Source: a virus. Taken from it: 37,307 nucleotides of DNA. The position numbers and the translations under genes were made by a program. The DNA is taken from the IMG/VR virus record IMGVR_UViG_3300035670_000657, positions 1 to 37,307 of that record; one strand, written 5' to 3'. Below are positions 1 to 37,307 of this stretch, one piece after another. Numbering within the stretch: position 1 is the first letter of the stretch; the number at the start of each line of letters is the position of its first letter. The notes below the pieces were generated by a model. It had not been told where the DNA came from, made no database searches, and was given only the letters and a program-made list of their open reading frames with translations.

Positions 1-127
1 AAGGAAGACAGAAGGCAGGGTCTAGGAAAGGGAAAACAGTTTTACAAAGTTGAACCCCTGTTCGGTCAGCTCATACTCTAGAGTATCATTTGTGTCTTTT
101 ACATAGCCATATTGTTGCAGTCTCTTT
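1..127. repeat. Terminal direct repeat, copy 1 (assembly overlap of a circular genome)
   Basis: These 127 bases are identical to the last 127 bases of the window. A perfect overlap of exactly 127 bp is what a k=127 de Bruijn assembler leaves on a circular contig. It is therefore best read as proof of circularity rather than a biological terminal repeat. It falls inside the 3' part of the small wHTH gene and its downstream region. Confidence 0.9.
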
Positions 128-366
128 AGCTTGTTTAGAATTTCGATATAATCCAAACTGTTATACACGGCTGGCTTTTTTCTATCCCTTCTGTATTTTG
201 ACCGTCTGATGTAAATTGTTTTTAATGATTGTGTTATGTCTTTAAAGTCAACTGGTTCGGCTATTGGGCGTGTGGGCATAAACATTGTTTTGTAATAAAT
301 ATGAGTCAGAATAGACAAATAAATGTTTTTGTCTTTTTGTATCCAACTGGTGTCCATGGTGTCCAT
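22..366 (-). CDS. Small winged-helix-like DNA-binding protein (hypothetical regulator)
   Basis: The 114-residue product is not recognised by name. Its C-terminal half reads like a winged helix: a helix-forming stretch (LDYIEILNKLKRL), then YGYVKD and a wing-like YELTEQG. It also has a basic patch (RRSKYRRDRKK). This is the pattern of MarR/PadR-type or plasmid copy-control regulators. I start it at the ATG at 366; a second ATG at 357 is equally possible. The reading frame is open further upstream to 489, but that extension is low-complexity and lacks a convincing ribosome site. The gene points across the contig joint towards the iteron array and the rep gene, so a role in controlling replication is plausible but inferred. 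Confidence 0.6.
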   Translation of the reverse strand: MDTMDTSWIQKDKNIYLSILTHIYYKTMFMPTRPIAEPVDFKDITQSLKTIYIRRSKYRRDRKKPAVYNSLDYIEILNKLKRLQQYGYVKDTNDTLEYELTEQGFNFVKLFSLS

Positions 367-592
367 ATCCCAGGCCTCTATCTCAATTTTAAAAAAAAAA
401 GGGGGAGTTAGGCGGCTTTGTGTGCCACCTCCTCCCCAAGCCAGTAGTGATTCAACATCTTTCGAGTCTCCACACCACACGGTCTCCATTCTCTTGGGGG
501 TTGTTAGCTAAGCACCCCCTTTGTCACATGGCCACGCCGTGAATGGCCGGCGCAATGAGCTTCTAACAAAATTAAAATAAAAAATCAACTAA

Positions 593-636
593 AAAAGATG
601 TCACGGTTTGAGGGGCCGCAAAGCGGCACCCAAACC
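593..636 (-). terminator. Rho-independent terminator of the morphogenesis operon
   Basis: A strong stem-loop spans 605-636: GGTTT/AAACC outside, GGG/CCC in the middle and GCCGC-AAA-GCGGC inside. On the minus strand it is followed, after 6 nt, by a run of six T (593-598) and further T-rich sequence. It lies about 60 bp after the stop of the last gene of the long minus-strand operon, where a terminator is expected. The 230 bp between here and the wHTH gene show no supported gene. Confidence 0.8.
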
Positions 637-693
637 CAGGCAGGGAAAGCTCTCAAGTCTACCCCTAGCCTAGTCTGGGATTGGCTTGGGGGT

Positions 694-3600
694 TCACACC
701 ATACCCCCACGCTTCAAGGGCTCAAAGGTCTGTGGGGCTGGGAACTTCACACCACCACCTTTCACACCACCCATACCTTGGGCTACACCACCCACTCCTC
801 CAGCCTCCTCTTGGGCCAAGGCCCAGGTCTGGCTGGCTGCTAAAGCATTGGCTCTAGTTGTGGGGCTCATCTGGCCCCCCAGCACCGTGGCCACAAGCAG
901 CTTGTTGCGGGGCTTAGGATCATCTTTCAATGTGCCCCTCACTTGCTCTTGCATGGCGCTATAAAGGGCTGGATAGACGGTTTTAAGGGCCTCTAAGCCC
1001 TCGGGGGATACATACCCCTTCTCCATATCTTTAAACACGCCTAGAGGGTCATTTACGGCACTGTAGTACCGGCTCCACTTGGCAAGCTGTGGGGCCGTGG
1101 GGGGCTGGTCCAGTCCCAAATCATCGACCCGCTTGGGTGGTAACTTGGACTCCAAGAAATTCTTGGCCAAGTCTCTTGAGACCATTAGGCTGGCCTTGGT
1201 TTCAGCCGGTAGGTCTAGAGAATCAAAACCCTGGGGTGTGTTGAGTGAAGCCACCGTTTGCTGGAACTCTTTCACTGTCAAAGGTTTGCTTGTCTGGCTA
1301 GGCTGAAAGGCTGCCTTGGGGTCTTGATACATCAAACCCTGTGCTGCCCTGTCTATGGCCTGGCTTGTCTTCTCAATGCTGGCCTGGGCGTCCGTTTGCA
1401 CTTGCTGTGTTTGGGCTTCACGGGCCACATCGCTTAAATAATTAACCGTCATCCCAGAGACAACAGACTTAAACCACGGATTATCCGTCTGCTTGCCTAG
1501 CTTCAAACTGCCATCATAAACCTTGGTTAAAAACTTAGTGACCATGCCAGGGTTTTCAAGGGCTGCCACCAATGCACCCGCTTTGGGCCCAAACACAGCT
1601 CCAGCTATACCACCCGTTAAAAGAGACTTGCCTGTAAAGCTCTCACCTCCCCAAAGGCTTTTCACATTTCTAGCTGTCTCTAGTTTCTTTGTTATCTGCT
1701 CCCCAGATTCTCCCAACTGTGTCCCTAATTGAGCAGCCAAATCCTCATCAGCCACTAATTTGTTTATCTGTGATTCAGCCGCTACATATTTCCCATCCTG
1801 TTGCGTCAAAGCCTTGCCGTAACGCAACTCTTCAAACGCTTGTTTGCTTTTTGTTGTCTCTTCAACCAGATTTCTAATCTTAGGATCGTCAAACACATCA
1901 TCAAGTACAGCACCCAAACGCTCACCCTTAAGAGAGCTGGCAATACCTGATTCATTCAAAACAAATTGATTGCCTTGTTTTTTGATGATTTTTTCATTGA
2001 TAAGAGTTTGTAACTTGGCTTCTCTGTCTAAAACCGCACGGGTTCCTCTTAATCCCTCACCACGAATATCCGTGATAAGGCTGTCTATCTCTGGGTTTTT
2101 AAGTAACTTGTCAACACCACCCTTAGAGAGAATAAACCCATCTTCTGACTTGCTCACAAGCCCCATATCTTTAAGCTTTAAAAATGCCTTGTCTGCTTCC
2201 CGTGTGGCAGATGTTAACGACCGCACACCCCCTTGAGGCATGAAATCCTTGACAGCATTGACGCCCAAATCCATGGCCATCTCTTGTAAATCTTTATTGG
2301 CTTGTAAATAATCTTCAAATATATTGGCATTTTTAGGGTCTTTTAAAAACTTTTTAACAACATCATTTTTAAGGCTGTAACCTAAATTCCCTTCCACTCC
2401 GAGCACATTGGCTTTTTTCAGCTTGTCTTTAGATGACAACATCCGGGCCATCGCATTGTCAAATGCCTCCAATTTAATGGCATTGTCACCAAATAAAGCT
2501 GGATCCCAAACAGCATCTTTTAAAACTGTATTTAAACCCTCGAGCTGTTGGCCAATCACCTTAGCTTCAGGTGTTGCCATTTTGCTTTTGGCTTCTCTTG
2601 TTAAAGCAAAAACTTCTCTTTTGATATCTCTTAACTGTGTCAATGCCTCAACCGGATTGCCTTGATTGAGACGCCTATCAATCATTTCTATACTAGACTC
2701 TAAGCTGGTTCTTTCTGTTTTAACATCTGTGCGCTCAAGTCTATTTAAATAATTCTGTTTAATCTGCTGCAAGTCAGCCCGTGTTGCATCATCTAATGGG
2801 GTGATTCTGTTTTTCAACTCTTGGAGTTTAGACATGGTTGCAGGGTTTAAATCCCCTACACTTTCCATCCTGTCTATGTGATCGGCAACAGTCCTAAACG
2901 CCTTTTTCCCAAACTCTTCGTCAACTGTATCAAGACCCAATTCTTTGTTGAGAGCTACACTAATCTCTTTGCCTTTGGCCTCAGATTGGTTAAATAACCG
3001 TGTGACGCTGCCTTCTAATTCGTCTTTTAATATCTTTGGATTATTTAGTTCAACAAATTTTTGGGCTTGTTTTTGTAAATCAGCTTTAAGAGCTGTGGTG
3101 TCTAAACCTTTAAACTGCTCATCTATTTTTGCACTCAACTCCTGCTCTAAACGAACAGGATCTTTGGCTTCTAATGCTGTGTTGATCTGGTCGCCTAACT
3201 CTTTTTTATATTGATCGTATTGCCTAAAGGCATAAGCCTCATCTGTCCCTTGTTCAAAGATGTTTCGGTAAGCCTGACGCTTAAGAGCATCATCTCCTTT
3301 AAACATCCCTGCGCCTGTTACAAAACTCTTGCCAATCCCTTTGACCACAGGAGCGGCTGCTGTCACACCAGCACCCAATGCACCCCCTATGGCCCCACCA
3401 AACAACAAGCCCGTGCCCACGTTGGCAACAAGGCTCTCCACTGGGCCCATAGGCGTGGACTGCAATGCCTGTTGGCTGATGGTCTGGCCAACACCCTGAG
3501 CCACACCCTCTATGGCCCCTGTAGCCCCTAGCCGAGCACCCGCTGAGGCTATCCCCCCAAGTGTGCCCTTGGCCGCAAGGCTTGCTAGCTGGGAACCAGC

Positions 3601-4155
3601 GGCACGCTCCACAGCACCCGCTGCCAGCTTGCCAGCTTGGCCCACCAAACCACCACCGGGTAAAAGAACCGCTGAACCAATGGCACCCGCCACCTGGCCT
3701 GCACCTGTGGCAAACGGGTTGGCTTCTTGGCTGGCTTTTATTCTTTCGGTGATTCCTAGCTTACCGCCTGTTAATTCATCAAGGCCCCTAGCCGCCACGT
3801 CCGACAAGCCAAAGGTGGCACTGCTAGCCGCACCACTGCCAAAAGCTGTCAATGTGCCTAGTGTGCCCTTGGCCTCCTTGCGCAGCATAGCCGTGCGCTC
3901 ATCTATCTCTTTACCGCCTGCCTTCAAGGCTTCATAAAAAGAATTGACGTCGGTGGCCTTGCCTAGACCACCATCAGGGTACTGGAAATAATAACTGTCC
4001 CCTGTTTTAAACCCCATCCGAGCATTGGGGTCTTGGAGCGTGGCGGCTGCCTCACTCACCGGCACTTGCTTATAACCACCACTGCTCTCATCAAAAAGCC
4101 GCACTAGACTTTCGGGCGGTGGGCTCGGCTGGCCTGATTGTGATTCTTGCTTCAT
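694..4155 (-). CDS. Large internal virion / DNA-ejection-type protein
   Basis: This 1153-residue protein is the last gene of the long minus-strand operon. An N-terminal segment of about 60 residues (VRLFDESSGGYKQVPVSEA...) resembles the short leading domain of large phage internal proteins. Residues ~100-280 are Ala/Gly-rich and weakly hydrophobic with several membrane-capable stretches (GQVAGAIGSAVLLPGGGLVG). A long charged, helical, coiled-coil-like middle (~290-830) follows, and the C-terminus is Ala/Gln/Pro-rich. Size, last position after the nozzle gene, and amphipathic or membrane-inserting segments fit an ejection protein that enters the host envelope. No lysozyme or transglycosylase motif was seen. 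The ribosome site GGGTGG lies just before the ATG, and the spacing from the upstream gene is 11 bp, so it is operonic. The role is inferred from position and composition. Confidence 0.6.
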   Translation of the reverse strand: MKQESQSGQPSPPPESLVRLFDESSGGYKQVPVSEAAATLQDPNARMGFKTGDSYYFQYPDGGLGKATDVNSFYEALKAGGKEIDERTAMLRKEAKGTLGTLTAFGSGAASSATFGLSDVAARGLDELTGGKLGITERIKASQEANPFATGAGQVAGAIGSAVLLPGGGLVGQAGKLAAGAVERAAGSQLASLAAKGTLGGIASAGARLGATGAIEGVAQGVGQTISQQALQSTPMGPVESLVANVGTGLLFGGAIGGALGAGVTAAAPVVKGIGKSFVTGAGMFKGDDALKRQAYRNIFEQGTDEAYAFRQYDQYKKELGDQINTALEAKDPVRLEQELSAKIDEQFKGLDTTALKADLQKQAQKFVELNNPKILKDELEGSVTRLFNQSEAKGKEISVALNKELGLDTVDEEFGKKAFRTVADHIDRMESVGDLNPATMSKLQELKNRITPLDDATRADLQQIKQNYLNRLERTDVKTERTSLESSIEMIDRRLNQGNPVEALTQLRDIKREVFALTREAKSKMATPEAKVIGQQLEGLNTVLKDAVWDPALFGDNAIKLEAFDNAMARMLSSKDKLKKANVLGVEGNLGYSLKNDVVKKFLKDPKNANIFEDYLQANKDLQEMAMDLGVNAVKDFMPQGGVRSLTSATREADKAFLKLKDMGLVSKSEDGFILSKGGVDKLLKNPEIDSLITDIRGEGLRGTRAVLDREAKLQTLINEKIIKKQGNQFVLNESGIASSLKGERLGAVLDDVFDDPKIRNLVEETTKSKQAFEELRYGKALTQQDGKYVAAESQINKLVADEDLAAQLGTQLGESGEQITKKLETARNVKSLWGGESFTGKSLLTGGIAGAVFGPKAGALVAALENPGMVTKFLTKVYDGSLKLGKQTDNPWFKSVVSGMTVNYLSDVAREAQTQQVQTDAQASIEKTSQAIDRAAQGLMYQDPKAAFQPSQTSKPLTVKEFQQTVASLNTPQGFDSLDLPAETKASLMVSRDLAKNFLESKLPPKRVDDLGLDQPPTAPQLAKWSRYYSAVNDPLGVFKDMEKGYVSPEGLEALKTVYPALYSAMQEQVRGTLKDDPKPRNKLLVATVLGGQMSPTTRANALAASQTWALAQEEAGGVGGVAQGMGGVKGGGVKFPAPQTFEPLKRGGMV

Positions 4156-4166
4156 GTCACCACCCT

Positions 4167-5726
4167 TTAAAAGTTATCCCGAGGTGCAGTTGATAAAGAC
4201 ACATTTGGGCCTAAAACATTCTCTTCTCCCAAACCGGTGCGCGCATATGTTTCCGCATAACGGCGGCGTGCTGGGCCTTCAGTGTTTTTGATACGAGCCT
4301 GAAGCAGGTTTTGAATCCCAGTTGTAATTGTTTTATCAAGCGGTTTTTTGTTTAAAACTGCTGAACGGATTTTGTTTATGTAATCATCTGTTAAACCCAT
4401 ACTGGTTAATGCTTGGCTGAATTCTTTAGAATTGTAAGACCCTTGATTCAAACCTGTTGTCGAGCTGATAAATGCGGCCACCGCCACAGGGTTGGCATTG
4501 CCAGAAGCGTCGATACTTGACGCAAATTCTCCTAAAGCCGTTTTGGAATCTCTGTAGGGTTTGATAACAGCATCTTTGTCTGCACTTTGAGCCAATTCTA
4601 CTTGTTCTTTTGGCGTCAAAGCACCAACACCCACAGCCTTCATGCCCTTTTGAGTCGTGGTTGTGGAGCCTGTTGTTTTGTTAAACTTGGTTTCTAGATT
4701 TTTGGCATTGTCAGCCTCGAGCTTGGCCACAGCTTCCTTGCTTTTGGCAAATGCCTCCTCGGGGCCCATGGTCTTTAAAAACCCAGCCTCGATGCCAAGG
4801 CGTGCCTGTTCAATAGCCTGCTTGTGGATAGCATCCTGAGCTTGCATATCATCTAAGCCCATTTGCCTGAGCCGCCCATAAGCACTCTCCTGGGCTTTAG
4901 CCTTGTCTTTTATTTTGTCGTATTCCATTTTTTGCTGGTCGATGTCCCGTTGGATTTGTTTGTCCATCACATCCAAAGCAGCATTTGATTTGGCACCAAA
5001 CCCTTGAGCCAAAGCACCCAAGGCTATGCCAATACCCGCTGCAATTGAGCTGCCCGTGCCCATACGTTTCCACACACGGTTCTGGTCAAAGTCAAACTTC
5101 AAAGCCTCATCGGCTGACTTTCTCAAATCCTCTTCGGCCTTCATTTGGGCCTGTTTCTGCTGCTCTCTCAATGCCTCTTTTTCATCAGCCTGCTCACCAA
5201 TAATAGAAGCCATTTCTTCTTTTGACAGAGCCTCGGCTTCAGCCTTTTTCACATCAAACTTTTGACGCTCGGCTATGGCTTCCTTGCCTGTTTTTTCAGC
5301 GGCCTGGTACCTCTCTTGGCTGGCTTTGTCTAAGCCCTGTGTTGTCGTTTGGTTTTGAGCTGTCGTGGTCTGTTCCATGGTGGGGATAAACTGCGGGCCC
5401 ATGGGCATGGTGTTGATAGGCGTGGGCTGGTTGCCTGTGAGCCGTTGCAATTGGCTAGCACCACCACCACCTTGAGCTGGCATGGCTGGCATGGCTGGCA
5501 TAGGCGTTGGTGCCATAACGCTGTTAGGAATCATAGCCCCATTGTCAGGGGCAATAGCTGGCATGGCTGGCCCTGGCATGGGGGAGAGTGGGCTAGGCAC
5601 ATTGAGGTTCACAGGCCCTGCCAAAGGGGGCAAGGGCACATCATTAGCTGGGGGGATATAACTAGGGGTGGCGTTTGGGTTGGCTGCAAGATATTGGTCT
5701 GCTTGGCTTTTGTTTCTGTATCCCAT
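4167..5726 (-). CDS. Internal virion protein candidate (Pro-rich N-terminus, helical body)
   Basis: The product has 519 residues. The N-terminal ~110 residues are rich in Pro, Met and Ala (repeated MPAMPAM-like words). A charged helical region (~130-215) follows, then a Gly/Ala hydrophobic patch (SSIAAGIGIALGALAQGFG, ~225-245) running into NAALDVMDKQIQRDIDQQK. The pattern of small-residue patch, NxAL and IxRDIxxQ recalls internal proteins next to S74-containing proteins in short-tailed phages; this is from memory and unverified. The start ATG lies one base after the stop of the upstream gene and has a GGGGAGGG ribosome site, so the two are translationally coupled. It probably works with its two neighbours in the ejected internal complex (inference). 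Confidence 0.55.
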   Translation of the reverse strand: MGYRNKSQADQYLAANPNATPSYIPPANDVPLPPLAGPVNLNVPSPLSPMPGPAMPAIAPDNGAMIPNSVMAPTPMPAMPAMPAQGGGGASQLQRLTGNQPTPINTMPMGPQFIPTMEQTTTAQNQTTTQGLDKASQERYQAAEKTGKEAIAERQKFDVKKAEAEALSKEEMASIIGEQADEKEALREQQKQAQMKAEEDLRKSADEALKFDFDQNRVWKRMGTGSSIAAGIGIALGALAQGFGAKSNAALDVMDKQIQRDIDQQKMEYDKIKDKAKAQESAYGRLRQMGLDDMQAQDAIHKQAIEQARLGIEAGFLKTMGPEEAFAKSKEAVAKLEADNAKNLETKFNKTTGSTTTTQKGMKAVGVGALTPKEQVELAQSADKDAVIKPYRDSKTALGEFASSIDASGNANPVAVAAFISSTTGLNQGSYNSKEFSQALTSMGLTDDYINKIRSAVLNKKPLDKTITTGIQNLLQARIKNTEGPARRRYAETYARTGLGEENVLGPNVSLSTAPRDNF

Positions 5727-5727
5727 G

Positions 5728-6945
5728 TTAGGCGACCCTCCCCTTAGCAGCTTCTATGGCCTTGAGCCGCTTGTTTAACTCAGCTTGGCTGGCAAGAAGA
5801 GCACTAAACCCACGGCCAAAATCCACTGCCTTAAGCCCTGTCAGCTCATCCTCGACCACCATCTGTTTTCCTAGTCTGCTCTTTTCTAGGTCCTGAGCCA
5901 TAATCCCATAGGTGGTCTGCTTCTCTGGCCCCTCGGTCTTGTAGCGGTATTCATAGGCTTGCAATTTGTCTAAAAACTCCCTTTCCTGTGAGCCGCTGCC
6001 TGCCATTCTTTCCAGTGCCCGTGTGGCCTCACCCTTGGTGGCCTTGATGTCCTTTTTGGCACGTTTGTCCGACATCATCATGGCCCCTTGCATAATGCCA
6101 CCCGCTAGCCCACCAATCAGACCTTGCTTGGCTTGGCCTATCTGCTGCTGCCTAGCAGCGTCCAGTTGAGCCTGTGCCACAAGGCCCTGGTTGGCCATCT
6201 GATCCATGCCCATTTGCGCTTGGCCCTGGAGCCCAAGGCGTTGCAGCTCAGAAGCCTGGTTGAGCTGCTGGGCCCGCATGGCTTGTTCGGCTGCTGTGAG
6301 CCCAAACTGGCCTTGCATGGCTTGGTTGGCCAACGCCGCTTGTTGTTGCAATTGGGCTTGGCTTTGGGTGAGCCCAGCCTCAACACCTGTTTGATTAGCT
6401 AGCATTTGGGCGGCTAGCTGTTGGCGTTGCAACTCTTGATTCTGCTGGTTAACAGCAGCCTGTTGTGCGCCTTGCATCTGCATCGCAGCCGCTTGGTTTT
6501 GGGCGTTGCGGTTAGCCAGTGCAACACCCGTACCGCGACTTGATGCAGCAGCCGCTTGTTGCGCACGCAACGCCTGTTCGGTAAAAAGCCGATTCTGTTC
6601 AAGAGCTTGGGCCTGTTGCTGCTGTTGCGCTTGTGGGCTTGTGAGCGATGCAACAAGCTGTTGCTGTTGCTGTTGCAACGGTTGCAACTGGGCCCGTTGC
6701 AGTGTTGCAGCAGTTGCAACAGGTGCGCTTGATTGTTGCAGAAAGGGGGCTTGCACCTGGCTCCCCTTTTGTTGCGCTGCTTGCAGAAATGCCTGTGAGC
6801 CTCCCGTTTGGGCCTGGCCCACTTGTGTCCTTTTGATGTTAGTCGGGTCTAGACTAGAGAGCTTGTCACCAAACAGGCCTCCGCCCACTATCCCACCCAC
6901 GCCCAGTGCCGAACCCTTCAGGGCATTGCCCCAATCCCATGCCAT
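5728..6945 (-). CDS. Gln-rich virion protein with C-terminal S74 intramolecular chaperone domain
   Basis: This 405-residue protein has two parts. Residues ~45-290 are extremely Gln/Ala-rich and likely form long helices or a coiled coil. Residues ~290-405 match the peptidase S74 / endosialidase-type intramolecular chaperone family: SDKRAKKDI (Ser292-Asp293, the expected autocleavage site), YEYRYK, then YGIMAQDLE and a C-terminal helix. In known proteins this domain trimerises and folds an attached fibre, then often cuts itself off. Here it is joined to a Gln-rich helical protein placed among internal or ejection proteins rather than to a beta-helical fibre, which is notable. The ribosome site AAGGAGAC is strong. 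It could be an adaptor or needle-like tail protein. Confidence 0.75.
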   Translation of the reverse strand: MAWDWGNALKGSALGVGGIVGGGLFGDKLSSLDPTNIKRTQVGQAQTGGSQAFLQAAQQKGSQVQAPFLQQSSAPVATAATLQRAQLQPLQQQQQQLVASLTSPQAQQQQQAQALEQNRLFTEQALRAQQAAAASSRGTGVALANRNAQNQAAAMQMQGAQQAAVNQQNQELQRQQLAAQMLANQTGVEAGLTQSQAQLQQQAALANQAMQGQFGLTAAEQAMRAQQLNQASELQRLGLQGQAQMGMDQMANQGLVAQAQLDAARQQQIGQAKQGLIGGLAGGIMQGAMMMSDKRAKKDIKATKGEATRALERMAGSGSQEREFLDKLQAYEYRYKTEGPEKQTTYGIMAQDLEKSRLGKQMVVEDELTGLKAVDFGRGFSALLASQAELNKRLKAIEAAKGRVA

Positions 6946-6959
6946 AGTCTGTCTCCTTG

Positions 6960-9900
6960 TTAAATTTTAGCTGCCCTTTGGCCAGCAGGGAGTTTTTGTG
7001 TGCCAGCCTTAGCGCCCACAAGAGCCGTGATAGCTGAGAGCCGAAACCCCTCACCCAGCTCTTGAGGGCTTGGGCTATCGACTAGTTTAATCTTTATTGC
7101 CTGGCATTTTTGTGTAGCAGGCATGACCATAAACTGGGCATACCCCTGATACTGGCCACCATACAAACCGGTGCCAAAAGGCTGGCTGCCCGACTCGAGC
7201 TGAGGGAACATCTGGACACTGGTGATACGGTACTCCTCTGTGGGGAATGTGTTGTAATCATAAGACAAATTCACAGATATACCCGTTGCACTTTTGATAT
7301 CGCCCACAAATAAAAACCGGTACACACGCTGGTAGCCCTGAATGGCTGTTGCCAGCCAGCCTGTCTCAAGTGTGCTTGGTATCAACACGCCGCTGTCGCT
7401 ATAGCCCTCAGTCTCTTGAACGACATGCCCATCGGTCAAACAGAGCGTGTGTACACCACCCACAACACCACCCGCATTGGCTGGCAACCCGCTGTGGCTC
7501 ATCCATTGGTTGAAAAAGTAGTTGAACACAAGAGTTGAAGGATTGGTGCCAACAGACGTGAACCGCACTTCGTTTTTGTTATCAATCAGTGAAGCACTTG
7601 TGATGGTCAGGCCCTTGTAGTCCTCAACAGGGGCCCCAATATAACTCACCTGAAGACCACGGTCGATTTGGTAAATCCCTTTTAGGGATTGAAATAAAAC
7701 CCCTTGGCTGTAAAGCACAATCGAGTTGGGGTTGGTTGACCCCACATCACTGGCAATCAGAACAGGCCTGTCAAAGTCACTCTGCAAACCCGTGTTCAAA
7801 GGCCCCTGGCCCGAGAGGGCTAAAATGGCTGTGGGCGCAAACAGCAGCAGCTTGTCGTCTAGTGTTTGGCTGGCTGTGAGCCCCTCAGCTCTCAAATCTT
7901 CACTGCCCGCCTCAATCGTGAAGCTGGCATTGTAGTTGGCTGGCTCAAAAGAGCTGAAGGTCTTGGAGTAGGCCAACTGGTACTTTTTTTCTAGTCCCGT
8001 ATACACCATCCTCCCACGATACAGGCTGATGTGGCAGCATGACGGTGGCTGGTCATTCTCCAGCACGCCCCCTGTCGTGTAAAGAATGGCATTTGATTCT
8101 ATTGCCGTGTCAGGGGTGGGCGGGTTGAGGGTCAGAGTTATGCTGTCAGTTGATGTGCTGTTAAAAAGTGGGTTGGTGGGGCTGTAAGTCACACCACCCG
8201 ACACGGCCTCACACCGGTAAAGGATGGAACCATTTGCCACCGTCCTATAGGTGTTGATAACAACGCCTGTTTTATTGGTGAGCCGCAATGTGGGCACGAC
8301 AAGCTCAATCTGTTGGTTGAGGGCAAGCGTGGTGTTGCCAAGCTGGGGGGCTGACTCCCACCGGTTGCCATAAGCATCTTCAAACGAATAGGTCACAGCC
8401 CACCCATAAGCCCCCGCTGTGGCTGTGCCCGCTGCAATGGCAGTAGACGTGACGTTTTCTGGGAACAGGTAAAACCCAGCTTCAGCTAACTGCCGCCCAT
8501 CGAAAAAATCCACCTGTGAGCCCGAGAGATAGAGCCCACGGCTCACCACACCCTGAGGGGGGCTATCGCTGCTAAAGTCTATTCTGGCAATATTCCTGGT
8601 GCCAAAAAGCTGGCCAGCTTGGGAAATGAGCCCGGTTTTTGTGGTGGTAAAAAGTGTGAGTTGGCTGGAAGGAAAGCCTGTTAAAGTGGGTTTAAAGAGC
8701 GGCGATAGGCAACTCCTAGCTAAAGTGTATCCGCTTGTGCCAATGGCCCCTCTTGCCCCGGCTAGGCCCCCTGATTCCAGTGCATTGAATTTGGCTACGG
8801 TTTTGAGCTGGAATAAGTCAAACAGAAAGCCTGTAGGCTGCAGCACGCTCTCATGGGCCACAGCCACAAGAGAGCCCGTTGCCTCAGACCGCAAACCCAC
8901 GGACCGAACAGTCGCAAGCAAGGTCGAAAGCGGCCCAAACTCAACAATGAGCACCTGGGAATTGATGGGCTGAAAGCTTGCTAGGCTGCCTGTGACTTGT
9001 AAAGCCACACGCTGATTGGCTCCCAGCACGTTGCAAGTGATTTGAGTCACCACACTTGAGGGTGTGTATGTCCACGGCCCAGCCGCAGCCGAGGCCACGT
9101 TAACCCAATTGATGGGCATCATGTAGTAGGTCACGGTGTAAGGAGCACCACCTGTGTCACGGGCATAAAACACACCGATAAAGCCTGAATCCCCATAGGT
9201 GTCCTCCACACACAAACTCACACACCCAGAGCCATTGTGGGACGTGAAGGTCACGGGCGTGGGGCTAGGCTCTTGGGCCCCAGTTGAGGTCAAATAGGCC
9301 ATCACCACGCTTGCACCCGTGTTCCAAAGCACAAGAGACTTGCCAGCCAGTGCGCTGTATTTCACATCAAAATTGGGCTGGGTTGTGGACAGCGTGCCTG
9401 CTGTGATTGTGGCTCCACTCAAAGACATATCGACAAGCGATAAAATGCGGGTGTTGAGATTGGCATTGCCCAATAAGGCTGTGGTCACATACACACTATT
9501 ATTGTCTCTAAAGCACACCTTCACCCTGTCCTGGCTTGCTATGGAAAAAGAGGTCATAAGCGTGCTTGTGGACTCCCCATCGAACACAAGAACCCGCACA
9601 CCCTGTAGCACCGTGCCACGGTAAACCACACACCCCACCACATAATAACCACCCACTGACGCCACGCTGACTTGGGTTTGCTCTTCATCGTCATAAGTCT
9701 GGGTGGTGAGCTGATGCCTGTAATTGCCAAACACACCACGGGCAATATAGGTGTCGCTGGAGGCGTTATACTCTTGCAGCCTAAAGATATTGGAAACGGC
9801 AGGCCCGGCTAAACTGGCATCCACCTCGGTTGCCACCAAAAGCCTGCCATCAAGGTCAAACACACCACGGGCTGAATTGTTGATTGGCAGCGGTTTGATG

Positions 9901-10055
9901 GTGTCGAAACCTTGCCGCTTTTTGATCTCCCCTTGCTTTGAGATTTGGAAGTTATCAAGGGTGGCTGCCTGTTGCATGGGCAGCAGTTTAGAGTCCACTT
10001 TGGTGTTGACACCCTGTGGGGTCACGATTGGCACAAGCTGTTTTTGTAATGGCAT
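6960..10055 (-). CDS. Tail nozzle / head-stabilisation protein (tail tubular protein B-like)
   Basis: The product has 1031 residues and is beta-rich throughout with no membrane segment. The N-terminus (IVTPQGVNTKVDSKLLP, then LDNFQISKQGEIKKRQGFD) is the typical opening of podoviral tail-nozzle or stabilisation proteins, which start with a GVNTKxDxxxL pattern and a G-x-hydrophobic-x-KRxGF pattern. A beta-propeller-like body fits this family. In this class the protein forms the ring closing the tail below the connector. It lies just downstream of a tail-fibre gene (8-bp gap) and upstream of the internal proteins, as in other short-tailed phages. The exact family (T7 gp12-like or P22-like) cannot be decided by eye. 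Confidence 0.7.
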   Translation of the reverse strand: MPLQKQLVPIVTPQGVNTKVDSKLLPMQQAATLDNFQISKQGEIKKRQGFDTIKPLPINNSARGVFDLDGRLLVATEVDASLAGPAVSNIFRLQEYNASSDTYIARGVFGNYRHQLTTQTYDDEEQTQVSVASVGGYYVVGCVVYRGTVLQGVRVLVFDGESTSTLMTSFSIASQDRVKVCFRDNNSVYVTTALLGNANLNTRILSLVDMSLSGATITAGTLSTTQPNFDVKYSALAGKSLVLWNTGASVVMAYLTSTGAQEPSPTPVTFTSHNGSGCVSLCVEDTYGDSGFIGVFYARDTGGAPYTVTYYMMPINWVNVASAAAGPWTYTPSSVVTQITCNVLGANQRVALQVTGSLASFQPINSQVLIVEFGPLSTLLATVRSVGLRSEATGSLVAVAHESVLQPTGFLFDLFQLKTVAKFNALESGGLAGARGAIGTSGYTLARSCLSPLFKPTLTGFPSSQLTLFTTTKTGLISQAGQLFGTRNIARIDFSSDSPPQGVVSRGLYLSGSQVDFFDGRQLAEAGFYLFPENVTSTAIAAGTATAGAYGWAVTYSFEDAYGNRWESAPQLGNTTLALNQQIELVVPTLRLTNKTGVVINTYRTVANGSILYRCEAVSGGVTYSPTNPLFNSTSTDSITLTLNPPTPDTAIESNAILYTTGGVLENDQPPSCCHISLYRGRMVYTGLEKKYQLAYSKTFSSFEPANYNASFTIEAGSEDLRAEGLTASQTLDDKLLLFAPTAILALSGQGPLNTGLQSDFDRPVLIASDVGSTNPNSIVLYSQGVLFQSLKGIYQIDRGLQVSYIGAPVEDYKGLTITSASLIDNKNEVRFTSVGTNPSTLVFNYFFNQWMSHSGLPANAGGVVGGVHTLCLTDGHVVQETEGYSDSGVLIPSTLETGWLATAIQGYQRVYRFLFVGDIKSATGISVNLSYDYNTFPTEEYRITSVQMFPQLESGSQPFGTGLYGGQYQGYAQFMVMPATQKCQAIKIKLVDSPSPQELGEGFRLSAITALVGAKAGTQKLPAGQRAAKI

Positions 10056-10063
10056 AAGGTGTC

Positions 10064-11203
10064 CTAATTGTGGATGGTGACAAAGAGCCGCACACTCAAC
10101 CCCGCTAAGGCAGGTAAATTGCCAGCCGATAAAATCTGAGTTGAATTAAAAGACAGTTGGCCTAGAGCCGTATACCCCCGGATGTCATTCCATGTGCTGC
10201 CACCGCCAAACACCCAACCCGACACGTCCCAAATCACAGCAGAGCCTAGGCCATGGGTGTAAACAAGCCGTCCAGTGCCATCCAGGTTGGTTGTAAATGT
10301 GCGCTGTATCATGTAGTTAGATGCTGTTCTTACCCCCCCAGGGGCATCGAGCGTGGTCGTCACAGCCAGGCCGCCCGTTATCTGTGAATTGCCCGTCACT
10401 GCAATGCCGCCCGTGATACCAGCCCCACCGCTGGCCACCGTCAAAGGCCCATTCACATAACAATTGGAGTCGGTGATAAGACTCCCACCCACCCAACACG
10501 TCTTTCCTATGCCCACACCACCCAAGGTCACAATCGAGCCTGTTGTTTTTGAGCCGCTTTGTGTGGCCCCTTGCCAGGTCAGGATGCTAGCCGTATCACC
10601 CAATGTGGGGCTTGCCGCTACCGCCACCACGCCGCTGCTGTTTAATGTCATAAACTGGGGGCTGGCTGGCGGTGGGCTAGCTGGCAGGGTCAGCGTGTAA
10701 GAGCTAGTCGCAGCATGGGTCAATTTGATCGTGTTGCCAAAGTTCACAGACAAAATGAGATCCCGGCACCGCAAGTCAGCATACGTCCCGGCGTCATAGA
10801 AAAAAGAATATTGCTGGCCCGCAAACGTGGCACTGGCAGGAGAGGCAAGGCCCGCAATATTGCCACTAGCACCCGCTACACTGCCCCCATTTGTGATTTG
10901 CACATCGGTGAGCCCATTGGCATAAAACAAATCGCCGTTTTTGATGTAAATATCCGCAGCATCACTAGCAATCAGCGAGCTTGTTTGGCTCACAAACTTC
11001 ACTGACTTTAAATCTATTATTTTATTCTCATTGATTGTTAAGTCTGTGTTGATGCTCAGCCCACTTGGTGTCACAGGCACACCCTTGCCAGAGCTGTGGT
11101 CGTGGGCATCAATTATCGACGCATTGGCATTGAGTTCATTGGCCCAATCAGGGCCTTGTGTGCCAGGGGTTGGTTGACTGAGGCCCATATTTGTTGTTGC
11201 CAT
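10064..11203 (-). CDS. Tail fibre protein
   Basis: This 379-residue, Gly/Thr/Ser-rich, repetitive beta protein starts like many phage fibres: a short LSQPTPGTQGPDWANELNAN segment followed by IDAHDHSSGKGVPVTPSGL, a virion-attachment pattern. The middle consists of repeated short beta strands (TGSIVTLGGVGIG, VASGGAGITGGIAV) of the trimeric fibre-shaft type. The C-terminus is a compact beta domain likely to bind the receptor. The larger fibre encoded at 28-30.8 kb has similar shaft repeats, so the virion may carry two fibre types. An AAAGGG ribosome site precedes the ATG at 11203. Confidence 0.8.
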   Translation of the reverse strand: MATTNMGLSQPTPGTQGPDWANELNANASIIDAHDHSSGKGVPVTPSGLSINTDLTINENKIIDLKSVKFVSQTSSLIASDAADIYIKNGDLFYANGLTDVQITNGGSVAGASGNIAGLASPASATFAGQQYSFFYDAGTYADLRCRDLILSVNFGNTIKLTHAATSSYTLTLPASPPPASPQFMTLNSSGVVAVAASPTLGDTASILTWQGATQSGSKTTGSIVTLGGVGIGKTCWVGGSLITDSNCYVNGPLTVASGGAGITGGIAVTGNSQITGGLAVTTTLDAPGGVRTASNYMIQRTFTTNLDGTGRLVYTHGLGSAVIWDVSGWVFGGGSTWNDIRGYTALGQLSFNSTQILSAGNLPALAGLSVRLFVTIHN

Positions 11204-11223
11204 GAATTGCCCTTTAAGATGTG

Positions 11224-11251
11224 ATTTGAGTTTTTTTATCTTAGCTCAAAT
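11224..11251. other. Inverted repeat in the divergent region before the tail fibre gene
   Basis: ATTTGAG (11224-11230) and CTCAAAT (11245-11251) form a 7-bp inverted repeat around a T/A-rich 14-base loop. A tandem 9-bp duplication with the core TTATTCGGC follows at about 11255-11272. The whole gap (11204-11291) separates divergent genes and must hold any local promoters, but I see no good -35/-10 pair. The repeat could be an operator or a weak terminator. Confidence 0.35.
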
Positions 11252-11291
11252 TGGGCTTATTCGGCTTATTCGGCTTTAGATTGGAATTGCC

Positions 11292-11594
11292 ATGAAACCA
11301 AAGCGTATCCATGTCCCAGACCAGTCTCTTATGAGAGTCCAGGATGCTATAGCTGACACCATCAATAAATGGCCCGATTTTTTATACTCGGCTCAGCTCA
11401 TAGGGCCATTTAATCTTGTCACAGGGGATAACATCATTAATCACGGCCTAGACACCGTGCTACAGGGGTGGCTTGTGGTGAGGAGAAGCACAGGAGCTGT
11501 TTTATACGACAAACAGACCACAAACCGGGTGCCTAACAAAACCCTTATCGTCAATTCCTCAACTAATGTCACAATCTCTCTGATTGTTTTTTAA
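11292..11594 (+). CDS. Small beta-rich protein (hypothetical, possibly virion-related)
   Basis: This 100-residue protein is not recognised with certainty. The second half is a run of beta strands (FNLVTGDNIINHGLD, GWLVVRRSTGAVLYDKQ, TLIVNSSTNVTISLIVF). The pattern N-x-hydrophobic-x-HGL, G-W-hydrophobic-V, and a strand ending in IxVF is seen in small proteins near phage tail genes. It is the first gene of the plus-strand insertion and keeps the GC content of the structural genes. Its ribosome site is weak (TTGGAATT). It is followed 22 bp later by the ParB-like gene. It may be an accessory tail component rather than part of the modification pair. Confidence 0.55.
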   Translation: MKPKRIHVPDQSLMRVQDAIADTINKWPDFLYSAQLIGPFNLVTGDNIINHGLDTVLQGWLVVRRSTGAVLYDKQTTNRVPNKTLIVNSSTNVTISLIVF

Positions 11595-11616
11595 TCAATA
11601 TAAATAAAGGTCAAAA

Positions 11617-12525
11617 ATGAAACAAAAACTTAAACATGACATCAAATATCTGCCCGTTGACACGCTACACCCTTATAAACACAATGCCCGCACCCACAGC
11701 GGTGAACAGGTCGACAGAATAGCTAGTAGCATTCAGGAATTTGGATTCTTAAACCCCATCCTCATTGATAGCGCAAGTAAAACCATACTAGCTGGCCATG
11801 GGCGGTTATTAGCAGCTAAAAAACTAGGCCTTGAGACCGTGCCTGTGGTGGCATTTAATCACCTCACCGATGCCCAAAGGAAAGCCTATACGCTAGCTGA
11901 TAACAAACTTGCCTTAGATGCTGGCTGGGACTATGAGCTGCTAAAAATAGAACTCGATGAGCTGAAACTAGAAGACTTTGACTTGGATATGATTGGCTTT
12001 GGTGAGTTTGAAACCCAAGTGGATAGCATTTTAAACCCAGGTCACTCTAGCTTAGGCACTCCTGGCACACAAACCACACCACCCATATTTGAGCCTAACC
12101 TTCCTAAAGAATCTCCTTATACTCAAAAGACGAATCGGCCTCTTTATGAGAAGACTCGAGAAGAAAAACCGGCTTTGGAGACGTTGTATTCATTTGAGAA
12201 AACGAAAGAATTATTAGATGAAATAGAGTCTAGTGATCAAGATTTATCAATGCAAGAAAAAGAGTTTCTGAAATTAGCTGCTTATCGTCACACGGTTTTT
12301 AATTTTGAACACATCGCAGAATATTATTGTCATAGTAATAAAAAAGTACAAAAGCTTTTTGAAAACAGTGCTTTAGTGATAGTGGATTTCGATGATGGGA
12401 TAAAAAATGGTTGGATCAAATTATCGAAAACATTAGATGAGATCTATAATGAAGATTTCAAATTGAATGAATTGAAGATAGAAAAAGAAAAAACAGAGGG
12501 TTTATCAGATGACGATGAGTATTAA
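11617..12525 (+). CDS. ParB/Srx-fold protein with C-terminal domain typical of DNA-modification loci
   Basis: The product has 302 residues. Residues ~8-130 form a ParB-N/Srx-like domain: PxxTLHPYxxNARTH, then IASSIQEFGFLNPILID, and the nucleotide/phosphate-binding ILAGHGRLLAAKKLG (GHGR at 60-63), ending with AYxLADNKLAL. This version (GHGR, not GERR) is the one often found with phage DNA methylases and base-modification genes rather than with plasmid partition. Residues ~195-285 form a separate helical domain (EFLKLAAYRHTVFNFEHIAEYY, then SALVIVDFDDGIKNGWIKLS) that I associate with ParB proteins next to TAGT genes; this is from memory. No catalytic methylase motif was seen. It overlaps the glycosyltransferase gene by 17 bp. 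GC content drops sharply inside this gene after about 12180. Confidence 0.7.
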   Translation: MKQKLKHDIKYLPVDTLHPYKHNARTHSGEQVDRIASSIQEFGFLNPILIDSASKTILAGHGRLLAAKKLGLETVPVVAFNHLTDAQRKAYTLADNKLALDAGWDYELLKIELDELKLEDFDLDMIGFGEFETQVDSILNPGHSSLGTPGTQTTPPIFEPNLPKESPYTQKTNRPLYEKTREEKPALETLYSFEKTKELLDEIESSDQDLSMQEKEFLKLAAYRHTVFNFEHIAEYYCHSNKKVQKLFENSALVIVDFDDGIKNGWIKLSKTLDEIYNEDFKLNELKIEKEKTEGLSDDDEY

Positions 12526-13378
12526 AAATTTTGCTGTTTTTATTTTAACGCATGGCCGAGCTTCTAACGTCATCACTTATCAGACTTTGAGAAGACAAGG
12601 TTATACAGGCCTTATTTATCTTTTGGTTGATGATGAAGATAAACAGATAGACGATTATAGGAAGCTTTATGGAAAACAAGTCATTGTTTTTAATAAACAG
12701 AAAGCGATAGATTTCACAGATAGCGGCGATAACTTTCTCAAACGGAATAGCGTTGTTTATGCCCGTAACTATAATTTTGTTATAGCGAAAGAGTTAGGGG
12801 TTGATTATTTTTTACAATTGGATGACGATTATACGTATTTCACACATACTTATGATAATGAAAGAAATTATATAACTTCTAAAAATCGTATAAATTCTTT
12901 AGACAAAGTTTTTAATGCAATGACATTGTTTTTAATTGAGACACAAGCTCATAGTGTAGCGATGAGCCAAGGTGGTGATTTTATTGGTGGTATAGGAACA
13001 GTCGGAAAGAATTATATTTTATATAACCGGTTTTCCCGTAAAGTCATGAATGCCTTTTTTATGAACACTAAAAAACCATTTAAATTTATGGGTCGAATCA
13101 ATGAAGATGTGAATGCTTATGTGAGTTTAGGCAGCACTGGCCATTTGTTTATCACAGTGCCAAGAGTGCGGTTAGAACAACGTGTGACGCAAACCAACCC
13201 CGGCGGTCTGACAGACATCTATAAAGATTTAGGCACTTATGTGAAATCTTTTTATTCTGTGCTTTATTCCCCAAATACAGTTCTTATCACAATGATGGGT
13301 GTTATAAATCCCCGTCTGCATCACAGTGTGAAATGGTCAACTGCTGTTCCAAAGATAATTGATTCAAATTCTCTATAG
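12509..13378 (+). CDS. TET-associated-type glycosyltransferase (TAGT-like), candidate DNA base hypermodification enzyme
   Basis: The product has 289 residues with a GT-A-like N-terminal half: HGRASN (15-20), a Rossmann strand and VDDED (40-44), LYGKQVIVFNK, YARNYNFVIAKELGVDYF and the metal-binding LDDDY (104-108). This order (GR-x-N, VDDxD, F-x-K, ARN, LDDDY) matches the TAGT family described by Iyer and Aravind. In phages that family adds sugars to oxidised 5-methylcytosine. The C-terminal half includes GGDFIGGIGTVGKN and GRINEDVNAYV, as expected for substrate binding. The ribosome site GAGGG lies within the end of the ParB-like gene. The DNA is very AT-rich (20% GC at 12841-12900), unlike the flanking structural genes. 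No TET dioxygenase or C5-methyltransferase gene was recognised elsewhere, so the acceptor base is unknown. Confidence 0.75.
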   Translation: MTMSIKNFAVFILTHGRASNVITYQTLRRQGYTGLIYLLVDDEDKQIDDYRKLYGKQVIVFNKQKAIDFTDSGDNFLKRNSVVYARNYNFVIAKELGVDYFLQLDDDYTYFTHTYDNERNYITSKNRINSLDKVFNAMTLFLIETQAHSVAMSQGGDFIGGIGTVGKNYILYNRFSRKVMNAFFMNTKKPFKFMGRINEDVNAYVSLGSTGHLFITVPRVRLEQRVTQTNPGGLTDIYKDLGTYVKSFYSVLYSPNTVLITMMGVINPRLHHSVKWSTAVPKIIDSNSL

Positions 13379-13383
13379 TAGTT

Positions 13384-13416
13384 CACCACAATCACACCAC
13401 AATCACACCACAATCA
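13384..13416. repeat. Three tandem 11-bp repeats between convergent genes
   Basis: CACCACAATCA occurs three times in perfect tandem. The array fills the gap between the glycosyltransferase stop and the connector gene, and the last TCA is the connector stop codon on the opposite strand. It marks the right-hand boundary of the plus-strand insertion and could be a recombination scar. No stem-loop was seen. Confidence 0.8.
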
Positions 13417-14085
13417 CAATAAAAATGTGGGCAAATAAAGATTGTCGTTGATGGTGTCCACGTCAACAACCACCTTGGGAAAGCTGGAATCCTGGTCAGC
13501 CACCATGGTCTGCACCCGCACCCTTTGGGCTGCTAACTCTTGGGCCAAAAGGGTGGTGTCAGACTCCTCTTTAGCTAACATCTTCAAGGCCACAAACAAA
13601 ATCAAAAACTCGTCAAACCCAAGCGTGTCCACATCTGTGGTGGTGAGTGCTGGCACTACGGCAAGAGGTGTGTAGTACAGCTTAAGCTGGCCTGCTCCTG
13701 GGATAGGGGTAAAGCGGATCTTGTCGCCTAGCAGTGTGTAGCGGTAAACAGGGCCGGCAATGGTGGTCAGCCCAGCATACTTATACCGATTGCGCTCAAG
13801 GAATTGAAAGGGCCGCAAGGTGATTGGGCTGCCCACGTTGTTAATCAAATCCACACCCAAGAGCTTGTAAAAATCAGTGGGTAGCAAGTAGTCCTGCTGG
13901 CCATTCACAAGAGTGATGTCGAATGTGGACAGGTAGTACTGGTTATTGGATTGGACAAGCTCATCATAAAAATTTTGATAAGCCAGTTTGAGATAACCTA
14001 GAGCCTCAGCGTCAGAGACAAACTGAGAACCCACTTGGTCGGCACGCTGGCGGGCTTGTTCTATGAGAGAAGATGCATGAGTCAT
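13414..14085 (-). CDS. Head-tail connector / adaptor protein (tail tubular protein A-like)
   Basis: The product has 223 residues. A helical N-terminus (ASSLIEQARQRADQ, then DAEALGYLKLAYQNFYDELVQ) is followed by a beta core (YYLSTFDITLVNGQQDYLLPTDFYKLLGVD, GDKIRFTPIP, LKLYYTPLA) and a C-terminal helix (LILFVALKMLAKEESD). This helix, beta barrel, helix layout with YxLPxDFYKLxGVD is typical of the ring protein that sits between portal and nozzle in short-tailed phages. It lies between the capsid genes and the fibre/nozzle genes, which supports the call. The AAAGG ribosome site is good. Which named family it belongs to (T7 gp11-like or P22 gp4-like) is not decided here. Confidence 0.75.
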   Translation of the reverse strand: MTHASSLIEQARQRADQVGSQFVSDAEALGYLKLAYQNFYDELVQSNNQYYLSTFDITLVNGQQDYLLPTDFYKLLGVDLINNVGSPITLRPFQFLERNRYKYAGLTTIAGPVYRYTLLGDKIRFTPIPGAGQLKLYYTPLAVVPALTTTDVDTLGFDEFLILFVALKMLAKEESDTTLLAQELAAQRVRVQTMVADQDSSFPKVVVDVDTINDNLYLPTFLL

Positions 14086-14117
14086 GGGTGGCCTTTCCTT
14101 TCTTTAGTAGGGCAAGC

Positions 14118-14432
14118 TCACCGCTTCTTGCCCTTCCCTAGAATGACAGAGATAATGCCACCGGGGCCCTTTTCCTCGGAAGGGCCCTCCTCCACTTCCT
14201 CTTCCTCTTCTCCACTCATCATGTCGCAAGCTGTATCAAGTGCAATAAATGCCTCAACAAGCCCCTTGGCATCACCCGACTTAATGGCATCTATAAAATC
14301 CTGGGCTGCTAGCTCGGCATCACTGCCGCCCGGCTCCCTGTCACTTTCCGTGCCTGTGTCTTCTGATTCCATGTATTCCGGTTTCTTTTTGATGGCTGGT
14401 AAATCATCAGTTGGCTTTTTCATCATCAGCAT
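14118..14432 (-). CDS. Small acidic virion-region protein (hypothetical)
   Basis: The product has 104 residues with a basic start (MLMMKKP), an Asp/Glu-rich body, a helix (AQDFIDAIKSGDAKGLVEAFIALDTACDMM), a run of Glu (GEEEEEVEEG) and a basic tail (LGKGKKR). It has an AAAGGAG ribosome site 6 bases before the ATG and lies between the connector and a small structural gene. Small acidic proteins at this place can be head-assembly or decoration factors, but I do not recognise a family. Confidence 0.65.
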   Translation of the reverse strand: MLMMKKPTDDLPAIKKKPEYMESEDTGTESDREPGGSDAELAAQDFIDAIKSGDAKGLVEAFIALDTACDMMSGEEEEEVEEGPSEEKGPGGIISVILGKGKKR

Positions 14433-14456
14433 AGCATTCTCCTTTAGCTAATAGAG

Positions 14457-14849
14457 TTAAGGTGTTAATGCCACACGGGATAAATCAATCCTAAATCTGA
14501 CAACAGCCCCATCATCAACCTCTGCCACCACTTGGGTGTCGGGCCGGTAAATCTTCACCACAATGGTGTTGGTGGCCAAGTTGAGAGAGCTTAAGGTCAC
14601 AAGCTGGCCCTTGCCTGGAGTCACGGTTGCTATCAGCACACTGGCAGTCAATTGCAACAGAGCAGCGTACTGGTCTTGCAAGGTGATGGTGTAGGTGCCC
14701 GTGCCGCTTTTGGCCACGCTAAAACCCTTGCATAGCGTGCTGCCTGCACTGTCTATCGTGCCGCTTGTGGTCGTGGTCACAACGCCATACAAGCTCACAG
14801 TCTCGCGGTTTAATGAGCCACGCAGCGGGTAATACATCCGATTCGACAT
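14457..14849 (-). CDS. Small beta-rich head protein candidate (decoration or head-fibre-like)
   Basis: The product has 130 residues and is almost entirely beta-forming: TVSLYGVVTTT, SGTYTITLQDQYAALLQLTAS, NTIVVKIYRPDTQVVAEVDDGAVVRFRIDLS. The pattern SGTGxYTITLxDxY with a C-terminal RFRIDLS strand is common in small structural proteins encoded right after the capsid gene. The ribosome site GGGAGACT is strong. Decoration or outer-capsid protein is the best guess; the virion location is inferred from position only. Confidence 0.6.
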   Translation of the reverse strand: MSNRMYYPLRGSLNRETVSLYGVVTTTTSGTIDSAGSTLCKGFSVAKSGTGTYTITLQDQYAALLQLTASVLIATVTPGKGQLVTLSSLNLATNTIVVKIYRPDTQVVAEVDDGAVVRFRIDLSRVALTP

Positions 14850-14908
14850 GATTTAGTCTCCCTTAAGGTATAGGATCTGCCGCCAAAAGCCCCCGCTAGT
14901 GACGGCTA

Positions 14909-14944
14909 ACAATAAAAATAAACACTAGACTTATACAAGCCTAG
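14909..14944 (-). terminator. Terminator-like hairpin just after the capsid gene
   Basis: On the minus strand CTAGGCTT-GTAT-AAGTCTAG forms an 8-bp stem with one G-U pair (14925-14944), followed by the U-rich tract TGTTTATTTTTATT. It lies directly after the major capsid stop codon at 14946. A partial terminator here would raise capsid mRNA relative to downstream tail genes, a common phage arrangement. Confidence 0.65.
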
Positions 14945-14945
14945 C

Positions 14946-16160
14946 TTAACCTAAAAGACATTTAGCGTTCCAGCCAGGAGCGGAACATGCGACGTTCAGG
15001 TAACTATAGACTTGCGCCCTGACACTATCTGCTGTTGTTGAACGCAGCATCGAAAGCCCGTCACCTGTGTAAATCTCTACCATTTGGCCCAGTGAACAGA
15101 TCTTCCAGGTGTCCAGTTGCAAAAAGTAAGCAATGTTGCGTGGGCATGACCTGTCAGCTAGCACCTTAATAGGCCCACTCATGCCTTGTATTTCAAAGGT
15201 CTGGAAGCCCACTTCCCCCACTTTCAATTCTTGGTAAATCACCCGTGAGCCAAGCGACTTGGCTAAATTGAGGTATTGGGCTGGGGACAAGATGATGTGG
15301 CTCACTTTACCACCGGCTGTATACACAACAGAGTCCATGTCTAACATGGCTTCCTCAATTGGAATGCCGGTTTTGTCTAGGTAGGTGCCATACAAACGGC
15401 TATCCACTGACCGGTCAACGCCAAAGAAGTTATCACCGGGAGTTGGGGCTACACTTGGGATCCAAGCGTCTAGACCTTTGATACATGCTGCCTGGTTACC
15501 GCTGATATACACATAGTCGCCGGTGGCTAGCACAGGGGTCAGCGTGGCACCCGAGGCTGATAACGTGATTGTGCCTGTTGGGCGGTCGATGGCCGTGATT
15601 TGCAACGTGCCCGTCTTTAAGCCAGTACCAGCAGCAGAGGTGGAGAACCGAAGCTGGGTGCCAATTTCAAGAGTGATAGCCTGGGTGGGGTTTTCAAGAG
15701 TGATAGTGGTGGTCACACCTGAGGTGGAGCTAAGGCGGCCCACAACACCAGCACCGTCACGGAATATCTCAAGGCCAAGTTGGTTAGACAGTGACCGTAA
15801 AGCCCCATCGACCTCCATTTTGACTGCACTGATGAAGGCCCCTTCATTCCCTTCTGATGCCTTGAGTATTTCGTTCTGCACCTCTGCCAAACTGTATTTT
15901 TTGGCACGGGATAGCAAGAAGGCTTTGAGTGTGGACTGGGTGGGAAGGGCTGAACCACTATTGGCTGCCACACTAAAGTCTGCACTTGTGTTTTGTGGCG
16001 CACCGATGATTAAAGGGATTTTTTTGTAGTCGCCTTTGAAGTCATTTTCCTTGCTTATCACGGCGATAGTCGGATTATTTTGAAAAATGAAACTTTCTAA
16101 AGCCCAGGTTGGGTAAAGGGTCTTCAACGCCGCCTGGAAGGCTGAAAAATCTAATGCCAT
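14946..16160 (-). CDS. Major capsid protein
   Basis: The product has 404 residues. The opening (a hydrophobic-aromatic stretch, FIFQNNPTIAVISKENDFKGDYKKIPLIIG) is characteristic of HK97-fold capsid proteins of this podovirus type. Next comes a long helix with KKYSLAEVQNEILKA and DGALRSLSNQLGLEIFRDG (spine helix). A beta-rich insertion of about 90 residues (~120-210) follows, then the P-loop/axial region (DSVVYTAGGKVSHIILSPAQYLNLAK). It is followed in the operon by small head genes and preceded by the scaffold, the standard order. AAGGAGAG lies before the ATG and a terminator-like hairpin follows the stop. HK97-fold assignment is from pattern; no search was possible. Confidence 0.85.
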   Translation of the reverse strand: MALDFSAFQAALKTLYPTWALESFIFQNNPTIAVISKENDFKGDYKKIPLIIGAPQNTSADFSVAANSGSALPTQSTLKAFLLSRAKKYSLAEVQNEILKASEGNEGAFISAVKMEVDGALRSLSNQLGLEIFRDGAGVVGRLSSTSGVTTTITLENPTQAITLEIGTQLRFSTSAAGTGLKTGTLQITAIDRPTGTITLSASGATLTPVLATGDYVYISGNQAACIKGLDAWIPSVAPTPGDNFFGVDRSVDSRLYGTYLDKTGIPIEEAMLDMDSVVYTAGGKVSHIILSPAQYLNLAKSLGSRVIYQELKVGEVGFQTFEIQGMSGPIKVLADRSCPRNIAYFLQLDTWKICSLGQMVEIYTGDGLSMLRSTTADSVRAQVYSYLNVACSAPGWNAKCLLG

Positions 16161-16172
16161 TATTGGCTCTCC

Positions 16173-17051
16173 TTATTTTTTTGTCATCAGCGAGGCTGCA
16201 AGTTGTATGCGCTCCGCCTCACTCAGTTTCCTGTCTGCACCACTAGCACCCATAGGGGCACTTGGCATGGTGCGCTGCTTATAAGCCTGGCTTGTATAAC
16301 TTGGCACTGGGCCAGGGCTCCGCTCTTGGAATTGAGGTGTCTGCATGGGTGTGCCCAAGTGGGCTTTGAACATGCGGCTGACCTTATCTAGTTTTCCATA
16401 ACGTTTATTGAACTGATCCTCTAATTCTGATTCTAACAGCTTAATGGCTTCAGTTGTGTCGAGCACCTCACCGTTTTTCTCATACCAACTCTTGATGAGC
16501 TGATACAAAGTGTCATCGGGGGCGTCGTGAGCCTTGAGAAACTCAGCGTCAGAATCCTGTATGGCCTTGCTCAACTGCCACTTAAATTCACGCTCCTGTC
16601 TCTCAACTTGTAGCCTCTGGGACTCTAATTCTTTTTCCTCTAACTTTTTTTGAAACTCAGACTTGGTGGACTCTAACTCTTTCCTCAGCTCCTCAACAAG
16701 AGCATTGGCACTGGGTTGCCCACCATTTAAAAAATACTCTTGCAGCTCATCAAAAGAAAGGCCGAGGTCGTCCAAGGCTGCCTTGGGGTTGAGCCTGGCA
16801 TTGGCTTTTTTCGATTCCCAGCCTGTGTATTTTTCTTTGTAGCTCTTGAGTTCCTCTAGTTCTTTTTTGAGGGCTTCTCTTTCACTTGCGAAGGATTCTC
16901 TCTCTTTACGCAGTGATTGTTCTTTTTTAGCTAGGCGGGCAAAAGCTGAGGAAAACTTAGAATCCCCGGTTGTTTCAGGTTGTTGAGTATCGCCGTTGTT
17001 AGGAACACCGGATTCAATTGAGGACTCTAAGTTAGAATCAAATTCTGGCAT
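16173..17051 (-). CDS. Capsid scaffolding protein
   Basis: The product has 292 residues, is highly charged and is predicted nearly all helical. A long coiled coil covers ~35-165 (KKEQSLRKERESFASEREALKKELEELKSYKEKY and a later KKLEEKELESQRLQVERQEREFKW run). A Pro/Ser/Met-rich linker and a short C-terminal helix (DRKLSEAERIQLAASLMTKK) follow; the latter fits the coat-binding end of scaffolds. It lies between portal and capsid genes with 12 bp to the capsid start, the classical position. The AAAGGAA ribosome site is good. No protease motif was found, so the scaffold is probably recycled or cut by a host enzyme. Confidence 0.85.
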   Translation of the reverse strand: MPEFDSNLESSIESGVPNNGDTQQPETTGDSKFSSAFARLAKKEQSLRKERESFASEREALKKELEELKSYKEKYTGWESKKANARLNPKAALDDLGLSFDELQEYFLNGGQPSANALVEELRKELESTKSEFQKKLEEKELESQRLQVERQEREFKWQLSKAIQDSDAEFLKAHDAPDDTLYQLIKSWYEKNGEVLDTTEAIKLLESELEDQFNKRYGKLDKVSRMFKAHLGTPMQTPQFQERSPGPVPSYTSQAYKQRTMPSAPMGASGADRKLSEAERIQLAASLMTKK

Positions 17052-17148
17052 GGGAAATTCCTTTGTGCAAATGCTGTGACTTTTTTTTGTAAACTCTTAG
17101 GTAAGACACATCAGACAAGTCAACAATAATGGCTGACAAAGGCTGATG

Positions 17149-19098
17149 TTAACCAGCCATAGGGGCTGTGGGCAATAAGTCGGACACAGGAGGGGCTTCA
17201 GGTGTGGCAAGGGGTTGACCTGGACTTTGTGCTGGCTGTGGTTGTGCTGGCTGTGGTTGTGCTGCTGCTTGTGTGGAGCTGACGATGGACTGCAAGTCGT
17301 CAAGGTAGCGACGCAGCAGCTCTAATGGCTCCTCTGAGTCGCTGTTGAGCTTTTGGCGGGCTATGTATTGGATAGTGAGCTTAATGGCTGTTTGGATATC
17401 ATCGGTCTCTTCAGGTGGGATGTAGTCGCCCGTCTCTAACATCTTCTCAATGTTTTTCCGTGCCAGCCTGTAGCCTGACACCGCAAGCTCTGTGTATTCG
17501 GCTAAATCGGGGAAGTCCATCAAATCCTGTGCGGCCTGCAAGGGGATAAGGCCAGCCTGGGTCAGCTCTTGGATGTCTTGAAGCCGTGCTGAAGGGGCCT
17601 TAGAGAGGAAATTGGTGGGCCACACTTGCACAATATACTGGTCAGGCTTCATACACACATCCGAGTACTTGAGCACCTCCATCCCATCTTTTTTATCAAA
17701 GCTCACCACTTTGTATTGGGATCCAAAAATGTCAGCTAAATCTTTACATGCTTCAAAGCACAAATTGGCCACATCTATATGCAACTGCTCTCTTTTTTGT
17801 GTCAGAGTGATAAAGCGTGTGTTGGCCTGGTCAGCGTACTCTCTGAGTGCCTTGCCGCTATCCACACCTGAGGGCTTCTTACCTGTGGCTTGGAGTAAAG
17901 GGATGCCTTGGATTTCAAAAGCACGGTTGTAAAGCCTATCTATCTGGGCATAAATCTCAGGTGGGACAGCTTGTGGGGTGGAGATAATGGGTGGCGTGCC
18001 ACGGTACTTAATGATGGCCCCTATTTGGCTATTGAGGTGGGCTTCATTGACCTGGCTCCCCTCTTCTAAAAAGATGCGGGGGTTGGCAATGAGTTTGAGC
18101 ATCTGTTGGCTGCGGGTCAAAAGCTGGGTGATTTCAGCTTGGATGGGGAGCAGTTCCTCGGGGATGCCACGGCCATAAAACCCTAAGGGTAGGTCGGTGT
18201 GGCGGTAAATGGCAAAGGGGAAGTGGTCTTTGGGGTAGGGCTCGTCAAGGAAGGTCACAGATTCAGAGCAGAGAACGTGACGCCCACCACCCAACTCAGC
18301 TTTTGTATGGACCCAATTGGTGTTTTGGTGATTTGGCAGGTGCCACGCTTCAGTGACCCTAATACAGTCGCTCACCACATGTCCAGTGCCCATTTCCACC
18401 GTTTGGCCCTTGAGGTTCATGATGCCCGCTTCATGCTCGGGGAAGGTCTCGAGAAGGATGTAGCGGGCCACAAACCGGGTTTGGTAAAGAGAGCGTGGCG
18501 TGCCATATACAGAGTCGCCTGGGCACACGATGATTTCAGTGGGCAGCACTTTTTCCACCACCACGTCACCACCACTCGCCGAGACCTTACAAAAACCTGT
18601 GCCAAAGATGGCAGCGTCCTTAATGACAGCAGTGGTTATCTCATGGACTTTCTTTTGTAGAAAAAGGCCGTAGATAAATTTGTTCATTTTACGGGCACGC
18701 TGCTGGAGTTTAAAACTCCCACCGTCGGTGAGCACCATGGGCTTTATGCGGCCCTCACAAAGAGAGTTCACCATGGTGTCGGTGCAGGCTTGGATCACAT
18801 TTAGGCTAAGGGCTGGTTTATTGGGGGATAGAGACCACGATGAGCCCACCGAGGTTGAGTATTGATTGAGGGAGATAGCAAGCTGTGGGCTGCCAGAATA
18901 GAGCCTCATAAACCGCAAGTTAGTGCCAAAGAAGGTGGCATTGCGCTCCTCTATGGTGCGGCACACTGTGGTAATGGCATTGGATAGCCTCACAGGGTCG
19001 TCTTCAGGTATCTGCCACCACAGATTATCGTTGTTTTTTTGGTTCAAGAGTTGTAGTGCTGGCTTGACTTTATAACCATTATTATCTTTTTTTTTCAT
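17149..19098 (-). CDS. Portal protein
   Basis: The product has 649 residues, within the size range of podoviral portals. The alternating helices and beta core are portal-like: an N-terminal DPVRLSNAITTVCRTIEERN, a wing/stem region (EITTAVIKDAAIFGTGFCKV), PTEIIVCPGDSVYGTP, YRHTDLPLGFYGRGIPEELLPIQAEITQLLTRSQQMLKLIANPR, then SGKALREYADQANTRF. The GFYGRGIPEEL and long following helix match the clip/stem region of portal proteins. The C-terminus has a Gln/Pro repeat (PQPAQPQPAQ) encoded by a 15-bp tandem DNA repeat. Ribosome site AAGGTAGG. It is followed by scaffold and capsid, giving the usual head-gene order, but TerL is not adjacent. Confidence 0.85.
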   Translation of the reverse strand: MKKKDNNGYKVKPALQLLNQKNNDNLWWQIPEDDPVRLSNAITTVCRTIEERNATFFGTNLRFMRLYSGSPQLAISLNQYSTSVGSSWSLSPNKPALSLNVIQACTDTMVNSLCEGRIKPMVLTDGGSFKLQQRARKMNKFIYGLFLQKKVHEITTAVIKDAAIFGTGFCKVSASGGDVVVEKVLPTEIIVCPGDSVYGTPRSLYQTRFVARYILLETFPEHEAGIMNLKGQTVEMGTGHVVSDCIRVTEAWHLPNHQNTNWVHTKAELGGGRHVLCSESVTFLDEPYPKDHFPFAIYRHTDLPLGFYGRGIPEELLPIQAEITQLLTRSQQMLKLIANPRIFLEEGSQVNEAHLNSQIGAIIKYRGTPPIISTPQAVPPEIYAQIDRLYNRAFEIQGIPLLQATGKKPSGVDSGKALREYADQANTRFITLTQKREQLHIDVANLCFEACKDLADIFGSQYKVVSFDKKDGMEVLKYSDVCMKPDQYIVQVWPTNFLSKAPSARLQDIQELTQAGLIPLQAAQDLMDFPDLAEYTELAVSGYRLARKNIEKMLETGDYIPPEETDDIQTAIKLTIQYIARQKLNSDSEEPLELLRRYLDDLQSIVSSTQAAAQPQPAQPQPAQSPGQPLATPEAPPVSDLLPTAPMAG

Positions 19099-19127
19099 GG
19101 CCTACCTTAACATGTGAGTCAATAAAA

Positions 19128-19238
19128 TTATTGCATGTAGATAAGATATGCCATGTAGAAGGCTGCTGCCAAAAAAAACAGGCCGACAATCAAAAGGATT
19201 GGGTCAGCCGTCAATATCTTCTGGGAACAGGATGCCAT
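19128..19238 (-). CDS. Tiny single-membrane-span protein candidate
   Basis: Using the ATG at 19238 gives 36 residues: a short polar start, then one hydrophobic span (DPILLIVGLFFLAAAFYMAYLIY) reaching almost to the C-terminus. The frame stays open upstream to 19343, but that part overlaps the neighbouring gene and looks like non-native coding. The ribosome site is weak. Small membrane proteins before the portal gene exist in phages and could be holin-like, but this is not shown. It overlaps the preceding gene by 35 bp, and the portal starts 29 bp later. Confidence 0.4.
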   Translation of the reverse strand: MASCSQKILTADPILLIVGLFFLAAAFYMAYLIYMQ

Positions 19239-19485
19239 CCAAGTCTGCCCGTTGATGCGGTCCAAGAGCTTGCGGATATGGGATGGGGTTGGTGGTGGGG
19301 GCTGATACATATGAGTCCTCCCTGGTCTTCTTAGACTGGTCAAACTCTAGTTTAACGCTTGTGAGGCCAGCTTGCACAAGCCTTAGGATAGCATCTTCAA
19401 GGCTTTGGCTTGGGCTGGGGCTTGGATTTAGCTGACTGGGACTGAGACTTAGCTGCTTTGGCTTTGGCTGCTTTGTATTGCTCAC
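19204..19485 (-). CDS. Small hypothetical protein, overlapping gene
   Basis: Up to 93 residues starting at a GTG codon. The first ~28 residues are Ser/Pro/Gln-rich and overlap, in another frame, the Lys/Ser/Gln-rich tail of the upstream HTH gene, so the true start could be further in. The rest looks genuine: a helix-strand unit (SLEDAILRLVQAGLTSVKLEFDQ) and an acidic end (DLDGILFPEDIDG). Similar short LLxxLxxAGLTxVKLEF units occur in small head-region phage proteins. No function can be assigned. Confidence 0.5.
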   Translation of the reverse strand: MSNTKQPKPKQLSLSPSQLNPSPSPSQSLEDAILRLVQAGLTSVKLEFDQSKKTREDSYVSAPTTNPIPYPQALGPHQRADLDGILFPEDIDG

Positions 19486-19813
19486 CTAGGTTTCTCTCCC
19501 ATTCTCTAAGGCGTTTGATGCGGGTGTGCTCGGGCTGGGCATACCGCAGCCCACCCTTATAGGGCTCAAGTATATAATCTCTCCACCTCTCTAGACGCTC
19601 AAGGGGGTGTTGTATGCACCGCCATGTGCGGCCTGCCATGATGAGGCTGACATAGTGGAGATTGATGCCAGTCTCTTCCTCAACGTCCAGGCTGGTCTCA
19701 CCAGCTAGCTTCATCTCAATGGCTGTGATGATGTCCTTCTCAGTGAACTTAGCATGGGGTGATTTAGCCCCTTGGAGTTGGGGGAGCTGCCGCTTCAGTC
19801 CACGTTCTGCCAT
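19397..19813 (-). CDS. Helix-turn-helix DNA-binding protein, candidate small terminase subunit
   Basis: The product has 138 residues from the ATG at 19813, chosen for its GAGGGA ribosome site; an upstream ATG at 19855 has none. Residues ~22-70 form a helix-turn-helix of the type FTEKDIITAIEMKLAGETSLDVEEETGINLHYVSLIMAGRTW (written here only as a motif region), with a recognition helix near INLHYVSLIMAGRTW. The remainder is helical and ends in a Lys/Gln/Ser/Pro-rich tail. TerS proteins have an N-terminal HTH and helical oligomerisation core and are often encoded just before the portal. The large terminase is on the other side of the circle, however, so a regulator is also possible. Confidence 0.55.
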   Translation of the reverse strand: MAERGLKRQLPQLQGAKSPHAKFTEKDIITAIEMKLAGETSLDVEEETGINLHYVSLIMAGRTWRCIQHPLERLERWRDYILEPYKGGLRYAQPEHTRIKRLREWERNLGEQYKAAKAKAAKSQSQSAKSKPQPKPKP

Positions 19814-19923
19814 GATGTGTCCCTCAATATGGCCAGCCAACGGTTGCCCACCCATATGTAATCAAACATGGGGTGCTCGGGTGGTGGTGGTGGTGGGTTT
19901 TCAAGTGTGGTTTCAGTTTCCAT
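19795..19923 (-). CDS. Missed small gene, 42 residues
   Basis: A short open frame with strong translational context: AAAGGATGTAA before the ATG at 19923, overlapping the stop of the upstream gene and ending 19 bp inside the start of the HTH gene. The product begins with a Thr/Glu segment and six Pro in a row, then a Trp-rich half (FDYIWVGNRWLAILRDTSW). Overlaps at both ends fill the gap between its neighbours exactly, which is typical of a translationally coupled phage gene. Function unknown. Confidence 0.6.
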   Translation of the reverse strand: METETTLENPPPPPPEHPMFDYIWVGNRWLAILRDTSWQNVD

Positions 19924-20398
19924 TTACATCCTTTAGTATCCGCACGTTATAAGGTGGCTTATAATTCATGAGGCATGTTTCAATGATATACCCGCACAAT
20001 CTAAAAACATTTTGGTAAATCTCACGGTGCTCAGGGTCCAGTGTTTCAAGCATTTTGCTAATAAAACTAAACAGTTGGGCTCTCACCATGGTGTGCACCA
20101 AAGCCTCGGAACTCAGAGCCTCGACGGACTCGGGCTTGCCCACGCTATCCTGAAATTCCTTGAAATGGATACAAAAGTCCTGAGTGACCATGGCAAGCTC
20201 AAATGGGCTGGGTTTTGTGCCAGCCGGATCTATGGCTTGCCTGGTAAATATGTAAAGGCTCATGCTTGCCACATCTTTCATGGCTTCTCTAGGCAATGTC
20301 TTTTGGATCTCAGATTTTGTCTTGACATACCCGGCATCTTTGGCAAGCACATATTCAAAGTGCCTAAGCAATCCTAACAGGGTATACTGGCATTCCAC
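19913..20398 (-). CDS. Hypothetical helical protein, first gene of the morphogenesis operon
   Basis: The product has 161 residues starting at GTG, with GAGGAATATT as ribosome site. It is mainly helical (LLGLLRHFEYVLAKDAGYV, SLYIFTRQAID, ALVHTMVRAQLFSFISKMLETLDPEHREIYQNVFRLCGYIIETCLMN). No known motif or membrane span was seen. It starts about 25 bp downstream of the predicted transcription start of a strong promoter, so it is the first gene of the leftward late transcript. It could be a packaging or head-assembly accessory protein; that is only a guess. Confidence 0.65.
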   Translation of the reverse strand: MECQYTLLGLLRHFEYVLAKDAGYVKTKSEIQKTLPREAMKDVASMSLYIFTRQAIDPAGTKPSPFELAMVTQDFCIHFKEFQDSVGKPESVEALSSEALVHTMVRAQLFSFISKMLETLDPEHREIYQNVFRLCGYIIETCLMNYKPPYNVRILKDVNGN

Positions 20399-20744
20399 AA
20401 TAATATTCCTCGGTTATTGTTAGCTTGCATTATTGCTAAGATTAGACAGTTTGTCAATAGACTTGTCAATATGGCCAATTGGTCAAAAAAAAGGCCAGGG
20501 CCAAATTTCCAGCCAGCCGAAAAATCGAAACCAAAAAGCCCCAAGAGTTTTCCCAGGCGGGTCTTATGGCCTACGGCCAAGCGGCCCTTATTTAAGAGTG
20601 GGGGAAAAAGCCAGGGAAAGGGGGCAGGAAGACAGGGAAGGGGTGTTTTATGAGTCCTAGCTAGGGAGCAAGTCCCACAGGAGCCAGAGGTGTTTAAACG
20701 GTGGTTTACTGGAGGTCTTGAGGGGAAGGGGAGGTAAACCTTGC
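20399..20744. other. Noncoding control region upstream of the morphogenesis operon
   Basis: No gene is supported in these 346 bp. The left end (20429-20469) carries the leftward promoter. Right of it is a GC-rich stretch with short inverted repeats (GGCC-TAC-GGCC near 20569) and a purine-rich plus strand (about 20596-20642, several G-runs). Near 20703-20740, GGTTTAC and GTAAACC form a 7-bp inverted repeat with a 24-base loop, possibly the end signal of the gene on its right. The 10-mer AGGAAGACAG here also occurs at about 37183, next to the iterons. Confidence 0.6.
20429..20457 (-). promoter_or_regulatory. Strong sigma-70-type promoter of the leftward late operon
   Basis: On the minus strand TTGACA (20452-20457) is separated by 17 bp from AATAAT (20429-20434), a near-consensus -35/-10 pair. 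A second TTGACA lies 12 bp further upstream (20464-20469) and may be an alternative -35 or part of an activator or repressor site. Transcription would start near 20422, about 25 bp before the first gene. Confidence 0.75.
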
Positions 20745-21152
20745 TCAGAAGGAATGCTCGGATGCAAGCCAGTGCCATTTGGGTGAGCGGCAGAACTCCT
20801 GTTGGACTTTCTTAACTACTTCAAATAGCCTTTTTTTATCAGGATATTTAGCAACAAAATTTCTTTCCGACTCGGTGAAAAAATTAAAATTCCAAACGTG
20901 GGCTTCACTTTCATAGGGCCCGGCAACATTTACGAACACACTAGGCACGTTTGGGGCATTTAGATCGGCGTATCTGAAGCTGTATAAATTTAACCTACTT
21001 AAAATATTTAGGTCTCCGTTTGTATCATAGGTAAAGTACACAGATTCATTATCTATTTTAAAATGTGCGACAGACCCGTTTGATGTGCGGGTTTCACCCT
21101 TTGAAACACAAGTACGAGGGTGCTCGTCAAACCCAATAAATTCAATCTGCAT
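20745..21152 (-). CDS. Small early protein (hypothetical)
   Basis: The product has 135 residues from the ATG at 21152, chosen because AGGAACAGGAATAAC is a good ribosome site; a longer version to 21242 would overlap the next gene. Beta-rich (QIEFIGFDEHPRTCVSK, SVYFTYDTNGDLNILSRLNLYSFRYADLN, VFVNVAGPYESEAHVWNFNFFT) with a helical end (EVVKKVQQEFCRSPK). No family recognised. The AT-rich base composition matches the replication genes rather than the structural ones, so an early host-takeover role is possible. Confidence 0.6.
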   Translation of the reverse strand: MQIEFIGFDEHPRTCVSKGETRTSNGSVAHFKIDNESVYFTYDTNGDLNILSRLNLYSFRYADLNAPNVPSVFVNVAGPYESEAHVWNFNFFTESERNFVAKYPDKKRLFEVVKKVQQEFCRSPKWHWLASEHSF

Positions 21153-21199
21153 GTTATTCCTGTTCCTATCCTTCTCATAAACCTTGTTTGCGGTTAAAC

Positions 21200-21439
21200 C
21201 TATAAAGAGGTTTGCAATGTCTCTATCTGGTCTTCTCCACACACAAATGTGGCTTGGTAATCAAAATCCTCATCAAGATAAGTCTCAATGTATTCCCATG
21301 CATCCTCAAAACTCTCAAATATCATGGGGTCTTGGATATTTGGCCTACCACTCAAATCACCTAGCTCATAAGAATATAAGTCTTTGGTTTTGCCAAGATA
21401 ATCAACATAGGTCTCTTCATTTAGAATCATGTAAGGCAT
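21200..21439 (-). CDS. Small acidic early protein (hypothetical)
   Basis: The product has 79 residues and is strongly acidic (ETYVDYLGKTKDLYSYELGD, then a Glu/Asp helix FEDAWEYIETYLDEDFD). It starts at the ATG at 21439 with GGAGATAAG as ribosome site. Acidic small phage proteins often act as DNA mimics or inhibitors, but nothing specific is recognised here. It lies 47 bp before the next gene of the same strand. Confidence 0.6.
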   Translation of the reverse strand: MPYMILNEETYVDYLGKTKDLYSYELGDLSGRPNIQDPMIFESFEDAWEYIETYLDEDFDYQATFVCGEDQIETLQTSL

Positions 21440-21567
21440 ATCTTATCTCCCAAGGGTATTCCTTACCCTCATAAAAACCTTATCGACAAAAGGATTTCAT
21501 AGGCTCACTCCTTGAGTCTATTTATATCATCGAACATTTTTATCAAAAAGTAAAGATTTATTTTGAT

Positions 21568-21873
21568 TTATTGTGAGTTCAATTTGTATACGTTTGCCGA
21601 TTTCCCATTTGAATCAAATTCTTTGGTTTTAATTAACTTATTGTTTTGAACTAATTTTAAAAGGGCTACTTTCATGTCCATTGCACTGAAATGCTTGTAC
21701 AAAATGTTCCTGCTTGCTCTGTCTTTTATTCGGCCAGCAGCCAACCCATTTGGATTCTTGGTTAAAATATAAAGAATATAGGTCTTTAAATCTTCAAGAG
21801 TTATATGGCTTGCAGAGGTGCTAGTAATCGGTTCATTGTTTGCCTTAGGCGCTTTCTTAGTCTTCATAAGCAT
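21568..21873 (-). CDS. Winged-helix-like regulator candidate
   Basis: Up to 101 residues. After a basic, low-complexity start come helices and a wing typical of a wHTH: ITLEDLKTYILYILTKN, GRIKDRA, LYKHFSAMDMKVALLKLVQNNKLIKTKEF, ending in SANVYKL. It lies directly beside the large TTGTGGATCC repeat region and has a plausible promoter 25 bp upstream, so it may be the repressor or initiator-control protein acting on that region (inference). The start at 21873 or at the internal ATG at 21867 is equally likely. Confidence 0.6.
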   Translation of the reverse strand: MLMKTKKAPKANNEPITSTSASHITLEDLKTYILYILTKNPNGLAAGRIKDRASRNILYKHFSAMDMKVALLKLVQNNKLIKTKEFDSNGKSANVYKLNSQ

Positions 21874-21897
21874 CCATATTTATTAAATAGAATGGAT

Positions 21898-21926
21898 ACA
21901 ATACTACTTTCAAACGACTTAATCAA
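21898..21926 (-). promoter_or_regulatory. Leftward promoter candidate for the wHTH gene
   Basis: On the minus strand TTGATT (21921-21926) and TATTGT (21898-21903) are separated by 17 bp, each matching the sigma-70 consensus at four of six positions. It would drive the small regulator gene starting at 21873. Confidence 0.45.
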
Positions 21927-22164
21927 TATTTTTTATCTATTTTTTTTCTATATCATTTCCAAAATTGGGAAGCTCTTCTTATAACTAATGAGATTTCAAG
22001 TGCTTATGTATTTTCTTACTGAATTAAAAACAAAGCTCCCTCAAGTCTCCCTCATATAGTATCTTATACAGGTAAGACAATGATTTCACTACTTTACATA
22101 TATTGTATCAGATTTCATTCTCCTTCGCAACAGAAATGGTAACCATGATGTTTTTGATTTCAGA

Positions 22165-22213
22165 CTTGTGGATCCAGATCCACTAAATCCACAAGTTGTG
22201 GATCCGGATCCAC
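22165..22213. repeat. Two adjacent palindromic GTGGATC sites
   Basis: GTGGATC-CA-GATCCAC (22168-22183) and GTGGATCC-GGATCCAC (22198-22213, a 16-bp perfect palindrome) lie 30 bp apart. CTTGTGGAT (22165-22173) also pairs with ATCCACAAG (22187-22195). The core TGTGGAT is the reverse of the DnaA-box core ATCCACA, though the outer bases differ from TTATCCACA. Confidence 0.85.
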
Positions 22214-22296
22214 TGTCTTTAAGGGGGTCAGGGTTATCAATATGGTCTGAAGTGGTCTTATGGTTTTGATATGATTAGCGTATTCGGAAATAAAAG

Positions 22297-22361
22297 TTGT
22301 GGATCCATTATGCTTTCATTGTGGATCCATTATGCTTTCATTATGCTTTCATTGTGGATCC
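22297..22361. repeat. Three TTGTGGATCC direct repeats spaced by 22 and 33 bp
   Basis: TTGTGGATCC starts at 22297, 22319 and 22352. The first two are parts of a perfect 22-bp repeat that continues with ATTATGCTTTCA, and an extra 11-bp copy of that continuation separates the second and third. Spacings are whole multiples of 11 bp, so all three sites face the same side of the DNA helix, as in iterons or cooperative operators. Confidence 0.85.
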
Positions 22362-22423
22362 AAATTCTCAGAATGTTGATATCATTGGGGATGAAATCAC
22401 TTTAAAAGACTTATTCACTAAAA

Positions 22424-23845
22424 TCAAGGGGTATTTAAGGTCTGGTTTCCGGGCCTGTAAGAGGTCTGGCACCCAGCGGCCTTGGTCTCTGTTATTTGGG
22501 ATTCTTTGACAAGGAAGGCAATGGCACGGTCAATATGATGGCTGGAGAACTTTTTATAAGCATTGTTAGCAGAACATCGTTTAGTTATATAAGACCTTGT
22601 TAACCCTGGTTTACTCATAACACATTGATAGATATATGTTATCAAGTCATAATCATGCGGATTGTCTTTAGGCATGTATTTCATGCGGTTAAGTATGTTT
22701 TGATAATGGAGGCTGATAAAAAGTGAAGCGATAGTAGTGTCTGCTTCAGTAGGGGCTTCTCGGCCCGCCCCCCAAGCGTGGAGCCAGGCATAACTGACAA
22801 ACCTCTCCACAAGCCTGTTGCGGTACTGTTCGGCAATAGCTTTGGCATGGTATTCATGACCACCTTTGTTCAAATATTCCATAAGCTCTGAATAATCCTC
22901 ATGGAAATCATGTCCAGTAGTGGGATTGGGCAATCTGCCTTTTTTTGCATAGGCGATTATTTTTGGTTCTAAAGTAAGTTCATATGGAAATTTATTATTT
23001 AAATCAGCAAGATACTTATCGGAAATAGCTAGTTCCGAACTTGTATTTTTAGACTCAGCCGAATCTAAAAAACTATCAATATTCTGCGGAACAACTTTTC
23101 CTACAAAATCAAAAACGTAACACCTTTGGTAAAATCCTTTTTCTAAGAATTTATCACTTGTGGCTAGTTGGAAGTTTTGGCCATTTGTCGTAAACCCTAT
23201 GCGGGGCTTCTCAACACGCCTACTGCTTTTAGTGGGGTCTTTATTTGTTATTTCGGGAAGATGGCTGCATGGTCCGTACGCTTTTAATAAAGTGTCAATG
23301 AGAGGTGCCAAAATACTGGGCGGCTCAGAACCGAAAGCAGGCCACAATTTAAGCAGATGCCCGAGACCTTCATCATAATCTAAAAAGACATTAGGATTAG
23401 GGACATAGCCTTCTTTTTGAGGGTCAAACTTCGTATATAACCCCTCACGGCTTGCGGGCATAACAACGTGCCAACACTTATTCCTTAACTTTAAAAGCGT
23501 TTTTCCAATGATTTCATTTGCTAAGGATTTTCCAGCTCCGCTTTCTCCTATGCAGATATACCAATGGCAGGGAAAGAAGTTGTAAATGTTTTGAGTTGAA
23601 AGACCCATAATAGCTGTAGCAATGTAGATAGATTGTTGAATAAAATTATTAGGCTGTACTCCATTACCACTCAATATATCTTGGGCTCCCCAATATAAAC
23701 TCCCCCAATCGCCCTCTAGTTTCGAAGCAATATCAGCAGCTAAAGCTTCTTGAGCTTTTGAATATTGATATAGGCTAATATTTTGAAATTGTAGTTGGAT
23801 ATTATTGTGTGCAATTGCCTGTTGACTGGTTTCGTTTTGTGGCAT
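22424..23845 (-). CDS. DUF3987-type ATPase, candidate replicative helicase/primase-helicase
   Basis: The product has 473 residues from the ATG at 23845, chosen for the perfect AGGAGGTAA ribosome site just upstream. Walker A is GESGAGKS (100-107) and a Walker B-like segment is VFLDYDEGL. The later RIGFTTNGQNFQLATSDKFLEKGFYQRCYVFDF is the re-entrant, oligomer-sensor region seen in DUF3987 phage and plasmid proteins. A C-terminal winged-helix-like part (LTRSYITKRC, SSHHIDRAIAFLVKESQI) may bind DNA. DUF3987 proteins are found in phage replication modules and have been treated as helicase-like. Divergent from the Sak4/DUF669 genes across a 290-bp control region; the TTGTGGATCC repeats lie right downstream. 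Confidence 0.7.
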   Translation of the reverse strand: MPQNETSQQAIAHNNIQLQFQNISLYQYSKAQEALAADIASKLEGDWGSLYWGAQDILSGNGVQPNNFIQQSIYIATAIMGLSTQNIYNFFPCHWYICIGESGAGKSLANEIIGKTLLKLRNKCWHVVMPASREGLYTKFDPQKEGYVPNPNVFLDYDEGLGHLLKLWPAFGSEPPSILAPLIDTLLKAYGPCSHLPEITNKDPTKSSRRVEKPRIGFTTNGQNFQLATSDKFLEKGFYQRCYVFDFVGKVVPQNIDSFLDSAESKNTSSELAISDKYLADLNNKFPYELTLEPKIIAYAKKGRLPNPTTGHDFHEDYSELMEYLNKGGHEYHAKAIAEQYRNRLVERFVSYAWLHAWGAGREAPTEADTTIASLFISLHYQNILNRMKYMPKDNPHDYDLITYIYQCVMSKPGLTRSYITKRCSANNAYKKFSSHHIDRAIAFLVKESQITETKAAGCQTSYRPGNQTLNTP

Positions 23846-23887
23846 AATAAAATTACCTCCTATGCTTCTCAAAAAAATTAGGAATCC

Positions 23888-23919
23888 AAAGCCAATGAGG
23901 GTTGAGTTTCATTGGCTTT
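23888..23919. promoter_or_regulatory. Perfect 11-bp hairpin in the leader of the ATPase gene
   Basis: AAAGCCAATGA and TCATTGGCTTT pair perfectly around a 10-base loop. On the minus strand a T-rich segment (ATTTTTTT) follows about 10 bases later, just before the ribosome site, so it could be a transcription attenuator. AAAGCCAAT recurs once more near 24076, upstream of the plus-strand operon, so it may also be an operator. Confidence 0.6.
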
Positions 23920-23971
23920 ATTTATTTCCTCTAAAGACCTTTACTCTAAACTCCCCATTTGCATAACCGCA

Positions 23972-23997
23972 ATGACACTACATATAGCGTGTGTCAT
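23972..23997. promoter_or_regulatory. Inverted repeat ATGACAC...GTGTCAT, operator candidate
   Basis: Two 7-bp arms (23972-23978 and 23991-23997) are separated by 12 bp, so the arm centres are about two helix turns apart. It lies 25 bp upstream of the -35 element of the rightward promoter, a usual position for a dimeric regulator. Confidence 0.55.
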
Positions 23998-24021
23998 ACA
24001 GCAGCACACCATATGTATCTA

Positions 24022-24050
24022 TTGACATCTAATCAACTTTGAAATAGATT
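24022..24050 (+). promoter_or_regulatory. Rightward early promoter
   Basis: TTGACA (24022-24027), 17 bp, TAGATT (24045-24050). The -35 is perfect and the -10 matches four of six positions. It lies 85 bp upstream of the RecA-like gene and in the divergent region facing the ATPase gene. Confidence 0.65.
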
Positions 24051-24134
24051 TTTGACCAGCTCACAATTATGTAAGCCAAAGCCAATTAGATTAAGCCAAC
24101 AGCTTTAAGACAACAGCCAAGAGAAGGAGATAAG

Positions 24135-24998
24135 ATGGAAGCTGGAGATGGAAGTAACATTAAGTCAAAACAGACTCCCCACAACAAATACCAGTTTGAA
24201 ATAGTTGATACCAAAAAATACAAACCATACTTTGGCCATCTATATGGCATAGACGGAATAGGGAAAACATCGCTTGCGGCCTCTATCCCTTATAGTGTGG
24301 TGATAGATATTGAGGGTGGGGCAGGCGGCCTGGGCGTCACCCATCTCCCCTTTCAGCACGAAAAAACACCGGCAGAGACACTGAATAAACTTTTATGGGC
24401 CATTCAGTTTGCGATCGATTCTGTAGGCCCAGATGGAAACCCTTATGGCACCGTCATTATCGACAGTGTTTCAATGATGCAACAACTTGTGGTTCAGGAT
24501 TATTTGCTTCGGTCTGGTAAAGATAAAGTGACGACCGGCGAATATGGAAAAAGTTACGACCAAATAAAAGATATGTTTATTAAATTCCTAGGCTTTAAAA
24601 CCGGCGGCGGGATTATACACCGTGTGTTATCTAGTGGGCGCAACCTTATTCTTATTGGCCACGACAAAGACAAAACCCTCTCCATGGGCGATAGTAAACT
24701 GTTTATAGGCATGATCCCAGGTCTTTACGAAGGTGTCGACAAACACATTTCGCAAAATGCCGATTGGGTTTTTTATTATTGTTACGATATGTTAGTAACA
24801 GAGGAAAGTGAAGGGTTTAAAAAAGAAAAAAAAGCCCGCACTCGTGGGCGCAAGCTGATCACACGCCTTGACGGTGGTATGAAAGCCAAAAGCCGATACA
24901 AAGACATACCGCCTATTATCAACAATCCAACTTTTGAGCCTTTCCTTGACATGTATGATCACACAAAAGACCCAGAATCTTTACTTGTGTTTAAATAA
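24135..24998 (+). CDS. Sak4-like / AAA_24 RecA-fold ATPase (recombination)
   Basis: The product has 287 residues. Walker A is GIDGIGKT (38-45), followed by the strand VVIDIEGGAGGLGV; Walker B is GTVIIDSVSMM (~105-115); then the conserved KSYDQIKDMFIKFLG and NLILIGHDKDKT. This set is the pattern of the AAA_24 family that includes Sak4-type phage recombinases, single-domain RecA relatives that anneal single strands and work with an SSB. The ribosome site GAAGGAG is excellent. It is followed by a DUF669-type gene, the expected partner. Walker motifs are seen; the annealing activity is family knowledge; the pairing is inference. Confidence 0.75.
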   Translation: MEAGDGSNIKSKQTPHNKYQFEIVDTKKYKPYFGHLYGIDGIGKTSLAASIPYSVVIDIEGGAGGLGVTHLPFQHEKTPAETLNKLLWAIQFAIDSVGPDGNPYGTVIIDSVSMMQQLVVQDYLLRSGKDKVTTGEYGKSYDQIKDMFIKFLGFKTGGGIIHRVLSSGRNLILIGHDKDKTLSMGDSKLFIGMIPGLYEGVDKHISQNADWVFYYCYDMLVTEESEGFKKEKKARTRGRKLITRLDGGMKAKSRYKDIPPIINNPTFEPFLDMYDHTKDPESLLVFK

Positions 24999-25030
24999 AC
25001 TTTTGTAACTTTTTTTATGGAGCATTGACC

Positions 25031-25708
25031 ATGGCTTTCAAATTGTCCCTTTCCACCGTAGAAGAATCCAAGCTCAACACCAACCAAGACATGTCCTTAC
25101 TCCCCCGTGGCTTTTATGCTGCACGGATGATTGAGTGTGAGCTAAGAGAGTCCAAGGCTGGCCACCCCTTTTTCTCTATGGCCTTTGAAGTGGAAGCCGA
25201 TGGCTGGCCCACATGCCCGTTTATTGGACGGCGTGTGTGGTCAACTCTGATGCTCGACCACCCCAATCAAACCGTTGTTTCCATTGCACATAAGACTATG
25301 GCTGACATCCTGGTGGCGTGCGGTGTGCCTGCCGACCAGGAGATTGAAGATTTAGAGAGAGACTTCCCCACGCTTACCTTAGACAGGCCTATTTACATAC
25401 ACGTCAACTTAAGGCTGAACAAACAAAAAGGTGAGTACCAAGCCGAACCCAACGGCTACTTTGGACGCCTAGAGCATGAGGGCAAACACCGCTATGGCCC
25501 TGGCTACCAGCCCGTGCCCGACAAAACCAACTCAATCACAGCCAATCCAGAGTTGGCTGGCATGGCACAACACGCCCGTGACAATCTGCTCAAAAAGCTC
25601 GAAAGCCTACAGGTCTCGCAAGGGGGCTATTCGGCAAACCCGGTGTTAGAATCCAAGGTTGGCAAACAAAGGAGTGACACTTATGGGTTTGAGGACGTCC
25701 CTTTTTAA
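25031..25708 (+). CDS. DUF669-type protein, candidate phage single-stranded-DNA-binding protein
   Basis: The product has 225 residues. I use the ATG at 25031 (ribosome site GGAG, 8-base spacing) rather than the TTG two codons upstream. The N-terminal OB-fold-like pattern is LLPRGFYAARMIECELRESKAGHPFFSMAFEVEADG, with GRRVWSTLMLDHPNQ, FPTLTLDRPIYIHVNLRLNKQKGEYQAEPNGYFGRL (given as motif regions). This succession of 'G-x-Y-x-A', 'F-E-V', 'G-R-x-V-W' and the G-E-Y segment is shared with DUF669 proteins. The C-terminus is acidic and polar (YGFEDVPF), ending with an acidic-aromatic tip as in SSBs. It follows the Sak4-like gene in the same operon. Confidence 0.7.
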   Translation: MAFKLSLSTVEESKLNTNQDMSLLPRGFYAARMIECELRESKAGHPFFSMAFEVEADGWPTCPFIGRRVWSTLMLDHPNQTVVSIAHKTMADILVACGVPADQEIEDLERDFPTLTLDRPIYIHVNLRLNKQKGEYQAEPNGYFGRLEHEGKHRYGPGYQPVPDKTNSITANPELAGMAQHARDNLLKKLESLQVSQGGYSANPVLESKVGKQRSDTYGFEDVPF

Positions 25709-26054
25709 CATGTGCAGCATGCCGAGCATGCTAGTATCCATGGTGATTGGCTCTGGCTTGGGGTTTTATGCAGCCTACAGCCCCGAGCCAGCCCAGGCCA
25801 TTATGGGCGGTTGGAACACACCGCTACACAACCCCGAGGATGGGAGCAGCACGCCAATCAAAAAGCACACCTATACCCCCCAGCCCGCCGAGCACAAGCC
25901 ACTGTGTTCTATAACAGTGTTGAAAAAGAACCTGGAGATTATCCGCTGCTACTTTCCTCAAGACAAAACAGTCTGTTACATCACAGCCAATGCAGCATCA
26001 CCACAGCACTACATGGACTGTGTGACAGAAGTGGAAGCTGAGACTCAAACGTGA
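25683..26054 (+). CDS. Small exported or membrane-anchored Cys-rich protein (hypothetical)
   Basis: The product has 123 residues from the ATG at 25683 (ribosome site AAAGGAG). A signal-like N-terminus (MPSMLVSMVIGSGLGFYAAYSPEPAQA) precedes a Pro/His-rich part and a C-terminal half with four Cys (LCSITV, IRCYFP, VCYIT, DCVTEV). The product probably sits in the periplasm or at the membrane. It overlaps the DUF669-like gene by 26 bp and the convergent nuclease gene by 10 bp. Spanin or superinfection-exclusion roles are possible but unsupported. Confidence 0.55.
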   Translation: MGLRTSLFNMCSMPSMLVSMVIGSGLGFYAAYSPEPAQAIMGGWNTPLHNPEDGSSTPIKKHTYTPQPAEHKPLCSITVLKKNLEIIRCYFPQDKTVCYITANAASPQHYMDCVTEVEAETQT

Positions 26055-26512
26055 GCCCCCTGCCAAATCCCTTCCCTCTTAAAAGCCTCTTGAACATCCT
26101 CCACTGAGCGGGCCACAAACCCCAGCCCGCCACGGTTGTTGACTTGTATGAGAAACTCCGCCTGTTCGGGTGTCAGCCGGCCTGTGGTGCCTTTGACCTC
26201 TATGGCTAAAAAGCGTCCTAGGCCAGTCAGGAGCCCCTGTTCTATGCCCACCCTACCAACCACACCCAAGATGTCGGAGACACCCTTAATCCGCCCAGGC
26301 CCGTGGTTAAACCGGTACTTGCTAACGATGGGGTCGAACACGCCCACGCTCTGCTGCCTAAACACAAAGCACACCTGTTTGATGGGCTCAGTGAGGAGCC
26401 ATTGCAAGATCTCAGCTTGCACCTGGCTTTCCTTTTTAGACCCGCTGGCATTGAGCTTAGGACGCCCACGCTTAGACTTCTCTTGTGCTGGTTGCGCTTG
26501 TGCTGGTTGCAT
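26045..26512 (-). CDS. VRR-NUC domain nuclease
   Basis: The product has 155 residues from the ATG at 26512, chosen for AAAGGGAATCAC upstream; longer starts overlap the upstream gene. The N-terminal basic tail contains KRGRPK, AT-hook-like. The catalytic domain runs from KESQVQAEILQWL (Glu34 region), through RIKGVSDILGVV (Asp80) and FLAIEVKGTTGRLTPEQAEFL (Glu105, Lys107, Gln117), to GGLGFVARSVEDV. The order E...GxSD...ExK...Q matches the VRR-NUC / PD-(D/E)XK family found in many phages, including FAN1-like and short standalone nucleases used in DNA repair and junction processing. It is the last gene of the minus-strand lysis/fibre operon. Confidence 0.85.
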   Translation of the reverse strand: MQPAQAQPAQEKSKRGRPKLNASGSKKESQVQAEILQWLLTEPIKQVCFVFRQQSVGVFDPIVSKYRFNHGPGRIKGVSDILGVVGRVGIEQGLLTGLGRFLAIEVKGTTGRLTPEQAEFLIQVNNRGGLGFVARSVEDVQEAFKREGIWQGAHV

Positions 26513-26571
26513 ATGTGATTCCCTTTGTTTTTTTTGTTCCCAAAGGATTATCTGCAACCGCCCGTCAAACA

Positions 26572-27186
26572 TCAAAGGCCCCAATCTACCTTGAGAATCT
26601 TGGGGTCTAGTTTCCTCAGCCAGTCCACGATATCCCTCATATCTTTTTCTCCAATCACCCCCACACAGCCCGCTGTGCCCGGTGCCGTGGAGCGGTTGTA
26701 GTCCATGTGTATGCCAAATTCCCCACGCCGTTTTTCCTCAGCGCACACGATGGGGATAAACACAGGCCCTAAACCTGCACCATGACTGGCTTTCCAATTG
26801 TCTTTACCGCCAGCCCAGGAGATATCCCACACGGCGTAGGTGCCTTGAGGACAGGGCTCCATGCTGCCAGGCATGTTGCGACCAGCCTTGCGGAAGTGTT
26901 GGGCATAGCCTTGGCCCGTACACACTATCCACTCCCGTACTTCCTTTCCGCCCTCATCAAATAACTCTAGCTTGCACTTGAATGTCCCATCGGCAAACTT
27001 TTCGCTAGTTTTAGAGAGCCTCAGATAGCTATCACCCATACAAAACCCCTTGCCTTCGGCTTGTGTGTATAGACCTTTTAGAAATAAAAAACACATTCTG
27101 ATTATAAAATAAATGATAAAAAGAATGCGCTTTTGTATAGAATCTATTTCAATAAGTGTGTCATAAATGTATTGGCGGTAAGACAT
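26572..27186 (-). CDS. YkuD-like peptidoglycan-active enzyme, possibly membrane-anchored lysis protein
   Basis: The product has 204 residues from the ATG at 27186. The catalytic C-terminal half contains GIHMDYNRSTAPGTAGCVGV (His160, Cys174), matching the His...Gly-Cys signature of YkuD-like L,D-transpeptidases and related peptidoglycan enzymes, though the His-Cys spacing and the 'GTAGC' form differ from the classical motif. The N-terminus (IQKRILFIIYFIIRMCFLFLKGL, 18-40) is a hydrophobic, possibly signal-anchor segment. A second start at 27039 (AAGGGG before the ATG) would give a 155-residue cytosolic form. Both have good ribosome sites, and that of the long form is inside a hairpin. As this genome has no other lysin candidate, this enzyme is the best endolysin guess. 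Confidence 0.6.
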   Translation of the reverse strand: MSYRQYIYDTLIEIDSIQKRILFIIYFIIRMCFLFLKGLYTQAEGKGFCMGDSYLRLSKTSEKFADGTFKCKLELFDEGGKEVREWIVCTGQGYAQHFRKAGRNMPGSMEPCPQGTYAVWDISWAGGKDNWKASHGAGLGPVFIPIVCAEEKRRGEFGIHMDYNRSTAPGTAGCVGVIGEKDMRDIVDWLRKLDPKILKVDWGL

Positions 27187-27193
27187 GGGCACC

Positions 27194-27210
27194 CCCTTTC
27201 TAGGAAAGGG
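27194..27210 (-). promoter_or_regulatory. Hairpin covering the ribosome site of the membrane-anchored form
   Basis: On the minus strand CCCTTTC and GAAAGGG pair perfectly around three bases. The second arm is the Shine-Dalgarno sequence (GAAAGGGGG) of the start at 27186. A tandem 9-bp repeat (GGCTGCGTA, 27214-27231) precedes it. Pairing would restrict translation of the long form of the lysis enzyme. Confidence 0.5.
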
Positions 27211-27237
27211 TGAGGCTGCGTAGGCTGCGTAGGCTAA

Positions 27238-27645
27238 TTATTGTGCTGCCTGCCGGAAAGCCTGAGCGTCCAGTGCCACCTTGCCTGCTATGCGCTCAAA
27301 TATGGCTGGCACTTGGCCGCTCTTGGCTGCCCTCTCTAGAGCATCGACGCCGTTGAGCCCGTGTAACTTAATCTCACACTCAATAAATTCTGCTATCTCT
27401 TGCATGCCAAACACGATGAGCTGGTCAACAGCTTTCACGGCTGCATCATCAAAACGCTCACCGGGCACCACATTGCGCACCCACTGTTCAATATCTGCAC
27501 GCTGGGCGGCATACTTCTCCCCAGCAAAATTGAGGACCTTGCACCCAACCCCTTTGGCCACAGGCTCAGCCCATTCAGCCAAATGCTCGAACAAATATTG
27601 AGTGACCTTTGGAGCTAGGTAGCCAATCAAACTTTCTATCACCAT
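27238..27645 (-). CDS. Hypothetical helical protein in the lysis/fibre operon
   Basis: The product has 135 residues with no membrane span and no known motif. It is helical throughout: SLIGYLAPKVTQYLFEHLAEWAEPVAKGVG, YAAQRADIEQWVRNVVPGERFDDAAVKAVDQLIVFG, AKSGQVPAIFERIAGKVALDAQAFRQA. The ribosome site AGGGGGGA is strong. Its place between the fibre cluster and the YkuD-like gene suggests a virion or lysis accessory role, but no function can be assigned. Confidence 0.6.
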   Translation of the reverse strand: MVIESLIGYLAPKVTQYLFEHLAEWAEPVAKGVGCKVLNFAGEKYAAQRADIEQWVRNVVPGERFDDAAVKAVDQLIVFGMQEIAEFIECEIKLHGLNGVDALERAAKSGQVPAIFERIAGKVALDAQAFRQAAQ

Positions 27646-27743
27646 CGCATTCCCCCCTTGGGGCTTGTGACCTATCCAAATCGGCTGCCCCTTGGGTTCA
27701 TTGTAACAAAAAATAACATTGGCAAATGAAAGCTAACTCAACA

Positions 27744-28025
27744 CTAACTCTTGATGATATTGTTCGTAAACTCCACTTCATTGGTGGTCACAAAACTCCC
27801 ACTGCCATCGCCATACAAAAACTCACCACCTTTGAGCCGCAAGTAAATCACAGTCCCCATGCGGGTTTGTTTAAAGATGCCTATCACCCGAGGCCCATCG
27901 TCCATGTCTAATACAGCGTTGCACCGGATAAACTTACCACTAAAAAAAGGGCTATAGGCATTGGCCCACTCTGGGTACTCTATCTTTATACACTCATTGA
28001 AATCAGACAGTTGCATCTGTTCCAT
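27744..28025 (-). CDS. Small protein translationally coupled to the large fibre gene
   Basis: The product has 93 residues. I use the ATG at 28025, which shares its A with the fibre stop codon (TAATG overlap), with GAGG 9 bases upstream; longer in-frame starts lie inside the fibre gene. The sequence is mixed alpha/beta (QLSDFNECIKIEYPEWANAYSPFFSGKFIRCNAVLDMDD, GTVIYLRLKGGEFLYGDGSGSFVTTNEVEF). It may be a fibre-assembly or tip protein, as is common right after a fibre gene. No family recognised. Confidence 0.65.
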   Translation of the reverse strand: MEQMQLSDFNECIKIEYPEWANAYSPFFSGKFIRCNAVLDMDDGPRVIGIFKQTRMGTVIYLRLKGGEFLYGDGSGSFVTTNEVEFTNNIIKS

Positions 28026-30838
28026 TAGGCTAACCTCACCGCAGTCAAAATACCCGTGTTGGCAACAGTGCTCGGGGCCGCTCCGGTATAAGTGCAATTG
28101 GCGACTAAATACACGGTTTGGGTTGTGGTTGTTACAAAAATCCGTGGGCGGGGAGCCAGGTAACTAGCCAGTGTGTTGCCGGGGTTTGGGTTGTTGGCAT
28201 AAAAGCCCGTGTCTATCGCAGCACTCGACAGGCTGATGCTCACCACTGTTTCCGTCCGGGTGGTGCCTGCTGTGTTGATAGCGCACTGGCCAGATATAAG
28301 CCAAACACCGGCCTCAAGGCTGAGCGTGGTGATATTGTAGGTCGTGCCAGACACAGCCAGGGAGACCGCCCCAGCACTGTTGTTTTTTGCCTCACCAATA
28401 TAACCAGCCGCTGCACCATAGTTGGCCCCCACCGCTGTGGTGAGCACTGTTGAGGTGCGCAAGCCTTGCACAAGCACACCGTCGCCCGTGCCTGTGCCTG
28501 CAGCATTGACGACACTCATGGTTCCGGTGCCTGAGTTGGTGAGTGTGAGGTTGCCATTGGCTCCACTAGCTCTAGACAAGCTAGCATCTGCCCCTGTGCC
28601 CCCGGCTTGGGCGATGAGGCTAAGAGCTGCCGTGCCAGCCCCAGCACGGTTGATGCCCACATTCAGTGAGCCACCGGCTGTGTTGATATTGCCCGCTACA
28701 CCCACGCCACCGCTGACCACAAGAGCCCCGGTTGTTGAGCTAGTTGTCGCTGTGGTATTGGACACCGCCGTGACACCTGAAAGGGTTTTGTCTCCAGCTA
28801 AAGTCTGTGTGCCTGTTGTCACAACACCTGCAACAGAGCCTGAGGCTGAGACAATCTTAGTGCCGTCGATGGCAGCACCCCCACTCACATCAGCGTTCGT
28901 AATCGTGCCGTCAAGAATCATGGTGCTGGTCACCACACCCGTGCTGCCAGTTGAGACAAGGGTGCCCGTGACATCGGGCAGCGTGTGGGTTCTCGGAGCC
29001 GTGGAGCTGGCTAAGAGAACAGTATCGCTCCCACTGCCCTGTAGCTCAAAAATACCCGTGCTGGGGCCCTTAAGCTGCCAGCCCGTGCGCCCTGAGTTGA
29101 CTTTGGCATAGCCTGTCGCACTGCCATTCTCATCAACCTCAATGCCACTGCCCCCACCACTTGAGCTAGCTCCCCCTTTGTTTATCGTGATGAGCTTATC
29201 GGTCACGTCAAGGTTGGTTGTGTTCACGGTCGTGAGCGTGCCGGCTATTGTGACTGTATCCCCCGTGCCACCTAAGTTGATGGCTGTGGCCCCTGGGCCT
29301 GTGCCCACGTTGATGGTGGCAGCATTGGCTGTTCCAATACTCAGCGTGCCACCCACGGTCGTGGCGTCAATTGAGCCAAACATATCAGTGGCATTCACGG
29401 TTTGGACATTGACGGCAAACCCATTTAGAGAGCCTGTGGTCTGCACGTTTTGGCTGCCAAAGTCAGGGCTGATTTTCGTCCCAGCTATGGCGGCACTCCC
29501 GCTCACATCAGCGTCCACAATAGTGCTGCTGGTCACATTCCCACTGGCATCAGACTTCAATACCCCAGTGCCTGTGCCTATGGTCAGGGCCCCGGTGTCT
29601 GATATGCCTGCCACCCGTGAGCCCGCCTGGCTTTCAATAGTGAGCACATCACCCGCTACTGCCGTGGTGCCCCTTCTGAGCTGAAGTGCCCCGCCAGCTA
29701 GCGTTGTTTGTATCTCTGGCTGAGCTGAGTTGTCGTAAGCTTGTTGCAAGGTCACTGAGGCCGTGGAGCCGCTAGCCCCACCACCCTGGTCTCCAAACTT
29801 ACCAGCTAAGTGAAAGATAGCCTGGGTGGTATTCGATAAGTCTGTTGCCCCCTTTATAACTGAGATGATGCACACCAGCACCGCATTGTCAGGGCTTGCC
29901 ACAGGGTTCACCACAAAGTTCTCACTGGCTATGCCAGCCACAGCAGCACCAAGTGTGCTGTAGATCTGCTCCCCGTACTGCACATACACTGTGCCGGTGC
30001 CAAACTGATAGACCCGCATGTTTTGGGCTTGGTTGCTACTGCCGCCTATGGCTGTCACAGTGCCAGCATTGTCGTAGTTCCCCACATCTAGAGTGGTGAA
30101 GTTGGTTTGGTTGATGGTGGTCTGTGTGACACGCTTAAATTGAAGCGGGGACTGGCTGGCAATGCTGACTTGGTGGGGGTTTTTTTCGCTGTTTTTCCAG
30201 TTGTTGCTTCTGTCAAACAACACGCCGGCAGACCGGGCTAAAGTGAGCGTGCCGGCTAGCCCTGAGAAGGTGAGCCCGCTGACCTTAAACACACCAATAG
30301 CTCTTAAGATATCGTTGATTTGATTGGCTGGAGCGATTCCTAAAACCGGGGCTGATTTGATTCCTAGAATGGTGCCTGCCACCTGTGTGTAGCCTGCTAG
30401 GTAAAAATAATCCCGCTCATCGGAAGTGGTCAGCTCTGTGCCCGACTCATAAAGAGCCCCTGTTTTATCAATCGCAATATAGGTGTTGGGCCGGGTGTTG
30501 TTGACTGGAATATTAGAGAGCCCACTCCACCTCACGATAAAAGATTGGTGTGGTGACACGCTGTAGTCTGTGTAAATGCCAAACCCGTCGGAGATGGAAT
30601 AGCTGGCATTGCCGCCATCGATGGTGCATGTCCCACCACTTAACACTGCCGTGCCTGTAGCGGCTAAGTTGATGCCGCTTGCCACCATCACCCAACCGCT
30701 AGCGACATAAACCCACACACTAGCCGTGTCTTGGACACTGGCCAGATCTCCCAAGGTGGCCGTCACAGGCAAAGCAGAAGCCGTGGCATAACTTGGCAAT
30801 GTGGCCACAGCAGTTCGAGAAGGGAAAAAAGAAGTCAT
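28025..30838 (-). CDS. Large tail fibre / receptor-binding protein
   Basis: The product has 937 residues. The N-terminal part (GDLASVQDTASVWVYVASGWVMVAS at ~30-55, a pattern found at the start of many fibres) is followed by a beta domain containing DERDYFYLAGYTQVAGTILGIKS, ANQINDILRAIGVFKVSGLTFSG. A long Thr/Gly/Ser-rich shaft covers ~340-800 with recurring words (TITNADVSGGAAIDGTK, VSGGVGVAGNINTAGG, TINVGTGPGATAINLGG). A C-terminal domain contains VSISLSS and VYLVANCTYTG and ends in a short beta strand (ILTAVRL). It is by far the largest gene of the second late operon. The shaft words are shared with the 379-residue fibre, so both probably come from one family. Confidence 0.85.
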   Translation of the reverse strand: MTSFFPSRTAVATLPSYATASALPVTATLGDLASVQDTASVWVYVASGWVMVASGINLAATGTAVLSGGTCTIDGGNASYSISDGFGIYTDYSVSPHQSFIVRWSGLSNIPVNNTRPNTYIAIDKTGALYESGTELTTSDERDYFYLAGYTQVAGTILGIKSAPVLGIAPANQINDILRAIGVFKVSGLTFSGLAGTLTLARSAGVLFDRSNNWKNSEKNPHQVSIASQSPLQFKRVTQTTINQTNFTTLDVGNYDNAGTVTAIGGSSNQAQNMRVYQFGTGTVYVQYGEQIYSTLGAAVAGIASENFVVNPVASPDNAVLVCIISVIKGATDLSNTTQAIFHLAGKFGDQGGGASGSTASVTLQQAYDNSAQPEIQTTLAGGALQLRRGTTAVAGDVLTIESQAGSRVAGISDTGALTIGTGTGVLKSDASGNVTSSTIVDADVSGSAAIAGTKISPDFGSQNVQTTGSLNGFAVNVQTVNATDMFGSIDATTVGGTLSIGTANAATINVGTGPGATAINLGGTGDTVTIAGTLTTVNTTNLDVTDKLITINKGGASSSGGGSGIEVDENGSATGYAKVNSGRTGWQLKGPSTGIFELQGSGSDTVLLASSTAPRTHTLPDVTGTLVSTGSTGVVTSTMILDGTITNADVSGGAAIDGTKIVSASGSVAGVVTTGTQTLAGDKTLSGVTAVSNTTATTSSTTGALVVSGGVGVAGNINTAGGSLNVGINRAGAGTAALSLIAQAGGTGADASLSRASGANGNLTLTNSGTGTMSVVNAAGTGTGDGVLVQGLRTSTVLTTAVGANYGAAAGYIGEAKNNSAGAVSLAVSGTTYNITTLSLEAGVWLISGQCAINTAGTTRTETVVSISLSSAAIDTGFYANNPNPGNTLASYLAPRPRIFVTTTTQTVYLVANCTYTGAAPSTVANTGILTAVRLA

Positions 30839-30842
30839 GGTG

Positions 30843-31190
30843 TTATCTCCCCTTGCCTGTCAGCCATGCGCTCAAGGTGCCTGTGCCAGCAGATCTAGCA
30901 TACTGGAGGGCTATCTCTTTAAAGCTGACATTGGTTATCTGTATGTTATTGTTGCCAGAGTTGGTTGCAATGGCTGCCACAGGTTGCACGTCTAGAGTCG
31001 ACCAGGGGCTTGTCTCCCCGTTGCGCACGAGCACATACAAAGTGCCCACACAGCCTGTGCCAGACCACTCATAGACAATGCTGATGTCGTCCACGTTTGA
31101 TATATCTAGGCCGTTTGTTTGGAAGTTAGCTCCCATGCTGGTTGCATCTATTATGGTAAAGGGCTGGATAAAGCGGCGTGTTTGGCTCAT
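30843..31190 (-). CDS. Small beta-rich virion protein, paralogue A
   Basis: The product has 115 residues and is clearly related to the gene at 31687-32019. Both share a pattern of P-F/W, D-A-x-S-x-G-A, D-x-S or D-V near position 35, W-(S/T)-G-T-x-x-G-T-hydrophobic, NGxxSxW, and a final LxYAR-(S)-GTGT-x-x-A-x-L-x-x-KG. The fold is probably a small jelly-roll-like beta sandwich. It lies right before the large fibre gene (4-bp gap) with AAGGAATA as ribosome site, so it is likely a fibre-base or outer-capsid component. No named family recognised. Confidence 0.7.
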   Translation of the reverse strand: MSQTRRFIQPFTIIDATSMGANFQTNGLDISNVDDISIVYEWSGTGCVGTLYVLVRNGETSPWSTLDVQPVAAIATNSGNNNIQITNVSFKEIALQYARSAGTGTLSAWLTGKGR

Positions 31191-31207
31191 GTTTTATTCC
31201 TTATCTT

Positions 31208-31672
31208 TTACGCAATTTTTGTGACATACATGGCGCACTTAACTTGTATATCCCCTGAGGATAACGATGGCCCTGAGACCATAAGATAAACAGGCGTTGT
31301 TGCACCAAGGGTGATATAGCGGACTGCATTGATACAACCCATAAACACATTGGGAGAGCCGGCATAACCACCTGGGCTAAAAAGATAACCTTGGCATGCA
31401 AGGTGCGTGTTGGGTGTGACATCAATAGAACCCGTCAGGCTGATACAAAGCAGCATTTGGCTTGCGCTAAAACCACCTGTGCCACCGTCACCTGTGCGCA
31501 CATGGGCCACGGCTTGGACATGGTATGTGCCGGCATCATAAGACTGGCTCAAGGCTTGCACCGTTTGACTAGAGCCAATGACTTGCCACGCACCCATATC
31601 TCTAAAATCAACAACAGGCGTTATGCCACCACCACCGCCCCCAGTTGTGGGGGGGAAAATAATCTCAGCCAT
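31208..31672 (-). CDS. Beta-rich virion-region protein (hypothetical)
   Basis: The product has 154 residues. A six-glycine hinge (TGGGGGGITPVVDFRD) separates a short N-terminal segment from a beta-sandwich-like body (AWQVIGSSQTVQALSQSYDAGTYHVQAVAHVRTGDGG, LLCISLTGSIDVTPNTHLACQGYLFSPGG, IQVKCAMYVTKIA). It lies between the two paralogous small proteins. The layout fits a small fibre or cell-surface-binding protein, inferred from context only. Confidence 0.6.
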   Translation of the reverse strand: MAEIIFPPTTGGGGGGITPVVDFRDMGAWQVIGSSQTVQALSQSYDAGTYHVQAVAHVRTGDGGTGGFSASQMLLCISLTGSIDVTPNTHLACQGYLFSPGGYAGSPNVFMGCINAVRYITLGATTPVYLMVSGPSLSSGDIQVKCAMYVTKIA

Positions 31673-31686
31673 AAATCTTTTTCCCC

Positions 31687-32019
31687 TTACCAGCCCTTGG
31701 CAATTAGGTTTGCGGTGATAGTTCCAGTCCCACTTGTGCGGGCATAAGCCAGTCGGATTTGTTCCCAGGGTAGGATGGTGAGGCTAAACATCACGGCCCC
31801 ACTGCTGCCCGCAAGAGCTTGGGATTGGCCGGTGATGTCTATCCAACTCGAATCCCCATTTTTGGCTTGTAGCTGAATTGTGCCCGTTGGGGTGCCTGTC
31901 CAGTCGATGGCAATAGAAGCGTAGATGAGGCGTGTGACATCGATGGCACTTGTTTGAGTGCTAGCACCTAAACTTGCAGCGTCCCAGGGTTTATAGGGGC
32001 CTATGATTTTGGCTGACAT
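31687..32019 (-). CDS. Small beta-rich virion protein, paralogue B
   Basis: The product has 110 residues and is a relative of the protein at 30843-31190, sharing a start like IIGPYKPWDAASLGASTQTSAIDVTR, then AIDWTGTPTGTIQLQAKNGDSSWIDITGQ, and a C-terminal IRLAYARTSGTGTITANLIAKGW. The repeated family in one operon suggests gene duplication and a repeated-subunit structure. Ribosome site GGAAACC. Function unknown; a virion surface role is likely. Confidence 0.7.
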   Translation of the reverse strand: MSAKIIGPYKPWDAASLGASTQTSAIDVTRLIYASIAIDWTGTPTGTIQLQAKNGDSSWIDITGQSQALAGSSGAVMFSLTILPWEQIRLAYARTSGTGTITANLIAKGW

Positions 32020-32065
32020 GGTGGTTTCCTTTTTTTATTCTAGGCCCATTCTAAGCCAATTAAAT

Positions 32066-32425
32066 TCACTCCGCTTGGATTGTCTTAGCCTCTAGTTTTT
32101 TAGCTGCTGCGATATCGGCTATAGCAAGCCAAAAGCCCTCGGTTAAAAAAGCCCTGCGGTATTTGGGATACCCCTTGCAGTGCAGTGTTTCTGCAAAGTG
32201 ACAGAACCCTTCGAGGATGTAGTTGTTGCTTTCACTGGGGTGGTCTAGGTAGTGCCCGTGCTCATTGATAACGATGGCTGAAGCGTAGCCCTTGCCACGG
32301 ATAAAAAACTGAGCGAGTTGACGGGGCCCAAGCTGATAGGCTTCCTCGGCTTGCATGAGTGACTTGCCGGAGAGAGGCCCTAGCGATAAAGCTGTTGAAG
32401 CTGTTGGCGTTGAAGATGATGCCAT
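32066..32425 (-). CDS. Hypothetical protein, first gene of the fibre/lysis operon
   Basis: The product has 119 residues. A Ser/Thr/Ala-rich start (first ~15 residues) precedes a folded part (LMQAEEAYQLGPRQLAQFFIRGKGYASAIVINEHGHYLDHPSESNNYILEGFCHFAETLHCKGY) and a basic helix at the end. No family recognised. It is divergently placed opposite the packaging operon, with 81 bp between them. Confidence 0.55.
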   Translation of the reverse strand: MASSSTPTASTALSLGPLSGKSLMQAEEAYQLGPRQLAQFFIRGKGYASAIVINEHGHYLDHPSESNNYILEGFCHFAETLHCKGYPKYRRAFLTEGFWLAIADIAAAKKLEAKTIQAE

Positions 32426-32453
32426 GATGTGTGTTAGCCTTTTTAAAGATGAG

Positions 32454-32480
32454 GCCAGTTAGACCAGTTAGACCAGTTAG
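32454..32480. repeat. Three tandem 9-bp repeats in the divergent gap
   Basis: CCAGTTAGA, CCAGTTAGA and CCAGTTAGT follow one another between the fibre/lysis operon and the packaging operon. The spacing of 9 bp does not match a helix turn, so simple slippage is as likely as an operator. No consensus promoter is visible in this gap. Confidence 0.75.
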
Positions 32481-32506
32481 TTTAAAGCTTAAGAATAAAA
32501 ACAATT

Positions 32507-32818
32507 ATGGCTAAGTTTAAAAATATACAACTAGCAGAAAGCCTTTTGATGGGGCTGGGAGCCCTGTTGCACACCGAGATGAGGCACTTGCAAGTCGAAA
32601 GCAAGGAGGGCCCATTGTCTCAGCGGAGCTTTGCTAAGCTGACCCAGCTTGCCACCCATGTGAACCAATATGCCAAAGCCAGCCGTGATTTAGCCGCTGC
32701 TGACACCATAGGCCAGTATTCCGATGAGGAGTTGCAGGATGCACTTAAACTCAGCCTTGGTACTATGCGGAGGCATGGCGTTATGCCTGGTTTAGGGGAG
32801 GGAGACACTGATGAGTGA
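32507..32818 (+). CDS. Small helical protein, first gene of the packaging operon
   Basis: The product has 103 residues, mainly helical (IQLAESLLMGLGALLHTEMRHLQ, RSFAKLTQLATHVNQYAKASRDLAA) with an acidic tail (SDEELQDALKLSLGTM... DTDE). It could be a packaging accessory or a short small-terminase-like protein, but it lacks a visible HTH, so the TerS call is not made. It ends overlapping the next gene (ATGAGTGA). Confidence 0.55.
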   Translation: MAKFKNIQLAESLLMGLGALLHTEMRHLQVESKEGPLSQRSFAKLTQLATHVNQYAKASRDLAAADTIGQYSDEELQDALKLSLGTMRRHGVMPGLGEGDTDE

Positions 32819-33443
32819 GCGTCAGCCAGAGAGAGTTGAGAGAGTCGAAACAATTGACCCCACGGTGAAGCCCTACACCTACACAGACTTTGGCGCCGAG
32901 GGGGACAAGCCTTTTATTTACAGCACTTGGGTGGCTAGCTACGCTGTGAGCCAAACAGCTCGGATGTGTAAGAATGAGAGTGAATACAAAAGGATACAGT
33001 GTGAAATCATCGAGGCTATACTCTCCACCCCATCCACCCAGGTGTATGTCACTCGGCTCAAAGGGGAGCCCGATTCTATTCTGGCTTATGCTGTGATGGA
33101 TTGTATTAGCCGGTGTTTGCACTACACCTACACCAAGTTTAATTATAGAAAGTGTGCATTGGCTCAAAACTTGTGCCTAGGCAAGGGCATGGAATACTAC
33201 TCCCACCACAGGGCTGTGAACCATGCCCAAGCCCAAGTGCAGAGCTTTCCGTATGAGCACCTTGTGCCACACTGGGCTATACACCTGAGATACCACCCAT
33301 ACATCACACTAGACATTGTGAGGAATCATGGCATTAGAATTGGACACCAACACCACACCGAACACAACCAACACAACCAACACAACCAACACAACAACAA
33401 GCCAAGCCAACCAAGCCAAGCCAGCCCCCAAGAGACAGCGTGA
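32811..33443 (+). CDS. GNAT-fold-like protein of the packaging operon
   Basis: The product has 210 residues. The region DKPFIYSTWVASYAV, then YKRIQCEIIEAILSTP, VYVTRLKGEPDSILAYAVMDCISRCLHYTYTKFNYRKCALAQNL matches the pattern of acetyltransferase-fold proteins found next to terminase genes: N-terminal 'FIYSSWxxSY', 'IxGYxVxE', 'LHYxYxKxxYRxxGxAxxL'. A classical acetyl-CoA Q/RxxGxG/A motif is degraded (NYRKCALAQ), so the enzyme may be inactive or act as a structural or DNA-packaging factor. The His/Asn/Gln-rich tail is encoded in a 9-bp tandem repeat that is also read in another frame by the next gene. Confidence 0.6.
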   Translation: MSERQPERVERVETIDPTVKPYTYTDFGAEGDKPFIYSTWVASYAVSQTARMCKNESEYKRIQCEIIEAILSTPSTQVYVTRLKGEPDSILAYAVMDCISRCLHYTYTKFNYRKCALAQNLCLGKGMEYYSHHRAVNHAQAQVQSFPYEHLVPHWAIHLRYHPYITLDIVRNHGIRIGHQHHTEHNQHNQHNQHNNKPSQPSQASPQETA

Positions 33444-33684
33444 CATCAAGTTGAGCCAGCCAGAGATTGGCATCACCATCACCCGGGTTGTGGAGAGTAT
33501 GCTGCTGGCCCAGCCCGTGCAGTTCCATGGCCAGATGCGGACTTATTTTAATCTCAGCGATGGGTTTGTGATGGAGAGGAATGAGTTTGGCAACTTTGAT
33601 ATAAGCCACCCAGCCGTGCCAAATAAATTTTTAGAAATCAGCTTTACTAACATCAGTTGTATCAGGTGGGCCATCCAATTCTAA
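33328..33684 (+). CDS. Hypothetical protein overlapping the GNAT-like gene by 116 bp
   Basis: The product has 118 residues. The N-terminal ~28 residues are Asn/Thr repeats read from the same DNA as the His/Asn/Gln tail of the upstream gene. The rest is a folded-looking sequence with a basic start (APKRQRDIKLSQPEIGITITRVVESMLLAQ) and a beta part (YFNLSDGFVMERNEFGNFDIS, FLEISFTNISCIRW). GAGGAATC before the ATG is a good ribosome site. TerL overlaps its end. No family recognised. Confidence 0.65.
   Translation: MALELDTNTTPNTTNTTNTTNTTTSQANQAKPAPKRQRDIKLSQPEIGITITRVVESMLLAQPVQFHGQMRTYFNLSDGFVMERNEFGNFDISHPAVPNKFLEISFTNISCIRWAIQF
33362..33397. repeat. 9-bp tandem repeat coding in two overlapping frames
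   Basis: ACACAACCA is repeated three times perfectly plus a partial copy. In one frame it encodes His-Asn-Gln units, in the other Asn-Thr-Thr units, at the overlap of two adjacent genes. A GCCAA-rich stretch follows. Repeat slippage could change the lengths of both proteins at once. Confidence 0.85.
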
Positions 33685-35135
33685 GCACAAGCACAAGCAC
33701 ACTCAGCACAAGCACACTGACAGACTACCAAAAAAAACTACTCCTAGAACACCACCGCAGAACCAAGGTTGGCAAGAGTGGGCAGACCCAAGCGGCTCAT
33801 GTGTTCCAAGGTTTGTTTGAGCCACAGATGCGGTTCATTGATTCCCCCCATGAGCTAGCCAGTGCCTGCTGCACACGGCGTGCGGGCAAGTCCCATGCCT
33901 GTGCTGTGGGGCTAGTGCACAAGGCTCTCTCCACCCCGCTAGCCCAAACCCTTTACATTGGGCTCACACGGCAATCAGCTAAGAACATCATGCAGCCTAG
34001 CATAGAAAAGCTGCTGAAGGCCCACGCTATCCCCCATGAGTACTACAAGGCTGAGCTGAGGTTTGTGCTAGGCAATGGCAGCCACATTGTGCTCACAGGG
34101 GCTGGGGACAGTTCAAGAGATATCCAAAAGCTCTTGGGTGTGGCCTATGACTTGGTGGTCATTGATGAGGCCCAGAGCTTCCCAGCCCATCTTAAAGAGC
34201 TGATATACGATGTGCTGCTCATCACCATTGCAGAGAAGCGGGGCAAGATACGGGTCATTGGCACACCGGGTATTGTGGCCACGGGGTTTTTTTATGACAT
34301 CGCTACAGGTGCGGAAACAAGCCGGCATTGGGACACCCACCACTGGAGCTGGATGGACAATAAGGCGGTTAGAGACTTGATTGAGGAGCAGATAGAGAGG
34401 ATGGTGACAGCCAACCCTCTCGTCACGGAAACACCGGCCTACAGGCGCAACTATGAAGGGGAGTGGGTCGCTGATGCGGATAACCTGGTCTACCGTTATT
34501 CTGTTGGCCGCAATGGCCCTAGCCGAGGTTCTGATCAAGGTGTGGGTTCTGTGGCACTTGAGCACTATTGTTTGGGCGTTGACCTTGGGTTTAAGGATGC
34601 CACTGCTTTTGTTCTTATTGGCTGGGGGGCATCTTCTCCCAATGCCTATATTGTCAGTAGTTTTAAAAAGTCTGGGATGATCCCAAGCGAGATAGCCAAA
34701 GTCATACAGGACTTCCACAATAAGTATCCGTCCATCATTAAGACCGTGGTCGATGAGGGTGGGCTAGGCAAGTCGATTGCTGAGGAGTGGAGACGGCGGT
34801 ACTTGCTGGCTGTGACACCAGCTAAGAAGACAGACAAGAGGCTCTTTATTGATGAAATAAACGGCATGTTTATTGAGGGTAGGATACAGCTCTTACCTGG
34901 CAATGAAGAGCTGATTGATGAACTCAAAAGCCTTGTGTGGCTGGATGGTGAGAGGAAGCATGAGAACCCAGCATGTGATAACCATTTAACAGACTCATGC
35001 TTATATGCCCTCCGTGAGGCTAGGGCCTATCTTTACACCCCACCTGTGCCCGAGCCTGATCCTATCAAAGCACAAGAGGAGGCTTTGTTGAGGGAGCATG
35101 AACAGAGGGTTCTCGAGAGAGAGAGCTGGATTTGA
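33657..35135 (+). CDS. terL: Terminase large subunit (TerL)
   Basis: The product has 492 residues. Walker A is CTRRAGKS (72-79, Arg-containing as usual in TerL), Walker B is LVVIDEA (166-172), and the coupling segment IGTPG (~201-205) follows. The C-terminal nuclease domain shows CLGVDLGFKDATAF (Asp309), TVVDEGGLGK (Asp366) and CDNHLTDSCLYAL (Asp441/Asp446). TerL packages DNA into proheads using ATP and cuts the concatemer. The start is uncertain: TTG at 33657 or GTG at 33666, both inside the upstream gene. The first ~22 residues come from an AGCACA-type repeat. It is on the opposite strand to the portal and capsid genes. Confidence 0.9.
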   Translation: MYQVGHPILSTSTSTLSTSTLTDYQKKLLLEHHRRTKVGKSGQTQAAHVFQGLFEPQMRFIDSPHELASACCTRRAGKSHACAVGLVHKALSTPLAQTLYIGLTRQSAKNIMQPSIEKLLKAHAIPHEYYKAELRFVLGNGSHIVLTGAGDSSRDIQKLLGVAYDLVVIDEAQSFPAHLKELIYDVLLITIAEKRGKIRVIGTPGIVATGFFYDIATGAETSRHWDTHHWSWMDNKAVRDLIEEQIERMVTANPLVTETPAYRRNYEGEWVADADNLVYRYSVGRNGPSRGSDQGVGSVALEHYCLGVDLGFKDATAFVLIGWGASSPNAYIVSSFKKSGMIPSEIAKVIQDFHNKYPSIIKTVVDEGGLGKSIAEEWRRRYLLAVTPAKKTDKRLFIDEINGMFIEGRIQLLPGNEELIDELKSLVWLDGERKHENPACDNHLTDSCLYALREARAYLYTPPVPEPDPIKAQEEALLREHEQRVLERESWI

Positions 35136-35136
35136 A

Positions 35137-35286
35137 TCATTTTTTTTGAAGTACAATCTTTTCAAATTTAAATCCGTTATTAATTATTCCTATTTTTTCA
35201 TTTGGCTTTAAATTGATTTTGAACTCATCTTTTTCTGAAGGATAGAAAACACCATCTTTTATTTTCTTCTTTTTCTTCTTTTTCAT
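35137..35286 (-). CDS. Missed 49-residue basic gene coupled to the rep-like gene
   Basis: An open frame of 49 codons starts at the ATG whose last bases form the TGA stop of the rep-like gene (ATGA overlap) and ends at a TGA two bases after the TerL stop on the opposite strand. The product begins with seven Lys in a row, then a beta-rich part (DGVFYPSEKDEFKINL, KIGIINNGFKFEKIVLQKK). Tight coupling and a plausible beta-sheet body support a real gene, perhaps a small DNA-binding or replication-control protein. The convergent TerL gap contains no other gene. Confidence 0.6.
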   Translation of the reverse strand: MKKKKKKKIKDGVFYPSEKDEFKINLKPNEKIGIINNGFKFEKIVLQKK

Positions 35287-36632
35287 TTGATGACTCTTAA
35301 GACAGTTTTGTTGTGATTAGCTGGAGGCATTTTATAGAAGTGGAATGAGACATCATTGTGATGGCTTTCTTGCGCCAAATAGCCTTTGTCCTTAAGAGAC
35401 TTCATGGTTCTTTTAATCTTTGTCACAAATTTCCGTTCAGTTTCCATACTCCACACCTTCCCCGTGAGGTTTTGCATGAGGTCCCATTGTTTAATCCTCA
35501 GCGCCTCGTGGAATCCGTACTTGTGAGAATCCAAATACATGACAAGCCTAAACTCCCACTGGTCCAAGCCGTTAATGAAAGCCATGTTCGTGTGAGAAAA
35601 CCTACCCCCAACCCAACTGTCTAAAATGGCAAGATTAAATCTCATGTAAAGTTCTTTTTGTCTTAGACCTGATTCTGTATCAAGAATTTTTCCATCAAAT
35701 GGCTTTAACCATTTGTATTCATCGCTTGGCTCAAACTTGATGTCGCAATTTCCAATGCGATTCAGAGAACGGTTTATCATTTCAAAAGTGACGGGGTATA
35801 TTTTTTTCGACGTGATTCCTAATGCTCTGGCAATCAAACGGACATCAAGTCCCCACACATAAGGCTTATCTTTAACGCTATAGTTTTGCGCTGCCACGAG
35901 ATAGGCAGCACACAAAACACGAGCATCATTCATGCACAGGTGAGTTCCGGTTAACGCATAGGTCCCCTCCCGTGTTTTTAGCACATCGGGCGCATCCCTC
36001 ATCTTATCAATAACAACCCCATCTTTAATTTCAGTTAAGGATTTGCGCTCAGCTTTTGATATGACTTGAAAAATGGGAGAAACAGAAAGAACGGTAAAAT
36101 TAAACGTGTCATTTGGCATCGAGTTCTTTTTGGGAAGCATTTTAAATCTCACCTGACCTTTTAGAACAGAACTTTTAAATGCCTCGCCAGTCAAAGCAGA
36201 TTTAGCGGGCATCTTCTCCGCATCTAGTGGAGGTGGAGTTTTTATTAAATTCTCAATTGGCTTGTCAATAAATTTTGTATCAAAGGTCTTGTTGGTATCA
36301 TCGTGATTTTCTGTGACTGTGATTTCGATGTTTTGGGTGAGCTTGGCTGGTATATGTTCTTGCAAGTCGGTTAATTTTAATTTTTCCAAATATTTAGATA
36401 GCAGCTTATCAGGGCGTTTTGCCTTTAATACAACTTTGAGCCCGTCGATTGCTTCATCATAATCTTGTGCAGTTCTTGGGATACGTCCCTGGGTTATTGA
36501 TATGTGCAGGTTGACAAGAGCTTTCCAGTCTTCGCAAGTGATTGATTTTAGCTGGTCTTCTGTGACATCAAAATCTGCGGCGCAATAAACATACTTGACA
36601 GGGGTAACAAGAGGCTTTAGATTTCTATACAT
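35283..36632 (-). CDS. Plasmid-type replication initiator candidate (Rep)
   Basis: The product has 449 residues. The N-terminal ~150 residues are helical and charged. The C-terminal half looks like two winged-helix units as in iteron-plasmid initiators: first HLCMNDARVLCAAYLVAAQ (231-249), GLDVRLIARALGITSKK and VTFEMINRSLNRIG (261-294); then AFINGLDQWEFRLVMYLDSH (351-370), LRIKQWDLMQNLTG and KIKRTMKSLKDKGYL (~415-429). The layout 'D-A-R-V-L-x-A-Y ... L-D-x-R-x-I-A-R-A-L-G' resembles TrfA/RepA-type proteins; this is from pattern only. The iteron-like array lies about 370-480 bp upstream on the same strand. The weak ribosome site (TTGGAACTT) and a terminator-like hairpin 22 bp before the start suggest controlled expression. 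A transcription regulator remains possible. Confidence 0.6.
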   Translation of the reverse strand: MYRNLKPLVTPVKYVYCAADFDVTEDQLKSITCEDWKALVNLHISITQGRIPRTAQDYDEAIDGLKVVLKAKRPDKLLSKYLEKLKLTDLQEHIPAKLTQNIEITVTENHDDTNKTFDTKFIDKPIENLIKTPPPLDAEKMPAKSALTGEAFKSSVLKGQVRFKMLPKKNSMPNDTFNFTVLSVSPIFQVISKAERKSLTEIKDGVVIDKMRDAPDVLKTREGTYALTGTHLCMNDARVLCAAYLVAAQNYSVKDKPYVWGLDVRLIARALGITSKKIYPVTFEMINRSLNRIGNCDIKFEPSDEYKWLKPFDGKILDTESGLRQKELYMRFNLAILDSWVGGRFSHTNMAFINGLDQWEFRLVMYLDSHKYGFHEALRIKQWDLMQNLTGKVWSMETERKFVTKIKRTMKSLKDKGYLAQESHHNDVSFHFYKMPPANHNKTVLRVIK

Positions 36633-36653
36633 TCAAGTTCCAAATTGAATATT

Positions 36654-36680
36654 AAAAGGGTGGATTAGGACCACCCTTTT
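36654..36680 (-). terminator. Terminator- or attenuator-like hairpin just upstream of the rep-like gene
   Basis: AAAAGGGTGG (36654-36663) and CCACCCTTTT (36671-36680) pair perfectly around a 7-base loop, flanked by A- and T-runs on both sides, so it could terminate transcription in either direction. It ends 22 bp before the rep start codon on the minus strand. It could therefore attenuate rep transcription or stop read-through from the origin side. Confidence 0.65.
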
Positions 36681-37000
36681 TTCATATCATATAAAATTCA
36701 ATTCTCAAACTTCCCTATCTAGACCTCAAAACCACACCTTCGAAACACCTGTGACTCCTAAAGGGCTTGCCCCTGAGCTGTGACTTTTAAACAAGCACTG
36801 GCTGTTTGGCTGTTGGCTGTTTGTATTAATGTATTAACAAAAAATTTATTTATATGGATTTCTGTTTTAGGCGTTAGCCTGTAGTATAGAAAGCAGTATG
36901 AATAAGTAGTATAAGTAAGCAGTATAGAGATTATGGTAAGCAACATAACTAATTAAATCCTTTGATTAAAATCGTATTTTTGGCCAGGCGGCCATGTCGC

Positions 37001-37108
37001 ATTGATCTACCTTTGATGTCATATTGATCTACCTTTGATGTCATATGGATCATCTTTTCAAGTCGCATTAGTAACCGCCAGGGTTACATTGATCTTGGCC
37101 CATGTCAC
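37001..37108. repeat. Iteron-like array of 21-22-bp units
   Basis: Five units follow head to tail: two identical 22-bp units beginning ATTGATCTACC and ending TGATGTCAT (37001-37022, 37023-37044), then degenerate units at 37045-37066 (ATGGATC...AAGTCGC), 37067-37087 (ATTAGTAACC...) and 37088-37108 (ATTGATCTTGG...ATGTCAC). The segment just before (36979-37000) ends in ATGTCGC and may be a half unit. Four units contain GATC. Length and spacing are those of plasmid iterons bound by Rep proteins. Confidence 0.75.
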
Positions 37109-37128
37109 ATCAATCACCCGGGATTCAT

Positions 37129-37180
37129 GGGAGAGGGGGTTTTGGTTTTGGGGATAGGGGGTGTTTTGGGAGTAGGGGGG
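37129..37180 (+). other. G-rich tract with G-quadruplex potential beside the iterons
   Basis: Runs of 3 to 6 G are separated by short loops: GGGG-ATA-GGGGG-TGTTTT-GGG-AGTA-GGGGGG at 37150-37180 fits the G3+ with 1-7-base-loop rule, with two further G runs at 37129-37139. It lies directly between the iterons and the small wHTH gene. A role in replication start or strand asymmetry is possible but untested. Confidence 0.6.
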
Positions 37181-37307
37181 AAGGAAGACAGAAGGCAGGG
37201 TCTAGGAAAGGGAAAACAGTTTTACAAAGTTGAACCCCTGTTCGGTCAGCTCATACTCTAGAGTATCATTTGTGTCTTTTACATAGCCATATTGTTGCAG
37301 TCTCTTT
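37181..37307. repeat. Terminal direct repeat, copy 2 (same as bases 1-127)
   Basis: Exact copy of the first 127 bases, including the C-terminal part of the small wHTH gene. It should be removed when the genome is circularised, leaving 37,180 bp. It is not an extra gene copy. Confidence 0.9.

Follow-up and report, generated by a model that had tools for sequence, protein, structure and literature searches.

A widespread ParB-C/TAGT gene pair as a candidate self-contained glycosylation cassette of phages

Glycosylation of phage DNA has so far been understood as the last step of a pathway acting on a base hydroxylated beforehand, and the known DNA glycosyltransferases require a hydroxyl group made in advance. 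Those characterised all act on hydroxylated pyrimidines (PMC13216743, PMC13390438). For phage T6, the TAGT is believed to attach a second glucose to glucosyl-hydroxymethylcytosine (PMC13390438, PMC13216743), and TAGTs without an α- or β-glucosyltransferase, found in 288 of 753 phage genomes, have been flagged as potential novel transferases (PMC13216743).

Here, we describe a TAGT gene that overlaps the gene of a partner protein, designated ParB-C, in a stretch of viral DNA of 37.3 kb (the window, by which the whole stretch is meant), together with its relatives in phages, viral contigs and bacterial genomes. An earlier sequence-only reading of the window had considered the presence of the pair without enzymes for base hydroxylation the best candidate for a new hypermodification arrangement, and had offered three explanations: a modified base supplied by the host, oxidation by an unrecognised gene, or a different acceptor.

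The gene pair and its distribution

The window carries an exact 127-bp direct repeat (1-127 and 37181-37307) and therefore represents a complete circle or a terminally redundant genome. Its head genes (MCP, portal and adaptor) are SU10-like. A terminase-based search of viral contigs for relatives of the window found none; one genome-wide relative, G002, has about 30 genes in common with it. In both, the pair is flanked by tail-fibre-type genes on one side and the adaptor gene on the other, away from the terminase, and in the window it lies on the strand opposite to that of its neighbours, like a moron-like separate transcription unit. Elsewhere in the window, 22-bp repeats (TTGTGGATCCATTATGCTTTCA, 22297-22362) are located upstream of rightward replication genes and near a primase-like gene, where they are a possible origin or regulatory site, and an L,D-transpeptidase gene (YkuD, 1e-6; 26572-27192) perhaps belongs to a lysis or entry module. 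The overlap of a ParB-like gene with a TAGT gene, reported in the sequence-only reading, is borne out by two ORFs on the same strand:

11292..11594, + strand: 100-aa ORF directly 5' of ParB-C, kept only in G002
11617..12525, + strand: ParB-C (putative adaptor) gene, 302 aa, with a ParB_N domain (1e-8) plus a conserved C-terminal helical domain; phrog_620, 4e-60
11638..11904, + strand: ParB_N domain, residues 8-96 of ParB-C
12106..12480, + strand: C-terminal partner domain (C-domain), residues ~164-288 of ParB-C, helical, from partner alignments; no Pfam family above cut-off
12509..12525, + strand: 17-nt overlap of ParB-C and TAGT; an overlap of the two genes recurs in nearly all relatives
12509..13378, + strand: TAGT glycosyltransferase gene, 289 aa, GT-A/GT2-like; PF20691, 9e-35; phrog_842, 2e-66

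The overlap probably serves translational coupling. The 100-aa ORF is regarded as lineage-specific context outside the cassette because of its conservation in G002 only. Just 3' of the TAGT stop codon (13384-13418) lies a perfect 11-bp tandem array (CACCACAATCA, 3.2 copies); it is above chance in the window but missing behind the G002 pair, and was dropped as a candidate ParB target.

All TAGT motifs recognised earlier are present, namely THGRASN (residues 14-20), VDDED (40-44), YARN (84-87) and LDDDY (104-108). A Pfam profile search of the window ORFs, as suggested in the earlier reading, confirmed the TAGT at 120.8 bits for PF20691 (cut-off 27.5) and gave no C5-methyltransferase or TET match, the TET model being one without a positive control; tested members of the TAGT clade score 99-184 bits. 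Structure prediction, suggested likewise for both proteins, gave a ParB-like N-terminal part of ParB-C and, for the TAGT, a GT-A fold close to GT2 that matches GT-A/GT2 structures with E-values down to 4e-6 (pTM 0.74, moderate confidence) and has no evident membrane segments. D105-D107 and D200 are found in 38 of 38 TAGT sequences and E199 in 37 (E to D in one), and both the DDD (105-107) and the ED (199-200) are intact in the window. For both genes a dN/dS of about 0.12 was obtained in one pair of relatives (L033/L036), which indicates purifying selection on both. In a Clostridia prophage (L120), the gene directly 3' of TAGT (10828-11976) encodes a UDP-galactopyranose mutase (1e-72), a hint at galactofuranose as the sugar donated there. 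Tandem TAGT genes follow a single ParB-C gene in an Erysipelotrichaceae contig (three, L123:5255-7922) and in a Blautia locus (two, L155), and stepwise addition of sugars is possible in these cases.

A tblastn search with TAGT matched 32 of 50,697 phage records, including phages of Escherichia, Salmonella, Lactobacillus, Vibrio, Nocardia and Haloarcula. A scan of viral contigs gave 199 loci, of which 80 were kept, and a scan of bacterial genomes gave 33, located in prophages of Bacteroidetes, Clostridia, enterobacteria, Kiritimatiellae, Spirochaetes and others. In a first set of ~87 loci, TAGT lies 3' of and overlaps a ParB-family ORF wherever the upstream sequence suffices, except in the decayed locus of phage Ld17. 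In the extended set, the partner was found by profile at no fewer than 115 of 121 TAGT loci, directly 5' of TAGT and usually overlapping it; the loci without a scored partner include a contig that starts at TAGT (L026) and two in which the partner is present in another frame (L082, L087). Judged by these searches, the pair is a widespread cassette and not peculiar to the window phage. In Lactobacillus phage Ld17 (NC_025420.1, 75-833) and in LL-Ku, relatives of c5, ParB-C has been lost and TAGT is only a partial match, which suggests that both genes of the pair are lost together.

At least 80% of the pair is held by 887 of 5,426 complete E. coli genomes (about 16%), and part of it by 1,575. The ynaK gene (b1365) of the Rac prophage in E. 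coli K-12 MG1655 (L124; NC_000913.3, 1425377-1425640) shares 85 of its first 86 residues with the N-terminus of E. coli ParB-C. A deletion of ~11.5 kb in K-12 took out the C-domain, TAGT and the terminase and joins ynaK to ydaY and a tape-measure remnant. As read from these sequences, ynaK is a truncated remnant of a ParB-C gene and not a functional pair.

The partner protein and its genomic context

ParB-C matches PF02195 (ParB_N) in Pfam and, in PHROGs, phrog_498 (9e-51) besides phrog_620. Its AlphaFold model (pLDDT 79) resembles ParB, Noc, sulfiredoxin and SerK structures in the N-terminal part, and the C-domain is modelled as helical with pLDDT values exceeding 90 for a large part of the domain. 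When the partner proteins are aligned, conservation is higher in the ~105 C-terminal residues than in ParB_N, and these residues have the consensus PxYEPTGxKP...LYDD...FLxxAAxRHxVFNFExIAxYYAHA...QxLMExSALVIIDFDKAIxNGYV. ParB_N has diverged past recognition in L072, L073 and Porphyromonas phage005a and is absent in L086, L095, L107 and L111, so it is not essential. The invariant part of the partner, as far as these alignments go, is the C-terminal helical domain rather than the ParB domain. The description of the partner as ParB-like in the sequence-only reading holds for its N-terminal domain, but this is a dispensable fusion, and the separate conserved domain had been overlooked.

The C-domain is strictly tied to TAGT. 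A search of the 50,697 phage records found it in 28 at significant E-values, all within the 32 records of the TAGT clade; the other four are the Ld17 and LL-Ku entries, in which the TAGT matches are incomplete. Across about 1,194 bacterial genomes of three phyla, the C-domain profile gave three strong matches, each adjoining TAGT, in genomes that were already known centres of the search. A marginal match (L156) is a GntR-like regulator and was discarded as a chance hit. The literature searched, a scope outside which the TAGT-defining study lies, yielded no description of the C-domain or of a self-contained pair.

Of 47 non-redundant loci with 4 kb of downstream sequence, 39 have a TerL gene starting within this distance downstream on the same strand, and in none of 43 loci is TerL located upstream of the pair. 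On this evidence the usual site of the cassette is the head of the terminase operon, to which the window is an exception. The same position is occupied by ParB-DNA methylase fusions in P8625, pOW20-A and Funu2, and the ParB_N of the cassette is up to 64% identical to ParB_N domains fused to phage DNA methylases. Four ParB-less pairs sit among replication genes: a pol III β clamp gene lies upstream in L111 (4e-7), a weak clamp match accompanies the pair in L107, where a uracil-DNA glycosylase gene follows downstream, primase-helicase and helicase genes flank it in L095, and in Vibrio phage Va1 a helicase gene is directly 3' of the pair, with clamp, SSB and primase genes upstream. The α-glucosyltransferase of phage T4 binds the T4 clamp (PMC13216743). 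Taken together, the genomic context points to DNA as the target. Directly 3' of the ParB-less C-domain/TAGT pair of L111, a cytidylyltransferase-like gene was observed (L111:10864-11307).

The acceptor of the sugar

The absence of a hydroxylating pathway from the window, stated in the sequence-only reading, stood up to a Pfam hmmscan of 40 ORFs (E<0.1), which found no TET, C5-methyltransferase, thymidylate-synthase-type hydroxymethylase or α-/β-glucosyltransferase, and to six-frame searches, in which PF12851, PF00145 and PF00303 were not detected. It is, however, not a peculiarity of the window phage, as had been supposed, since a pair without these enzymes is the rule in the TAGT clade (36 records). 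None of the 36 records including the window has a C5-methyltransferase match, whereas 10 of 14 control genomes were positive. PF00303 is absent from the window and from 34 of the 35 other records. The sole match, in the T4-like Vibrio phage Va1, is an ordinary thymidylate synthase with the GVPFN motif encoded beside DHFR, and Va1, which has a standalone C-domain, was ruled out as a hydroxymethylase-linked case. The Pfam TET model had no match in the 36 viral and phage records, the window included, but matched nothing in the controls either; in 24 host genomes and 397 genomes of one phylum, it gave no match and again no positive control. For this reason, the absence of TET rests also on a comparison of shared genes.

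In this comparison, 14 genomes representing at least seven unrelated lineages (HHTV-2, c5, jlb1, NTR1, Porphyromonas phage005a, E. coli 666R9, the window and seven contigs) were compared all against all, using the first 50 kb of HHTV-2 and NTR1 and 37 of the 38.7 kb of 666R9. ParB-C and TAGT are the only families that all 14 share; TerL follows with 10, and any other family reaching five genomes or more is either an antisense shadow of TAGT or limited to a few related contigs. This is evidence against a shared unrecognised oxidase, which would have to escape sequence comparison at an E-value of 1e-4; the test addresses an oxidase common to all, not different ones in different phages. Oxidation by an unrecognised gene, proposed earlier, is thus unsupported as a common mechanism. 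Individual phages may still have modifying enzymes specific to their lineage; Porphyromonas phage005a, for example, encodes methyltransferases.

We propose, with a probability of roughly 0.5, that the two genes form a mobile, self-contained cassette for the glycosylation of phage DNA. The C-domain of ParB-C would hold TAGT as its obligate partner, and the ParB-type domain, where present, would bring the complex to phage DNA, as for phage DNA methylases. TAGT would then move a sugar from a host nucleotide-sugar onto the DNA, in most lineages around packaging, and the glycosylated DNA would be protected against host nucleases. Complex formation, DNA as substrate and the anti-restriction role are what we infer from domain content and gene order. 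As the cassette includes no hydroxylase, methyltransferase or hydroxymethylase, the acceptor should be either a group that ordinary DNA already has or a modification that very different hosts share. The narrower proposal that TAGT and its C-domain partner, as two proteins alone, glycosylate a canonical base or another group of unhydroxylated phage DNA is tentative and regarded as possible rather than probable. Among the three explanations given earlier, the different acceptor, be it another base or a protein, is the one left.

A protein acceptor is the most serious rival, although on balance we consider it unlikely. The pair might glycosylate a protein of the virion, of the packaging machinery or of the host, or ParB-C itself, with the C-domain as dedicated acceptor. 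Enzymes of the GT2-like GT-A type usually have sugars, lipids or proteins as substrates, the specificity of the partner domain for TAGT is strict, no DNA hydroxylase is present, and the cassette is found in late or structural operons and, in the case of the window, next to tail and adaptor genes. However, the terminases next to the cassette are of different families (TerL clusters in only 10 of 14 genomes) and some pairs lie in replication modules, so that, the partner apart, a phage protein that could serve as common target is not evident, and the ParB domain of the cassette is of the type fused to DNA methylases.

Clearly less probable as acceptor is a modified base made by the host, or made in each phage by an enzyme of its own, along the lines of the TET-TAGT and T-even pathways. 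It would agree with the activity of all characterised DNA glycosyltransferases on hydroxylated pyrimidines (PMC13216743, PMC13390438); many phage genes are unassigned, and the TET model never gave a positive control. Against it stand the lack of a third family common to the 14 genomes, the lack of C5-methyltransferases in 36 records with positive controls and the ordinary nature of the single thymidylate synthase. The host-supplied variant is further weakened by the range of hosts, which extends over Haloarcula, Lactobacillus, Nocardia, E. coli and Porphyromonas; we know of no hydroxylated DNA base common to haloarchaea, Lactobacillus and E. coli. A prophage-borne defence or exclusion pair, acting on the DNA of other phages or on cell-surface glycans and not on its own genome, would suit the frequency in E. 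coli prophages and the moron-like, oppositely oriented transcription unit of the window, but is very improbable in view of its presence in lytic-type phages (Vibrio Va1, HHTV-2, c5), its usual site in the packaging operon rather than among lysogenic-conversion genes, and the TAGT model without evident membrane segments.

The cassette would supply the last step of DNA glycosylation but not the first, and it occurs both in phages whose hosts range from haloarchaea to Lactobacillus and in ~16% of complete E. coli genomes. If DNA is the substrate, a very common and unread modification would be involved, and which acceptor a TAGT uses without a maker of hydroxymethylcytosine is answerable in an ordinary laboratory host. 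The analysis also names a previously unclassified partner domain and explains the orphan K-12 gene ynaK.

Comparison with known systems

The TAGTs of TET-type phages and those of the window clade are both members of PF20691, but the latter are without a C5-methyltransferase or TET match and have the exclusive ParB-C partner instead. The β-glucosyl-HMC-α-glucosyltransferase of T6 (ggt), a GT-A enzyme, also belongs to PF20691 (35.8 bits), but it gave no significant hhalign match to the window clade, from which it is very distant, so that its activity on DNA is not directly transferable. Unlike the window clade, ggt adjoins dCMP hydroxymethylase, and no C-domain partner was found in the T6 stretch searched. 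From the T-even pathway of hydroxymethylcytosine glucosylation, the window differs in having no Pfam match to dCMP hydroxymethylase or to α-/β-glucosyltransferase. In the PDB, the structure that the TAGT model matches best is AvpGT (9jn3; E-value 4e-6, TM only ~0.4, with many GT2 structures nearly equal), a nucleoside 3'-O-glucosyltransferase acting on free nucleosides (PMC11959488); as a pointer to DNA 3' ends, this match between a predicted model and AvpGT is a lead only.

With the ParB/Spo0J partition CTPases, ParB-C has the ParB_N domain and a fold match in common. It differs at the two CTP-hydrolysis residues Q52 and E93 of Myxococcus xanthus ParB, which are replaced by Ala24 and His61 in the phmmer alignment, making classical CTPase switching unlikely; likewise, no ParA family was found in the Pfam scan of the window. 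The closest relationship of the N-terminal domain is to the ParB-DNA methyltransferase fusions (phrog_498), which share the ParB_N subfamily and often lie just upstream of the terminase. They carry the DNA methylase in the same chain, and their match to ParB-C (residues 4-161) ends before the C-domain. Interchangeable enzymes, either a methylase or a glycosyltransferase, behind one kind of ParB module are suggested by this comparison.

Follow-up and report, generated by a model that had tools for sequence, protein, structure and literature searches.

Can a row of short direct repeats upstream of an initiator-like gene be a plasmid-type origin in a tailed phage, and could such a phage live as a plasmid? 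Both had been suggested in an earlier note on this DNA, and in this work we have followed them up in the window, by which we mean the whole analysed stretch of 37,307 bases. Positions 1-127 of the window and positions 37181-37307 are identical over all 127 bases, and this terminal identity, an assembly overlap, shows that the record is complete and circular, with a length of 37,180 bp. For the same reason the iteron array does not lie at the end of the genome; on the circle it is found between an ORF of 155 residues and an ORF of 449 residues. The window carries genes for terminase, portal, capsid and an SU10-type adaptor and also encodes a Sak4-like annealing protein, a DUF669 protein, a VRR nuclease and a primase/helicase-like protein, a gene content which is that of a tailed, podovirus-like phage. 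A protein with a YkuD (L,D-transpeptidase) domain is encoded at 26572-27192 and is common to the window and two other phages, G001 and G039. We also noticed that the terminase block (32066-35135) is inverted relative to its neighbours when compared with G001 and G003 (L005 2263-5208), with a breakpoint that adjoins the replicon. The features of the locus are as follows.

22-489 (equal to 37202-37669), - strand: 155-residue ORF, possibly a winged-helix regulator, located on the circle upstream of the origin
35283-36632, - strand: 449-residue two-winged-helix, TrfA-like proposed Rep, on the basis of its G039 homologue, the TrfA profile match and the C-terminal fold
36654-36680, no strand assigned: hairpin with a T-run between the Rep start and the origin, perfect 10-bp arms, possible + strand terminator
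36799-36823, + strand: three GGCTGTT copies, a motif found in the Rep region of G001 as well
36820-36980, no strand assigned: AT-rich tract between the iterons and the Rep start, proposed DNA-unwinding element
36994-37124, no strand assigned: iteron array with a 22-bp period and the core ATGTC(A/G)(T/C)ATTGATCT, three clear and two or three degenerate units
37128-37180, + strand: G-tract, quadruplex-capable (it fits the G-quadruplex pattern), of doubtful relevance
37181-37307, no strand assigned: assembly overlap, exact copy of window 1-127 by end-to-end identity

The repeats and the elements beside them

The array had been described as five head-to-tail units of 21-22 bp with two perfect copies. 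The spacing is as described, since the units start at 36994, 37016, 37038, 37060, 37081/82 and 37102 at intervals of 21-22 bp, but only three of the units are strong and the others are degenerate. Read from 37001, two consecutive 22-mers are identical (ATTGATCTACCTTTGATGTCAT), which bears out the perfect copies; in the register from 36994 these two units match at 20 of 22 positions, the third unit at 17 of 22 and the fourth at 10 of 22, and the fifth retains mainly the core CATTGATCT. At a lag of 22 the array matches itself at 47 of 66 positions, whereas none of 1000 dinucleotide shuffles of this region scored above 35 and 60 whole-genome shuffles reached 37 at most. The array thus stands above every shuffle, and it outranks all other tandem signals of the genome. 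No perfect DnaA box (TTATCCACA, a consensus which may not be that of the host) occurs in the whole genome, and with up to one mismatch there is none near the array, the nearest being at 34475 within the terminase gene. Many iteron plasmids do have DnaA boxes.

The AT-rich stretch claimed for this locus was confirmed: A+T reaches 87.5% over 40 bp at 36820, a value attained by only 0.04% of the 40-bp segments of the genome, and the AT-rich region expected beside the iterons of such a replicon is therefore present. The G-quadruplex-capable tract is also there, but it is not statistically exceptional, with three such motifs in the genome against about one expected per shuffled genome. Because this is near chance frequency and the tract is missing from the origin of G039, it adds little, and we set it aside as an origin element. 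The hairpin at 36654-36680 was missing from the list of a consensus terminator scan. As for the 155-residue ORF, its comparison with HTH_45 gave E 0.12, below the cut-off, and a relationship to RepL was discarded after a profile comparison without signal. Elsewhere in the window, at 22166-22361 and downstream of the primase/helicase-like gene, we found five copies of TTGTGGATC, partly spaced by 22 bp or 33 bp and partly palindromic, which may form a second origin or serve in regulation. An ORF of 101 residues near these repeats (21568-21873) looks by eye like a small winged-helix protein and gave no match to TrfA, RepL or RepE.

The 449-residue protein

Direct searches with the 449-residue protein returned nothing from Pfam, NCBIfam, PHROGs, PDB, plasmids, phages, or viral or genome contigs, and so no match to a family with a function other than replication was found. 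The Pfam TrfA model PF07042 did not match it at E up to 1, nor its C-terminal half at E up to 10, and a profile built from the single sequence was at noise level against TrfA. When the profile was built from this protein and its homologue in G039, comparison with 11 plasmid TrfA proteins gave a score of 42.3 over 213 columns. The decoys remained well apart: the best of 58 other real protein pairs reached 20.3 and the best of 100 column shuffles 24.1, and reversing the profile gave 14.8. Omitting subsets of the TrfA proteins gave scores of 30 to 42, never down to the level of the decoys. Homology to TrfA is seen by profile-profile comparison, at about 16% identity of the two-sequence family to R751 TrfA, and not by the curated Pfam cut-off. 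No further family member was found with the two-sequence profile in 41 other viral records, and the family as found has two members.

Folding of the single sequence gave a mean pLDDT of 31, and in an AlphaFold model from the two-sequence alignment confidence was high for the C-terminal winged helix alone, where pLDDT was about 83-87. In structural superposition the best matches of this modelled domain, filling the first 36 rows, are pPS10 RepA, F RepE and R6K Pi, with Z of 6-7.9 and thus below 8. Many of these rows repeat the same protein, and we therefore take the superposition as support that falls short of proof. With Foldseek alone, no match had an E below 0.15. The N-terminal winged helix is predicted from the TrfA alignment. 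The proposal of a two-winged-helix, initiator-like protein was thus supported by the TrfA profile match together with the similarity to RepE, RepA and Pi.

Related phages

The homologue was reached by way of the portal protein, which led to a sister phage, G001, and a search with the RepL of G001 then led to G039. In this contig of 40 kb a protein with about 31% identity to the 449-residue protein (E 3.4e-33) is encoded between the DUF669 and VRR-nuclease genes, inside the replication-recombination module. Upstream of its gene there are, in order, a hairpin (L097 4544-4573, at the place corresponding to that in the window and here included in the terminator scan's list), an AT-rich tract (L097 4710-4830, again in the same place) and seven 22-bp repeats, TCATACACAGGAAACACGTTTC, which are nearly identical and have start-to-start spacings of 22/33/22/33/22/45. 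Several in-phase direct repeats adjoin the initiator gene in both phages, as in an iteron replicon, and the elements have the same order and a different iteron sequence, which is expected if an initiator and its sites co-evolve. G039 differs from the window in its terminase and portal, it has a tape-measure protein and its structural genes are of the siphovirus type; common to both are Sak4, DUF669, the VRR nuclease, the L,D-transpeptidase and fibre genes. The strongest reason to think that the protein and the repeats function together is that they occur side by side in these two backgrounds. G039 also has a RepL (L098:4954-5562) which is 59% identical to that of G001, so that two plasmid-type initiators are present in one phage.

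At the corresponding gene junction G001 encodes a protein of 201 residues resembling plasmid RepL (tblastn E 4e-9), and it has a second short RepL-like ORF which is barely over the Pfam cut-off. The ORF at this junction in G003 (365 residues) matched no initiator set. We also observed that G001 has its SU10-type adaptor gene outside the capsid operon, in a displaced position flanked by the arms of an inverted repeat (20148-20369 and 21218-21437; L005 148-369 and 1218-1437) of roughly 220 bp which is rich in GGCTGTT.

Replication and lifestyle

From the homologue with its own iterons, the TrfA profile match and the plasmid-initiator fold, we conclude that the module is very probably an iteron/TrfA-like replicon in a tailed phage with a 37,180-bp circle, and the plasmid-type origin and initiator that had been proposed have gained support from each of these. 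The array that exceeds all shuffles and the plasmid-type RepL initiators of G001 at the equivalent junction also speak for it, whereas the failure of the Pfam TrfA model to detect the protein, a Z below 8, the lack of a DnaA box, a family of two members and the weakness of half of the window repeats speak against it. In the model that we propose, the 449-residue Rep would bind the 22-bp direct repeats, all of them on one face of the helix, and the AT-rich tract nearby would melt. Rep may then recruit the host helicase and polymerase, giving theta replication of the circle from this origin, and the hairpin that separates the Rep start from the origin probably shields the latter from transcription on the terminase side.

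Is it possible that the repeats are operators only, serving autoregulation of rep or the 155-residue protein, and that the origin lies elsewhere, for example at 22166-22361? Iteron plasmids commonly have repeat operators ahead of rep, and the phage genome does contain that second repeat cluster, but in-phase 22-bp direct repeats with an AT-rich tract, found in two phage backgrounds, are the anatomy of an origin, and we regard a purely regulatory role as improbable.

More questions are raised by what an iteron/TrfA-like replicon would do for the phage. It could keep the circular genome as an episome in lysogeny, or it could start phage DNA synthesis during infection with no plasmid stage, as O does at ori-lambda. 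We give these two readings about equal weight, each being a serious possibility that stops short of probable. The episome, for which P1 and N15 are precedents, would agree with the plasmid-type nature of both the TrfA-like and the RepL initiators. It would also agree with the absence of tyrosine integrase (PF00589) and serine recombinase (PF00239) from the complete genome in the window and from G001, G003 and G039 (controls were detected). The earlier claim that there is no integrase therefore holds for these families, and a hidden recombinase was looked for and not found in the families searched, others of the recombinase and transposase kind being covered through PHROGs on the scanned ORFs only. 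An integrase does occur in two more distant relatives, G030 and G031, so the wider group includes temperate life. The window thus has a complete phage genome with a plasmid-type replication gene and, for the families searched, no machinery for chromosomal integration, but a partition or addiction system was not found. ParA (PF13614) was missing from the window, G001, G003 and G039, with controls detected, nor did the window show a recognisable addiction module or lysogeny repressor. For G001, G003 and G039 the absence of integrase and ParA is weaker evidence because these are not shown to be complete. Some phage-plasmids have no partition or addiction system. A ParB-like gene was found in the window:

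11617-12525: ParB-like protein, beside a TET-associated glycosyltransferase (the two together at 11617-13378)

It is 68% identical to its counterpart in G003. Its PHROGs group is also linked to methyltransferases, and for this reason we do not class it among partition genes; a role as a partition protein is the less likely one, given that there is no ParA and that it resembles the ParB-like proteins of phage DNA modification, and its pairing with the glycosyltransferase suggests DNA base modification. This too speaks against the episome, as does the lack of a match to the element among 72,556 plasmids and in the genome collection, where the searches were sensitive to close relatives only.

The lytic reading agrees with the place of the G039 Rep gene within the replication-recombination module. 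As the window has no recognised DNA polymerase, the phage would depend on an initiator to recruit the host replisome. The textbook parallel is phage lambda, in which O and ori-lambda, an iteron origin beside an A+T-rich region, are used lytically (PMC5043065). On the other hand, the cluster at 22166-22361 beside the primase/helicase-like gene could be a lytic origin, which would free the Rep origin, and the two initiators of G039, RepL and the TrfA-like Rep, would agree with tasks being divided as in P1. Because ParA is absent and lambda uses such an origin lytically, we keep the plasmid stage as a hypothesis; the circular assembly alone does not show plasmid maintenance. An episomal lifestyle is plausible and the phage is a candidate phage-plasmid. 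Perhaps the TrfA-related family with its 22-bp iterons is a transferable replication cassette of tailed phages, swappable with RepL at a single genomic junction, which permits these phages, lacking an integrase, episomal lysogeny without a partition system, an idea that we consider rather unlikely.

Comparison with known systems

What is new here is a predicted TrfA-like initiator with an iteron origin in a complete circular phage genome, overlooked by current family models. Two different tailed phages have in common an initiator family unrecognised by the curated libraries searched, and each has its own iterons. If confirmed, this would mean that surveys for phage-plasmids overlook such genomes when they depend on known Rep models, and that the window and G039 are a natural case of co-evolution of initiator and iterons in viruses. 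Earlier metagenomic candidates for phage-plasmids were named from ParA/ParB and addiction genes (PMC4490671), the very features which are absent here.

The closest likeness is to TrfA/oriV of the IncP plasmids (RK2, R751; PF07042), with an initiator alignment of 213 columns that covers both domains and with direct in-phase iterons adjoined by an AT-rich tract. Unlike TrfA, however, the window protein goes undetected by the TrfA model and has about 16% identity to R751 TrfA, no DnaA box was found with its array, and it belongs to a phage and not to a conjugative plasmid. The Rep_3-type initiators (pPS10 RepA, F RepE, R6K Pi) resemble it in the modelled C-terminal winged helix (Z 6-7.9), although there is no sequence match to F RepE and one domain is confidently modelled. 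With lambda O and ori-lambda the window has in common an A+T-rich region beside the iterons of a phage initiator, binding being predicted in the window; in lambda the iterons are inverted repeats, to which O binds as a dimer, whereas those of the window are direct repeats upstream of rep. Integrase-less mycobacteriophages have replaced integration by repA and parABS and live as plasmids (PMC7157519). Compared with these phages and with P1, lysogeny is hypothetical in the window and no ParA-ParB partition system was recognised in it, but like them it combines a plasmid-type initiator in a phage with the lack of an integrase.
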